DNA of 38,467 nucleotides from an uncultured Pseudomonadota bacterium (GTDB lineage: Bacteria; Pseudomonadota; Alphaproteobacteria; Rs-D84): positions 1 through 38,467 of the forward strand of contig CADBDF010000010.1 in assembly GCA_902793435.1 (NCBI GenBank). Reading direction: 5' to 3'. The notes beneath the pieces were generated by a model that was not told the DNA's origin, made no database searches, and saw only the letters and a list, made by a program, of their open reading frames with translations. The position numbers and the translations under genes are program-made. Below are positions 1-38,467 of this stretch, piece after piece (positions within the stretch are counted from its first letter, which is position 1; each line of letters starts with the position of its first letter).

Positions 1-20
1 TAATTATGCAATGTTTTTCC

Positions 21-87
21 AACCGTGGAAATCCACGGTTGTCCCCTTCTTTATGAAAGAAGGGGTGGCACCCGCAGGGTGACGGGG
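21..87. repeat. Cluster of three perfect intergenic hairpins
   Basis: Three back-to-back perfect inverted repeats lie here: AACCGTGG/CCACGGTT (21-40), CCCCTTCTTT/AAAGAAGGGG with a 3-nt loop (43-65), and CACCC/GGGTG (69-81). They are more GC-rich than the surroundings and precede the rpmE promoter. They have no T-tract, so they do not look like simple terminators. They look like a dispersed intergenic palindromic element, but the copy number in the genome cannot be judged from this window. Confidence 0.5.
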
Positions 88-114
88 TAATTGTGAAAAA
101 ACAACAATAAAAAC

Positions 115-142
115 TTGCAATTCGAAAAATACAATGTATAAT
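115..142 (+). promoter_or_regulatory. Promoter of rpmE
   Basis: A sigma70-like pair: TTGCAA at 115-120, a 16-nt spacer, and a perfect TATAAT at 137-142. It lies 36 nt before the rpmE start codon. Confidence 0.65.
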
Positions 143-178
143 TTTTGGGCTTATATATAAAATAAAAGGGTAAAAACA

Positions 179-391
179 ATGAAACAAGGAATTCATCCAG
201 AATATCACGAAATCAATGTCACAATGACAAATGGTGAAACTGTAAAAATGTATTCTTCGGTCAAAAAAGACTTGGTTTTGTCGACAGATAATTTGAACCA
301 TCCTGCATGGACCGGCCAACGCAATAATATGGAAACCAAGGGCCAACGTGCTGCTGATTTCAAAAGCAAATTTGCTGGCTTTAAATTTTAA
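179..391 (+). CDS. rpmE: 50S ribosomal protein bL31
   Basis: This encodes a 70-aa bL31, a small protein of the large ribosomal subunit at the subunit interface. The family hallmarks are clear: an N-terminal IHPEYHEI, a central strand with NGETVKMYSS, and the signature HPAWTG followed by a C-terminal basic tail. It carries no CxxC zinc motif, so it is the Cys-less (C-minus) form usual in alphaproteobacteria. The start is the ATG after AAAGGG. It has its own promoter at 115-142. It is followed after 38 nt by a degenerate inositol-monophosphatase-like gene, probably on the same transcript, with the first terminator at 1133-1159. Confidence 0.95.
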   Translation: MKQGIHPEYHEINVTMTNGETVKMYSSVKKDLVLSTDNLNHPAWTGQRNNMETKGQRAADFKSKFAGFKF

Positions 392-429
392 TTGCTTTAA
401 CGGTTTTTTTGACTGGGGGGAAACGCAAA

Positions 430-1134
430 ATGGATTTGTTAATCAAGGGTTCAACCGAATTAAACAAAATGTTTGCTGCGCTGGAAAAAACAGCAAGCGG
501 ACTCCGTCACGATTTTGGCGAGGTTGAAAACCTGCAACAATCTTTGCGTGGTGCGCGTGATTTTGTGGCACGTGCCGCCGCCCGTATCGAAGAAAGCATA
601 TTAGAAGATTTGTTATTGGTGCGCCCATCTGCGGGATTATTGACCCCAAATATGACGCGTGGCGGTGATGGTCGTGACGAATTTGTTTTGGCAATGTCTG
701 GGGCCGCGAATTTCGTTCGTGCAAATCCAAATTTTGCAATATCATTGGCACTGCGTTCAATGGGCGAAACAAAAATTGCATTGGTTTATGCACCGATATT
801 GGATAAATTATACTATGCTGAATTGGGCGAAGGTGCATATATATTTTCGGCATATCATTCTAACAAAATTCATGTATCGCAAATCGCTGATATTGACGAT
901 GCTATGATTGCGTATAACACAAATGATAATTCTAAAAAATTGGGTGATGTTCGTATGTCTGGTTGCCCGGCTTTGGATTTAGCATCTGTTGCGTCTGGAA
1001 AATTGGACGCATATTGTTCAACACCATTGGATTATGCAGAAATTGCCGCCGGTGAATTATTGGTGACGGAATCTGGTGGAAAAATAAGTCAGGGTGCCGA
1101 ATTGGTTGCAACCAACGGTCATATAGAAATATAA
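430..1134 (+). CDS. Inositol-monophosphatase-fold protein lacking the catalytic motif
   Basis: This 234-aa protein aligns with the SuhB/inositol monophosphatase family over its whole length. Family segments are recognisable, such as PNFAISLAL, ALVYAPILDKLYYAELG, CPALDLASVASGKLDAY and AAGELLVTESGG. The metal-binding motif DPxDGT is replaced by AMSGAA (residues 88-93), and the upstream EE of the EESG motif is replaced by LTPNMT. The WD of the C-terminal metal site has become AE, so only an acidic side chain remains (E204). I infer that phosphatase activity is lost and that it works as a binding or structural protein. SuhB itself moonlights in rRNA antitermination, so such a role is possible but unproven. 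The start chosen is the ATG at 430, preceded by GGGGGG; an upstream TTG at 409 has no ribosome-binding site. Confidence 0.8.
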   Translation: MDLLIKGSTELNKMFAALEKTASGLRHDFGEVENLQQSLRGARDFVARAAARIEESILEDLLLVRPSAGLLTPNMTRGGDGRDEFVLAMSGAANFVRANPNFAISLALRSMGETKIALVYAPILDKLYYAELGEGAYIFSAYHSNKIHVSQIADIDDAMIAYNTNDNSKKLGDVRMSGCPALDLASVASGKLDAYCSTPLDYAEIAAGELLVTESGGKISQGAELVATNGHIEI

Positions 1135-1159
1135 AAAACGCCCCCAAGGGGCGTTTTTT
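1133..1159 (+). terminator. Rho-independent terminator after the IMPase-like gene
   Basis: A stem AAAAAACGCCCC / GGGGCGTTTTTT with a CAA loop and a T-run directly follows the stop codon. The A-tract on the other side would let it act on both strands. Confidence 0.9.
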
Positions 1160-1161
1160 TC

Positions 1162-1267
1162 TTAGAGTACAGAGTTCAGATAACAGAGTTCAGTTGATGC
1201 CGTCATACCGCCCTCCGGCGGTATGACAACATTATTTGAACTTTGCACTTTGAACTTTGCACTCTAA
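1162..1267. repeat. Nested palindromic intergenic element (MITE/REP-like)
   Basis: This element of about 106 bp is symmetric at three levels. The outer arms, 17 bp at 1162-1178 and 1251-1267, match at 15 of 17 positions as inverted repeats. Inner arms CAGAGTTCA (1184-1192) and TGAACTTTG (1237-1245) repeat the same motif. The core is a perfect 11-bp hairpin, GTCATACCGCC/GGCGGTATGAC with a CTCC loop (1202-1227). No ORF of note lies within it. The architecture suggests a non-autonomous palindromic element between two unrelated genes. Family membership would need a genome-wide search. Confidence 0.6.
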
Positions 1268-1274
1268 ATAAAAA

Positions 1275-1303
1275 TTGCAAAATTCAAAATCATATAATAT
1301 AAT
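1275..1303 (+). promoter_or_regulatory. Promoter of the PBP1A gene
   Basis: TTGCAA at 1275-1280, a 17-nt spacer, and TATAAT at 1298-1303. The expected transcription start falls at about 1310, essentially on the ATG at 1311. Confidence 0.6.
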
Positions 1304-1310
1304 TATATTT

Positions 1311-3386
1311 ATGAAGTTCAAAAAAGTTGGTCGCATTTTTCTGAATATAATATTTTGGTGTTTTACCGGTATGATTGCGGCTTTGGCTGCGATGATTTTT
1401 ATTTATGGAAATGATTTGCCTGATTATAAAAAATTGGCAACATATGCGCCCCCCGTTGCGACACGTTTGTATGCGGCGGACGGTTCATTGTTGATTGAAT
1501 ATGCGGCGGAACGTCGTGTGTTCATAGATTTTGCCGATATGCCACCACAACTGGTTAATGCATTTGTTGCCGCCGAAGACCAAAATTTCTGGACTCACCC
1601 TGGTATAGATGTCCAAGGCATAGTTCGTGCATCATTAAATAATATCATGCGGGCCATGGGGTTTGATGCTAAATTTTCTGGCGCATCGACCATTACTCAA
1701 CAGGTTGCAAAAAATTTCTTTTTAACATCTGACCGTACGATTTCGCGCAAGGTCAAAGAGGCAATTTTGGCGTTGCGATTGGAACGTTCTTTTTCCAAAC
1801 AGCATATAATGACATTGTATTTGAACCAGATATTCCTTGGGGCGCGTGCCTATGGTGTTGGTTCTGCGGCATTAATGTATTTTAATAAACCGGTCAAAGA
1901 TTTGTCTTTGGCGGAATGTGCGTTTTTGGCATCGTTGCCCAAGGCTCCAAATAATCGTGAGGCCGCAATTGAACGCAGAAATTATGTGTTGCGTCGTATG
2001 GCAGAGGAAGGATATATAACCAAAGAAGAAGCAACCGCTGCCGCGGCCGAGGCTTTAAATATCAACAGTGGTTTTACCGAACAAATGGAAGATACTTTCC
2101 AATATTTTGCCGAAGAAGTCCGCCGTCAATTATTGGATACAATCGGCCGCGATGAACTGTATAACAATGGGTTATACATCAAAACAACAATTCAACCAGA
2201 TTTGCAACGCGCTGCATCTAATGCGTTAAATAAAGTGTTGGATAATTACAATGCCGGTCGCACTGGAAACGAAAAATTACAGGGCGCAATTATCGTTATG
2301 AATCCATACACAGGACGTGTTTTGGCAATGTCTGGGGGTCGTAGTTTCTCACAAAGTTCTTTCAATCGTGCAACCCAGGCTATGCGCCAAATTGGCAGTA
2401 CGATTAAGCCTTTTGTATATTTGTCGGCATTGGAAAAAGGTATGTCGCCCGAGGCTATATTACTGGACGCGCCTATTGTTGGTTGGAAAGATGCCTTTAC
2501 AGAATGGAAGCCCGAAAATAATGATAAAAAATTCTTGGGTGATGTGCCATTGCGTTTGGCATTGGAAACATCGCGTAATGTGCCAACTGTGCGCTTGGTG
2601 GAACAAATTGGTGTGCGTGACGCGATTGATGTGGCAAAACGGTTTGGCGTTTATCCAGAAAATATGCGTGATGTAAATTTATCCATGGCGTTGGGGTCTG
2701 GCGAAACAACATTACAGAATTTGGTGACTGGCTATTCGGCATTTGTAAATGGCGGACACGTAATTAAACCTCGTTTGGTTGATTATGTCCAAGACCGCTA
2801 TGGCCGAACAATCGATGGTGTTGCACCAAAAATTGAAAAATGGGACGACGGCATGTTGCCACCTGCTGATGATGACATGGGACCGGCTTTATCAGACCCG
2901 CAAAGTTTATACCAATTGGTTTCGATTTTGCAGGGTGCGGTTGAACGTGGAACTGGTCGTCAGGCCATGGTCCCAGGACACACAATCGCGGGTAAAACAG
3001 GTACCACAAATGATGTCAAAGATGCTTGGTTTATTGGATTTTCTAAAAATTTAATTGCTGGTGTTTATTTGGGATATGATACCCCACGTCCATTGGGCAA
3101 GGGAACTGGATCATATACCGCCGCACGTGTGTTTTCTGATTTTATGACACCTGCATTGGCGAACCAGAAAAATCAACCATTTTCTGTGCCAGACGGATTA
3201 CATTTTGTGCGTGTAAATCGTGCAACCGGTGTTGCCGCTACGCGTGATCCAAATGGTGTTATTATTACCGAAGCATTCAAGGCAAATCAGGGGCCAAACG
3301 AACCTGCGGAAACACCAACGGTGGTTATAACTGTTGATGGCGAAACCATGGAACAGGTCGCACCCCAGGTTGGCGGAGTGTTTTAA
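1311..3386 (+). CDS. mrcA: Penicillin-binding protein 1A (bifunctional class A PBP)
   Basis: This is a 691-aa inner-membrane peptidoglycan synthase that polymerises lipid II and crosslinks the strands in the periplasm. An N-terminal membrane anchor (about residues 8-35) is followed by the GT51 transglycosylase: AAEDQNFWTHPGID with catalytic E89, GASTITQQVAKN (124-135), the RKVKEAILALRLE helix and LYLNQIFLG. The transpeptidase has the nucleophile motif STIK (363-366), SRN (421-423) and KTGT (562-565). It is shorter than the usual 750-850 aa, so the linker/OB region is reduced. ATG 1311 is chosen because upstream in-frame TTG 1275 overlaps the promoter. No Shine-Dalgarno is visible, so the message may be leaderless. 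It precedes the mraY-ftsW-murG block, a fitting context. Confidence 0.93.
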   Translation: MKFKKVGRIFLNIIFWCFTGMIAALAAMIFIYGNDLPDYKKLATYAPPVATRLYAADGSLLIEYAAERRVFIDFADMPPQLVNAFVAAEDQNFWTHPGIDVQGIVRASLNNIMRAMGFDAKFSGASTITQQVAKNFFLTSDRTISRKVKEAILALRLERSFSKQHIMTLYLNQIFLGARAYGVGSAALMYFNKPVKDLSLAECAFLASLPKAPNNREAAIERRNYVLRRMAEEGYITKEEATAAAAEALNINSGFTEQMEDTFQYFAEEVRRQLLDTIGRDELYNNGLYIKTTIQPDLQRAASNALNKVLDNYNAGRTGNEKLQGAIIVMNPYTGRVLAMSGGRSFSQSSFNRATQAMRQIGSTIKPFVYLSALEKGMSPEAILLDAPIVGWKDAFTEWKPENNDKKFLGDVPLRLALETSRNVPTVRLVEQIGVRDAIDVAKRFGVYPENMRDVNLSMALGSGETTLQNLVTGYSAFVNGGHVIKPRLVDYVQDRYGRTIDGVAPKIEKWDDGMLPPADDDMGPALSDPQSLYQLVSILQGAVERGTGRQAMVPGHTIAGKTGTTNDVKDAWFIGFSKNLIAGVYLGYDTPRPLGKGTGSYTAARVFSDFMTPALANQKNQPFSVPDGLHFVRVNRATGVAATRDPNGVIITEAFKANQGPNEPAETPTVVITVDGETMEQVAPQVGGVF

Positions 3387-3403
3387 TTTATTTTTAATTA
3401 AAT

Positions 3404-3431
3404 TTGTATTGCCGTTATTTTATGGTAAAAT
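3404..3431 (+). promoter_or_regulatory. Promoter of mraY-ftsW
   Basis: TTGTAT at 3404-3409, a 16-nt spacer, and TAAAAT at 3426-3431, 24 nt upstream of the mraY start codon. Confidence 0.45.
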
Positions 3432-3455
3432 GTGAGTATAAAAGGAGAAAATTTT

Positions 3456-4589
3456 ATGCTTCACGATTACTTTTTGGCAAATGGTGCGTATTTTTTTGCA
3501 AGTGGTTGGGCGCAGTTTGCGGCTGCTTTTGGGTTATCTTTTTTGGTTGTTTTGTTGTGTGGTCGCGGTTTTGTGCGCTGGATGCATGCATTACAGAAAA
3601 AAGGTCAGCCAATTAGTGAAAATGTCCCAGAATCTCATAGGGTAAAGGCTGGTACCCCAACAATGGGTGGTATTTTAATAGTATTTGCGATTTTATTGGC
3701 ATCTGTGTTGTTTATGCCAATGTCTAACCAAGCCGGTTGGATTGCGTTGTCATCACTGGTTATGTTCGCAGTATTAGGTTTTATTGACGATTATAAAAAG
3801 GTCACATCTCAGTCAAAAAAGGCTGCAAACGGTTTGTCCCCCCGTACCAGGTTATTGGCCGAGGCTGTATTTGTTGCGGTTTTGGTATATATGATAAACA
3901 AAACAATGCCGCCGTATGTCCCAGATTTATCAATTGTTGTGGGTTCTACGATTTTATGGCCATTAAACGCGTGGGTTGTTGATTTGCCGGGTTCAATATC
4001 GATAACATTGGGATTTTTGTATTATATATTTGGTTATTTTGTTATTTGTGGTTCTGCAAATGCAACCAATATCACAGACGGCTTGGACGGTATGTTGTCT
4101 AAATTATATTTGCCGGTATTGATTGTATTGGTTGTTGCGTTGTATGGCGCAACCAGAATAGGTTTTATGGACAGTGTATTGTTCTTGCCTGATGCCAGTG
4201 CCCTGTATGCTCCATTGGGCGCAACTGCCGGTGCAGTGCTGGGATTTTTGTGGTATAATTCCAAACCGGCGTCCATTTTTATGGGGGATGTTGGGTCACT
4301 TGCATTAGGCGGATTTATGGGAACAGTTGCGATGTTATTAAAATCGGAAATTATTATGGGTATTGCCGCCGGCATGATGGTTTTGATTTTGTTGTCATCT
4401 TTTATGCAAACAATGTATTTCAAAATTACTCGCAAAATTACGGGGACAGGCAAACGCATATTCTTGCGCGCACCATTGCATCATCATTTTGAAGAACTGG
4501 GTTGGCCAGAAACAAAAATTGTAGAACGCTTTTTCATTATGTCGATATTGTTTTCTGGGGTTGCATTGATTTTATTAAAATTTGCATAA
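3456..4589 (+). CDS. mraY: Phospho-N-acetylmuramoyl-pentapeptide-transferase
   Basis: MraY (377 aa) is the polytopic enzyme that moves phospho-MurNAc-pentapeptide from UDP to undecaprenyl phosphate, giving lipid I. Signatures visible in order are HRVKAGTPTMGGILI, the catalytic aspartates in FIDDYKK, NATNITDGLDG, FMGDVGSLALGG and the C-terminal APLHHHFEELGW loop, with about ten hydrophobic segments between. The ATG at 3456 is chosen because AAAGGAG (3441-3447) sits at the right distance; the in-frame GTG at 3432 lies upstream of that site. It is followed after 28 nt by ftsW. In most dcw clusters murD lies between mraY and ftsW, but here it is absent. Confidence 0.96.
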   Translation: MLHDYFLANGAYFFASGWAQFAAAFGLSFLVVLLCGRGFVRWMHALQKKGQPISENVPESHRVKAGTPTMGGILIVFAILLASVLFMPMSNQAGWIALSSLVMFAVLGFIDDYKKVTSQSKKAANGLSPRTRLLAEAVFVAVLVYMINKTMPPYVPDLSIVVGSTILWPLNAWVVDLPGSISITLGFLYYIFGYFVICGSANATNITDGLDGMLSKLYLPVLIVLVVALYGATRIGFMDSVLFLPDASALYAPLGATAGAVLGFLWYNSKPASIFMGDVGSLALGGFMGTVAMLLKSEIIMGIAAGMMVLILLSSFMQTMYFKITRKITGTGKRIFLRAPLHHHFEELGWPETKIVERFFIMSILFSGVALILLKFA

Positions 4590-4617
4590 GTTTATAGAGG
4601 GTCAAGGGGACGGATAG

Positions 4618-5790
4618 ATGAAAGTTATAAGTGAAGTTGCACGCAGAACCGATGATAGCAAACTGACAGATTGGTATTTTGGTATAGATCGTTGGTTGAT
4701 AATTTACATTTTTATAATGATAGCCATTGGTGTTATTGCGACTTTCTTTACTGGCAGTGCAAATATTATTCGCACACATGGTCGTCTGCCTTGGTATCAT
4801 TTTTTTGTAAATATGTTGCCGTTTTATATTTTGGGTATTGGAACATTATTCGCCGCCAGTATGTTTAATAAAAAATGGGTTATAAAAATATCTTGGTTAA
4901 ATGTTTTGGTTTGTTTGCCATTACTGGTTATGACATTGTTTCATGCCAGTGTGGTAAATGGTTCGGCGCGTTGGGTGTCTGTGGCTGGTCAAAATTTAAT
5001 GCCATCTGACATTATGAAGCCTGGGTTTATAATAATTACTGCATGGTTTTTAACACGTATGAAAAAATTATACGGCGAAGATATTTTTATCAATCGTGAT
5101 GCGTGGAAATTTAATATAAATTCTTGGTGGCCTTATGTTATTGTGTTTTTGATGGTCTTGGGTATTTTGTTTAAACAACCAGACATTGGAACAACGATAT
5201 TGTATTTTTCGGTTTTTGCAGCGATGTTATTTGTTGCTGGATTGCCAAAAAAATGGCTGGCAATATTGGGTGGTGTGGTTGTTGGCGGTGGTATTTGTGC
5301 ATTTTTATTTTGGCATCACGTGCATGAACGTATTATGGACTTTTTATTCAAACCATTGGACCCCACCAGTCAGGTTGGTTATGCGGTAAATGCAATTCGC
5401 CAAGGTGGATTGTTTGGCATGGGGGAAGAAGCTTTTGCAATTGAAAGATTACCAATGGCGGAAAACGATTTTGTGTTTGCAGCATTGGTTGAAGAATTCG
5501 GTGCATTGGCGGGTTGTTTGTTGTTGTGGTTGTTTGTCAAAGTTATAAAGCATTTAATATCGGCTGCGGAAAATGCGCGTGATAAATTTGTGTTATATGC
5601 GATAACAGGAACAACAGCACTATTCTCGTTCCAGATTTGTTTGAATTTGGCTACGACATTACACATAATGCCTCCAAAGGGCATGACATTGCCATTTATA
5701 TCATTTGGTGGTAGTTCGTTTTTGGGTTTTTGCCTGTTGTTTGGATTTATACTTGCATTAATCCGCGAAGATAAATGGCGGTCTGCGTAA
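4618..5790 (+). CDS. ftsW: Peptidoglycan glycosyltransferase FtsW (SEDS family)
   Basis: FtsW (390 aa) is the divisome SEDS protein that polymerises lipid II together with FtsI. There are about ten membrane segments. Family motifs are NGSARWVSVAGQNLMPSD, FKQPDIGTTILY, the extracellular RIMDFLFKPLDPTSQVGYA, AIRQGGLFGMGEEAF, and the signature MPPKGMTLPFISFGGSS near the C-terminus. It starts at ATG 4618 after AGGGGA. Its position between mraY and murG favours FtsW over RodA. The strong terminator at 5791-5816 follows the stop directly, so murG is transcribed separately. Confidence 0.93.
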   Translation: MKVISEVARRTDDSKLTDWYFGIDRWLIIYIFIMIAIGVIATFFTGSANIIRTHGRLPWYHFFVNMLPFYILGIGTLFAASMFNKKWVIKISWLNVLVCLPLLVMTLFHASVVNGSARWVSVAGQNLMPSDIMKPGFIIITAWFLTRMKKLYGEDIFINRDAWKFNINSWWPYVIVFLMVLGILFKQPDIGTTILYFSVFAAMLFVAGLPKKWLAILGGVVVGGGICAFLFWHHVHERIMDFLFKPLDPTSQVGYAVNAIRQGGLFGMGEEAFAIERLPMAENDFVFAALVEEFGALAGCLLLWLFVKVIKHLISAAENARDKFVLYAITGTTALFSFQICLNLATTLHIMPPKGMTLPFISFGGSSFLGFCLLFGFILALIREDKWRSA

Positions 5791-5816
5791 AAAAAACGGT
5801 CATTTGACCGTTTTTT
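5791..5816 (+). terminator. Terminator after ftsW
   Basis: A perfect 12-bp stem, AAAAAACGGTCA / TGACCGTTTTTT with a TT loop, directly follows the ftsW stop codon and ends in a T-run. Confidence 0.9.
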
Positions 5817-5923
5817 TATTTTTTTGACGCAACAATCCTAATATTGATTTCTTTTTCTTGCGTGGCATCAGTTTTTCAACATGTTTTTGCCTTTCAATTG
5901 TATTTCATTTTAATTCCTTTTGT

Positions 5924-5951
5924 TTGCAATATAGTTATCTCGTGGTATAAT
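5924..5951 (+). promoter_or_regulatory. Promoter of murG
   Basis: TTGCAA at 5924-5929, a 16-nt spacer, and a perfect TATAAT at 5946-5951, 26 nt before the murG start codon. Confidence 0.7.
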
Positions 5952-5977
5952 TGTATTATACAAGACGGAGATTTTAA

Positions 5978-7024
5978 ATGAAAATATGGATTGCAACCGG
6001 TGGAACCGGCGGCCATGTGTTTCCTGCAATGGCTGTAGCGACTGAATTGGCATCACGTGGTCATAAAATAACAATTTCTTGTGATGGTCGAACCGACAAA
6101 ATGGTGCGTGAATCCAAACCAGATGGCGCACGTGTTGTGCATATTTGGGCATCTGGGGTTGGTGCCAAAAGTAAAATAAAACAGGCATACGCATTATTTA
6201 AAATCGGTATATCTGCTTGTGGTTTGATTTTGCGGTTTGTATTTTCGCGCCCCGACAAAGTTGTCGCGTTTGGTGGTTATGCGTCTGTGCCGGTGGTATT
6301 TGCAGCACACGTATGGAAAATACCAACATTTTTACATGAACAAAATGCGGCGATTGGTCGCGCAAACAAATTTGCAATGCGGTGGGTAAAAACTTTGATG
6401 ACCAGTTTCCCAACGGTCGATGGCATGCCAAAAAATACGAATACAAAAATTGTTTATACCGGATTACCTGTGCGGGCGGATTTTTTAAATATTGCAGGCT
6501 CTAAAATTCCAAACAAATCACATTTGTTGGTGACAGGTGGCTCGCTGGGGGCGCAAATATTGGACGAAGTTGTCCCATTGGCGATTGCAAGTATGAAAAA
6601 TAAAAAGATTTTCGTCACACATCAAACCCGTCCAGAAAATGTTGAAAAATTACAACGGTTTTATGCTGAACATAAAATTCACGCAAATGTATTGTCTTTT
6701 ATTCGCGATATGGCATCTGCAATCCGGGACGCAGATTTAGTAATCGGGCGCAGTGGTGCCAGCACAGTTATAGAACTGGAAACGGTGGGTCGTGCGGCGA
6801 TTTTGGTTCCGTTAAATATCAATCCAGACCAGGCGGCCAATGCGGCATCATTTGCGAAATTGGGTGGTGGTTTTGCGATTGAACAATCTAAATTTACAGA
6901 AAAATGGTTGGCATCTACATTAACAGAATTGTTTGATAATCCATCGCGTTTGGAAAAAATGGCTGAAAAATCACGTGTTGAAAATCGTGCGGCACAAAAA
7001 ATCGCCGACACAGTGACAAAATAA
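5978..7024 (+). CDS. murG: Undecaprenyldiphospho-muramoylpentapeptide N-acetylglucosaminyltransferase
   Basis: MurG (348 aa) is the peripheral inner-membrane GT28 enzyme that adds GlcNAc to lipid I to form lipid II. It shows the N-terminal glycine-rich GGTGGHVFPA, FGGYASVP, HEQNAAIGRANK, the second-domain GGSLGAQ, and the UDP-GlcNAc site IGRSGASTVIELETVGRAAI followed by NPDQAANA. The start is ATG 5978 with GGAG 8 nt upstream. It has its own promoter and terminator, so it is separated from ftsW. The usual downstream murC-murB-ddl-ftsQAZ genes are not here; a convergent tiny membrane-protein gene follows instead. Confidence 0.96.
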   Translation: MKIWIATGGTGGHVFPAMAVATELASRGHKITISCDGRTDKMVRESKPDGARVVHIWASGVGAKSKIKQAYALFKIGISACGLILRFVFSRPDKVVAFGGYASVPVVFAAHVWKIPTFLHEQNAAIGRANKFAMRWVKTLMTSFPTVDGMPKNTNTKIVYTGLPVRADFLNIAGSKIPNKSHLLVTGGSLGAQILDEVVPLAIASMKNKKIFVTHQTRPENVEKLQRFYAEHKIHANVLSFIRDMASAIRDADLVIGRSGASTVIELETVGRAAILVPLNINPDQAANAASFAKLGGGFAIEQSKFTEKWLASTLTELFDNPSRLEKMAEKSRVENRAAQKIADTVTK

Positions 7025-7050
7025 AAAAAACGCCCATTTGGGCGTTTTTT
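7025..7050. terminator. Bidirectional terminator between murG and a small minus-strand gene
   Basis: The stem AAAAAACGCCCA / TGGGCGTTTTTT with a TT loop starts 1 nt after murG's stop. The convergent gene at 7050-7208 ends right at its other side, so one hairpin can serve both. Confidence 0.88.
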
Positions 7051-7208
7051 TAAAAGAACAGAACATAAATTAATAATACGACAAGAGCAACAGTTAATAA
7101 CACAAACAACACAGAAATTATTGTGCTAATTGCTTCTGCATCATTGGGGTTATCTAAATCCCAAACAATTTTATTTCCACCCCCAATATCTTGAACAAAA
7201 GAAGCCAT
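7050..7208 (-). CDS. Small single-span membrane protein (52 aa), unknown function
   Basis: I do not recognise this gene. The 52-aa product has a polar N-terminal half, MASFVQDIGGGNKIVWDL, then an acidic stretch (residues 17-25), and a C-terminal hydrophobic helix (about 27-52) ending FF. That gives one transmembrane segment with a short cytoplasmic or periplasmic head. Support for a real gene comes from the AAAAGGAA ribosome-binding site 8 nt before the ATG, a promoter at 7230-7256, and a stop at the shared terminator. It is convergent to murG and lies downstream of tRNA-Glu on the same strand, though a terminator separates it from the tRNA. Confidence 0.7.
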   Translation of the reverse strand: MASFVQDIGGGNKIVWDLDNPNDAEAISTIISVLFVLLTVALVVLLIYVLFF

Positions 7209-7229
7209 TACATATTCCTTTTTCTACGG

Positions 7230-7256
7230 ATTTTATCAAAGTAAATGATGTATGCA
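7230..7256 (-). promoter_or_regulatory. Promoter of the 52-aa membrane protein gene
   Basis: Reading the minus strand, TTGCAT and TAAAAT hexamers are separated by about 16 nt, 22 nt upstream of the start codon. Confidence 0.45.
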
Positions 7257-7266
7257 ATAAAAATAA

Positions 7267-7288
7267 ATCGCACCAAAAATGGTGCGAT
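7267..7288 (-). terminator. Terminator of tRNA-Glu
   Basis: A perfect 9-bp stem, ATCGCACCA / TGGTGCGAT, lies 8 nt beyond the tRNA 3' end on the minus strand. It is followed on that strand by a T-rich stretch. Confidence 0.75.
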
Positions 7289-7296
7289 ATATTTTT

Positions 7297-7372
7297 TGGC
7301 ACTCCCAATGGGAATCGAACCCATGTTGCCGGAATGAGAATCCGATGTCCTGGACCGCTAGACGATGGGAGC
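7297..7372 (-). tRNA. tRNA-Glu (anticodon CTC)
   Basis: This is a 76-nt tRNA with the 3' CCA encoded. The acceptor GCTCCCA pairs with TGGGAGT. The D-arm begins CGTCTAGCGGTCC, as in bacterial tRNA-Glu. The anticodon stem TCGGA/TCCGG encloses the loop TTCTCAT, so positions 34-36 read CTC. The T-arm is CATGGGTTCGATTCCCAT. The CTC reader decodes GAG only, so a separate TTC isoacceptor must exist elsewhere. Upstream on the minus strand a TTGACT (7420-7425) could be its -35 box. Confidence 0.93.
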
Positions 7373-7508
7373 ATAAAAATCGTCTTATGTTCCAATACGA
7401 TATACAAACTTTATCAAAAAGTCAAATTTTTTGCCGGCGGTTTTTGTGGCTTGCCACATTATTTTTGAATATCAAGTAATAAAATAAAAATTTTTTATCT
7501 AAATGTAC

Positions 7509-7536
7509 TTGCAAATAAAAACTTTATATATATAAT
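7509..7536 (+). promoter_or_regulatory. Promoter of the marR-efflux operon
   Basis: TTGCAA at 7509-7514, a 16-nt spacer, and a perfect TATAAT at 7531-7536. The -10 box overlaps the left arm of the palindrome at 7534-7556. Confidence 0.7.
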
Positions 7537-7556
7537 CATTAAAGTTTTTAATGATT
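7534..7556. promoter_or_regulatory. Probable MarR operator (perfect 23-bp palindrome)
   Basis: The arms AATCATTAAA and TTTAATGATT, a perfect 10-bp inverted repeat around GTT, start inside the -10 box and end 25 nt before the marR start codon. MarR-family dimers bind AT-rich palindromes of about this size at their own promoters. Occupancy here would block RNA polymerase, implying autoregulation of the whole efflux operon. Confidence 0.65.
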
Positions 7557-7581
7557 TTTATGTTGAACAAAGGTGGTTGTC

Positions 7582-8031
7582 GTGGCACGAAAAAAATTTA
7601 TAGAATTGATGGAGCAAAACGGTATGATTTTGGAACGTTTGCTGGCGCGCATACAACAATTTCCATCACAAAAACTTGGATATAACCGCCAACAGTTGTT
7701 TATATTATGTGATTTGGCGGCATCTGGTCGTTCGAAATTAAAAGAAATTGCGCGTCGTCAATGTATGCCAACACCGAATCTGTGTATCATGTTTCGTAAA
7801 TTAGAGGCCGAAGGTCTGGTTGCGCGCAGTGTTGATGAAAATGACCGTCGTAATACATGGTATTCTGTGACGGCACGCGGTCAAAAAATTGTGACGAAAT
7901 TTAAAGATTCTGTGATGGATATGATTGAACATTTTTGTCGTAATTTATCAATGGTCGAAGAAAACAAACTGACAGAATATTTTGAATATATGAATAAAAT
8001 TTTAACACGTGTGGAGGAACAAAATGCGTAA
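7582..8031 (+). CDS. MarR-family transcriptional regulator
   Basis: This is a 149-aa winged-helix dimeric repressor of the MarR family. The N-terminal dimerisation helices are followed by the helix-turn-helix (LKEIARRQCMPTPNLCIMF, about residues 53-71), the recognition region FRKLEAEGLVARS, and the wing DENDRRNTWYSVTARGQ, which carries the typical D-x-R-R pattern. The GTG at 7582 is chosen because AAGG at 7570-7573 is well spaced; an in-frame GTG at 7573 is less well placed. It is the first gene of a four-gene efflux operon and overlaps the tolC-like gene by 8 nt. The palindrome at 7534-7556 is its likely operator. The inducing ligand is unknown. Confidence 0.88.
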   Translation: MARKKFIELMEQNGMILERLLARIQQFPSQKLGYNRQQLFILCDLAASGRSKLKEIARRQCMPTPNLCIMFRKLEAEGLVARSVDENDRRNTWYSVTARGQKIVTKFKDSVMDMIEHFCRNLSMVEENKLTEYFEYMNKILTRVEEQNA

Positions 8032-9349
8032 ATATAAAAAAATAATATTGTGTTTATTGTGCGGTATCATGGCGACCAATTATGGTTATGCACTTGATTT
8101 GTCGTTAAATGATGCAATATCAAAAATAACGACGGAATCAAATGATTTAAAAAAGGCTGATGCAAATGTCAAAAAGGCCCAAGCCCAATTAGATTCTGTA
8201 AATGCAAATCGTTGGGTGAATATCAATGCAAATGCGTCATATATGAATATGGTAAATGTTGCCCATCCGTCCAGTGATAATGGCATTGATTTGCCACCTG
8301 AATTGGGTGGAATTTTACAGGGTTTTGGTCAAGATGTGTCAAAAATAGTAATACCTGATAATTTGATGATGGTTGGTGTGACCGCGACTCAGCCGATTTA
8401 TACATTTGGAAAAATCGGTAATGCGGTTGATTCTGTCCGCAGTGCGATTAAAATTTCACAGTCCAGTCAAGAAATGACTCGTCGCGAGGTTGCATACAGT
8501 GCGGCTGATTTATATTGGACGGCGAAAATGACCGATGAAATTGTAAAATTGGCACAAAAAGATTTGGATAATGCACGCGTTTCAAAATCAAAAATAACTG
8601 CTGCGGGACGTGCATCGCGTGGCAATTTGGTGAAAATTGAAACAGATATAGCATCAAAAGAAATTAATTTATCTGATGCGGAATTTAATCGTGAAACTGC
8701 ACACAGAATGTTAAAAATTTTTGCCGGTATTGATGCCGATGAAGAATTGGTTTTAACAGATGAATTTCCAACAGAATTTGGTGCGATGGAATCAAAAAAA
8801 CTTACATCTTCGCCACAATGGGACGTGTTAAATGAACAAGTTAAATTGTATGAGTCTAAGGCGTCCAGCGAACGTGCCAACGGTTATCCAACATTGGCGG
8901 CGGTTGGTGCATACGATTATGTGACGATGGGCAATGATGTTGGACATATGTTTGAAAAATCTGGTTCGCAATCGGCATATTGGGGTGTGTCTTTACAGGT
9001 TCCAATATTTACAGGCGGTTTGAATCGTGCAAACGCAACGGTTGATGCCATGAATGCCGAGGCTGCACGTCAAGATTTAGACAAGGCAAAAAAATTAACC
9101 ACAGAACAGTATAATACCGCAATTCGTCAATATAATCATTTGCGTGATAATTTGGCAAATATGCAAAACGCGCGTGATTTGGCGGCCAAGGCTTACCAAT
9201 TTTCACAACAAAGATTTGGTGCCGGTCAAACATCTGCGGTTGAACTGGCCGAGGTTGCATCTGGCCTGTATCAATTAGATATGGCTTTGTTAAATGCGAA
9301 ATACAAATTGTTGATGGCGCAAGAATCTATTAAAAAGTTAGGTGAATAA
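8024..9349 (+). CDS. TolC-family outer-membrane efflux protein
   Basis: This 441-aa protein has a signal peptide (residues 1-22, ending NYGYA) and two outer-membrane-efflux-protein repeats rich in long amphipathic helices. These include ALDLSLNDAISKITTES at the mature N-terminus and the second-repeat start QWDVLNEQVKLYESKASSER. It would form the trimeric outer-membrane and periplasmic channel of a tripartite pump, taking substrate from the RND protein encoded two genes downstream. The start is ATG 8024 with GGAGG 6 nt upstream; it overlaps the marR stop codon. The C-terminal helix is YKLLMAQESIKKLGE. The end abuts the adaptor gene, so the genes are translationally linked. Confidence 0.9.
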   Translation: MRKYKKIILCLLCGIMATNYGYALDLSLNDAISKITTESNDLKKADANVKKAQAQLDSVNANRWVNINANASYMNMVNVAHPSSDNGIDLPPELGGILQGFGQDVSKIVIPDNLMMVGVTATQPIYTFGKIGNAVDSVRSAIKISQSSQEMTRREVAYSAADLYWTAKMTDEIVKLAQKDLDNARVSKSKITAAGRASRGNLVKIETDIASKEINLSDAEFNRETAHRMLKIFAGIDADEELVLTDEFPTEFGAMESKKLTSSPQWDVLNEQVKLYESKASSERANGYPTLAAVGAYDYVTMGNDVGHMFEKSGSQSAYWGVSLQVPIFTGGLNRANATVDAMNAEAARQDLDKAKKLTTEQYNTAIRQYNHLRDNLANMQNARDLAAKAYQFSQQRFGAGQTSAVELAEVASGLYQLDMALLNAKYKLLMAQESIKKLGE

Positions 9350-9350
9350 A

Positions 9351-9965
9351 ATGGAACGTATAATAAAGTTTTTTAAAATCAAAAACCCAACGCGTGTAAA
9401 AAAATGGATTTACATTTTGGCGGTGTCCGCACTTACTTTCTGGGTTGTTTTTAGAATTACAATGTTAATAATTCAGCACAATCAAAATGTGTATAATTTA
9501 TCGCGTGATGTCACAGAAAACGGAACCCCGGTGATAACAATTACCGCACAAAATTCATCTGGCACATTACACGAACCAATTACAGTTGAAAAAAATAAAG
9601 CCTATGTGACAGGTTCTCGCGTTGGATTATTTCGCGCCGGTCAAAAGGTTGGTGATGGGAAAATAGTATCTGTATCTCAAAACATAAATTTGGATACAGG
9701 TATGTATGTTATTAAAACATCAAATGTTGGTGATGGTTTGCAATATGTTGAATACACACGCAACGGCTATTTTGTTCCGGTCTATGCGGTTGTTGATTCT
9801 GGGGTTTATGTTTATGCAAATGGTGTTGCTGAATTGCGCAAAGTTATTGTTGCACACAGTGATGCCGATGTTGCATTGATAACCCAAGGCTTGCACGATG
9901 GTGATATTGTTATATTGTCCAAAGTTTCAACGGGTGAAAAAGTTCGTTTAATTGAATCAAAATAA
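9351..9965 (+). CDS. Minimal periplasmic adaptor-like protein of an RND pump
   Basis: This 204-aa protein sits where the membrane-fusion (adaptor) protein should be. It has one N-terminal transmembrane anchor (about residues 18-40), a beta-rich middle with GTLHEPITVEKNKAYVTGSR, and a C-terminal segment VALITQGLHDGDIVILSKVS, which matches the membrane-proximal domain end of AcrA/HlyD-type adaptors. It is about half the usual 350-400 aa. I see no long coiled-coil hairpin and no complete lipoyl domain, the parts that normally contact TolC. The gene starts 1 nt after the tolC-like stop, with AGGTGA as ribosome-binding site, and the RND gene follows after 17 nt. Function as adaptor is inferred from context and the C-terminal segment. 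Confidence 0.65.
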   Translation: MERIIKFFKIKNPTRVKKWIYILAVSALTFWVVFRITMLIIQHNQNVYNLSRDVTENGTPVITITAQNSSGTLHEPITVEKNKAYVTGSRVGLFRAGQKVGDGKIVSVSQNINLDTGMYVIKTSNVGDGLQYVEYTRNGYFVPVYAVVDSGVYVYANGVAELRKVIVAHSDADVALITQGLHDGDIVILSKVSTGEKVRLIESK

Positions 9966-9982
9966 ATAGCGAGGGATTTATT

Positions 9983-12900
9983 ATGTTAAAATTTTTTGTT
10001 CGTCGTCCAATTACAACAATTATGTTCGTTTTGTTTTGGGTTGTGTTGGGTTTTTACTCTTTTAATGGCATGAATATAGAACGCACACCGTCTTTGGATT
10101 TTCCGTATGTGACGGCATCGTTTATATACCCAGGTGCCACACCCGAAGAAATTGAAACACAAATTTTGAAAAAGGCAGAAGACGCAATGTCTGAAGTTGC
10201 AGGGTTAAAAAAAATCACATCGTCTGCGTATGAAAATGGTGGCTATGTGATGGCTGAATTTAATTTGGGTGTAAATGTAAATGATAAATCTGCCGAGGTT
10301 AAATCAAAATTAGATGCACTTTCCACAGAGTTTCCAGATGATATGAAACAACCTGTGGTGGAAAAATTAAATCCATTACAACAATCTGTGATTGATATTG
10401 CAATTTATGGTGATGATACACGTGAATTATACGAATATACAACTGATACATTATCAAATAAAATTACTGCAATCAAAGGTGTTGCAAATGTAAATGTTTT
10501 TGGTGGTTTAAAACGCGCAATTCGTATAGAAATGTCACCAGATGAAATGGCGGCACGTGGTGTGACGATTGTTGATATTGTATCGGCATTGGGTAATAAA
10601 AATTTAAATGTACCTGGGGGAAAAATTGAAACAGGTACCGGGTCATCAAATGTTCGTTTTGTTGGTGAATTTGCCAGTGTCGATGAAATTAAAAATTTGC
10701 GAATCGTGACAAGTGAAGGACAAAATTTTAAATTAAGTGATGTGGCGAGTGTGCATGATTCTGCGCGCGATATTGACAAAGGTGCGAAATATAATGGTCG
10801 TGATGTTATTGTTGCATCTGTGATTAAGGCATCTGATGGTAATGCAATTAAAATATCAAACGCATTACGTAAAGTTTTGCCAGAATTAAAGGCGGAAATG
10901 CAAAACAAATATCCGTCAGCACAAATTGAAATTGTGGCGGACTCTTCAACCAAGGTTGCCGAAGATACATTTGATACAATCAATGGAATTATTCTGGGTA
11001 TTGTTTTAACGGTTATTATATTGTTAATATTTACACAAAATTGGCGTTCAACAATTATAGCCGGTGTTGTGATTCCCGCGTGTTTGGTTGCAGGATTATT
11101 CTTTGTCAGCCTCAGTGGATTTACAATCAATGCAATGACTTTATTGGCATATTCTTCGGCATTGGGAACATTGGTGTCGAATGCAATTATTTTAATTGAA
11201 TCTGCATTACAAGAAATGCGTGGTGGTAAAAATCCCGAAGATGCCGCTGTTGATGGAACTAAAAAAGTTGCTGTGTCTGTGTTGGCGGGTGTTGGCACCA
11301 ACGTAGTGGTGTTTTTACCGTTGGCATTTATGGGCGGTATTGTTGGTGAATTCATGGTGCAATTTGGTATGACGGTTGTGTATTTAACTTTATTGTCATT
11401 ACTGTTTTCATTTACATTGACCCCCATGATGATTGCGCACATTTTGCGATTAACAAATCGTCGTGAATCATCGGCAACTGTGCGTGAAGAAAAACGTGAA
11501 GAAAAACATACACGTCTGCGCAGATGGTACGATTATCAATTTGCACATGCGGGTCGTGTTGTTTTATTGGCTGTTGCTGTATTATTTGGTTCTGCAATGT
11601 TGATGAATTTTGTTGGTAATGAATTTCAACCATTAACTGATGCGAATAAAATAACATTAACGGTTCGTGCGCCAATGGGTTCAACATATGAAAAATCCCA
11701 AGAAATTGCTGCAAACATAGATTCTGTATTGCATGAATTTCCAGAGGTTGAATCGACGGTTGTAAAAATCGGCGAACGTGGATTGCAAAATATTTCAATC
11801 TCTACCAATTTGGTGGATAGAAGCAAGCGTAGTATTTCTGATAAAAAATTGGCACAAAAAATGCTGCAAAAATTAACAAATGTTGCCGATGCAGAAATTC
11901 AAATTCGTGCTGGCGAGGCAATGTCTGGGGCAATATCATCGGATATGGTTTTGAATATTTATGGTGATGATGACGCGATGCGTGAAGAATATGCAAATAA
12001 ATTGGTCGCGCGTATAAATACTATACCCGAAGTTCAAAGTGCGGTTTTGGCACAACAAAAACCAAATAATGAAATTCGTTTTGTTCCTGACCAAGAACAA
12101 ATGAGTGCATGGGGTATTAAAAATTCTTATGCTGGTTCTGTATTGCGTACGGCTATTTATGGAAATGATACATACAAATACAAAGAAAACGGCAAAGAAT
12201 ACCCAATTGTTTTGGAATTTGCGCGTCCGTTTAAAACGAATTTTATGTTCAACAGTGTGTTCGTAAATTCACCGCGTGGCATGGTTGCTTTGTCGGAATT
12301 GGGTGAAATTCAAAATGTTCCATCAACACCAAATATATCGCGTTTGGACAAATCACGTGTGACCGAAATTGATATCAATATTGGTAAATCAACCGTTGGT
12401 CCAGTCCAGAAAAAAATAGAAGCCGAAATTGCTAATTTAGATTGGAAGCCTGGATATCGTGCGTCATTTGCGGGTATGTCTGAAATTCAAAGTGAAACCA
12501 CAGGCGAAATTGGTATGGCATTTATGCTGGCTTCTATTTTGACATTTATGTTGTTGGCGGCAATTTTGAATTCGCTTACCCATCCATTGACAATCGCAAC
12601 ATCTATTATTACCAGTTTTATTGGTGTATTTATATTGTTGTTTTTGTCTGGGGCGTCTATGAATGTTGGGGCGATGTTGGCATTCGTTATGTTGGTTGGT
12701 TTGGTTGTGAATAACAATATTTTGGTTTTGGAACCAACGGTAAAACGCGTGCGTGGTGGTGAAAAACCGTATAACGCATTATGGACAGAATTAATGGCAA
12801 AACGCAATATGGTATTGATGACATCTATTGCGGTTATGGCTGGTATGTTGCCACAATTATGGTCTGCAGATGGTATGAAAGCTGGTATGGCTGCGGTTAT

Positions 12901-13045
12901 GATTGGCGGTATGTTGGCGAGTCTTGTTTTAACGTTTGTGCTGACCCCGGCTTTGTTCTTTGCAATGGAAAACTTGCGTAATTCTGTTCGCAGAAAAATG
13001 AATATGCGGATACAATTCCCACGATTAAGAAAACGCAAAAAATAA
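9983..13045 (+). CDS. RND-family (HAE1-like) efflux transporter with altered proton-relay residues
   Basis: This is a 1020-aa inner-membrane RND transporter with 12 TM segments and two large periplasmic loops. The N-terminus MLKFFVRRPITTIMFVL and the PGATPEEIE porter motif are typical. In TM4, AcrB's LVDDAI reads LVSNAI, so D407 and D408 become S399 and N400. In TM10, AcrB's K940 is N910 (GLVVNNNILVLE). The threonine of the MTS motif in TM11 is kept. The canonical proton relay is therefore gone, although N at some of these positions is known in other HAE1 branches. It is the last gene of the marR operon and is followed by a strong terminator. The substrate is unknown; drugs, bile or lipids are possible. 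Confidence 0.92.
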   Translation: MLKFFVRRPITTIMFVLFWVVLGFYSFNGMNIERTPSLDFPYVTASFIYPGATPEEIETQILKKAEDAMSEVAGLKKITSSAYENGGYVMAEFNLGVNVNDKSAEVKSKLDALSTEFPDDMKQPVVEKLNPLQQSVIDIAIYGDDTRELYEYTTDTLSNKITAIKGVANVNVFGGLKRAIRIEMSPDEMAARGVTIVDIVSALGNKNLNVPGGKIETGTGSSNVRFVGEFASVDEIKNLRIVTSEGQNFKLSDVASVHDSARDIDKGAKYNGRDVIVASVIKASDGNAIKISNALRKVLPELKAEMQNKYPSAQIEIVADSSTKVAEDTFDTINGIILGIVLTVIILLIFTQNWRSTIIAGVVIPACLVAGLFFVSLSGFTINAMTLLAYSSALGTLVSNAIILIESALQEMRGGKNPEDAAVDGTKKVAVSVLAGVGTNVVVFLPLAFMGGIVGEFMVQFGMTVVYLTLLSLLFSFTLTPMMIAHILRLTNRRESSATVREEKREEKHTRLRRWYDYQFAHAGRVVLLAVAVLFGSAMLMNFVGNEFQPLTDANKITLTVRAPMGSTYEKSQEIAANIDSVLHEFPEVESTVVKIGERGLQNISISTNLVDRSKRSISDKKLAQKMLQKLTNVADAEIQIRAGEAMSGAISSDMVLNIYGDDDAMREEYANKLVARINTIPEVQSAVLAQQKPNNEIRFVPDQEQMSAWGIKNSYAGSVLRTAIYGNDTYKYKENGKEYPIVLEFARPFKTNFMFNSVFVNSPRGMVALSELGEIQNVPSTPNISRLDKSRVTEIDINIGKSTVGPVQKKIEAEIANLDWKPGYRASFAGMSEIQSETTGEIGMAFMLASILTFMLLAAILNSLTHPLTIATSIITSFIGVFILLFLSGASMNVGAMLAFVMLVGLVVNNNILVLEPTVKRVRGGEKPYNALWTELMAKRNMVLMTSIAVMAGMLPQLWSADGMKAGMAAVMIGGMLASLVLTFVLTPALFFAMENLRNSVRRKMNMRIQFPRLRKRKK

Positions 13046-13046
13046 T

Positions 13047-13080
13047 AAAAAAATCCCCAATATGACATTGGGGATTTTTT
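13047..13080 (+). terminator. Terminator of the efflux operon
   Basis: The stem AATCCCCAAT / ATTGGGGATT with an ATGAC loop and a T-run begins 2 nt after the RND stop codon. Confidence 0.9.
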
Positions 13081-13095
13081 AATAACATTTTATAC

Positions 13096-13125
13096 TTGCG
13101 TGCATTTTATAAATTGTTTTATGAT
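13096..13125 (+). promoter_or_regulatory. Promoter of the OmpA-like/ComF pair
   Basis: TTGCGT at 13096-13101, an 18-nt spacer, and TATGAT at 13120-13125, 22 nt before the start codon. Confidence 0.5.
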
Positions 13126-13147
13126 TTGTCTAAGGAAGGAAAGGATT

Positions 13148-14407
13148 ATGCGTTTTAAAATTGTGTCATTACTTGGATTTTTGGCGGTTTTGCCTGCGTT
13201 TGGTGCGGCAAGGTTGCCCGCGGTAAATGTCAATGGTGACGGTGTTTCTGCGCGTTCGGCATTTGGGGATAACGAATATTCGCGTGGAAATGTTTCGTAT
13301 GCGCCAACGCGTCGCGTTGTGTCGCGTGCAAAAACACAAAATCCTGGTATAACATACAGTGCGAAAAAAACAGACTATGATATTTTGTCGCCTAATTTGC
13401 CCAGTTCGAATTTGTGGGCGGAAAATTCTGTGATGGGGGACGAACCTTTGCGTATGCCCCGCGCGGACGAGGTTGCGATTTTCAATGCAACGGATTTTGA
13501 TTTGCCTGATGAAAGCATAGATGTTAATTATACTGCTGATGCAACACCCGTTTCGCACAGTGATGTTGCGGCTGAAATGCAAGACACGATGAATCGTATG
13601 GCACAAATCGATGCGAAAATTGCTAAATTAGAAGAATTACAACGTCGTGCAAATAACAGCGTCAAACAAAATCCTGTGCGTTCGCAAATTGCAAAAAATA
13701 ATGTTCCTGGCGAATCGACAATACATGTATCACGCACAGTTGTCCCAATGGACAATGAACCTGATATTTTAATTCGCAGTGTTGAAAAACATACGGCGAA
13801 TAATGACGCACGTGTTGCAAAAACAACTCCGCGCGTAAATGATAATTTGGCAAATTTATCACCAACAGAATTACGCAAGGCATTTCGTAAAACATTTTTA
13901 TCGGAAAATAAGCATTTGTCTGCGATGCGTGATACATATGCTGATGAATATGATACGCGTGAAAGTTTTTCAAAATCTGCGGCTGGATTTACGGCTGAAA
14001 CGAATTTGTCAGAAATGGGGGGTGGTATTCGTCCATTTGAAATAAAAATTAGTTTCCGTAATTTTGATTCTGCACTGTCGCGTGAAAATTATACATTGCT
14101 GACAACTTTTGCAGGAATTGTTGTAAATGACCCAAAACGTGCGGTTCAGGTTTTAATCCCAAATGATGCGACAACCGATAGTGATAATCGCAAATTGACG
14201 GCGCGTCGTTTGGCCATAGTGGAACAGGTTTTGCGTGATACCGGTGTTCCAGAACAACGTATTTTGCCTGTGTTATCTAATCGTGAAGATGATGGCGGTT
14301 TGGTTTTGCGTAATATAGATAGCACACAATATGAAACACTGACAAAACAACAACGCAGTCAGTTTGGCAAAACAACCAATAAAACATACAAAAGTATGTC
14401 ATGGTAA
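13148..14407 (+). CDS. Secreted protein with a C-terminal OmpA-like domain
   Basis: The protein is 419 aa. The signal peptide MRFKIVSLLGFLAVLPAFGA is clear. A low-complexity, mostly polar region follows, with a short coiled coil (MQDTMNRMAQIDAKIAKLEE). The last ~120 residues resemble an OmpA/MotB peptidoglycan-binding fold: beta strand FEIKISFRNFDSALS, then RKLTARRLAIVEQVLRDTG-VPEQRI, which matches the family pattern of an Arg-rich helix followed by GVP-x-x-RI. It is probably periplasmic and may touch peptidoglycan. The ATG at 13148 is chosen for the AAGGA cluster upstream. It overlaps the ComF gene by 7 nt; a functional link is not obvious. The family assignment of the N-terminal part is unknown. 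Confidence 0.7.
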   Translation: MRFKIVSLLGFLAVLPAFGAARLPAVNVNGDGVSARSAFGDNEYSRGNVSYAPTRRVVSRAKTQNPGITYSAKKTDYDILSPNLPSSNLWAENSVMGDEPLRMPRADEVAIFNATDFDLPDESIDVNYTADATPVSHSDVAAEMQDTMNRMAQIDAKIAKLEELQRRANNSVKQNPVRSQIAKNNVPGESTIHVSRTVVPMDNEPDILIRSVEKHTANNDARVAKTTPRVNDNLANLSPTELRKAFRKTFLSENKHLSAMRDTYADEYDTRESFSKSAAGFTAETNLSEMGGGIRPFEIKISFRNFDSALSRENYTLLTTFAGIVVNDPKRAVQVLIPNDATTDSDNRKLTARRLAIVEQVLRDTGVPEQRILPVLSNREDDGGLVLRNIDSTQYETLTKQQRSQFGKTTNKTYKSMSW

Positions 14408-15135
14408 AATATCGTCACATATTTCAAAAAATTATAGATTTTATTTATCCGCCTGTGTGTCCGCTGTGTCGCACAGGTGTTTCAATTCATGGCGAGTTTT
14501 GTGCTGATTGTTGGACGGCGATTAATTGGATTGATGGGCCACATTGTGCGCGTTGTGGTTATCCGTTTGTATCGGGATATGATTTTACAGATGATATTTT
14601 ATGTCCGGTGTGTGCCGCCGGTAAAAATGAACTGGATTGGATAAGGTCTGCGTGTGTTTATGATGATGCGTCAAAACAAATAATGTTGCCTTTTAAACAC
14701 GTTGGGAAAATAAAATATGCACGCGCCATGTCAAATGCAATGATTTGGGCGTTGCGTGATGTTGATGTGTCAAATATTGATATTGTAATGCCTGTGCCTC
14801 TTGCGTGGCGACGATTGTTTCATCGCGGTTATAACCAGGCGACTTTATTGGCGCGACCGATTGCACGTGCCATGGGTGTAAAATTAGATTATGATTCTGT
14901 GCGACGTAAATATCGTGCAAATATGGGACATAAAACCGCCAGCCAACGTGCCAAGAATATCCAAGGCGTTTTTCGTGTTGTTCGTCCAGATAAAATACGC
15001 GGAAAACATATATTGTTGGTTGATGATGTTATGACATCTGGGGCGACATTTGCTGAATTGCGGCGGGTTTTGATGAAGGCGGGTGCCGCATCTGTATCTG
15101 GGGTGTCATTTTGTCGTGTTGTGCATGCTTTATAA
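14401..15135 (+). CDS. ComF-family phosphoribosyltransferase-like protein
   Basis: This 244-aa protein combines a double zinc ribbon with a type I phosphoribosyltransferase domain. The cysteine pairs are C20/C23, C34/C37, C49/C52 and C68/C71. The PRPP loop is VDDVMTSGAT (V207-T216), preceded by RGYNQATLLARPIA, a typical ComF stretch. In naturally competent bacteria ComF helps single-stranded DNA import; in many alphaproteobacteria it is simply conserved with unclear function. No other competence genes are visible nearby. The start overlaps the previous gene's stop, indicating translational coupling. A promoter for the next gene, valS, follows the stop. Confidence 0.9.
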   Translation: MVKYRHIFQKIIDFIYPPVCPLCRTGVSIHGEFCADCWTAINWIDGPHCARCGYPFVSGYDFTDDILCPVCAAGKNELDWIRSACVYDDASKQIMLPFKHVGKIKYARAMSNAMIWALRDVDVSNIDIVMPVPLAWRRLFHRGYNQATLLARPIARAMGVKLDYDSVRRKYRANMGHKTASQRAKNIQGVFRVVRPDKIRGKHILLVDDVMTSGATFAELRRVLMKAGAASVSGVSFCRVVHAL

Positions 15136-15149
15136 AAAAATCGAAATAC

Positions 15150-15177
15150 TTGATTTTGCGTTTATTTGTTGTAAAAT
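15150..15177 (+). promoter_or_regulatory. Promoter of valS and the thioesterase gene
   Basis: TTGATT at 15150-15155, a 16-nt spacer, and TAAAAT at 15172-15177, 37 nt before valS. Confidence 0.5.
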
Positions 15178-15214
15178 TACCTCGCAATAGTTTTATAAAA
15201 TATAAGGCACAAAA

Positions 15215-17620
15215 ATGAATATAGAACTTGGTAAGAACGCAACACGTGAATTGGAAACCAGAATTCAAGAATTTTGGGATAAAAATAATTTCTGGGACAA
15301 TGATGTAAATTCACACAAGAAATCATTTTGCACAATGATGCCACCACCAAATGTGACAGGGAATTTGCACATGGGGCACGCGTTGGATAATGTTTTGATG
15401 GATATTATGTGCCGTTATAAACGTATGTGTGGTTTTGACGTTTTGTGGCAGCCAGGAACAGACCATGCGTCTATTGCGACACAGTTGCTGGTGGAACGTG
15501 ATTTATCAAAACGCGGAATAAATCCACATGAATTGTCGTTAGCGGAAAAATTAGATGCTGCATGGAAATGGAAAAATGATAAAGGTGGCCAAATATTAAA
15601 TCAATTACATATATTGGGTGTGACACCGGTGTGGAAACGCGAAAGATTCACAATGGACGAAGGTTTGTCGCGTGCGGTGACAAAGTTATTTGTGAAAATG
15701 TATAACGAGGGTTTGATTTATCGTGAAAAACGCCTTGTTAATTGGTGCCCAAAACAACAGACGTCTGTTTCGGATTTAGAGGTTGAACCCCGCGAAGAAA
15801 ACGGAAAATTTTATTACTTTAATTACCCAATTGTCGGTGGGGGTTTTGTTGAAATTGCAACAACGCGTCCTGAAACTTTATTTGGGGACAAGGCAATTGC
15901 AATTCATCCAGAAAACGAAAAATTAAAACATTTAATTGGCAAACGTGCAATTATTCCATTAACAGATATTGAAATTCCAATTATCGCCGATGTTCATGCT
16001 GACCCAGAAAAAGGAACCGGGGCGGTGAAAATTACACCTGCGCACGACTATGATGACTGGGAGGTTGGCTTACGTCATAATTTGGAGCCTTTGTGTATTT
16101 TGACCAAGGATGCAAAATTAAATGATGTGGCGGAAGTCCCAGAAAAATATCGTGGTATGGATCGTTATGTTGCACGCAAAGAAATTATCGCAGATATCGA
16201 AGCAGCAGGTTTGTTGGTCAAAATCGAAGATAAAATTATGCAAATTCCATATTCACAACGTGGTGGCGTGCCTGTTGAACCAATGCTGACAACACAATGG
16301 TTTGTTGATGCGGCGCGTTTGGCGGAACCTGTGATTAACGCGGTCGAATCTGGACGGGTAAAATTTATTCCAGAACACAGATACAATTTGTTTATGGCAT
16401 GGATGCGCGAAATCCGTCCATGGACAATTTCTCGTCAATTATGGTGGGGACATCATATACCGGCATGGTATGATGATGAGGGCAATGTTTATGTTGCCGA
16501 AACCGAAGAAGAGGCGATAAAACAATCTGGTGGTAAAAAATTAACACGTGACAAAGATGTTTTGGATACATGGTTTTCATCTGGTTTGTGGCCGTTTTCA
16601 ACATTAGGTTGGCCAGACGATACACTTGAATTAAAAAAATATTATCCCACAGATTTATTATATACAGCATCTGATATTATTTTCTTTTGGGTTGCTCGTA
16701 TGTTTATGATGGGTATGTATGTCATGGGTGATATTCCAATCAAGACGGTAAATTTTCATGGACTTGTTCGTGATGCCAAAGGTCAAAAAATGTCAAAAAC
16801 CAAAGGTAATGGTGTTGATCCGTTGGCGGCGGTTGATAAATTTGGTGTCGATGCGTTGCGTTATTGGGTTGCAACTGCGCCAATCGGTACGGATTTGCGA
16901 TACAGTGATGACGAGGTTAAACGTGGCTCTAAATTATTGACCAAGTTATGGAACGCATCAAAGTATGTTTTGATGAACCTGAACGATTTTGACCCGAAAA
17001 CCGCAAAAGAAATTCCGGTTGCTGATAGATTCATAGAAGATCGTTGGGTGTTGTACGAATTAAATGCTGCGATTGGTAATACGCGTAAAAACTTGGACAA
17101 GTATGATAACTTTAACGCACGCAGTGCCATAGATACATTTTTCTGGGAAGTATTCTGCGACCAATATTTGGAATTTATCAAAGACAGGTTCTGGTCTCCG
17201 GAAAAATATTCACCTGAATCCAAACTTTCGGCACAATGGACATTATATACGGTTTTGCGTGCGATAATTGGTTTGTATGCTCCATTTATTCCATTTATTA
17301 CCGAAGAATTGTGGCAAAAAATCTATAAAGAATACGAGGTGCAAGAAACATTACACCTGACCCAATACCCAGAAACGCACGCAGAATACGATACCGATGT
17401 GTCGCAAATGCAGGTTGCGTTGGATATATTGAAAAATGTTCGCGGTCTGCGCACAGACAGAAAAATCGGTAATGGGGCAAAATTGGAAACACTTACAATC
17501 CCAGCAAATACGAACCCAGAATTGCATGGATTGATAAAATCTGCGGCACGTGCCAATAATATCGTGCTGGGTGATGGTATAGATTTTGTGGTTGCAGAAA
17601 ATAATACAGAGGGAAAATAA
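15215..17620 (+). CDS. valS: Valyl-tRNA synthetase
   Basis: ValRS (801 aa) charges tRNA-Val in the cytoplasm. The class I signatures are HMGH (residues 52-55, within PPPNVTGNLHMGHALDN) and KMSKT (525-529). The editing domain motif TTRPETLFGDKAIAIHP and the C-terminal anticodon-binding domain (FIPFITEELWQKI) are present. The protein ends soon after that domain, about 150 aa earlier than E. coli ValRS, so the C-terminal coiled-coil arm that contacts the tRNA elbow is missing or vestigial. The start is ATG 15215 with AAGG upstream. The last base of its stop codon is the first base of the next start codon. Confidence 0.96.
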   Translation: MNIELGKNATRELETRIQEFWDKNNFWDNDVNSHKKSFCTMMPPPNVTGNLHMGHALDNVLMDIMCRYKRMCGFDVLWQPGTDHASIATQLLVERDLSKRGINPHELSLAEKLDAAWKWKNDKGGQILNQLHILGVTPVWKRERFTMDEGLSRAVTKLFVKMYNEGLIYREKRLVNWCPKQQTSVSDLEVEPREENGKFYYFNYPIVGGGFVEIATTRPETLFGDKAIAIHPENEKLKHLIGKRAIIPLTDIEIPIIADVHADPEKGTGAVKITPAHDYDDWEVGLRHNLEPLCILTKDAKLNDVAEVPEKYRGMDRYVARKEIIADIEAAGLLVKIEDKIMQIPYSQRGGVPVEPMLTTQWFVDAARLAEPVINAVESGRVKFIPEHRYNLFMAWMREIRPWTISRQLWWGHHIPAWYDDEGNVYVAETEEEAIKQSGGKKLTRDKDVLDTWFSSGLWPFSTLGWPDDTLELKKYYPTDLLYTASDIIFFWVARMFMMGMYVMGDIPIKTVNFHGLVRDAKGQKMSKTKGNGVDPLAAVDKFGVDALRYWVATAPIGTDLRYSDDEVKRGSKLLTKLWNASKYVLMNLNDFDPKTAKEIPVADRFIEDRWVLYELNAAIGNTRKNLDKYDNFNARSAIDTFFWEVFCDQYLEFIKDRFWSPEKYSPESKLSAQWTLYTVLRAIIGLYAPFIPFITEELWQKIYKEYEVQETLHLTQYPETHAEYDTDVSQMQVALDILKNVRGLRTDRKIGNGAKLETLTIPANTNPELHGLIKSAARANNIVLGDGIDFVVAENNTEGK

Positions 17621-18351
17621 TGGAGATTAAAAAACATGTTGAACATCATTTGATTGATGCATACCAGGTCGATAGATATGGTTTTTTGCGCCCGATTATG
17701 CTGATGAATTTATTGCAAGGTGCCGCGGGTGCGCATGCCGACGAATTGGGGGCTGGACGCACATATTGTGAAAATCGCGGAATTGCATGGGTTGTCACAC
17801 ATAATATGGTCGATATAATTGAATTGCCAAAATTCAAAGAAGAAATCACACTTATTACGTGGCCGTCATATCACAATGGTTTGCGCGCATATCGTGATTT
17901 TGAAATCAGGGGTGCCGATGGTCGTTTAATGATTCGTGCGACATCACAATGGGTGTTGATAAATTTAAACACGCGTCGCTTGTTGCGATTAAATGATGAA
18001 TTGCAAGATTGGGGCAGTATTAATGAACGCGTTTGGGATATTGATTTTCAAAAAGCGCCACAATTTGAGCCAGAAATCACACATAATATGAAATGTCGTT
18101 TTGATGATATTGATGTAAATCAACACATAAATAATGCGGTGTATGCTGTATGGGCAACCGAAAGTGTTGGTTTTGAATTTCGTAATACACATAAATTGTC
18201 TGGGATTGAAATTTATTTTGAACATGAAATCAATGCCGATACACCCGATGTTCAAATTCATGTAAAATTAGAACCCACAACATCATATCATCGTATTATG
18301 ACCGGTGATACACAACATGCAACCGTTGTATGTCATTGGAAATCGAATTAA
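17620..18351 (+). CDS. Acyl-ACP thioesterase family protein
   Basis: This 243-aa double hot-dog protein is of the FatA/FatB type (acyl-ACP thioesterase). The first hot-dog begins EHHLIDAYQVDRYGFLRP and contains GIAWVVTHNMVDIIELPKF. The second begins with the hallmark FDDIDVNQHINNAVYAVW, which has the conserved N-x-H-x-N stretch near the catalytic site. It would release fatty acids from acyl-ACP. Bacterial members are common in Firmicutes and Bacteroidetes but less so in proteobacteria, so transfer is possible. The start codon overlaps the valS stop (TAATG). The neighbour gives no metabolic hint. The bidirectional hairpin at 18361-18390 follows. Confidence 0.88.
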   Translation: MEIKKHVEHHLIDAYQVDRYGFLRPIMLMNLLQGAAGAHADELGAGRTYCENRGIAWVVTHNMVDIIELPKFKEEITLITWPSYHNGLRAYRDFEIRGADGRLMIRATSQWVLINLNTRRLLRLNDELQDWGSINERVWDIDFQKAPQFEPEITHNMKCRFDDIDVNQHINNAVYAVWATESVGFEFRNTHKLSGIEIYFEHEINADTPDVQIHVKLEPTTSYHRIMTGDTQHATVVCHWKSN

Positions 18352-18360
18352 AAAAATACA

Positions 18361-18390
18361 AAAAAACCGGCAATCGCCGGATTTTTTTAA
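18361..18390. terminator. Bidirectional terminator between the thioesterase gene and rpmH
   Basis: The hairpin CCGGC / GCCGG with an AATC loop is flanked by an A-run and a T-run, so it can terminate transcription in both directions between two convergent genes. Confidence 0.8.
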
Positions 18391-18539
18391 TTGATTGCGG
18401 AAACTGCCAAACGAGCACGACCCTTGGCACGACGACGATTCAAAACATCGCGTCCGCTTTTAGTTGCCATTTTCTCACGAAAGCCATGTGTTTTAACACG
18501 ACGGGTTTTCGATGGTTGATAAGTTCTTTTTGTTGCCAT
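18387..18539 (-). CDS. rpmH: 50S ribosomal protein bL34
   Basis: This 50-aa, highly basic protein matches bL34 across its length: an N-terminal [18 protein letters not shown], then the [19 protein letters not shown] core that gives the family signature. The start codon is preceded by AAAAGGA. It is on the minus strand, convergent to the thioesterase gene. In most bacteria rpmH is followed by rnpA (RNase P protein); here no rnpA follows, only a terminator. A 45-aa membrane-protein gene precedes it, and the promoter at 18769-18796 probably serves both. Confidence 0.95.
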
Positions 18540-18603
18540 AATTAAATCCTTTTGCCACTCTATTAAAACATATTTTTATAAAAACGCAACCTTTTTATTA
18601 AAA

Positions 18604-18741
18604 TTATTTCTTTTTTTCGCCCAGACCCAAAAATTTACCCAAAATTTCATTTACCAAATACAAAACAAACAGCCCCATAAACAAATTTAATATGGGTGGA
18701 AAAAATCCAGTTGCTGCGGCTGCTGGTGCTGTTTTTGTCAT
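18604..18741 (-). CDS. Small membrane protein (45 aa), unknown function
   Basis: I do not recognise this family. The 45-aa product starts MTKTAPAAAATGFFPP, has one hydrophobic helix (about residues 16-34, LNLFMGLFVLYLVNEIL), and ends in a lysine-rich tail GLGEKKK. AAAAGGA lies 6 nt before the ATG and an excellent promoter is upstream. It is 64 nt from rpmH on the same strand, so the two genes are likely cotranscribed. The Ala/Pro-rich N-terminus and positive tail suggest a single-pass protein with the tail in the cytoplasm. It is divergent from gyrA. Confidence 0.75.
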   Translation of the reverse strand: MTKTAPAAAATGFFPPILNLFMGLFVLYLVNEILGKFLGLGEKKK

Positions 18742-18768
18742 TTTTTTATCCTTTTATTTTATAATTTT

Positions 18769-18796
18769 ATCATAGCACGAATTTGTTGTTTGTCAA
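18769..18796 (-). promoter_or_regulatory. Promoter of the 45-aa gene and rpmH
   Basis: On the minus strand there is a perfect TTGACA, a 16-nt spacer and TATGAT, close to consensus, as expected for ribosomal protein expression. Confidence 0.75.
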
Positions 18797-18818
18797 TGCA
18801 AAAATATGGCTTTATTTC

Positions 18819-18848
18819 TTGACCTTTTTGGCAAAAATTTGCTATTGT
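18819..18848 (+). promoter_or_regulatory. Promoter of gyrA
   Basis: TTGACC at 18819-18824, an 18-nt spacer, and TATTGT at 18843-18848, 30 nt before gyrA. It is divergent from the rpmH promoter. Confidence 0.55.
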
Positions 18849-18878
18849 TCATATACAATAAATAGGGGAAAATAAAGC

Positions 18879-21638
18879 ATGTCAGAAAATAATGAAGTAA
18901 AAGAAATGAAAATCCCACAATCATCATTGGAACATGAAATGCGGACGTCCTTTTTGGACTATGCGATGTCTGTTATTGTGGATAGGGCGTTGCCTGATGT
19001 TCGTGACGGTTGCAAACCTGTGCATCGTCGTATTTTGTATGTTATGAACGATGTTGCACCGGCAACAAAATCGACTGTGAAATCTGCGCGTATTGTTGGT
19101 GATGTTATGGGTAAATATCACCCACATGGTGACTCGTCAATTTACGAGGCTATGGCTCGTATGGCCCAAGATTTTTCTATGGGTGAAACATTGGTCCAAG
19201 GCCAAGGTAATTTTGGTTCGCGTGATGGTGATAAACCGGCGGCTATGCGTTATACCGAGGCTCGGCTTTCCAAACTGGGCGCATCATTAATGGAAGATAT
19301 GGACAAAGATACGGTTGATTGGCAACCGAACTTTGATGGAACTTTGCAAGAACCTGTGGTTTTGCCAACAAAGTTTCCAAACTTTTTGGTAAATGGTGGT
19401 TCTGGTATTGCGGTTGGTATGGCGACAAATGTCCCAACATATAACTTGGGCGAGGTTTGCAACGGTATATTGGCGATATTGGATAATGCAAATATCACAG
19501 ATGATGAATTATTTGATATTATACCTGGGCCTGATTTTCCAACTGGTGCGGTTATTATGGGACGCGCGGGGGCATATCGTGCGCATACAACTGGTCGTGG
19601 TTCAATAATTGTTCGTGCAAAAACCCATAACGAGAAAATTCATGACCACGATGCAATCGTTGTTGATGAAATACCTTACCAGGTTAATAAGGCGCAAATG
19701 ATTGTGAAAATCGCCGAACTTTCCAAGGATAAAAAAATAGAAGGTATTGCAGAAATTCGTGACGAATCGTCCAAGGAAGGTTTGCGTATCGTTATTGAAT
19801 TAAAGCGTGATGCGATACCTGATGTGGTATTGAATCATTTGTTTCAATATACAGAAATGCAATCTAATTTTCCTGTGAATATGATGGCATTAAATCGCGG
19901 TCGTCCAATGTTATTTACGATTCGTGGTGTGTTGGACGCATTTATTGAATTCAGGGAAGAAGTTATTCGTCGCAGAACAATATTTGATTTGAACAAGGCA
20001 CGCAATCGCGCACATACATTGTTGGGTTTGTCTGTGGCTGTGGGTAATTTGGACGCGGTTATTGAATTGATTAAATCCAGTGCCAATCCTGACGATGCGC
20101 GCACCGCGTTAATTTCGCGTGGTTGGCCGGCGGCTGATATTCAAAATTATATTGAATTGATTGATGATCCAAACACTGAATACAAAGACGGTATGTTTTA
20201 TATGTCCGAAGATCAAGCGCGTGCAATTTTGGAATTGCAATTACATCGTTTGACCGGATTGGAACGTGATAAATTGCATGCTGATTTGGTTGAATTGGGT
20301 GCGGTCATCAAAGATTTATTGGATATTTTGGGCAGTCACGAACGTATTATTCAAATTATTCGTGATGAAACAACATCTGTGCGTGATAACTGGTCATCAA
20401 AACGCAGAACTGAAATATCTGACGCATCTGTTGATATCGATGTCGAAGATTTAATTGCCCGCGAAGATATGGTTGTGACGGTATCTAATACTGGGTATAT
20501 CAAACGTGTTGCGCTGGATACATATCGTGCGCAAAAACGTGGTGGCAAAGGTCGTAATGCAATGACAACCAAAGATGATGATTATGTGGTTAATGTATTT
20601 GTTGCAAATACCCATACACCATTGTTGTTCTTTTCGTCCAAGGGGTTGTGTTATAAATTAAAAACATACAAATTGCCCGAGGCCACCGCGGCCGGCAAAG
20701 GTCGTCCATTGGTGAATTTGTTGCCATTGGAAAAAGACGAAACAATAACTGCAATTTTGCCAGTTCCCGAAGAAGATGTTAAACGCGTTCAAGAATCAGG
20801 CAAAGAACATTTCTTGATGTTCGTGACGAGTTCTGGAACCGTCCGTCGTAATCGCATAGCGGATTTTGATTCAATTCGCGCAAACGGAAAAATTGCAATG
20901 AAGTTAGACGAAGGCGACAGTTTGATTTCTGTGTTGCCATGCACAGAAGACCAAGACGTGTTCTTGACGACATATCGTGGTCGTTGCATCAGGTTCCCTG
21001 TGACCGAAATTCGTATATTTGCAGGTCGTAATTCAACCGGTGTTCGTGGATTAAATATTGCCAATGATGATAAAATTATCGGTATGGCAATGTTGAACCA
21101 TGGCGAAAGTGATGCAACTGTGCGTGCCGCATATATTAAACAATCACGCGCGGCGCGTCGTGCTGCAACTGGTATCGAAGAAGAAGCGGGCGATGTTGAT
21201 GAAGAGGTTACAGATTTGGTTTTGACACCTGAACAAATGGCAGATATGGCGAAAAACGAAGAATTTATTTTGACGATTTCTGAAAATGGATTTGGAAAAC
21301 GTACATCTTCGTATGAATATCGCACAACACATCGTGGTGGAAACGGATTTACCAATATCAAATTGGGTGGTAAAAATACGGCTGTGGCTGGTTCGTTCCC
21401 TGTGACCGATGACCAAGATATTATCATGGTGACCGATGGTGGGAAAATTATTCGCACACCGGTCAAAGACGTTCGTATTGCGGGTCGTTCAACCGCCGGT
21501 GTCACATTATTCCGTACCGCTGAAAATGAAAAGGTTGTGTCTGCAATCGCGATTGTCGCCGAAGGTGATAGCGATGATGCCGAATCTGGTGATGAAAATA
21601 ATGTCACAGAATCTGCACCGGTTGAAAATAACGAATAA
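18879..21638 (+). CDS. gyrA: DNA gyrase subunit A
   Basis: GyrA (919 aa) is the DNA-cleaving and wrapping subunit of gyrase. The catalytic tyrosine is Y125 in [10 protein letters not shown]. The quinolone region reads [10 protein letters not shown], with serine (S86, E. coli S83) and glutamate (E90, E. coli D87), the sensitive-type serine being kept. The C-terminal wrapping domain carries the GyrA box QKRGGKG (Q552-G558), which separates it from ParC. The protein is slightly longer than E. coli's 875 aa because of an acidic insert near residues 768-790 and an acidic tail. The start is ATG 18879 with GGGG upstream. A MerR-type gene follows after 21 nt. Confidence 0.97.
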
Positions 21639-21659
21639 TATATCAAAAAGGTGTGCCGC

Positions 21660-22046
21660 ATGGATAACGAATACTTTGTTTCGATAAACGATGTTTCAAA
21701 ACGGTTGGACGTGCCGGCACATACTTTGCGTTATTGGGAAAAGCAATTCCCAACGGCAATTCGGCCAATAACAGGAACCGGCGGTCGCAGATATTATCGT
21801 CCTGAAACGGTTGATAAATTAACAGTAATTCGTGATTTGTTATATAAAAACGGATTAACGATTGCCGGGGTTAAAAAATTGATACACGACGGAAAATTAC
21901 CCCGCGCGGCGGCTGATTTCCAGCCAACAAATATCGGTGCGTCTGTGGTGAATAATACGACAAAATCCGGGGAAACAAACACTGATGCGATTGATACCGC
22001 GTTGGATTTGTTAAAAACGGCAAAACAGTTATTGTTAAATCAATAA
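21660..22046 (+). CDS. MerR-family transcriptional regulator
   Basis: This 128-aa protein has an N-terminal winged helix-turn-helix of MerR type: FVSINDVSKRLDVPAHTLRY, then WEKQF and the wing GTGGRRYYRPETVDKL, followed by a helix with LLYKNGLTIAGVKKLI. The C-terminal part is short, without the cysteines of the metal-sensing members, so no ligand can be inferred. In many alphaproteobacteria a similar MerR-like gene follows ihfA. Here it follows gyrA by 21 nt, with AAAAAGG as ribosome-binding site. ATG 21660 is chosen over an in-frame GTG three codons upstream. Confidence 0.88.
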   Translation: MDNEYFVSINDVSKRLDVPAHTLRYWEKQFPTAIRPITGTGGRRYYRPETVDKLTVIRDLLYKNGLTIAGVKKLIHDGKLPRAAADFQPTNIGASVVNNTTKSGETNTDAIDTALDLLKTAKQLLLNQ

Positions 22047-22073
22047 AAAAAGCGATAAAATATCGCTTTTTTT
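22047..22073. terminator. Bidirectional terminator between the merR gene and a minus-strand gene
   Basis: The stem AAGCGATA / TATCGCTT with an A-run and a T-run sits exactly between the two convergent stop codons. Confidence 0.88.
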
Positions 22074-22962
22074 ATTTTTCTAATTTTTTACGTTCGCGTA
22101 TCAAAGAATCACGCACTCTGGTTAGGGTGTTTTTATATTCGTATAAACTATCTTCTAAATGAATTGCCTTTTGTGCATCGTTATAGCGTTTGCGCAAAAT
22201 ACTATCATTGTGTGCAAAGACAGGCTTTTTATACATTGAATCAATTTCTGGAACAACGGTATTTGTATCTGGTTTATTCCATGCTAAATTTAATAATTTT
22301 TGCTCGGTCATTAACGCATGGTTTATCTTTGCGCCATTTTTGTATGTTGTATCAAAAGACAATACAGGGGTTGTCATAACTGTATTTGTATCGGTGCCAA
22401 AATAAGAATCAAAATTCCAAGATAATTTATTTTCTAATTCATGATTCACAGAATCATAATCAATTATTTCCAAAAAATACGACAAATCATTTAACGAACC
22501 ACGATTGTTTAAAATTCTTCGACGTGCTTGTTCGTGTATGAAATCTGTGCTATCCAAATTTGCCAAATATTTTTGAAATACCAAAATATCATTTTGTGAT
22601 AAAAATTGTGATATTTGAAAATTTTGCCCAATACGTGTTGCGTATTTATTAAATGCGTCATTTATCAAACTATCATTGTATGCAGAATACATTTCGGCTG
22701 AATCAGCACTTTTTTGTAAGGAATCTATTGTGCGACTATATTTATTCTGTGAATTATACGAACGTTTTGAAACAGGTGTGGTTTGCATACCTTTTGTATG
22801 GCTGATTTTTTTATCCAAATCTGCAATTTGACTGTCTAATCTTTCGATTTTGTTTTGTTTTTCAACACCATGACATGTCGCAACCATCATAGATGTGACA
22901 ACAAGTGTTGCAAAAACAGAACATTTAACATTAGTTTTTTTTGGTGTTTTATTTGTTTTCAT
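22072..22962 (-). CDS. Secreted or membrane-anchored coiled-coil protein, unknown function
   Basis: I do not recognise this 296-aa protein. A basic N-terminus (MKTNKTPKKTNVKC) is followed by a hydrophobic segment (about residues 15-32) that could be a signal peptide or anchor. Coiled coil predictions would fit residues 36-60 (KIERLDSQIADLDKKI) and the C-terminus (DSLIRERKKLEK). The body is rich in S, T, D and N with frequent DS-L/Y pairs and few cysteines. The start codon has AAGGCGA upstream and a strong promoter (22991-23018), so expression is expected. It stands alone between terminators, and nothing in the context indicates a function. Confidence 0.75.
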   Translation of the reverse strand: MKTNKTPKKTNVKCSVFATLVVTSMMVATCHGVEKQNKIERLDSQIADLDKKISHTKGMQTTPVSKRSYNSQNKYSRTIDSLQKSADSAEMYSAYNDSLINDAFNKYATRIGQNFQISQFLSQNDILVFQKYLANLDSTDFIHEQARRRILNNRGSLNDLSYFLEIIDYDSVNHELENKLSWNFDSYFGTDTNTVMTTPVLSFDTTYKNGAKINHALMTEQKLLNLAWNKPDTNTVVPEIDSMYKKPVFAHNDSILRKRYNDAQKAIHLEDSLYEYKNTLTRVRDSLIRERKKLEK

Positions 22963-22990
22963 ATATTAAAATCGCCTTTTTTATAACATA

Positions 22991-23018
22991 ATTCTAGCCT
23001 AAAAAAATAATGTGTCAA
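22991..23018 (-). promoter_or_regulatory. Promoter of the 296-aa secreted protein gene
   Basis: On the minus strand: TTGACA, a 16-nt spacer and TAGAAT. Confidence 0.7.
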
Positions 23019-23065
23019 TAAAATTCGGTATGATGTAACTGTTTAATACGAATAAATTTTTATCG

Positions 23066-23794
23066 TTATAAATCCAGATTTAAATTCGAAAAATTACTAT
23101 GTGTTGCGCCTGGAACTATGTGTAAAAGGTTTTCTGGAACCCATTTTTTTGAAAGTTCAATCGGCACAATTAAATCATCTGTGCCAGCATAATGAATTTG
23201 TGGTACATCTGGCAAATTTTTTATATTCAAAGATTTATCCAAATTTGAATCGCCGAAATATTCTGTCCAATCATGGTGATTTAATACGCCGGCAATGGTC
23301 ACCCATTTTTGTATTTTGATATCAGGATTATTTTGAATAACCAAAGCACTCGCCATTGCGCCACCTGAATACCCAATTAAAATGACAGGCTGATTTTGTG
23401 CAATTTGTTTAATTGCGTATGCAATCGAATCGATGTTGTTTTTTGAAAAACGTGCATCTGTCCAATCATGAAAATCACAATTTTCATCGCGGATAAATTG
23501 ACATGGTCGTGCAATATATACAACATTAAAATACATATCGTGCGCAACCAAATCACGAACAAAATTGTCATGTGGTGTTGGGTCTGGACTGGGGGTCCCG
23601 TTTGCAAAAAAAGAATTTCCGTCACCTTCGATATAAATATGAATAGGTTGATTTTTATTTGTAATTTTTTGCCATGTTGCGATTGTATGTTGTGTTGTTT
23701 TCATAGGTTTAAATTCAAAACTGTCCAACATAATATCACGCGCTGCACACCCAGTAATACCAAGGATTATAAAAACATAAAAAAATTTATTCAT
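23066..23794 (-). CDS. Lipoprotein of the alpha/beta-hydrolase fold
   Basis: The protein is 242 aa. A lipoprotein signal ends with the lipobox LGITGC (Cys16), so it should be membrane-anchored. The nucleophile elbow is GYSGG with Ser143 and hydrophobic flanks (PVILIGYSGGAMASAL). The acid is probably in GTDDLIVP and the histidine in GATHSNF near the C-terminus. The substrate is unknown; an esterase or lipase-like activity is inferred. The ATG at 23794 is chosen because it gives a proper signal peptide; a longer in-frame start lies at 23833. No clear Shine-Dalgarno precedes either. It is divergent from the autotransporter gene. Confidence 0.8.
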   Translation of the reverse strand: MNKFFYVFIILGITGCAARDIMLDSFEFKPMKTTQHTIATWQKITNKNQPIHIYIEGDGNSFFANGTPSPDPTPHDNFVRDLVAHDMYFNVVYIARPCQFIRDENCDFHDWTDARFSKNNIDSIAYAIKQIAQNQPVILIGYSGGAMASALVIQNNPDIKIQKWVTIAGVLNHHDWTEYFGDSNLDKSLNIKNLPDVPQIHYAGTDDLIVPIELSKKWVPENLLHIVPGATHSNFSNLNLDL

Positions 23795-23897
23795 ACGAAA
23801 AATTGTAATTAAAATGATATGTATATACAACAAAAAACTTGAATATAAAAAAATATGTTTTAACTTAAAAATATAAATTAGAGAAAGGAGCCATCAA

Positions 23898-26330
23898 ATG
23901 AAACAATCCAAAACAACATTAAAAGAATTATCTGCATGTTATCGTGCGGTGTTGCGTCATGGTATTTTGTGTAATGCAATTGCGCTGGGGTTGGTTGCAA
24001 CACCATCGATGGCTAGTTATACATGGTGGCACCCAGAAAATATAAATTCGTATGAAACAATAAATGGGAATGTTTATAATACTGTTGGCAACTTTGACGA
24101 CATAACGACATACAATGTAATAACTGGAACGGCTATGCGTAATATCGTCACAAATGGTAATGTCAGTTTAACTGTTAATAATGTTCATCAAACTGGGACC
24201 AGTGAAATACATGGTGTTCATGGAAATGCGTTTTTTGTCAGCGATGCTATTGCAACCTTAGATGGTGCGGTTGTCCCAAATGACGAACAAAAAACTTTAC
24301 GTCAATTTATAAATGGTGATTTGTTATTAGATGTAAAAAATTCTACCGTCGATAGAAATGTGGTTGGAAATCAATTTTATGTTATTCCTGGAACAGAAAT
24401 AACTGGTGATATTGGATTGTCTGGAACAACAACTGTAAATGTCACAGATTCTATTGTCAAAGGAGATATTCGTGGCGCAAATATGGGTAATAATACAAGC
24501 GCTGATGATGAATCGTTATCAAAATTAAAGGTTAATGATATCATATTAAATATAACAAATTCATTAGTTGAAGACGAAGTTGTTTCTACTGGTGCATATG
24601 TATCGGCGCGTGATGTGACAATCAATGTGTCGGGAAATTCTGTTATTGGTTATACAGATATGAATGCACAAACACCTGTGGCGGGCGAAGATGGATGGAT
24701 TATTGCTGGGGCGCAAAGAAATGCCAGTAGTGTTAGAAATACCGAAATCAATTTGAATACAAATGGTGTTATTAATATTGCTGGTGATGTTAATGTCGGC
24801 AGTCGCCAGAGATCAACAAGCAACACCGATGAAAACAGTGTTAGTGGAAATGCAACATTGAATATGTTGGGTGGTGGTGATATCAATATCGGTGGTAATT
24901 TGCGTGCGTATCATGTTGCCGGCGATAAAACATTAAATATAAACAATGTGATTGCAAACGTTGGTGGCAATGTCCAAGAATTTCAAACAATAAACATGGA
25001 CGAAAATGCAACATTAAATGTTGATGGAACATTGACTTTGACGGCCGATGATAATGTGAATATTGTTTTACAAGATTTAAACACATACAGCAAAATTAAT
25101 GCAACGCAATTGGACGCAAATGGTGCAAATTTGAATTTCTTGGTATCCAAACAGGGCACCTATAATATTGTGCATGCCAATCAAACAATCAGTGATTTTA
25201 CATGGAATCCAGAAAACGCTTTGTTTGATTTTTCGCATAATAATGGGGTTTTGACGGCAACTGCGAAATCTGCGGATAAAATTGCTGAAACAACAAATAT
25301 AAATTCAAATGCGGCAAATACGGTGTCTGCGCTGGCGCACAGTGATAATGTGGACGCAAATCGTCTGTCATTGATTGCCCAAGATGCATTAACGCGCGGC
25401 GATACAAAATATGTTGAAAATGAATTGGAAAATTTAACGCCATCAAAATCGCCGGTTGCAACATCGGTTGCATTGGGTGTGCAAAGCCATGTTTTGTCTG
25501 CGGCGGGCGAGCGTATGTCGCTGGCCTTGACCGGTCGAAACGGTGGTGATGTTCATGCGGACTTTGGTGTCTGGGCCAAAGGTATGTATAACAAAACAAA
25601 GCACAGTGATTTATTAAATGCAAACACATGGGGGGCATCTGTTGGTTTCGATACAGATTTGAATCACAGTGTAATTTTAGGTGTGGGTTATTCATATGGT
25701 CAAACAGATGCGGATTTGAAAAATTCAAACATGGATATCGACAGCAACACAGTCTTTGTTTATGGACAATACAGAAATGCGGATTGGTTTATCAATGGCA
25801 CAATCGCATATATAATGTCTAAATACGATTGGAATAAATCTGCATTTGGCACAGATTTTAACACTGCGTATCATGTTAATTCTTTGTCGGAACAGGTTAT
25901 GGGTGGATATCATTTTGCAAACGGTATAACACCAACATTGGGATTGCGTTATTTAAATGTTAATCAAGATTCGTATTTTGATGGTTTGACAACTGTTGGC
26001 AAGGTTAATTCAACATATTTAACCGGTGTTGCAGGTGTTGATTATAAATACACATGGATTGCGCCATATACATCATTGTTCTGGAATCCTGAATTACATG
26101 CGGCGGTGACATATGATATGGTGTCTGATTCCAATATGGCAATCGTGATGATACCTGGTGCGGCGGCATATACTGTCGCAACAGATGATTTGTCGCGTGT
26201 TGGTGGTGAATTCGGTGTTGGATTATCTGCCGAATATTACTACCTGACCGTATCATTAAATTATGATTTAAATGTCCATCGTGATTTTACATCACAAACG
26301 GGTTCATTAAAAATCAAATATAAATTCTAA
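23898..26330 (+). CDS. Autotransporter (type Va) with a repetitive beta-helical passenger
   Basis: This is an 810-aa surface protein. An extended signal region (MKQSKTTLKELSACYRAVLR... to about residue 40, ending PSMAS) leads into a passenger of about 500 aa. The passenger is rich in N, T, V and G with short imperfect repeats such as VNVGSRQRS, NINVSGNSVI and ATLNVDGTLTL, typical of a parallel beta-helix. The C-terminal ~265 aa is the autotransporter barrel (PF03797-type), starting about VHADFGVWAKGMYN and ending IKYKF with the terminal Phe. The passenger has few charged motifs and no visible protease triad, so adhesion is more likely than proteolysis. AAAGGAG lies before ATG 23898. Confidence 0.88.
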   Translation: MKQSKTTLKELSACYRAVLRHGILCNAIALGLVATPSMASYTWWHPENINSYETINGNVYNTVGNFDDITTYNVITGTAMRNIVTNGNVSLTVNNVHQTGTSEIHGVHGNAFFVSDAIATLDGAVVPNDEQKTLRQFINGDLLLDVKNSTVDRNVVGNQFYVIPGTEITGDIGLSGTTTVNVTDSIVKGDIRGANMGNNTSADDESLSKLKVNDIILNITNSLVEDEVVSTGAYVSARDVTINVSGNSVIGYTDMNAQTPVAGEDGWIIAGAQRNASSVRNTEINLNTNGVINIAGDVNVGSRQRSTSNTDENSVSGNATLNMLGGGDINIGGNLRAYHVAGDKTLNINNVIANVGGNVQEFQTINMDENATLNVDGTLTLTADDNVNIVLQDLNTYSKINATQLDANGANLNFLVSKQGTYNIVHANQTISDFTWNPENALFDFSHNNGVLTATAKSADKIAETTNINSNAANTVSALAHSDNVDANRLSLIAQDALTRGDTKYVENELENLTPSKSPVATSVALGVQSHVLSAAGERMSLALTGRNGGDVHADFGVWAKGMYNKTKHSDLLNANTWGASVGFDTDLNHSVILGVGYSYGQTDADLKNSNMDIDSNTVFVYGQYRNADWFINGTIAYIMSKYDWNKSAFGTDFNTAYHVNSLSEQVMGGYHFANGITPTLGLRYLNVNQDSYFDGLTTVGKVNSTYLTGVAGVDYKYTWIAPYTSLFWNPELHAAVTYDMVSDSNMAIVMIPGAAAYTVATDDLSRVGGEFGVGLSAEYYYLTVSLNYDLNVHRDFTSQTGSLKIKYKF

Positions 26331-26353
26331 ACTGAAAAAAAACAGGCTAAAAA

Positions 26354-26374
26354 ATGCCGGCAAATGCCGGCAAA
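26354..26374. repeat. Tandem ATGCCGGCAA repeat
   Basis: A 10-nt motif occurs twice in direct succession after the autotransporter gene. Each copy contains the palindrome GCCGGC, so the pair can fold alternative hairpins. The same GCCGGCA/TGCCGGC core recurs in the terminator at 26420-26449. Confidence 0.45.
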
Positions 26375-26419
26375 ATTATTCCAACAAAATTCTTTTTGAA
26401 ATTTTGCGAAACCACAATA

Positions 26420-26449
26420 AAAAAATACCGGCATTTGCCGGTATTTTTT
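26420..26449. terminator. Terminator between the autotransporter and minus-strand genes
   Basis: A perfect 14-bp stem, AAAAAATACCGGCA / TGCCGGTATTTTTT, has a TT loop. A- and T-runs let it act on both strands. Confidence 0.9.
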
Positions 26450-26521
26450 ATCTAATTTTGCCCGGGTTTTGCATTGTTGGTATATAGCGCTGTGCGTTGT
26501 TAAACAATGCCGCCATATCTT

Positions 26522-27382
26522 TTAATGCACGTTTGCATGCCGGCTTTGGTACACATAACGTTCCGGCATAGAACCACCTTTTAATACAAAAGTTTCGCGT
26601 TTGCCTTTTGGATTTTTTGTTTTTTTGGTTTGTTTTTTCTTTTTGGTTGGCAACATTCCATATGCTTTTAAGGCATGGTTATATTCTTTTGTTTTTTGTT
26701 GTACAGATTTTTCATATTCTGCAACCGCTTTGTTTAATTCGTTAATCCAATCTCTATCTTGCAACCACAAATCGTATAAATTTTCTTTTTCTGCATCGTC
26801 GGCGGCAATTTGACGCATAGTCCAAATTGTGCCAGCCCACATTCTGTTATCGTGTTCTTGGTGTTCAATTTTCTTTTGTTCTTGTTGTTCGTATTCTGCG
26901 ACCAACTGTTTCAAATTTTCTTCGCGTTCGAAATCAATATATGATGCAACCTCAATTATGCCCATACAGATTCCAATTACAAACAATGCTGCGATAATAT
27001 CTTCATTGGTCAATTCATCATTTGTGACAGGGATATTTTTTGATGATTCTTTATGTTTGCGTTTTGTATTAATGTTTTGTGATACCATACGTTTCTTTTG
27101 TTTTTGCGCATGTAATGCCTTGCGAATTTCGTCACTTGGTATATATGTTTCAGTCATTGCGCCGCTTTGTTTTTCTTTGTTTAAATTGTATGGTTGTTCA
27201 ATCACAGTTTTTTGAATATTTGTGTGTGATGGAATTTTTTTTGAAATCACCAAATTTGTTGATACAAAATTCATTGGTGTTTTTACTGTGTTTTTAACTG
27301 GTTGTTTTTTCTTGATATAACGCACAGGCAAACTCATCGCTTGAATATCATTATATACGTTTTCTGTTCCCATATTATTCAT
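26522..27382 (-). CDS. Single-pass membrane protein with coiled coils, unknown function
   Basis: I do not recognise this 286-aa protein. Residues 1-125 are basic and polar. One hydrophobic helix follows (about 129-149, IIAALFVIGICMGIIEVASYI). After it comes a charged coiled coil (about 152-178, FEREENLKQLVAEYEQQEQK), a Trp-rich stretch (MWAGTIWTM), more helical segments, and a lysine-rich tail (PTKKKKQTKKTK). It has a good promoter (27422-27449) and AAGGAAA before the ATG. In the -1 frame the reading stays open past the stop and ends at 26448, adding a protein-like C-terminus that includes CVPKPAC and a helical KRALKDMAALF, so the true end may be extended or frameshifted. Confidence 0.65.
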   Translation of the reverse strand: MNNMGTENVYNDIQAMSLPVRYIKKKQPVKNTVKTPMNFVSTNLVISKKIPSHTNIQKTVIEQPYNLNKEKQSGAMTETYIPSDEIRKALHAQKQKKRMVSQNINTKRKHKESSKNIPVTNDELTNEDIIAALFVIGICMGIIEVASYIDFEREENLKQLVAEYEQQEQKKIEHQEHDNRMWAGTIWTMRQIAADDAEKENLYDLWLQDRDWINELNKAVAEYEKSVQQKTKEYNHALKAYGMLPTKKKKQTKKTKNPKGKRETFVLKGGSMPERYVYQSRHANVH

Positions 27383-27421
27383 GTTTTTTCCTTTTCATTA
27401 CAAAATAACAAAGCAGAAACT

Positions 27422-27449
27422 ATACTATCACATAATTTGTTTTAGTCAA
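27422..27449 (-). promoter_or_regulatory. Promoter of the 286-aa membrane protein gene
   Basis: On the minus strand: TTGACT, a 16-nt spacer and TAGTAT. Confidence 0.65.
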
Positions 27450-27491
27450 TGATAAAATGCCGGATTTTGTTGTTTTTTTTGTATAAAATAT

Positions 27492-27516
27492 CCCCCTTGT
27501 AAAAAATCACAGGGGG
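27492..27516 (-). terminator. Terminator of the AAA+/FtsK-gamma operon
   Basis: A GC-rich stem pairs CCCCC (27492-27496) with GGGGG (27512-27516), extended by TGT/ACA with one bulged base. It lies 48 nt beyond the operon's last stop codon and is followed on the minus strand by a T-rich stretch. Confidence 0.55.
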
Positions 27517-27563
27517 CATCAGTCAAAAACAAAAGGAGTTTAAAATGTTTTTGTGAAATTGTT

Positions 27564-28613
27564 TTAATCCAGACAAGATTTAAATATCTCGCGATATAAA
27601 ATTTTACCAAGCGCAGAATTTTGCCCTAATGAAAACCTTCTGGGGTTTGGGGTGTAATGTACATTGGGCAAATCTTGGGATAATTCTGGAATTAATTTTT
27701 GTAAAGTGACGGCGACCCCAGAACCCTTTTTTCCGCGAATAAATATGTGTTTGTCTGTATCATGAATAATATGTTTTACAAACTCTATTGCCATTGTGCT
27801 GGACGGCAATTTTCCATCTATAATCAGTTTTTCTAATTTTGGGTTCCAATCTCTTGAATGATATGGGCACAATTCGATATCACAAAATGTTTCTGCAATC
27901 ATGCGTCTAACAAAATTACTTGGCATGGATTTGTTAAATATTTGTATGTTTTTTCCAACATGTTTCAAACCAAATTTTGGCAGCCACCAATTTGCGCCAT
28001 CTGTGTTTTCTAACACTGGGTCCAAATAGTAAAATGGGAATGCGGTATGATTTTGGTTTGTGACATCATGGGCGATTTTTTGTAATAATTTATTTTGCCA
28101 ATTTTTATATTCTTGGGCATACGGTATTCCGGCGCGTGGATTTAATGTTAATATAAAACATTTTGCAGTTGCCAAATTTCCAACATATGGTTCGCATTGC
28201 AAGTTTGGGTGAATTTTGTTGCGCCCAGAATCTTTCTGTATTTCGGCATTTGAAATAATTAAGTTTGCTTTTTCTAATTCTTGGTATTCACCGTCCAAAA
28301 TACTGATTCCGTTGTAAAATTTTGCATTTCGCCAGAATTTAACAATTGGTAATTTATCCAAGATTTCTTGTTCGTGTTTTGTGTATTCTGCACTGGTTTT
28401 TTGCATTTCTGCGACGGTCGGCAAATCATGATACAATACGGTTCTTTTGCGATTTTCGTCCAATGGTGAAACAATGCCGTCTTGTTCCATCATGTTTAAT
28501 AAATCGACCGCGTCTTCATAACTGATGTCTAAATTGCGTTGCAGATAAGAAACACTTGGTTTTTTGTCTGTTATTACTAATTGTATTGCGTCTTGATAAA
28601 GTTTGTTTTTCAT
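27564..28613 (-). CDS. FtsK-gamma-like winged helix fused to a uracil-DNA-glycosylase-like domain
   Basis: The protein is 349 aa. Residues 4-50 closely follow the FtsK gamma winged helix: YQDAIQLVITDKKPSVSYLQ, then RNLDISYEDAVDLLNMMEQD and GIVSP; in FtsK this domain reads the KOPS DNA motif. No FtsK motor is present. The rest (about 95-349) shows TLNPRAG (156-162), FPFYYLDP, the pair ELCPYHS (247-253) and LPSSTMA (269-275), and TPNPRRFSLGQN (321-332). These resemble the spaced motifs of the uracil-DNA-glycosylase superfamily and of an uncharacterised family with FPYHS, but the assignment is tentative. It follows the tandem AAA+ gene by 18 nt with no terminator between, so the two are one operon. 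DNA recognition plus ATPase is inferred. Confidence 0.7.
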   Translation of the reverse strand: MKNKLYQDAIQLVITDKKPSVSYLQRNLDISYEDAVDLLNMMEQDGIVSPLDENRKRTVLYHDLPTVAEMQKTSAEYTKHEQEILDKLPIVKFWRNAKFYNGISILDGEYQELEKANLIISNAEIQKDSGRNKIHPNLQCEPYVGNLATAKCFILTLNPRAGIPYAQEYKNWQNKLLQKIAHDVTNQNHTAFPFYYLDPVLENTDGANWWLPKFGLKHVGKNIQIFNKSMPSNFVRRMIAETFCDIELCPYHSRDWNPKLEKLIIDGKLPSSTMAIEFVKHIIHDTDKHIFIRGKKGSGVAVTLQKLIPELSQDLPNVHYTPNPRRFSLGQNSALGKILYREIFKSCLD

Positions 28614-28631
28614 GTTTAGCCTCCATGTTGT

Positions 28632-30683
28632 TTAAAAACCAATTTTTTGCACGTTGTGTGATTTGACGGATTGTTCTTGTAATAACATGTCTAATAATTC
28701 GTCTGGATTTGTTATATCCAAAATTTCAGCCTTGTTTTTTACAACAACAAAATCCCCAGGAGCCAAATTGACACATTTTTTAATATCTGCATTATTAACA
28801 GTTTGACCAAAAAATTCGTTGAACGCAATTAAAACCTGTTTGGGCGTTAAAAAGTCGTATTTAACCTTGAATGTAAATCTGCGCAAAGATGCATTATCCA
28901 AAGAATCCATAATGTTTGTTGTGCATATGAACGGAAAATCGGCTTGTTCCATCTGGGTCAGCATTTCATTGACAGAACTAACCTCCCATGAACGTTGCGC
29001 TTTGTTGCGGTCTTGTAAAAAAGAATCTGCTTCGTCAAAAACCAGAATTGCTTTTTTTGAACGCGCCTCGGCAAAAGCATTTGCAATATTTTTTTCGGTT
29101 TCCCCAACATAAGAACCTTTTAAATCGCTGGCGCGTTTTTTGACGATTGGCATGCCCAACACATGCGCCAAATGTGATGCAAATGCGGTTTTTCCAGTTC
29201 CCGGTGCGCCGTATAAACATAACGAAAATTTATGAAGTTTTTTCTTGGCAATTCTGTCTGCCAACATATTTAAATCTGTGTCGGTGTTTAATAATTCTGT
29301 ATTAAAATTATCAGGTTTTATTTCGTCTTTCTTCTTGCGACCATGCAGTGTTTCCAAAAAAGAATTCAAGGTATATGGGACCATATCTGGATTTCCTGTA
29401 ATTTCTGCATTTCTAACCGCGTTATCTAAAATTCCCAATGGCACATCAGGTTCTTTAATATCTTGTGCCATTTTTTCATAGTCAAATTGAACATTGTGTT
29501 TTTTAAATACACCTGCCCACACATCTTTTCTGCTGTCTTCATCTGGGGTTGAAATTTCTGCGGTCAAAGAAAATCTGCGCAAACAAGAATTTGGAATATC
29601 GCGTATGCTATGCACAACCCAAATCACAGGTGTTGAATTGTTTTCTAACAATCTGTGCAAAGTTAATTTTTCGTTGTTTCGTCCAGGAAATCTATCTTGT
29701 TCCAAAATATCTTCGGCATCATCAAACAATAATATCGCATTGGAATCTGCGTGTAGTAATTTTTGCATTTGTTTTAATTTGTTGCGTCTGGCGTCAGTAC
29801 TGGTTTCGTTTCCACATCCAGAATACAAACGTAAATTTGCATCATTGCACAATGCGATTGCAAAAGATGTTTTTCCAGCACCGACCGCGCCATGTAGTAA
29901 AATATTTACACCGCGAATTTTTGATTGAACAGATTTTTGCAACAGTGTTTTAATGTTTTTAAAAGTGTCAGCCATATGTAGAAAATTATCAATATGTAAA
30001 TCGTTTGACAAAGATTCACCAATCAACGCAACGCGGACTTCTTCGGTGGATTTAAAACGCGTGCGCAGTAATTTTATAAAACCGTCATGCAGACGTATTG
30101 AATCATATTTTTGTGTTAAAATATTCATTTCAAACATGGCGGTGTTTGGTTCCAACATCTGTTTTACTGTTCCCAAAGGTATGGCGCACATGGCGGCAAA
30201 GAAAGGGAAGTTTTCTTCGCAAATCATATCGTCCATTAACGGGATATCAAACGATTCTAACATTTCTCGCAACATAGGATTTTTTTGTGCCATTAAAAAA
30301 CATTGAACCAATACTCGTTGTTGTTGGGATAAATTCAACACATCAAAAACCATAGATAACTTTTTATCAAATTCAGGATTTGTTATATCTGTGATTTTTA
30401 CTTTTGATTTAATATCTTCGATTATTTTTTCTGTGTCTGGCGAAATGTTTTCCACAGAGCATTTTTCTTTATTATTTAAAATGTCGCGCAACACAGATAT
30501 TTTTTCGGCATCTGTCACCGTTTCAGGCAAAGATGTTAATAGGTTATGTATGTCTGTATTAAACAACAAAGTAAAATACCGTTCCAACCGTTCCAGAAAA
30601 CAAAATTCTGTCAAAGGTTGCAAAGGACTATTTACCAAGTTTTTTAAATAAAACGCATTTGCTTGCAATTGTTTATCCGTCAT
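28632..30683 (-). CDS. Tandem AAA+ ATPase (two AAA modules)
   Basis: This 683-aa protein has an unrecognised helical N-terminal region (1-250) followed by two AAA+ modules. Module 1 has Walker A GAVGAGKT (265-272), Walker B ILLFDDAED (317-325, with D in place of the usual catalytic E) and RRF (369-371). Module 2 has Walker A GAPGTGKT (492-499), Walker B ILVFDEAD (546-553), sensor-1 TTN (588-590) and the arginine finger RRF (601-603). Module 2 looks fully active; module 1 may be slow or regulatory. The architecture is Cdc48/p97-like, suggesting a remodelling or unfolding ring. The start codon is preceded by GGGAGG. It is the first gene of a two-gene operon. Confidence 0.88.
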   Translation of the reverse strand: MTDKQLQANAFYLKNLVNSPLQPLTEFCFLERLERYFTLLFNTDIHNLLTSLPETVTDAEKISVLRDILNNKEKCSVENISPDTEKIIEDIKSKVKITDITNPEFDKKLSMVFDVLNLSQQQRVLVQCFLMAQKNPMLREMLESFDIPLMDDMICEENFPFFAAMCAIPLGTVKQMLEPNTAMFEMNILTQKYDSIRLHDGFIKLLRTRFKSTEEVRVALIGESLSNDLHIDNFLHMADTFKNIKTLLQKSVQSKIRGVNILLHGAVGAGKTSFAIALCNDANLRLYSGCGNETSTDARRNKLKQMQKLLHADSNAILLFDDAEDILEQDRFPGRNNEKLTLHRLLENNSTPVIWVVHSIRDIPNSCLRRFSLTAEISTPDEDSRKDVWAGVFKKHNVQFDYEKMAQDIKEPDVPLGILDNAVRNAEITGNPDMVPYTLNSFLETLHGRKKKDEIKPDNFNTELLNTDTDLNMLADRIAKKKLHKFSLCLYGAPGTGKTAFASHLAHVLGMPIVKKRASDLKGSYVGETEKNIANAFAEARSKKAILVFDEADSFLQDRNKAQRSWEVSSVNEMLTQMEQADFPFICTTNIMDSLDNASLRRFTFKVKYDFLTPKQVLIAFNEFFGQTVNNADIKKCVNLAPGDFVVVKNKAEILDITNPDELLDMLLQEQSVKSHNVQKIGF

Positions 30684-30743
30684 ACGCGCCTCCCTGTGTG
30701 TTTTTTTGATTAAAATTGTTCTTGAATCTTTCGATTCGATATG

Positions 30744-30749
30744 ATTATA
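30744..30749 (-). promoter_or_regulatory. -10 box of the AAA+ operon
   Basis: On the minus strand a perfect TATAAT lies 60 nt before the ATG. The expected -35 position (30767-30772) has no good hexamer (CCAATT) and is covered by the palindrome at 30758-30778. Confidence 0.5.
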
Positions 30750-30757
30750 AGAACCTG

Positions 30758-30778
30758 ATTGGACAAAATTGGTCCAAT
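30758..30778. promoter_or_regulatory. Perfect 21-bp palindrome at the -35 position (candidate operator)
   Basis: The arms ATTGGAC and GTCCAAT are perfect inverted repeats around a 7-nt spacer. The palindrome ends 8 nt upstream of the -10 box of the AAA+ operon. This position and geometry fit a dimeric regulator binding over the -35 region. No regulator gene is adjacent, so the protein would act in trans. Confidence 0.6.
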
Positions 30779-30794
30779 TTTTTGTTTTTTTAAT

Positions 30795-30838
30795 AAAAAT
30801 ACCGTTAATGTAATGAAAATACGGTATTTTTTTTATTG
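30795..30838. terminator. Bidirectional hairpin upstream of the AAA+ operon
   Basis: The arms AAAAATACCGT (30795-30805) and ACGGTATTTTT (30821-30831) enclose a 15-nt loop. A T-run follows on the plus strand and a weaker one on the minus strand. It probably ends the transcript of the candidate small gene at 30842-30982. Confidence 0.6.
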
Positions 30839-30841
30839 TAA

Positions 30842-30982
30842 TTATTTTGATAACATAAAAAATCTGGCTTTCAGTTTTTTATATGCGGCGCGGACCTTGT
30901 CGTATTGTTCTTTGATTTCAAAATATTTGATGTTTGCCGCGCGATTGCAACAATCACAATCATAATTGCATGGCGCCAACAA
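30842..30982 (-). CDS. Candidate small Cys-rich protein (46 aa)
   Basis: I see an open frame ending with LKARFFMLSK, with four cysteines near the N-terminus (PCNYDCDCC) and a helical, basic C-terminus containing KYFEIKEQYDKVRAAYKKL. There is no ATG; TTG at 30982 is the likely start and no clear ribosome-binding site precedes it, so the call is weak. Support comes from a terminator just beyond the stop and from a similar pattern in the 133-aa protein at 32829-33230: a Cys cluster, then YF..K, then VR..A, then a basic end. It could be a shortened paralog, or a decayed gene. Confidence 0.35.
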   Translation of the reverse strand: MLAPCNYDCDCCNRAANIKYFEIKEQYDKVRAAYKKLKARFFMLSK

Positions 30983-31052
30983 ATAAATGACCGTAAAAAT
31001 AAAATCTCAACAGTTGTTGCAATGTTAAATAATCATACAAAATAAAAAAACA

Positions 31053-31081
31053 TTGCAGGCACATTTTATTTTTTATATATT
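31053..31081 (+). promoter_or_regulatory. Promoter of the Cys-nucleophile hydrolase gene
   Basis: TTGCAG at 31053-31058, a 17-nt spacer, and TATATT at 31076-31081. A dyad GCAATGTT / AACATTGC (31019-31026 and 31049-31056) overlaps the -35 box and could be a regulatory site. Confidence 0.5.
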
Positions 31082-31119
31082 GCCGCTGTATAAAACAATA
31101 TAGAAAAAAGGGGAAAAAG

Positions 31120-32169
31120 ATGAAAATGTCTGCAATTTGTTTGTTGGCTGGCTTGGTTGCTGGTGGAATAATTGGTTCAATGTGTTGTGTTGATGATGGA
31201 ACGCATATGTCGCATGGTTGGGACAAGGTTTTTGCAAAAAATGATAATGTTAAAAATACCAAAGTAAAATTTCATAATCGTTATGGTGTTGCATTGGTTG
31301 GCGACTTGTATGTACCAAAAAATATGGATAAAAATATAAAATATCCAGCAATTGCGGTGTCTGGTCCATTTGGTGCAGTCAAAGAACAATCGTCTGGTCT
31401 TTATGCCCAAGAAATGGCGAATCGTGGTTTTGTGACATTGGCATTCGATCCATCTTTTACCGGTGAAAGTGGTGGGGCTGTGCGTAATGTTGCGTCCCCA
31501 GATATTAATACCGAAGATTTTTCTGCGGCGGTGGATTACCTGACAACATTGCCGTATGTTGATGAAAATAAAATCGGTATAATTGGAATTTGTGGCTGGG
31601 GTGGCATGGCAATCAATGCAGCAGCGATGGACACAAGAATCAAAGCAACTGTGGCATCGACAATGTATGATATGACACGTGTGACTGCAAACGGATACTT
31701 TGATGCCGATAATAATGCCGACGCGCGCTTTGCATCGCGTGATTCAATGAATAAACAACGTACAATCGATTATAAAAATGGCGATTATGCACGTGCCGGT
31801 GGTGTTGTTGATGTATTGCCTGCGGATGCACCACAATTTGTGCGTGATTATTATGCGTATTATAAAACACCACGTGGGTATCATAAACGTTCATTAAATT
31901 CGAATAAGGGTTGGAATACAACATCTGCATTGTCATTTATAAATATGCCGATATTGCAACGCGCCGATGAAATACGTAGTGCGGTTTTATTGGTGCATGG
32001 CGAAAACGCACACAGTCGTTATTTCAGCGAAGATGCCTTTAAAAAATTAAAAGGTAAAAATAAAGAACTGATGATAATTCCGGGTGCGACCCATGTTGAT
32101 TTATACGACAATATGGAAAAAATCCCATTTGATAAAATAACTGAATTTTTTGAAACAAATATGCAGTAG
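31120..32169 (+). CDS. Alpha/beta hydrolase with a cysteine nucleophile (YcjY/dienelactone-hydrolase type)
   Basis: The protein is 349 aa. It has a hydrophobic N-terminus (residues 4-21), so it is exported or membrane-anchored, then the hydrolase core. The nucleophile elbow is GICGWGG with Cys158 in place of the usual serine, as in dienelactone hydrolase and the YcjY family. The acid is likely in the LLVHGENAHSRYF region and the base is His325 in GATHVD. The family motif DPSFTGESGG is also present. From memory, near-identical elbow and TMYDM-TRV stretches are common in gut Bacteroidetes and Fusobacteria, so transfer between gut bacteria is possible. AAAAGGGG precedes ATG 31120. Substrate unknown. 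Confidence 0.85.
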   Translation: MKMSAICLLAGLVAGGIIGSMCCVDDGTHMSHGWDKVFAKNDNVKNTKVKFHNRYGVALVGDLYVPKNMDKNIKYPAIAVSGPFGAVKEQSSGLYAQEMANRGFVTLAFDPSFTGESGGAVRNVASPDINTEDFSAAVDYLTTLPYVDENKIGIIGICGWGGMAINAAAMDTRIKATVASTMYDMTRVTANGYFDADNNADARFASRDSMNKQRTIDYKNGDYARAGGVVDVLPADAPQFVRDYYAYYKTPRGYHKRSLNSNKGWNTTSALSFINMPILQRADEIRSAVLLVHGENAHSRYFSEDAFKKLKGKNKELMIIPGATHVDLYDNMEKIPFDKITEFFETNMQ

Positions 32170-32194
32170 AAATTGCCCGTTTGGGCAATTTCTA
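32167..32194 (+). terminator. Terminator after the hydrolase gene
   Basis: The perfect 12-bp stem TAGAAATTGCCC / GGGCAATTTCTA has a GTTT loop and begins in the stop codon. The T-tract is weak. Confidence 0.6.
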
Positions 32195-32245
32195 TTTATG
32201 TTAAATAATACTTTGGTATATTTTGTAAAAAACAAAGTGATATAT

Positions 32246-32761
32246 ATGAAAATATATTTTGATATGGACGGTGTTTTGGTAAATTTTGACGCAATGCGTC
32301 CAAACGACACAGATTTAAATCACCCCAGTGCAGATTTGTCGCCCGAAAAACGCATCCAGAAAAAACAGTTTTGGCAACAAATAGAACAAGAACCAAATTT
32401 TTGGCACGATATACCATCTATGCCAAATATTGAACATTTGTTGTCTGTGGCGTGTGCTTTGGGTGAAATATTTGTGCTCAGTAAAACACCTGGGGCGCAT
32501 CATTTTATCAACGGGGAAAAATATGTTGAATATGTTGCAAATGAAAAGCGTAAATGGATTGCCGATAACATGGGTAAATATTTTGATACCGAACATACAA
32601 TTATTTGTGATGGTGCCAAAGGCGAATTGATTCGGCCGTCAAAAACAGATATATTGATTGACGACAGACCCGAAAATATTACTGAATGGGAATCGCATGG
32701 TGGCACAGGTATTGTTTTTACAAACGCAATTGATGTTGCACAAAAATTACAAGATTTATAA
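32246..32761 (+). CDS. 5'(3')-deoxyribonucleotidase-like HAD phosphatase
   Basis: This 171-aa protein is of the NT5C/HAD family. Motif I is FDMDGVLVNFD (Asp6 nucleophile, Asp8 acid/base). Motif II lies in FVLSKTPGA, and the C-terminal metal-binding motif is ILIDDRPENI. It would dephosphorylate (deoxy)nucleoside monophosphates in the cytoplasm. The ATG at 32246 is chosen because it begins directly before motif I; the in-frame upstream extension covers the preceding terminator and is not conserved-looking. The ribosome-binding site is poor (AAAGTGA). The gene follows a hydrolase with no evident link. Confidence 0.85.
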   Translation: MKIYFDMDGVLVNFDAMRPNDTDLNHPSADLSPEKRIQKKQFWQQIEQEPNFWHDIPSMPNIEHLLSVACALGEIFVLSKTPGAHHFINGEKYVEYVANEKRKWIADNMGKYFDTEHTIICDGAKGELIRPSKTDILIDDRPENITEWESHGGTGIVFTNAIDVAQKLQDL

Positions 32762-32780
32762 CAAATATTACTAAAATAAA

Positions 32781-32798
32781 ACCCGTCACAAGACGGGT
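32781..32798 (-). terminator. Terminator of the 133-aa Cys-rich gene
   Basis: The stem ACCCGTC / GACGGGT has a 4-nt loop and lies 30 nt beyond the stop codon. On the minus strand it is followed by TTTATTTT. Confidence 0.75.
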
Positions 32799-32828
32799 AA
32801 AAAATTTATGTTCTGCAAATTTAATTTA

Positions 32829-33230
32829 TTATTTTGCTTTGATACCAAACACACGTCTAACAGCATTGTCGCGAACTTTTATTGCGTTTTCGTGTGCGAC
32901 CTTGGCATCAAAATATGCGTGATTGTTATTTAATGCAGGGCAACCCTCGGCTATACATTTGACGTTTTCATTAAAACAACTGCAATTACATACAACAGAT
33001 CTTTTGTCTTCCTCGAACATGCTACCCCACAAAGGTTCTTCTGGGCAATATGTCAAACGGCAAAATTCAACACTTAAACCTTTTTGTAATTCTTCATTTG
33101 GCATTTCGTCCAAATCCCACAAAGGGTGTATAGCATTTTTTGCAGAAATATATTGTCCAAATGTTTTTGATGCAGTATTTTGTGCTTGGTGAGCATCTTT
33201 TACTAATCTAAGCCAATTTTTTATCGACAT
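32829..33230 (-). CDS. Cys-rich protein, unknown function (133 aa)
   Basis: I do not recognise it. The 133-aa protein lacks a signal peptide. It has six to eight cysteines in a compact pattern: FCRLTYCPEE, then VVCNCSCFNENVKC, then EGCPALN, suggesting metal binding or disulphides. The C-terminus is helical and basic (IKVRDNAVRRVFGIKAK). A promoter (33259-33286) and AAAGGA before the ATG support expression. It resembles the 46-aa candidate at 30842-30982 in the Cys cluster and the YF..K..VR spacing. It stands alone between terminators. Confidence 0.7.
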   Translation of the reverse strand: MSIKNWLRLVKDAHQAQNTASKTFGQYISAKNAIHPLWDLDEMPNEELQKGLSVEFCRLTYCPEEPLWGSMFEEDKRSVVCNCSCFNENVKCIAEGCPALNNNHAYFDAKVAHENAIKVRDNAVRRVFGIKAK

Positions 33231-33258
33231 ATTTTAATCCTTTTTTGAATTTACGATG

Positions 33259-33286
33259 ATTATTGCACAAAAATACAGGTTGTCAA
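33259..33286 (-). promoter_or_regulatory. Promoter of the 133-aa Cys-rich gene
   Basis: On the minus strand: TTGACA, a 16-nt spacer and AATAAT. Confidence 0.65.
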
Positions 33287-33303
33287 TATTAAAATAAAGC
33301 AAA

Positions 33304-33648
33304 TTAAAATTTTAATGGCCAATCGCGTATATCTTCGGGCGCAGATTGTGATTCTGGACGCCACATAAATTCTTCGATTTTGACGCGTTTGTCGCGGGTG
33401 AATTTAACACCTTCGCTTTTCAAGGCTTTATATTGTTGTTCAAAAAACGGTTCGCCACACAAAGAACCATCTTTGAACACGACCCGATGCCAAGGCAAAT
33501 GCCAACTTTTTTGATTGTTGGACGCATAGCCAACAAATCGCGCCATTTTTGGTCGTCCAATCATGCGTGCGATTTGTCCAAATGTGGTGACCCGTCCATA
33601 AGGGATTTTTTCAACAACATCATAAACTTGTTCATAAAAACTTTTCAT
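33304..33648 (-). CDS. Alkyltransferase-like (ATL) DNA-damage recognition protein
   Basis: This 114-aa protein belongs to the O6-alkylguanine-DNA alkyltransferase superfamily: IPYGRVTTFGQIARMIGRP is the helix-turn-helix and arginine-finger part, and LPWHRVV is the active-site motif. The usual PCHRV is PWHRV, so the alkyl-acceptor cysteine is replaced by Trp. That makes it an ATL protein, which binds O6-alkylguanine and hands it to nucleotide excision repair instead of repairing it. The start at 33648 gives the usual N-terminus; a longer in-frame ATG at 33690 exists with no ribosome-binding site either. It is divergent from the 36-aa/WYL gene pair. Confidence 0.88.
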   Translation of the reverse strand: MKSFYEQVYDVVEKIPYGRVTTFGQIARMIGRPKMARFVGYASNNQKSWHLPWHRVVFKDGSLCGEPFFEQQYKALKSEGVKFTRDKRVKIEEFMWRPESQSAPEDIRDWPLKF

Positions 33649-33715
33649 ATATGAAATTGTATCACTTGAAGCAAAAAAATCAAATTTCATAACATTTTTA
33701 AATTAGGAAAATATA

Positions 33716-33744
33716 TTGAATTAACCATTGGTGTGGTTTATACT
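33716..33744 (+). promoter_or_regulatory. Promoter of the 36-aa/WYL gene pair
   Basis: TTGAAT at 33716-33721, a 17-nt spacer, and TATACT at 33739-33744. Confidence 0.75.
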
Positions 33745-33767
33745 CAATATGGGTTAAAAGGCAGAAA

Positions 33768-33878
33768 ATGTCTTTTGGAGAAATTTTTAGAAGGACAAAA
33801 TCAGGAAGATTGGATTATAGATGTAAGCCTAATTCTCAAGCTAGGGCTGGCGCATTGTATAGAAACAAATCTAAATAA
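33768..33878 (+). CDS. Arginine-rich small protein (36 aa)
   Basis: I do not recognise it. The 36-aa product is basic (starts MSFGEIFRRTKSGRLDY, one Cys, ends RNKSK). The frame is supported by AAAAGG 7 nt before ATG and by a near-consensus promoter 24 nt upstream. All six arginines use AGA or AGG, whereas the neighbouring genes favour CGT and CGC, so it may be of foreign or recent origin. It sits 22 nt upstream of the zinc-ribbon/WYL gene on the same transcript and could be a partner, a leader peptide, or a decayed gene end. Confidence 0.55.
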   Translation: MSFGEIFRRTKSGRLDYRCKPNSQARAGALYRNKSK

Positions 33879-33900
33879 TATAAAAATAAAGGAGTAAAAT

Positions 33901-34653
33901 ATGTGGTTATGTTGGCACTGTGGGTGTAATTTTGAAAAAAACGACCCTGGCGATACAAAATGTCCAGAATGTGGAAAAAATGCAATATCTGTTCCAAGTT
34001 TTTTTGGTACAGGACTTATAATATCTGTTTTATTAGTTGGATGCCAACCAGAAGAAAATCCCAATGTTGGTGCGATTACATTTGGCGTTATTGGAATGTT
34101 AATTACATCAATATTTCTTATTATTTTGAGTATAAAAGCAAAAGAACTAAATAAAAAATGGTTAAAAGCACATAAAAAGAAAAACAAGGCGGCAAATTCC
34201 CAAAAATCCCAAATAATAAAAGAAAACAAATCCGTATTTACAAAATATGGAAAAGTTAGTGAATTAAGCCCATTTATATCCATGGGCAAATCAAATGGCG
34301 AAAATGTAAGATTTGACATTAAACCGGATCGTGAAATTGAAATTGAATACCAAGATGCATCTGGTGAAATTACGCGCCGGTGCATTACCGCACAAATAAT
34401 TGAAACCGCATGGGGTGGGTTGGTTATAAAGGCATTTTGTCATTTGCGTGGGGGACAACGGTCATTCAAACTGGAAAACATTCACCGGTTATATGAAAAC
34501 GGCCATGAAATAAACATTGTGGATTGGTTGGAACAAATCGGTTTTTCACAAAATCGCCGTGTAAAAAAACGCATCGCCAAAGAAAAATTGTCTGCGATGG
34601 TTGATAAAATGTCAAATACTGCGCTGGATGAATTCATTAAAAACAGCAATTAA
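33901..34653 (+). CDS. Zinc-ribbon, two-TM, WYL-like protein
   Basis: The protein is 250 aa. An N-terminal zinc ribbon (C4/C7 and C21/C24, with extra C9) is followed by two hydrophobic helices (about 33-49 and 55-78), a basic linker, and a C-terminal domain (about 143-200) that resembles WYL: IEIEYQDASGEITRR, then WGGLVIKAFCHLRGGQRSFK and LENIHRLYE. WYL domains sense nucleic acids or small ligands and often regulate defence genes. Here the domain is tethered to the membrane, with no DNA-binding helix-turn-helix visible. AAAGGAG lies before ATG 33901. The 36-aa gene precedes it in the same transcript. Confidence 0.75.
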   Translation: MWLCWHCGCNFEKNDPGDTKCPECGKNAISVPSFFGTGLIISVLLVGCQPEENPNVGAITFGVIGMLITSIFLIILSIKAKELNKKWLKAHKKKNKAANSQKSQIIKENKSVFTKYGKVSELSPFISMGKSNGENVRFDIKPDREIEIEYQDASGEITRRCITAQIIETAWGGLVIKAFCHLRGGQRSFKLENIHRLYENGHEINIVDWLEQIGFSQNRRVKKRIAKEKLSAMVDKMSNTALDEFIKNSN

Positions 34654-34684
34654 AACAAAAAAATAACGAATTTATTAATATTTT

Positions 34685-34711
34685 AACACCGGGTATTCCG
34701 GTGTTTTTTTG
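34685..34711 (+). terminator. Terminator of the WYL-like gene
   Basis: The stem AACACCGG / CCGGTGTT has a GTATT loop and is followed by a long T-run, 31 nt after the stop codon. Confidence 0.9.
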
Positions 34712-34809
34712 TTTGCTTTTCCAATTTTTAAGGTTTTTACCATCTTTTTTATTTTTTGTGTGATTTACAAAAGACAAAAAATCGAAATTTTACTTTCGAA
34801 CTGTAAAAA

Positions 34810-34957
34810 TTGCGCACGGATTGGCTCGGTCGGCAGTGCCGACACTGCGCTGCATTCGTTAGCGCTCAAACTACGCAAGGCTTGTTTTCGCTTACTCATA
34901 GTCGAACCTGTCACGCCAAAGGCGGACGATGTTTCAAATCAAACGGGCACAACAAAG
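34810..34957. other. GC-rich non-coding patch next to tRNA-Gln
   Basis: No gene is supported here. The patch is visibly richer in GC than its surroundings. It contains a perfect hairpin GTCGGCA/TGCCGAC (34839-34853 region) overlapping GCAGTG/CACTGC, and the 11-mer GCGCACGGATT (34812-34822), which recurs in the tRNA-Gln T-arm (35004-35014). It may be the remnant of an insertion at the tRNA, or a dispersed repeat. The stretch 34712-34809 holds nothing that I can name. Confidence 0.45.
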
Positions 34958-34998
34958 CCAATATTAAAACGCACCACAAGGGTGCGTTTGAATATTGG
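34958..34998 (-). terminator. Terminator of tRNA-Gln, overlapping its CCA end
   Basis: A near-perfect 18-bp inverted repeat (34958-34975 and 34981-34998, one mismatch) has an ACAAG loop. Its right arm includes the encoded CCA of tRNA-Gln. On the minus strand the stem is followed by a T-rich stretch. Confidence 0.7.
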
Positions 34999-35069
34999 TT
35001 GGGGCGCACGGATTCGAACCATGATAAAGAGAACCAAAATCTCTTGTCCTACCATTAGACGACACCCCA
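34996..35069 (-). tRNA. tRNA-Gln (anticodon TTG)
   Basis: This is a 74-nt tRNA with encoded CCA. The acceptor TGGGGTG pairs with CGCCCCA (one wobble), as in bacterial tRNA-Gln. The D-arm is GTCTAATGGTAGGAC. The anticodon stem AGAGA/TCTCT encloses TTTTGGT, so the anticodon is TTG. The T-arm is ATGGTTCGAATCCGT. A promoter lies at 35081-35108. Confidence 0.95.
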
Positions 35070-35080
35070 ATGACGCGTAA

Positions 35081-35108
35081 ATTATACAGGTAAATTTTAT
35101 TTTTGCAA
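35081..35108 (-). promoter_or_regulatory. Promoter of tRNA-Gln
   Basis: On the minus strand: TTGCAA, a 16-nt spacer and a perfect TATAAT, 12 nt from the tRNA 5' end. Confidence 0.75.
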
Positions 35109-35129
35109 TAAAAATTTTACGAAATAAAA

Positions 35130-35152
35130 ACCGCCAAAATGGCGGTATATTT
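35130..35152. terminator. Terminator of the Cys-rich secreted protein gene
   Basis: The stem ACCGCCA / TGGCGGT has an AAA loop and lies just beyond the stop codon of the minus-strand gene. T-runs flank it on both strands. Confidence 0.75.
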
Positions 35153-35168
35153 TTTATGCTTTTGACAA

Positions 35169-36263
35169 TTATGGGCACATTTCCAACTGATTCAAAACAT
35201 TTTGTACGTCTGCGTTTATTGAATCTGTGACTGCACGCCCAACGCCGTCATAGTGTTGATATTCAAACGGTGCATTTGCAAATTCTGGATAATCTGCATA
35301 TAGCTGTTTAAACGGTGCCAACAACGCGCGTATAGTTGTTTTTGATTTGCAGATACAACTGTTTCTAACATCGGCAACCGTTGCAGATGTTGCAGGGTAT
35401 TTTTCTGTGCCATTGATTTCATCGTCACTCATCACGACACAACGTGATCCAAAGCCAGAAAAGTTTGCGTCATCAACCAAGAATCTGTAAATCATTTCTT
35501 TCTTTGCGCCCGCCTGTTTTAATTTATGTGTCAAAACACCTGTGCAGCAAGACTGTGATGCGCGCATCAAAACTTTATACCGATTCAACAATGGAATCAT
35601 AACCTTTTCGTTCGCAGATATATTAGGGTTGCTTTCAATCGCAGACGCAATGTCGCAATTTACATCGTCTTTTAATGTGTGACTGCGTGGTGCAACACTT
35701 TCGGAAATTGTTGGTTTTCGCAACCATACGGCGCACTCTTTTGGTGTGTTAAATGGACAGTCTTTATATTCTGCACGCATTTTTTCACCAGTATAAACAC
35801 CGTCAATTTCGGCAACATTATCGCCAGAACCATATAAGAAATTGTTTATGATATAAACCGTTTCGCCATAATAACTCTGGTCACCCAATGAAAAACCGGC
35901 ATTTTTAGCCTGTTGAACATGTTTTTTGCCAAATGTGACGGTTGGCTTTTCCATAGGTGTCATAATTACAGCCTGGATATTACCATTGTGCCCGGCAAAT
36001 GTATCATTTGTCCATAAATTATGTGATGTTTTTTGTGGAACTAATAATTCGTCTATGCGCGCCCGCGTATCAACGATTTCATCCATAGTGCTTTGCATGT
36101 ATTCTGCATCACTGATTGAAATGTTATCAGGTGTCACCACAGGCTCTTCTGCTTCAAACGATTCAGTAATCAACTGTTCTTCGTCCAATGAATCAGATGC
36201 CCATGCCGAACAAATGCTGCCACATAAAAGCAAAGATGATAAAATAAATATTGGTTGTTTCAT
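35169..36263 (-). CDS. Cys-rich secreted protein, unknown function (364 aa)
   Basis: I do not recognise this 364-aa protein. The signal peptide MKQPIFILSSLLLCGSICSA (cleavage near AWAS) is clear, followed by an acidic N-terminal region. The C-terminal two thirds hold about nine cysteines, including DCPFNTPKEC, a CC pair (SQSCCTG), and NSCICK, with the protein ending EMCP. Even numbers and spacing suggest disulphides in the periplasm or outside. One stretch (GFSLGDQSYYGETVYI) is beta-rich. No Shine-Dalgarno is seen; a TATTAT -10 box lies only 7 nt before the ATG, so the message may be leaderless. It is divergent from the outer-membrane barrel gene. Confidence 0.75.
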   Translation of the reverse strand: MKQPIFILSSLLLCGSICSAWASDSLDEEQLITESFEAEEPVVTPDNISISDAEYMQSTMDEIVDTRARIDELLVPQKTSHNLWTNDTFAGHNGNIQAVIMTPMEKPTVTFGKKHVQQAKNAGFSLGDQSYYGETVYIINNFLYGSGDNVAEIDGVYTGEKMRAEYKDCPFNTPKECAVWLRKPTISESVAPRSHTLKDDVNCDIASAIESNPNISANEKVMIPLLNRYKVLMRASQSCCTGVLTHKLKQAGAKKEMIYRFLVDDANFSGFGSRCVVMSDDEINGTEKYPATSATVADVRNSCICKSKTTIRALLAPFKQLYADYPEFANAPFEYQHYDGVGRAVTDSINADVQNVLNQLEMCP

Positions 36264-36335
36264 ACCTAATATAATACCACATTTTTAGGCGTTTTTAAAA
36301 TAAAATTTTATATTGCGCGCCATTGTGTAAATTTA

Positions 36336-36363
36336 TTACCATCTAGGATAGAAATCATATTAT
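36336..36363 (+). promoter_or_regulatory. Promoter of the outer-membrane barrel gene
   Basis: TTACCA at 36336-36341, a 16-nt spacer, and TATTAT at 36358-36363, 21 nt before the start codon. Confidence 0.5.
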
Positions 36364-36384
36364 ATAGAAAAAAGGGGGCGACCT

Positions 36385-37467
36385 ATGAAAAGAACCTGTG
36401 GATTCGTTTTGTCAGCACTTTTTACATTGCCTGTATTTGCGGCAACCGATGGTGCAAATTTATATGAACCATATAAAAAAACAATGTATGGCACTCCTGA
36501 AAATACAATTACTAAAACTGAAACTGCCCAGGCTCAAACATCAAAAACAACAAATGCGGATAAAGAATTGACTGCGACTGATGAAAATGTGCAATCTTTA
36601 CAGGAAGAGACTCTTGATTCTGTCGATAACGTGCAAAATGATATATCATCTGGGGACGAAAAAACATCGGCCGAAAATTTTGAATCATATTCGTCATCAA
36701 CATCTTCTTCGAATCCAGATATTAAATTTCCACATGGGGTGCAGTTGGGATTGGGTGTGTCTGCAACTGGCGGGTTGGACGGTTTTGTTGGGTATAATAA
36801 TAAAAAATTTGATTCTTTTTGGTGGAAACGATTCGGTGTGCGTTTAGGCTATGCATCAACCAAGCCATTTAAGTCTTTTATAAACAAAAGGGTTGATAGC
36901 GCAATGGGTGACGGCATAGATATTGGTGATTATGTGACTATGCGTGATGGTAATGTCGAGGCCCAGCATATGTTTGCGCTGGTTGATTTTTACCCGTTTG
37001 GCGACACATGGTTTTTTGGCGGATTACGTTTGTCAGGCGGTTATTATAATGGTGATTTAAAATTGACTGCGGATTTGGGTGCCAAAGATACTGTTTTAAC
37101 AAATGATGCAGAATTTAAATTGGGTGACACTTGGTATAAATATACTGCGGGTGATAATCAGGGCTTTGCAACGGCTAAATGGTCTGTGTCTGGGCCTTAT
37201 GCGGGACTGGGTTTTGATTTGGGGTTATTCAGTGGCTTTAAGATTTATATGGACGCGGGTGTTGTATTTACTACCGAGGCGGCCAAATTAGATTTGCAAA
37301 TCGCAGAAGCAGGATTGTTTCAAAGTACGGACAGAACATCTTGGACACCGGTTGATGTGTCTGGGTTAAACAGCAAAAAGGCCGAGGCTTTGGCGTCTGC
37401 ACAACATGAATTAGATAAATATCCATATTACCCAATTGTAAAATTAGGGTTTATGTACAGATTTTAA
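36385..37467 (+). CDS. Outer-membrane beta-barrel protein with a Ser/Thr-rich periplasmic linker
   Basis: The protein is 360 aa. The signal peptide MKRTCGFVLSALFTLPVFAA is followed by a low-complexity, S/T/E/N-rich region (about residues 25-110). From about residue 115 the sequence alternates polar and hydrophobic residues in short strands (VQLGLGVSATGGLDGFVGY, FALVDFYPFG, WFFGGLRLSGGYYNGDL) and ends YPIVKLGFMYRF with the terminal Phe that BAM recognises. It has about eight strands, in the size range of OmpA/OmpW-like barrels. AAGGGGG lies before the ATG. Function unknown. Confidence 0.8.
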   Translation: MKRTCGFVLSALFTLPVFAATDGANLYEPYKKTMYGTPENTITKTETAQAQTSKTTNADKELTATDENVQSLQEETLDSVDNVQNDISSGDEKTSAENFESYSSSTSSSNPDIKFPHGVQLGLGVSATGGLDGFVGYNNKKFDSFWWKRFGVRLGYASTKPFKSFINKRVDSAMGDGIDIGDYVTMRDGNVEAQHMFALVDFYPFGDTWFFGGLRLSGGYYNGDLKLTADLGAKDTVLTNDAEFKLGDTWYKYTAGDNQGFATAKWSVSGPYAGLGFDLGLFSGFKIYMDAGVVFTTEAAKLDLQIAEAGLFQSTDRTSWTPVDVSGLNSKKAEALASAQHELDKYPYYPIVKLGFMYRF

Positions 37468-37471
37468 TATG

Positions 37472-37498
37472 AAAGCCAAGAATTTTCTTGGCTTTTGT
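37472..37498 (+). terminator. Terminator of the outer-membrane barrel gene
   Basis: The perfect 11-bp stem AAAGCCAAGAA / TTCTTGGCTTT has a TT loop and starts 5 nt after the stop codon. The T-run is short. Confidence 0.75.
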
Positions 37499-37661
37499 TA
37501 AAAACACGAATCGTATAAAGCGAAAAAAACCGAATCATTATCGTAAAAAACGATTCTGTGCGCAAAAAACTAACGAAATTTTTTATAAGATTTTTTTGGC
37601 GGATTTCTGCATGTTTGCGAATGTTTTTATGACTAAATGAAAATTTTTTCCCAAAAAGCGC

Positions 37662-37690
37662 TTGACTTTTATATATTTCGAACACATAAT
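37662..37690 (+). promoter_or_regulatory. rRNA operon promoter (P1)
   Basis: TTGACT at 37662-37667, a 17-nt spacer, and CATAAT at 37685-37690. It is the best promoter in the 580-nt gene-free stretch before 16S. The region upstream (37500-37650) has A-tracts and a GAATCGT/ACGATTC dyad, consistent with an UP element or Fis-like sites. Confidence 0.6.
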
Positions 37691-37807
37691 ATGCGGGCTT
37701 TCAAGTTGAGATACAAAAAACTTCCCAACCTATGAAATTCGCGATAACAGAATGAAGTTAAAATTAAGTTCTGGGCATTAATCGCAACATTGTTAATCGA
37801 AGCAGCT

Positions 37808-37909
37808 CATCAAAAAAATTTTGATGCTTTATCAAAATTTGTTCAAGAAGAGATATGCAGACAGTTGAATTTGGAAATATCCAAACTTTGACACTAGTCA
37901 GTGCATATC
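37808..37909 (+). other. Structured rRNA leader with alternative stems
   Basis: At 37808-37837, the segments CATCAAAA, TTTTGATG and ATCAAAA can pair in two mutually exclusive hairpins. At 37852-37909, the arms GATATGCA and TGCATATC enclose a second hairpin, TTTGGA/TCCAAA. These could be processing stems or antitermination signals of the rRNA transcript. No tRNA or protein gene lies in this stretch. Confidence 0.5.
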
Positions 37910-38050
37910 CTAGACAGGTAGTAGGTTTTATACATTAAACCTCGTTAAAACACTTGTCTTGCGAATATATTATATATGTAAAGACGAACTGAATTTTTAA
38001 AGTCAGCTTTGTTATATATGCACAGGACTATGACTTACAAGTTTTTTTAG

Positions 38051-38467
38051 AACTTGAGAGTTTGATCCTGGCTCAGAACGAACGCTGGCGGCAGGTCTTA
38101 GGCATGCAAGTCGAACGGGTGAAGCAGGGCTTGCCCTGTGAATCTAGTGGCGCACGAGTGAGTAACGCGTGGGAAACTGCCCACCACTGGGGAATAACGT
38201 TTGGAAACGAACGCTAATACCGCATACGCCGGAAACGGGAAAGATTTATCGGTGGTGGATGTGCCCGCGTTGGATTAGCTTGTTGGTGGGGTAATGGCCT
38301 ACCAAGGCGATGATCCATAGCTGGTCTGAGAGGACGATCAGCCACGTTGGAACTGAGACACGGTCCAAACTCCTACGGGAGGCAGCAGCTAAGAATATTG
38401 GGCAATGGAGGAAACTCTGACCCAGCCATGCCGCGTGAATGAAGAAGGCCTTCGGGTTGTAAAGTTC
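38051..38467 (+). rRNA. rrs: 16S ribosomal RNA, 5' part (cut by the window end)
   Basis: The 5' end matches the universal GAGAGTTTGATCCTGGCTCAG region, and the following ~417 nt cover V1-V2 and run up to V3 (near GGCAGCAGCTAAGAATATTG). The variant CTAAGAATATTGG instead of TGGGGAATATTGG and the ending GAAGAAGGCCTTCGGGTTG fit alphaproteobacteria. The gene runs off the right edge. The exact 5' end is set by analogy and may be off by a few nt. Confidence 0.97.

What the first reader, a model, noticed from the sequence alone, without database searches (positions are those of the whole stretch)
27564..30778. Two-gene operon: tandem AAA+ ATPase plus an FtsK-gamma/glycosylase-like protein under a palindromic operator
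Seen: minus-strand genes 28632-30683 (two Walker A/B modules) and 27564-28613, 18 nt apart, no terminator between, a 21-bp perfect palindrome at the -35 position, and a terminator-like stem after the second stop. The second protein carries an FtsK gamma DNA-reading domain without any FtsK motor. Known: gamma domains bind polar DNA motifs; tandem AAA+ rings remodel protein or DNA complexes. Inference: a DNA-locating subunit and an ATPase ring, switched on under specific conditions, could act in chromosome maintenance, DNA repair or anti-phage defence. I know no described system with this pairing.
Basis: partly seen in the sequence, partly recalled or inferred. Interest (0 to 1): 0.72.

Follow-up and report, generated by a model that had tools for sequence, protein, structure and literature searches.

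The report
DNA-damage-switched AAA+/glycosylase defence operon
Two adjacent bacterial genes, which look to be switched on when single-stranded or damaged DNA appears, encode a protein-unfolding motor and a partner built from a DNA-base-removing enzyme fused to a piece of the cell-division motor FtsK; the pair looks like an unrecorded form of immunity against viruses with modified DNA.

Summary
The operon is real. Gene 1 (28632-30683, minus) is a double-ring Cdc48/Rix7-like AAA+ ATPase. Gene 2 (27564-28613, minus) joins an FtsK-gamma-derived domain (Pfam E 1e-18) to a C-terminal domain related to the anti-phage DNA glycosylase Brig1. The pair occurs in 2 of 142 genomes of the order; the ATPase family is much wider.

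Three points change the picture. (1) The gamma domain is unlikely to read DNA as FtsK does: the residues that read KOPS are replaced by acidic or neutral ones, while all 29 neighbouring FtsKs examined keep their own set. (2) The palindrome is not a perfect 21-mer (7-bp arms, 7-nt spacer) but is a genuine, genus-wide operator, GAC-N7-GTC, usually at a fixed distance from a -10 box. This matches DriD, an ssDNA-activated WYL activator; a DriD homologue elsewhere in the genome carries the same site before its own gene. (3) Between two species the catalytic segment (about residues 173-338) is 36% divergent inside flanks that differ by 6%: an allelic swap.

Neighbours of the ATPase family are defence-rich (198 PADLOC models matched, 2 in controls).

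Best reading: an inducible Brig-type base-excision anti-phage module with an AAA+ partner. Function is untested.

The parts
28632..30683 (-). Gene 1: 683-aa double AAA+ ATPase (helical N-terminal region about 1-230; D1 about 231-450 with Walker A GAVGAGKT 265-272 and Walker B LLFDDAED, the catalytic Glu being Asp here; D2 about 470-683 with GAPGTGKT, LVFDEAD, arginine finger RRF, and a YVG pore-loop-1-like motif)
   Evidence: alignment of 14 relatives; AF2 model; Foldseek best hits Rix7, NVL, Cdc48
27564..28613 (-). Gene 2: 349-aa FtsK-gamma/Brig1-like fusion protein, 18 nt downstream of gene 1
28431..28607 (-). FtsK-gamma-derived domain (residues 3-61) with a rewritten, acidic recognition helix
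   Evidence: PF09397 E 1.1e-18; 48% identical to the genome's own FtsK; residue comparison with 29 FtsKs
27567..28346 (-). Brig1-like glycosylase domain (residues about 90-349); motifs PYVGNL..A...LNPRAG (N158), YLDP...WW (W210), IELCPYHS (E247, Y251, S253), LPSS (S271)
27602..28097 (-). Segment replaced by recombination relative to RUG14746 (best two-state fit, residues 173-338; 36% nt divergence inside, 6% outside)
30758..30778 (-). DriD-type WYL operator ATTGGAC-N7-GTCCAAT (core GGACCANNTTTGTCC at 30761-30775)
   Evidence: DriD consensus ATACGAC-N7-GTCGTAT in PMC12340889
30744..30749 (-). -10 box TATAAT, 11 nt after the operator core
27488..27520 (-). Stem-loop after the gene 2 stop, probable terminator
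   Evidence: the stem is also kept in RUG14746

Best explanation
A DNA-damage/ssDNA-inducible anti-phage operon. Step 1 (inferred from the operator): when phage replication or DNA attack produces ssDNA, a DriD-like WYL activator, encoded elsewhere in the genome, binds ATTGGAC-N7-GTCCAAT over the -35 position and recruits RNA polymerase to the operon, as DriD does in Caulobacter. Step 2 (inferred from homology): the C-terminal domain of the 349-aa protein is a Brig1-type DNA glycosylase that cuts out a modified base from invading DNA and leaves abasic sites. Step 3 (inferred from fold and co-transcription): the Cdc48/Rix7-like double-ring ATPase, an unfoldase or remodeller rather than a DNA motor, acts with it, most likely by stripping proteins off the target DNA or by loading or releasing the glycosylase; the FtsK-derived gamma domain, which has lost its KOPS-reading residues, serves as a protein-binding adaptor. 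The catalytic segment is exchanged between strains while the gamma domain and the ATPase stay, as expected if the target base changes during an arms race.
For: Brig1 relation: direct NCBIfam Brig1 hit on residues 129-261, E 3.5e-4; stand-alone homologues L079, L081, L082 and Brig1-like L086 each match Brig1 as their only NCBIfam family (E 4e-4 to 2e-3) and Brig1-like L083 at 2.7e-8; hhalign of the homologue family against the Brig1-like set Prob 98.8%, E 4.8e-17, leave-out repeat 98.7% and 98.2% against at most 0.4% for three unrelated control proteins; N158, W210, E247, P250, Y251, S253, S271 unchanged in nine divergent sequences. Regulation: operator at most 2 mismatches upstream of 12/17 ATPase genes; 25 exact genome sites against 0 for the reversed pattern; 9/15 ATPase genomes against 4/120 others, P 1e-7; TATAAT-like box at the same 11-nt offset in 16 of 30 sites; in G000 and in G032 one exact site lies 28 bp upstream of a WYL gene; that G000 WYL protein has DriD as a top structural relative, E about 6e-18. 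Defence context: 198 PADLOC families among 90 neighbours of the wider ATPase family, 7 of the neighbours WYL, against 2 families and no WYL among 90 control genes from the same genomes; in G074 the same operator precedes McrBC with an EVE domain. Arms race: segmental replacement of the catalytic part. Unfoldase: Cdc48-family profile and fold hits.
Against: The domain scores about 20 bits on the Brig1 model, against a cut-off of 230; its own AF2 model failed (pLDDT below 35 in this region), so the fold is not shown. The pairing is known from two closely related species only. The operator-WYL link is by pattern and analogy. No phage, plasmid or viral contig held a homologue of the glycosylase part close enough to suggest a target. 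The DriD regulon in Caulobacter serves DNA damage, so a repair role is not excluded.
Confidence: 0.55

Rival explanations
1. A DNA-damage repair operon: a glycosylase for endogenous or stress-induced base lesions with an AAA+ partner, induced by a DriD-like damage response, with no role in immunity.
For: The DriD-type promoter and DriD-like regulator point to a DNA-damage regulon; Caulobacter DriD controls bapE, recJ and dnaG (PMC12340889); one ATPase locus lies next to RecCBD genes (L059).
Against: Found in 2 of 142 genomes, whereas a core repair function would be expected more widely; swapped catalytic segment; the wider ATPase family sits among defence genes; the nearest named relative of the catalytic domain is an anti-phage enzyme.
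Confidence: 0.22
2. One reading: the gamma domain reads a polar DNA motif and guides the ATPase or the catalytic domain to chromosomal positions.
For: The domain is a true FtsK gamma relative, 48% identical to the host's own.
Against: The residues used for KOPS are replaced (N to E33, K to D34, E to N40, R to M41 against 29/29, 29/29, 29/29 and 28/29 FtsKs) and the recognition helix goes from about 0 to -4. XerD binding uses the same surface (PMC5052618), so it is probably lost as well. A new DNA specificity is not excluded.
Confidence: 0.1
3. The ATPase is the defence protein on its own (IetA-like), and the glycosylase-like gene is a passenger that happens to lie downstream.
For: ATPase genes occur without any glycosylase in most loci; D2 matches PADLOC IetA, E 1.5e-30.
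Against: The two genes are 18 nt apart, without a terminator, and both are kept intact under purifying selection in two species (omega 0.08 and, over saturated sites, about 0.17). In G141 a different, genuine UDG-family gene follows the same ATPase and a DUF2779 gene, with gaps of 46 and 3 nt.
Confidence: 0.13

Closest known systems
Brig1 / Brig3 anti-phage DNA glycosylases (PMC11078745; PMC13160076, preprint)
   Same: Catalytic domain related by profile comparison; conserved Asn-Pro motif (Brig3 N50-P51) and an acidic residue in a later strand motif (Brig1 E147, Brig3 D127; here E247, equivalence inferred, not solved); some Brig genes are in two-gene operons (brig3-bapA).
   Different: Very divergent (about 20 bits against a cut-off of 230); fused to an FtsK gamma domain; partnered with a double-ring AAA+ ATPase; WYL/DriD-type control. 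None of these is described for Brig proteins in the two papers read; the Brig3 paper contains neither 'AAA' nor 'ATPase'.
Cdc48/p97, Rix7/NVL type double-ring AAA+ ATPases
   Same: Two AAA+ modules in tandem, Walker A/B, arginine fingers, aromatic pore-loop motif in D2; best Foldseek and profile matches.
   Different: Bacterial, with an unrelated helical N-terminal region; D1 Walker B glutamate is Asp in the window protein; identity under about 20%.
DriD (Caulobacter WYL activator) promoters (PMC12340889, preprint)
   Same: Pseudo-palindrome of the form NNNNGAC-N7-GTCNNNN over the -35 position, constant distance to the -10, weak -35; the WYL protein of this genome has DriD (8tp8) among its top PDB matches.
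   Different: Arm sequence differs (ATTGGAC against ATACGAC); the regulator gene is unlinked to the operon in this genome; in most relatives it is divergent and adjacent.
CapW and BrxR (WYL regulators of CBASS and BREX; PMC9122588, PMC9122601, PMC9122589)
   Same: WYL regulators attached to anti-phage genes.
   Different: The fixed -10 spacing and absent -35 found here fit an activator better.
IetAS defence system (IetA ATPase plus IetS)
   Same: AAA+ ATPase; D2 matches the PADLOC IetA models at E 1.5e-30.
   Different: Single-module 330-395 aa models against a tandem 683-aa protein; no subtilisin-type protease partner seen.
FtsK / SpoIIIE
   Same: Gamma domain, evidently derived from a host-type FtsK.
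   Different: No motor, no membrane part, KOPS residues lost.

Membership tests
Brig1 anti-phage DNA glycosylase | Score over the NCBIfam NF047634 equivalog cut-off (230 bits) | tested here: not met
   20.1 bits, E 3.5e-4. It is a distant homologue, not a Brig1.
Brig1 anti-phage DNA glycosylase | Homology of the catalytic domain by profile methods | tested here: met
   hhalign 98.8%, E 4.8e-17, to Brig1-like proteins, with unrelated controls at most 0.4% in the leave-out test; family members match Brig1 alone in NCBIfam
Brig1 anti-phage DNA glycosylase | Catalytic Asn-Pro and acidic residue (Brig3 N50, D127; Brig1 E147) | tested here: inconclusive
   N158-P159 and E247 are kept in the aligned set, but equivalence to the Brig numbering was not shown on a structure
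Brig1 anti-phage DNA glycosylase | Excises a modified base; protects from phage | not testable with these tools
   needs enzyme and plaque assays
Uracil-DNA glycosylase superfamily (PF03167) | Pfam match | tested here: not met
   no PF03167 hit; hhalign to a genuine UDG only 2.5%, on the first motif. The superfamily link runs through Brig1 only.
FtsK | FtsK_gamma domain | tested here: met
   PF09397, E 1.1e-18
FtsK | RecA-like motor domain | tested here: not met
   no PF01580 in the protein
FtsK | KOPS-reading residues (E. coli N1296, R1300, E1303) | tested here: not met
   E33, D37, N40 here; N and E invariant in 29 FtsKs; function of the residues from PMC2533119
Double-ring (type II) AAA+ ATPase, Cdc48-like | Two AAA+ modules with Walker A, Walker B and arginine finger | tested here: met
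   D1 Walker B is D-D instead of D-E
Double-ring (type II) AAA+ ATPase, Cdc48-like | Hexameric unfoldase activity | not testable with these tools
   aromatic pore loop YVG in D2 is suggestive only
IetAS | IetA ATPase next to an IetS protease | tested here: not met
   no protease neighbour; D2 match covers one module only
DriD-type WYL-activated promoter | GAC-N7-GTC pseudo-palindrome over the -35 | tested here: met
DriD-type WYL-activated promoter | Constant distance from operator to -10 | tested here: met
   offset 11 nt in 16 of 30 sites, window included
DriD-type WYL-activated promoter | Bound and activated by a WYL protein with ssDNA | not testable with these tools
   a DriD homologue with the same site before its gene exists in the genome

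The most novel reading that the evidence does not exclude
An ATP-powered base-excision immune complex: a Cdc48-like unfoldase carries a glycosylase through a repurposed FtsK gamma adaptor, clears proteins from modified phage DNA so that the glycosylase can reach its base, and changes target by swapping only the catalytic segment, the whole being switched on by an ssDNA-sensing DriD-like activator.
Probability: 0.25. Interest if true: 0.82.

Novelty: new variant of a known kind. Interest (0 to 1): 0.62.

Why it matters
If right, it adds a second architecture to glycosylase-based immunity, in which base excision is tied to an AAA+ machine. It suggests a concrete rule for re-targeting (swap the catalytic segment, keep adaptor and motor). 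It also offers a case in which an ssDNA-sensing WYL activator of the DriD type would control an immune operon. It makes a directly testable link between two separate fields: the non-SOS DNA-damage response of alphaproteobacteria and immunity to phages with modified bases. It also shows an FtsK gamma domain reused after losing its DNA-reading residues.

Tried and rejected
Searches for more relatives of the C-terminal domain in viral contigs and phage records: none. Profile of the C-terminal family against PDB sequences: none. Brig1 model over 349 genomes of the phylum at E 1e-4: none, so no bona fide Brig1 sequence was available for direct alignment. Claim that the 524-aa protein next to the ATPase in G074 is a UDG: rejected as unproven; only the first motif resembles it (hhalign 2.3%). 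Reading of the palindrome as a repressor site: considered (CapW, BrxR); disfavoured because of the fixed -10 distance and missing -35. Reading of the site as a chance repeat: rejected by conservation. Idea that the catalytic part diverges by fast selection alone: rejected, because synonymous sites are saturated there (pS about 0.75) but not in the flanks (0.1-0.3), which means replacement, not accelerated change.
Full report
What is there. The window is contig C10 of a small genome (0.9 Mb, 98% complete), whose nearest relative found is the uncultured proteobacterium MAG RUG14746. On the minus strand, gene 1 (28632-30683, 683 aa) and gene 2 (27564-28613, 349 aa) are 18 nt apart. Gene 1 has two AAA+ modules. 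Gene 2 has an FtsK gamma domain at residues 3-61 (PF09397, E 1.1e-18) and no FtsK motor. A stable stem-loop follows. The palindrome is ATTGGAC-N7-GTCCAAT, not a perfect 21-mer.

Distribution. Of 142 genomes of the order only G000 and G032 carry gene 2 at full length; the other hits are the gamma domains of FtsK itself. Gene 1 has full-length or near full-length relatives in about 17 of the 142, in 42 of 398 genomes of the phylum and in six viral contigs. The ATPase is therefore the old, wide component and the glycosylase-like gene a local partner. Elsewhere the ATPase has other partners in the same direction: a DUF2779/Cas4-like gene followed by a genuine UDG (PF03167, E 7.6e-11) in G141 (gaps 46 and 3 nt), a DUF2779-like gene in G062, a 524-aa DUF6994 protein in G074, or none. 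G000 itself holds a second, broken ATPase copy on C3 with a DUF2779-like gene nearby.

What the C-terminal domain is. Pfam is silent. NCBIfam gives the anti-phage glycosylase Brig1 at E 3.5e-4 over residues 129-261. Stand-alone homologues without gamma exist in two alphaproteobacterial genomes, a Rhizobium plasmid and Variovorax plasmids. All but the Variovorax one match Brig1 as their only NCBIfam family, and a Brig1-like protein of the same genus (L083) does so at 2.7e-8. Profile-profile comparison joins the two sets (98.8%, E 4.8e-17; leave-out 98.7% and 98.2%, three unrelated controls at most 0.4%). N158, W210, E247, P250, Y251, S253 and S271 are unchanged in nine divergent sequences. This shows homology, not activity. 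Brig1 and Brig3 act by excising modified cytosines from T-even phage DNA (PMC11078745, PMC13160076).

What the gamma domain is. It is evidently derived from a host-type FtsK (DKKPSVSYLQR against DKKPTISYLQR), 48% identical to the genome's own. E. coli FtsK reads KOPS with N1296, R1300 and E1303 (PMC2533119), and the XerD contact uses the same surface (PMC5052618). All 29 FtsKs compared keep the N, K and E, and 28 the R; this protein has E33, D34, N40, M41, plus D37 at the R1300 position. Net charge of the domain is -3 against +2 to +4. KOPS reading is therefore unlikely. An adaptor role is inferred.

What the ATPase is. Its profile and its predicted model match Cdc48, Rix7 and NVL, double-ring unfoldases; the model is of middling quality (pLDDT 61.8), and low TM-scores reflect uncertain ring orientation. 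D2 has all catalytic motifs and an aromatic pore-loop motif; D1 has FDDAED in place of FDEAED in the window protein and its RUG14746 orthologue. An unfolding or remodelling role is inferred.

How it is switched. The core GGACCANNTTTGTCC lies upstream of 12 of 17 ATPase genes with at most 2 mismatches, though those ATPases are only 35-45% identical. In 135 genomes there are 25 exact sites against none for the reversed pattern; 9 of 15 genomes with the ATPase have one against 4 of 120 others (P 1e-7). A TATAAT-like box follows at the same 11-nt offset in 16 of 30 sites, with no good -35. This is the anatomy of DriD promoters (ATACGAC-N7-GTCGTAT, over the -35, constant distance to the -10; PMC12340889, preprint) and, in spacing, of mycobacterial PafBC promoters (tTGTCRgtg-8 nt-TannnT; PMC5656591). 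Most ATPase loci of the genus have a WYL gene next to them, usually divergent. The window locus has none, but G000 and G032 each have one WYL gene elsewhere with the exact site 28 bp in front; the G000 one has DriD among its top PDB matches (E about 7e-18). DriD and PafBC are activated by ssDNA. So control in trans by a DriD-like activator is the best inference; binding is not shown.

Signs of an arms race. Against RUG14746, gene 1, the gamma half of gene 2 and the downstream gene differ little (pS mostly 0.1-0.4), but the rest of gene 2 has pS about 0.75. The best two-state fit puts 36% nucleotide divergence in residues 173-338 and 6% outside; gain 77 log units against at most 8 in 60 permutations. 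A catalytic segment has been exchanged inside an otherwise orthologous gene.

Defence context. Ninety neighbours of the wider ATPase family match 198 PADLOC families, with seven WYL proteins, SspE, HEC-06 and others; Pfam adds SIR2 and GmrSD. Ninety genes taken elsewhere in the same genomes match two PADLOC families and show no WYL in the Pfam table printed. These are family counts, and several models can match one protein. In G074 the same operator also precedes an McrBC pair whose McrB has an EVE domain, a modified-DNA restriction system by family knowledge.

Verdict. The operon is best read as an inducible, Brig-type base-excision anti-phage module with an AAA+ partner and a repurposed FtsK gamma adaptor. 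Shown: anatomy, homologies, conserved operator, swapped segment, defence-rich surroundings of the ATPase family. Inferred: glycosylase activity, phage target, ATPase role, adaptor role, WYL control. A damage-repair role is the main rival.

Noticed in passing
window 23898-26330: Autotransporter whose passenger part is only 45-51% identical to the RUG14746 orthologue over alignment columns 101-300, while the C-terminal half is 96-99% identical: a second locally replaced or fast-changing segment, 1.3 kb from the operon.
   Followed up: partly
window about 30840-30951; L058 10890-12841: Remnant of the 3' end of a 161-aa gene; RUG14746 has the whole gene plus a divergent 470-aa gene here, both missing in the window, so the operon's upstream flank has been deleted or inserted.
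   Followed up: partly
L074 7635-9082 (G000 C3): Second tandem-ATPase copy in the same genome, broken into pieces, with a DUF2779-like gene downstream and a WYL gene with the operator nearby.
   Followed up: partly
L176 4116-4421, L182 4014-4373, L173 3958-4311, L177 2746-2928, L171 5383-5940: The operator also stands in front of small genes of unknown function; L176 and L182 are homologous (MTYRR..YDGF / MTYRR..YYNG type). Probably further members of the WYL regulon.
   Followed up: no
L178 4050, L179 6356: Exact operator sites about 200 bp upstream of a topoisomerase subunit gene (parC-like, 743 aa), without a clear -10 at the usual place.
   Followed up: no
L061 11075-11836, L062 12676-13686: Short FtsK/SpoIIIE motor genes lie beside the ATPase loci in two genomes; together with the gamma domain in gene 2 this hints at repeated recruitment of FtsK parts.
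   Followed up: partly
L059 1-8424: In G118 the ATPase gene lies directly upstream of RecC/RecB-type genes in the same direction.
   Followed up: no
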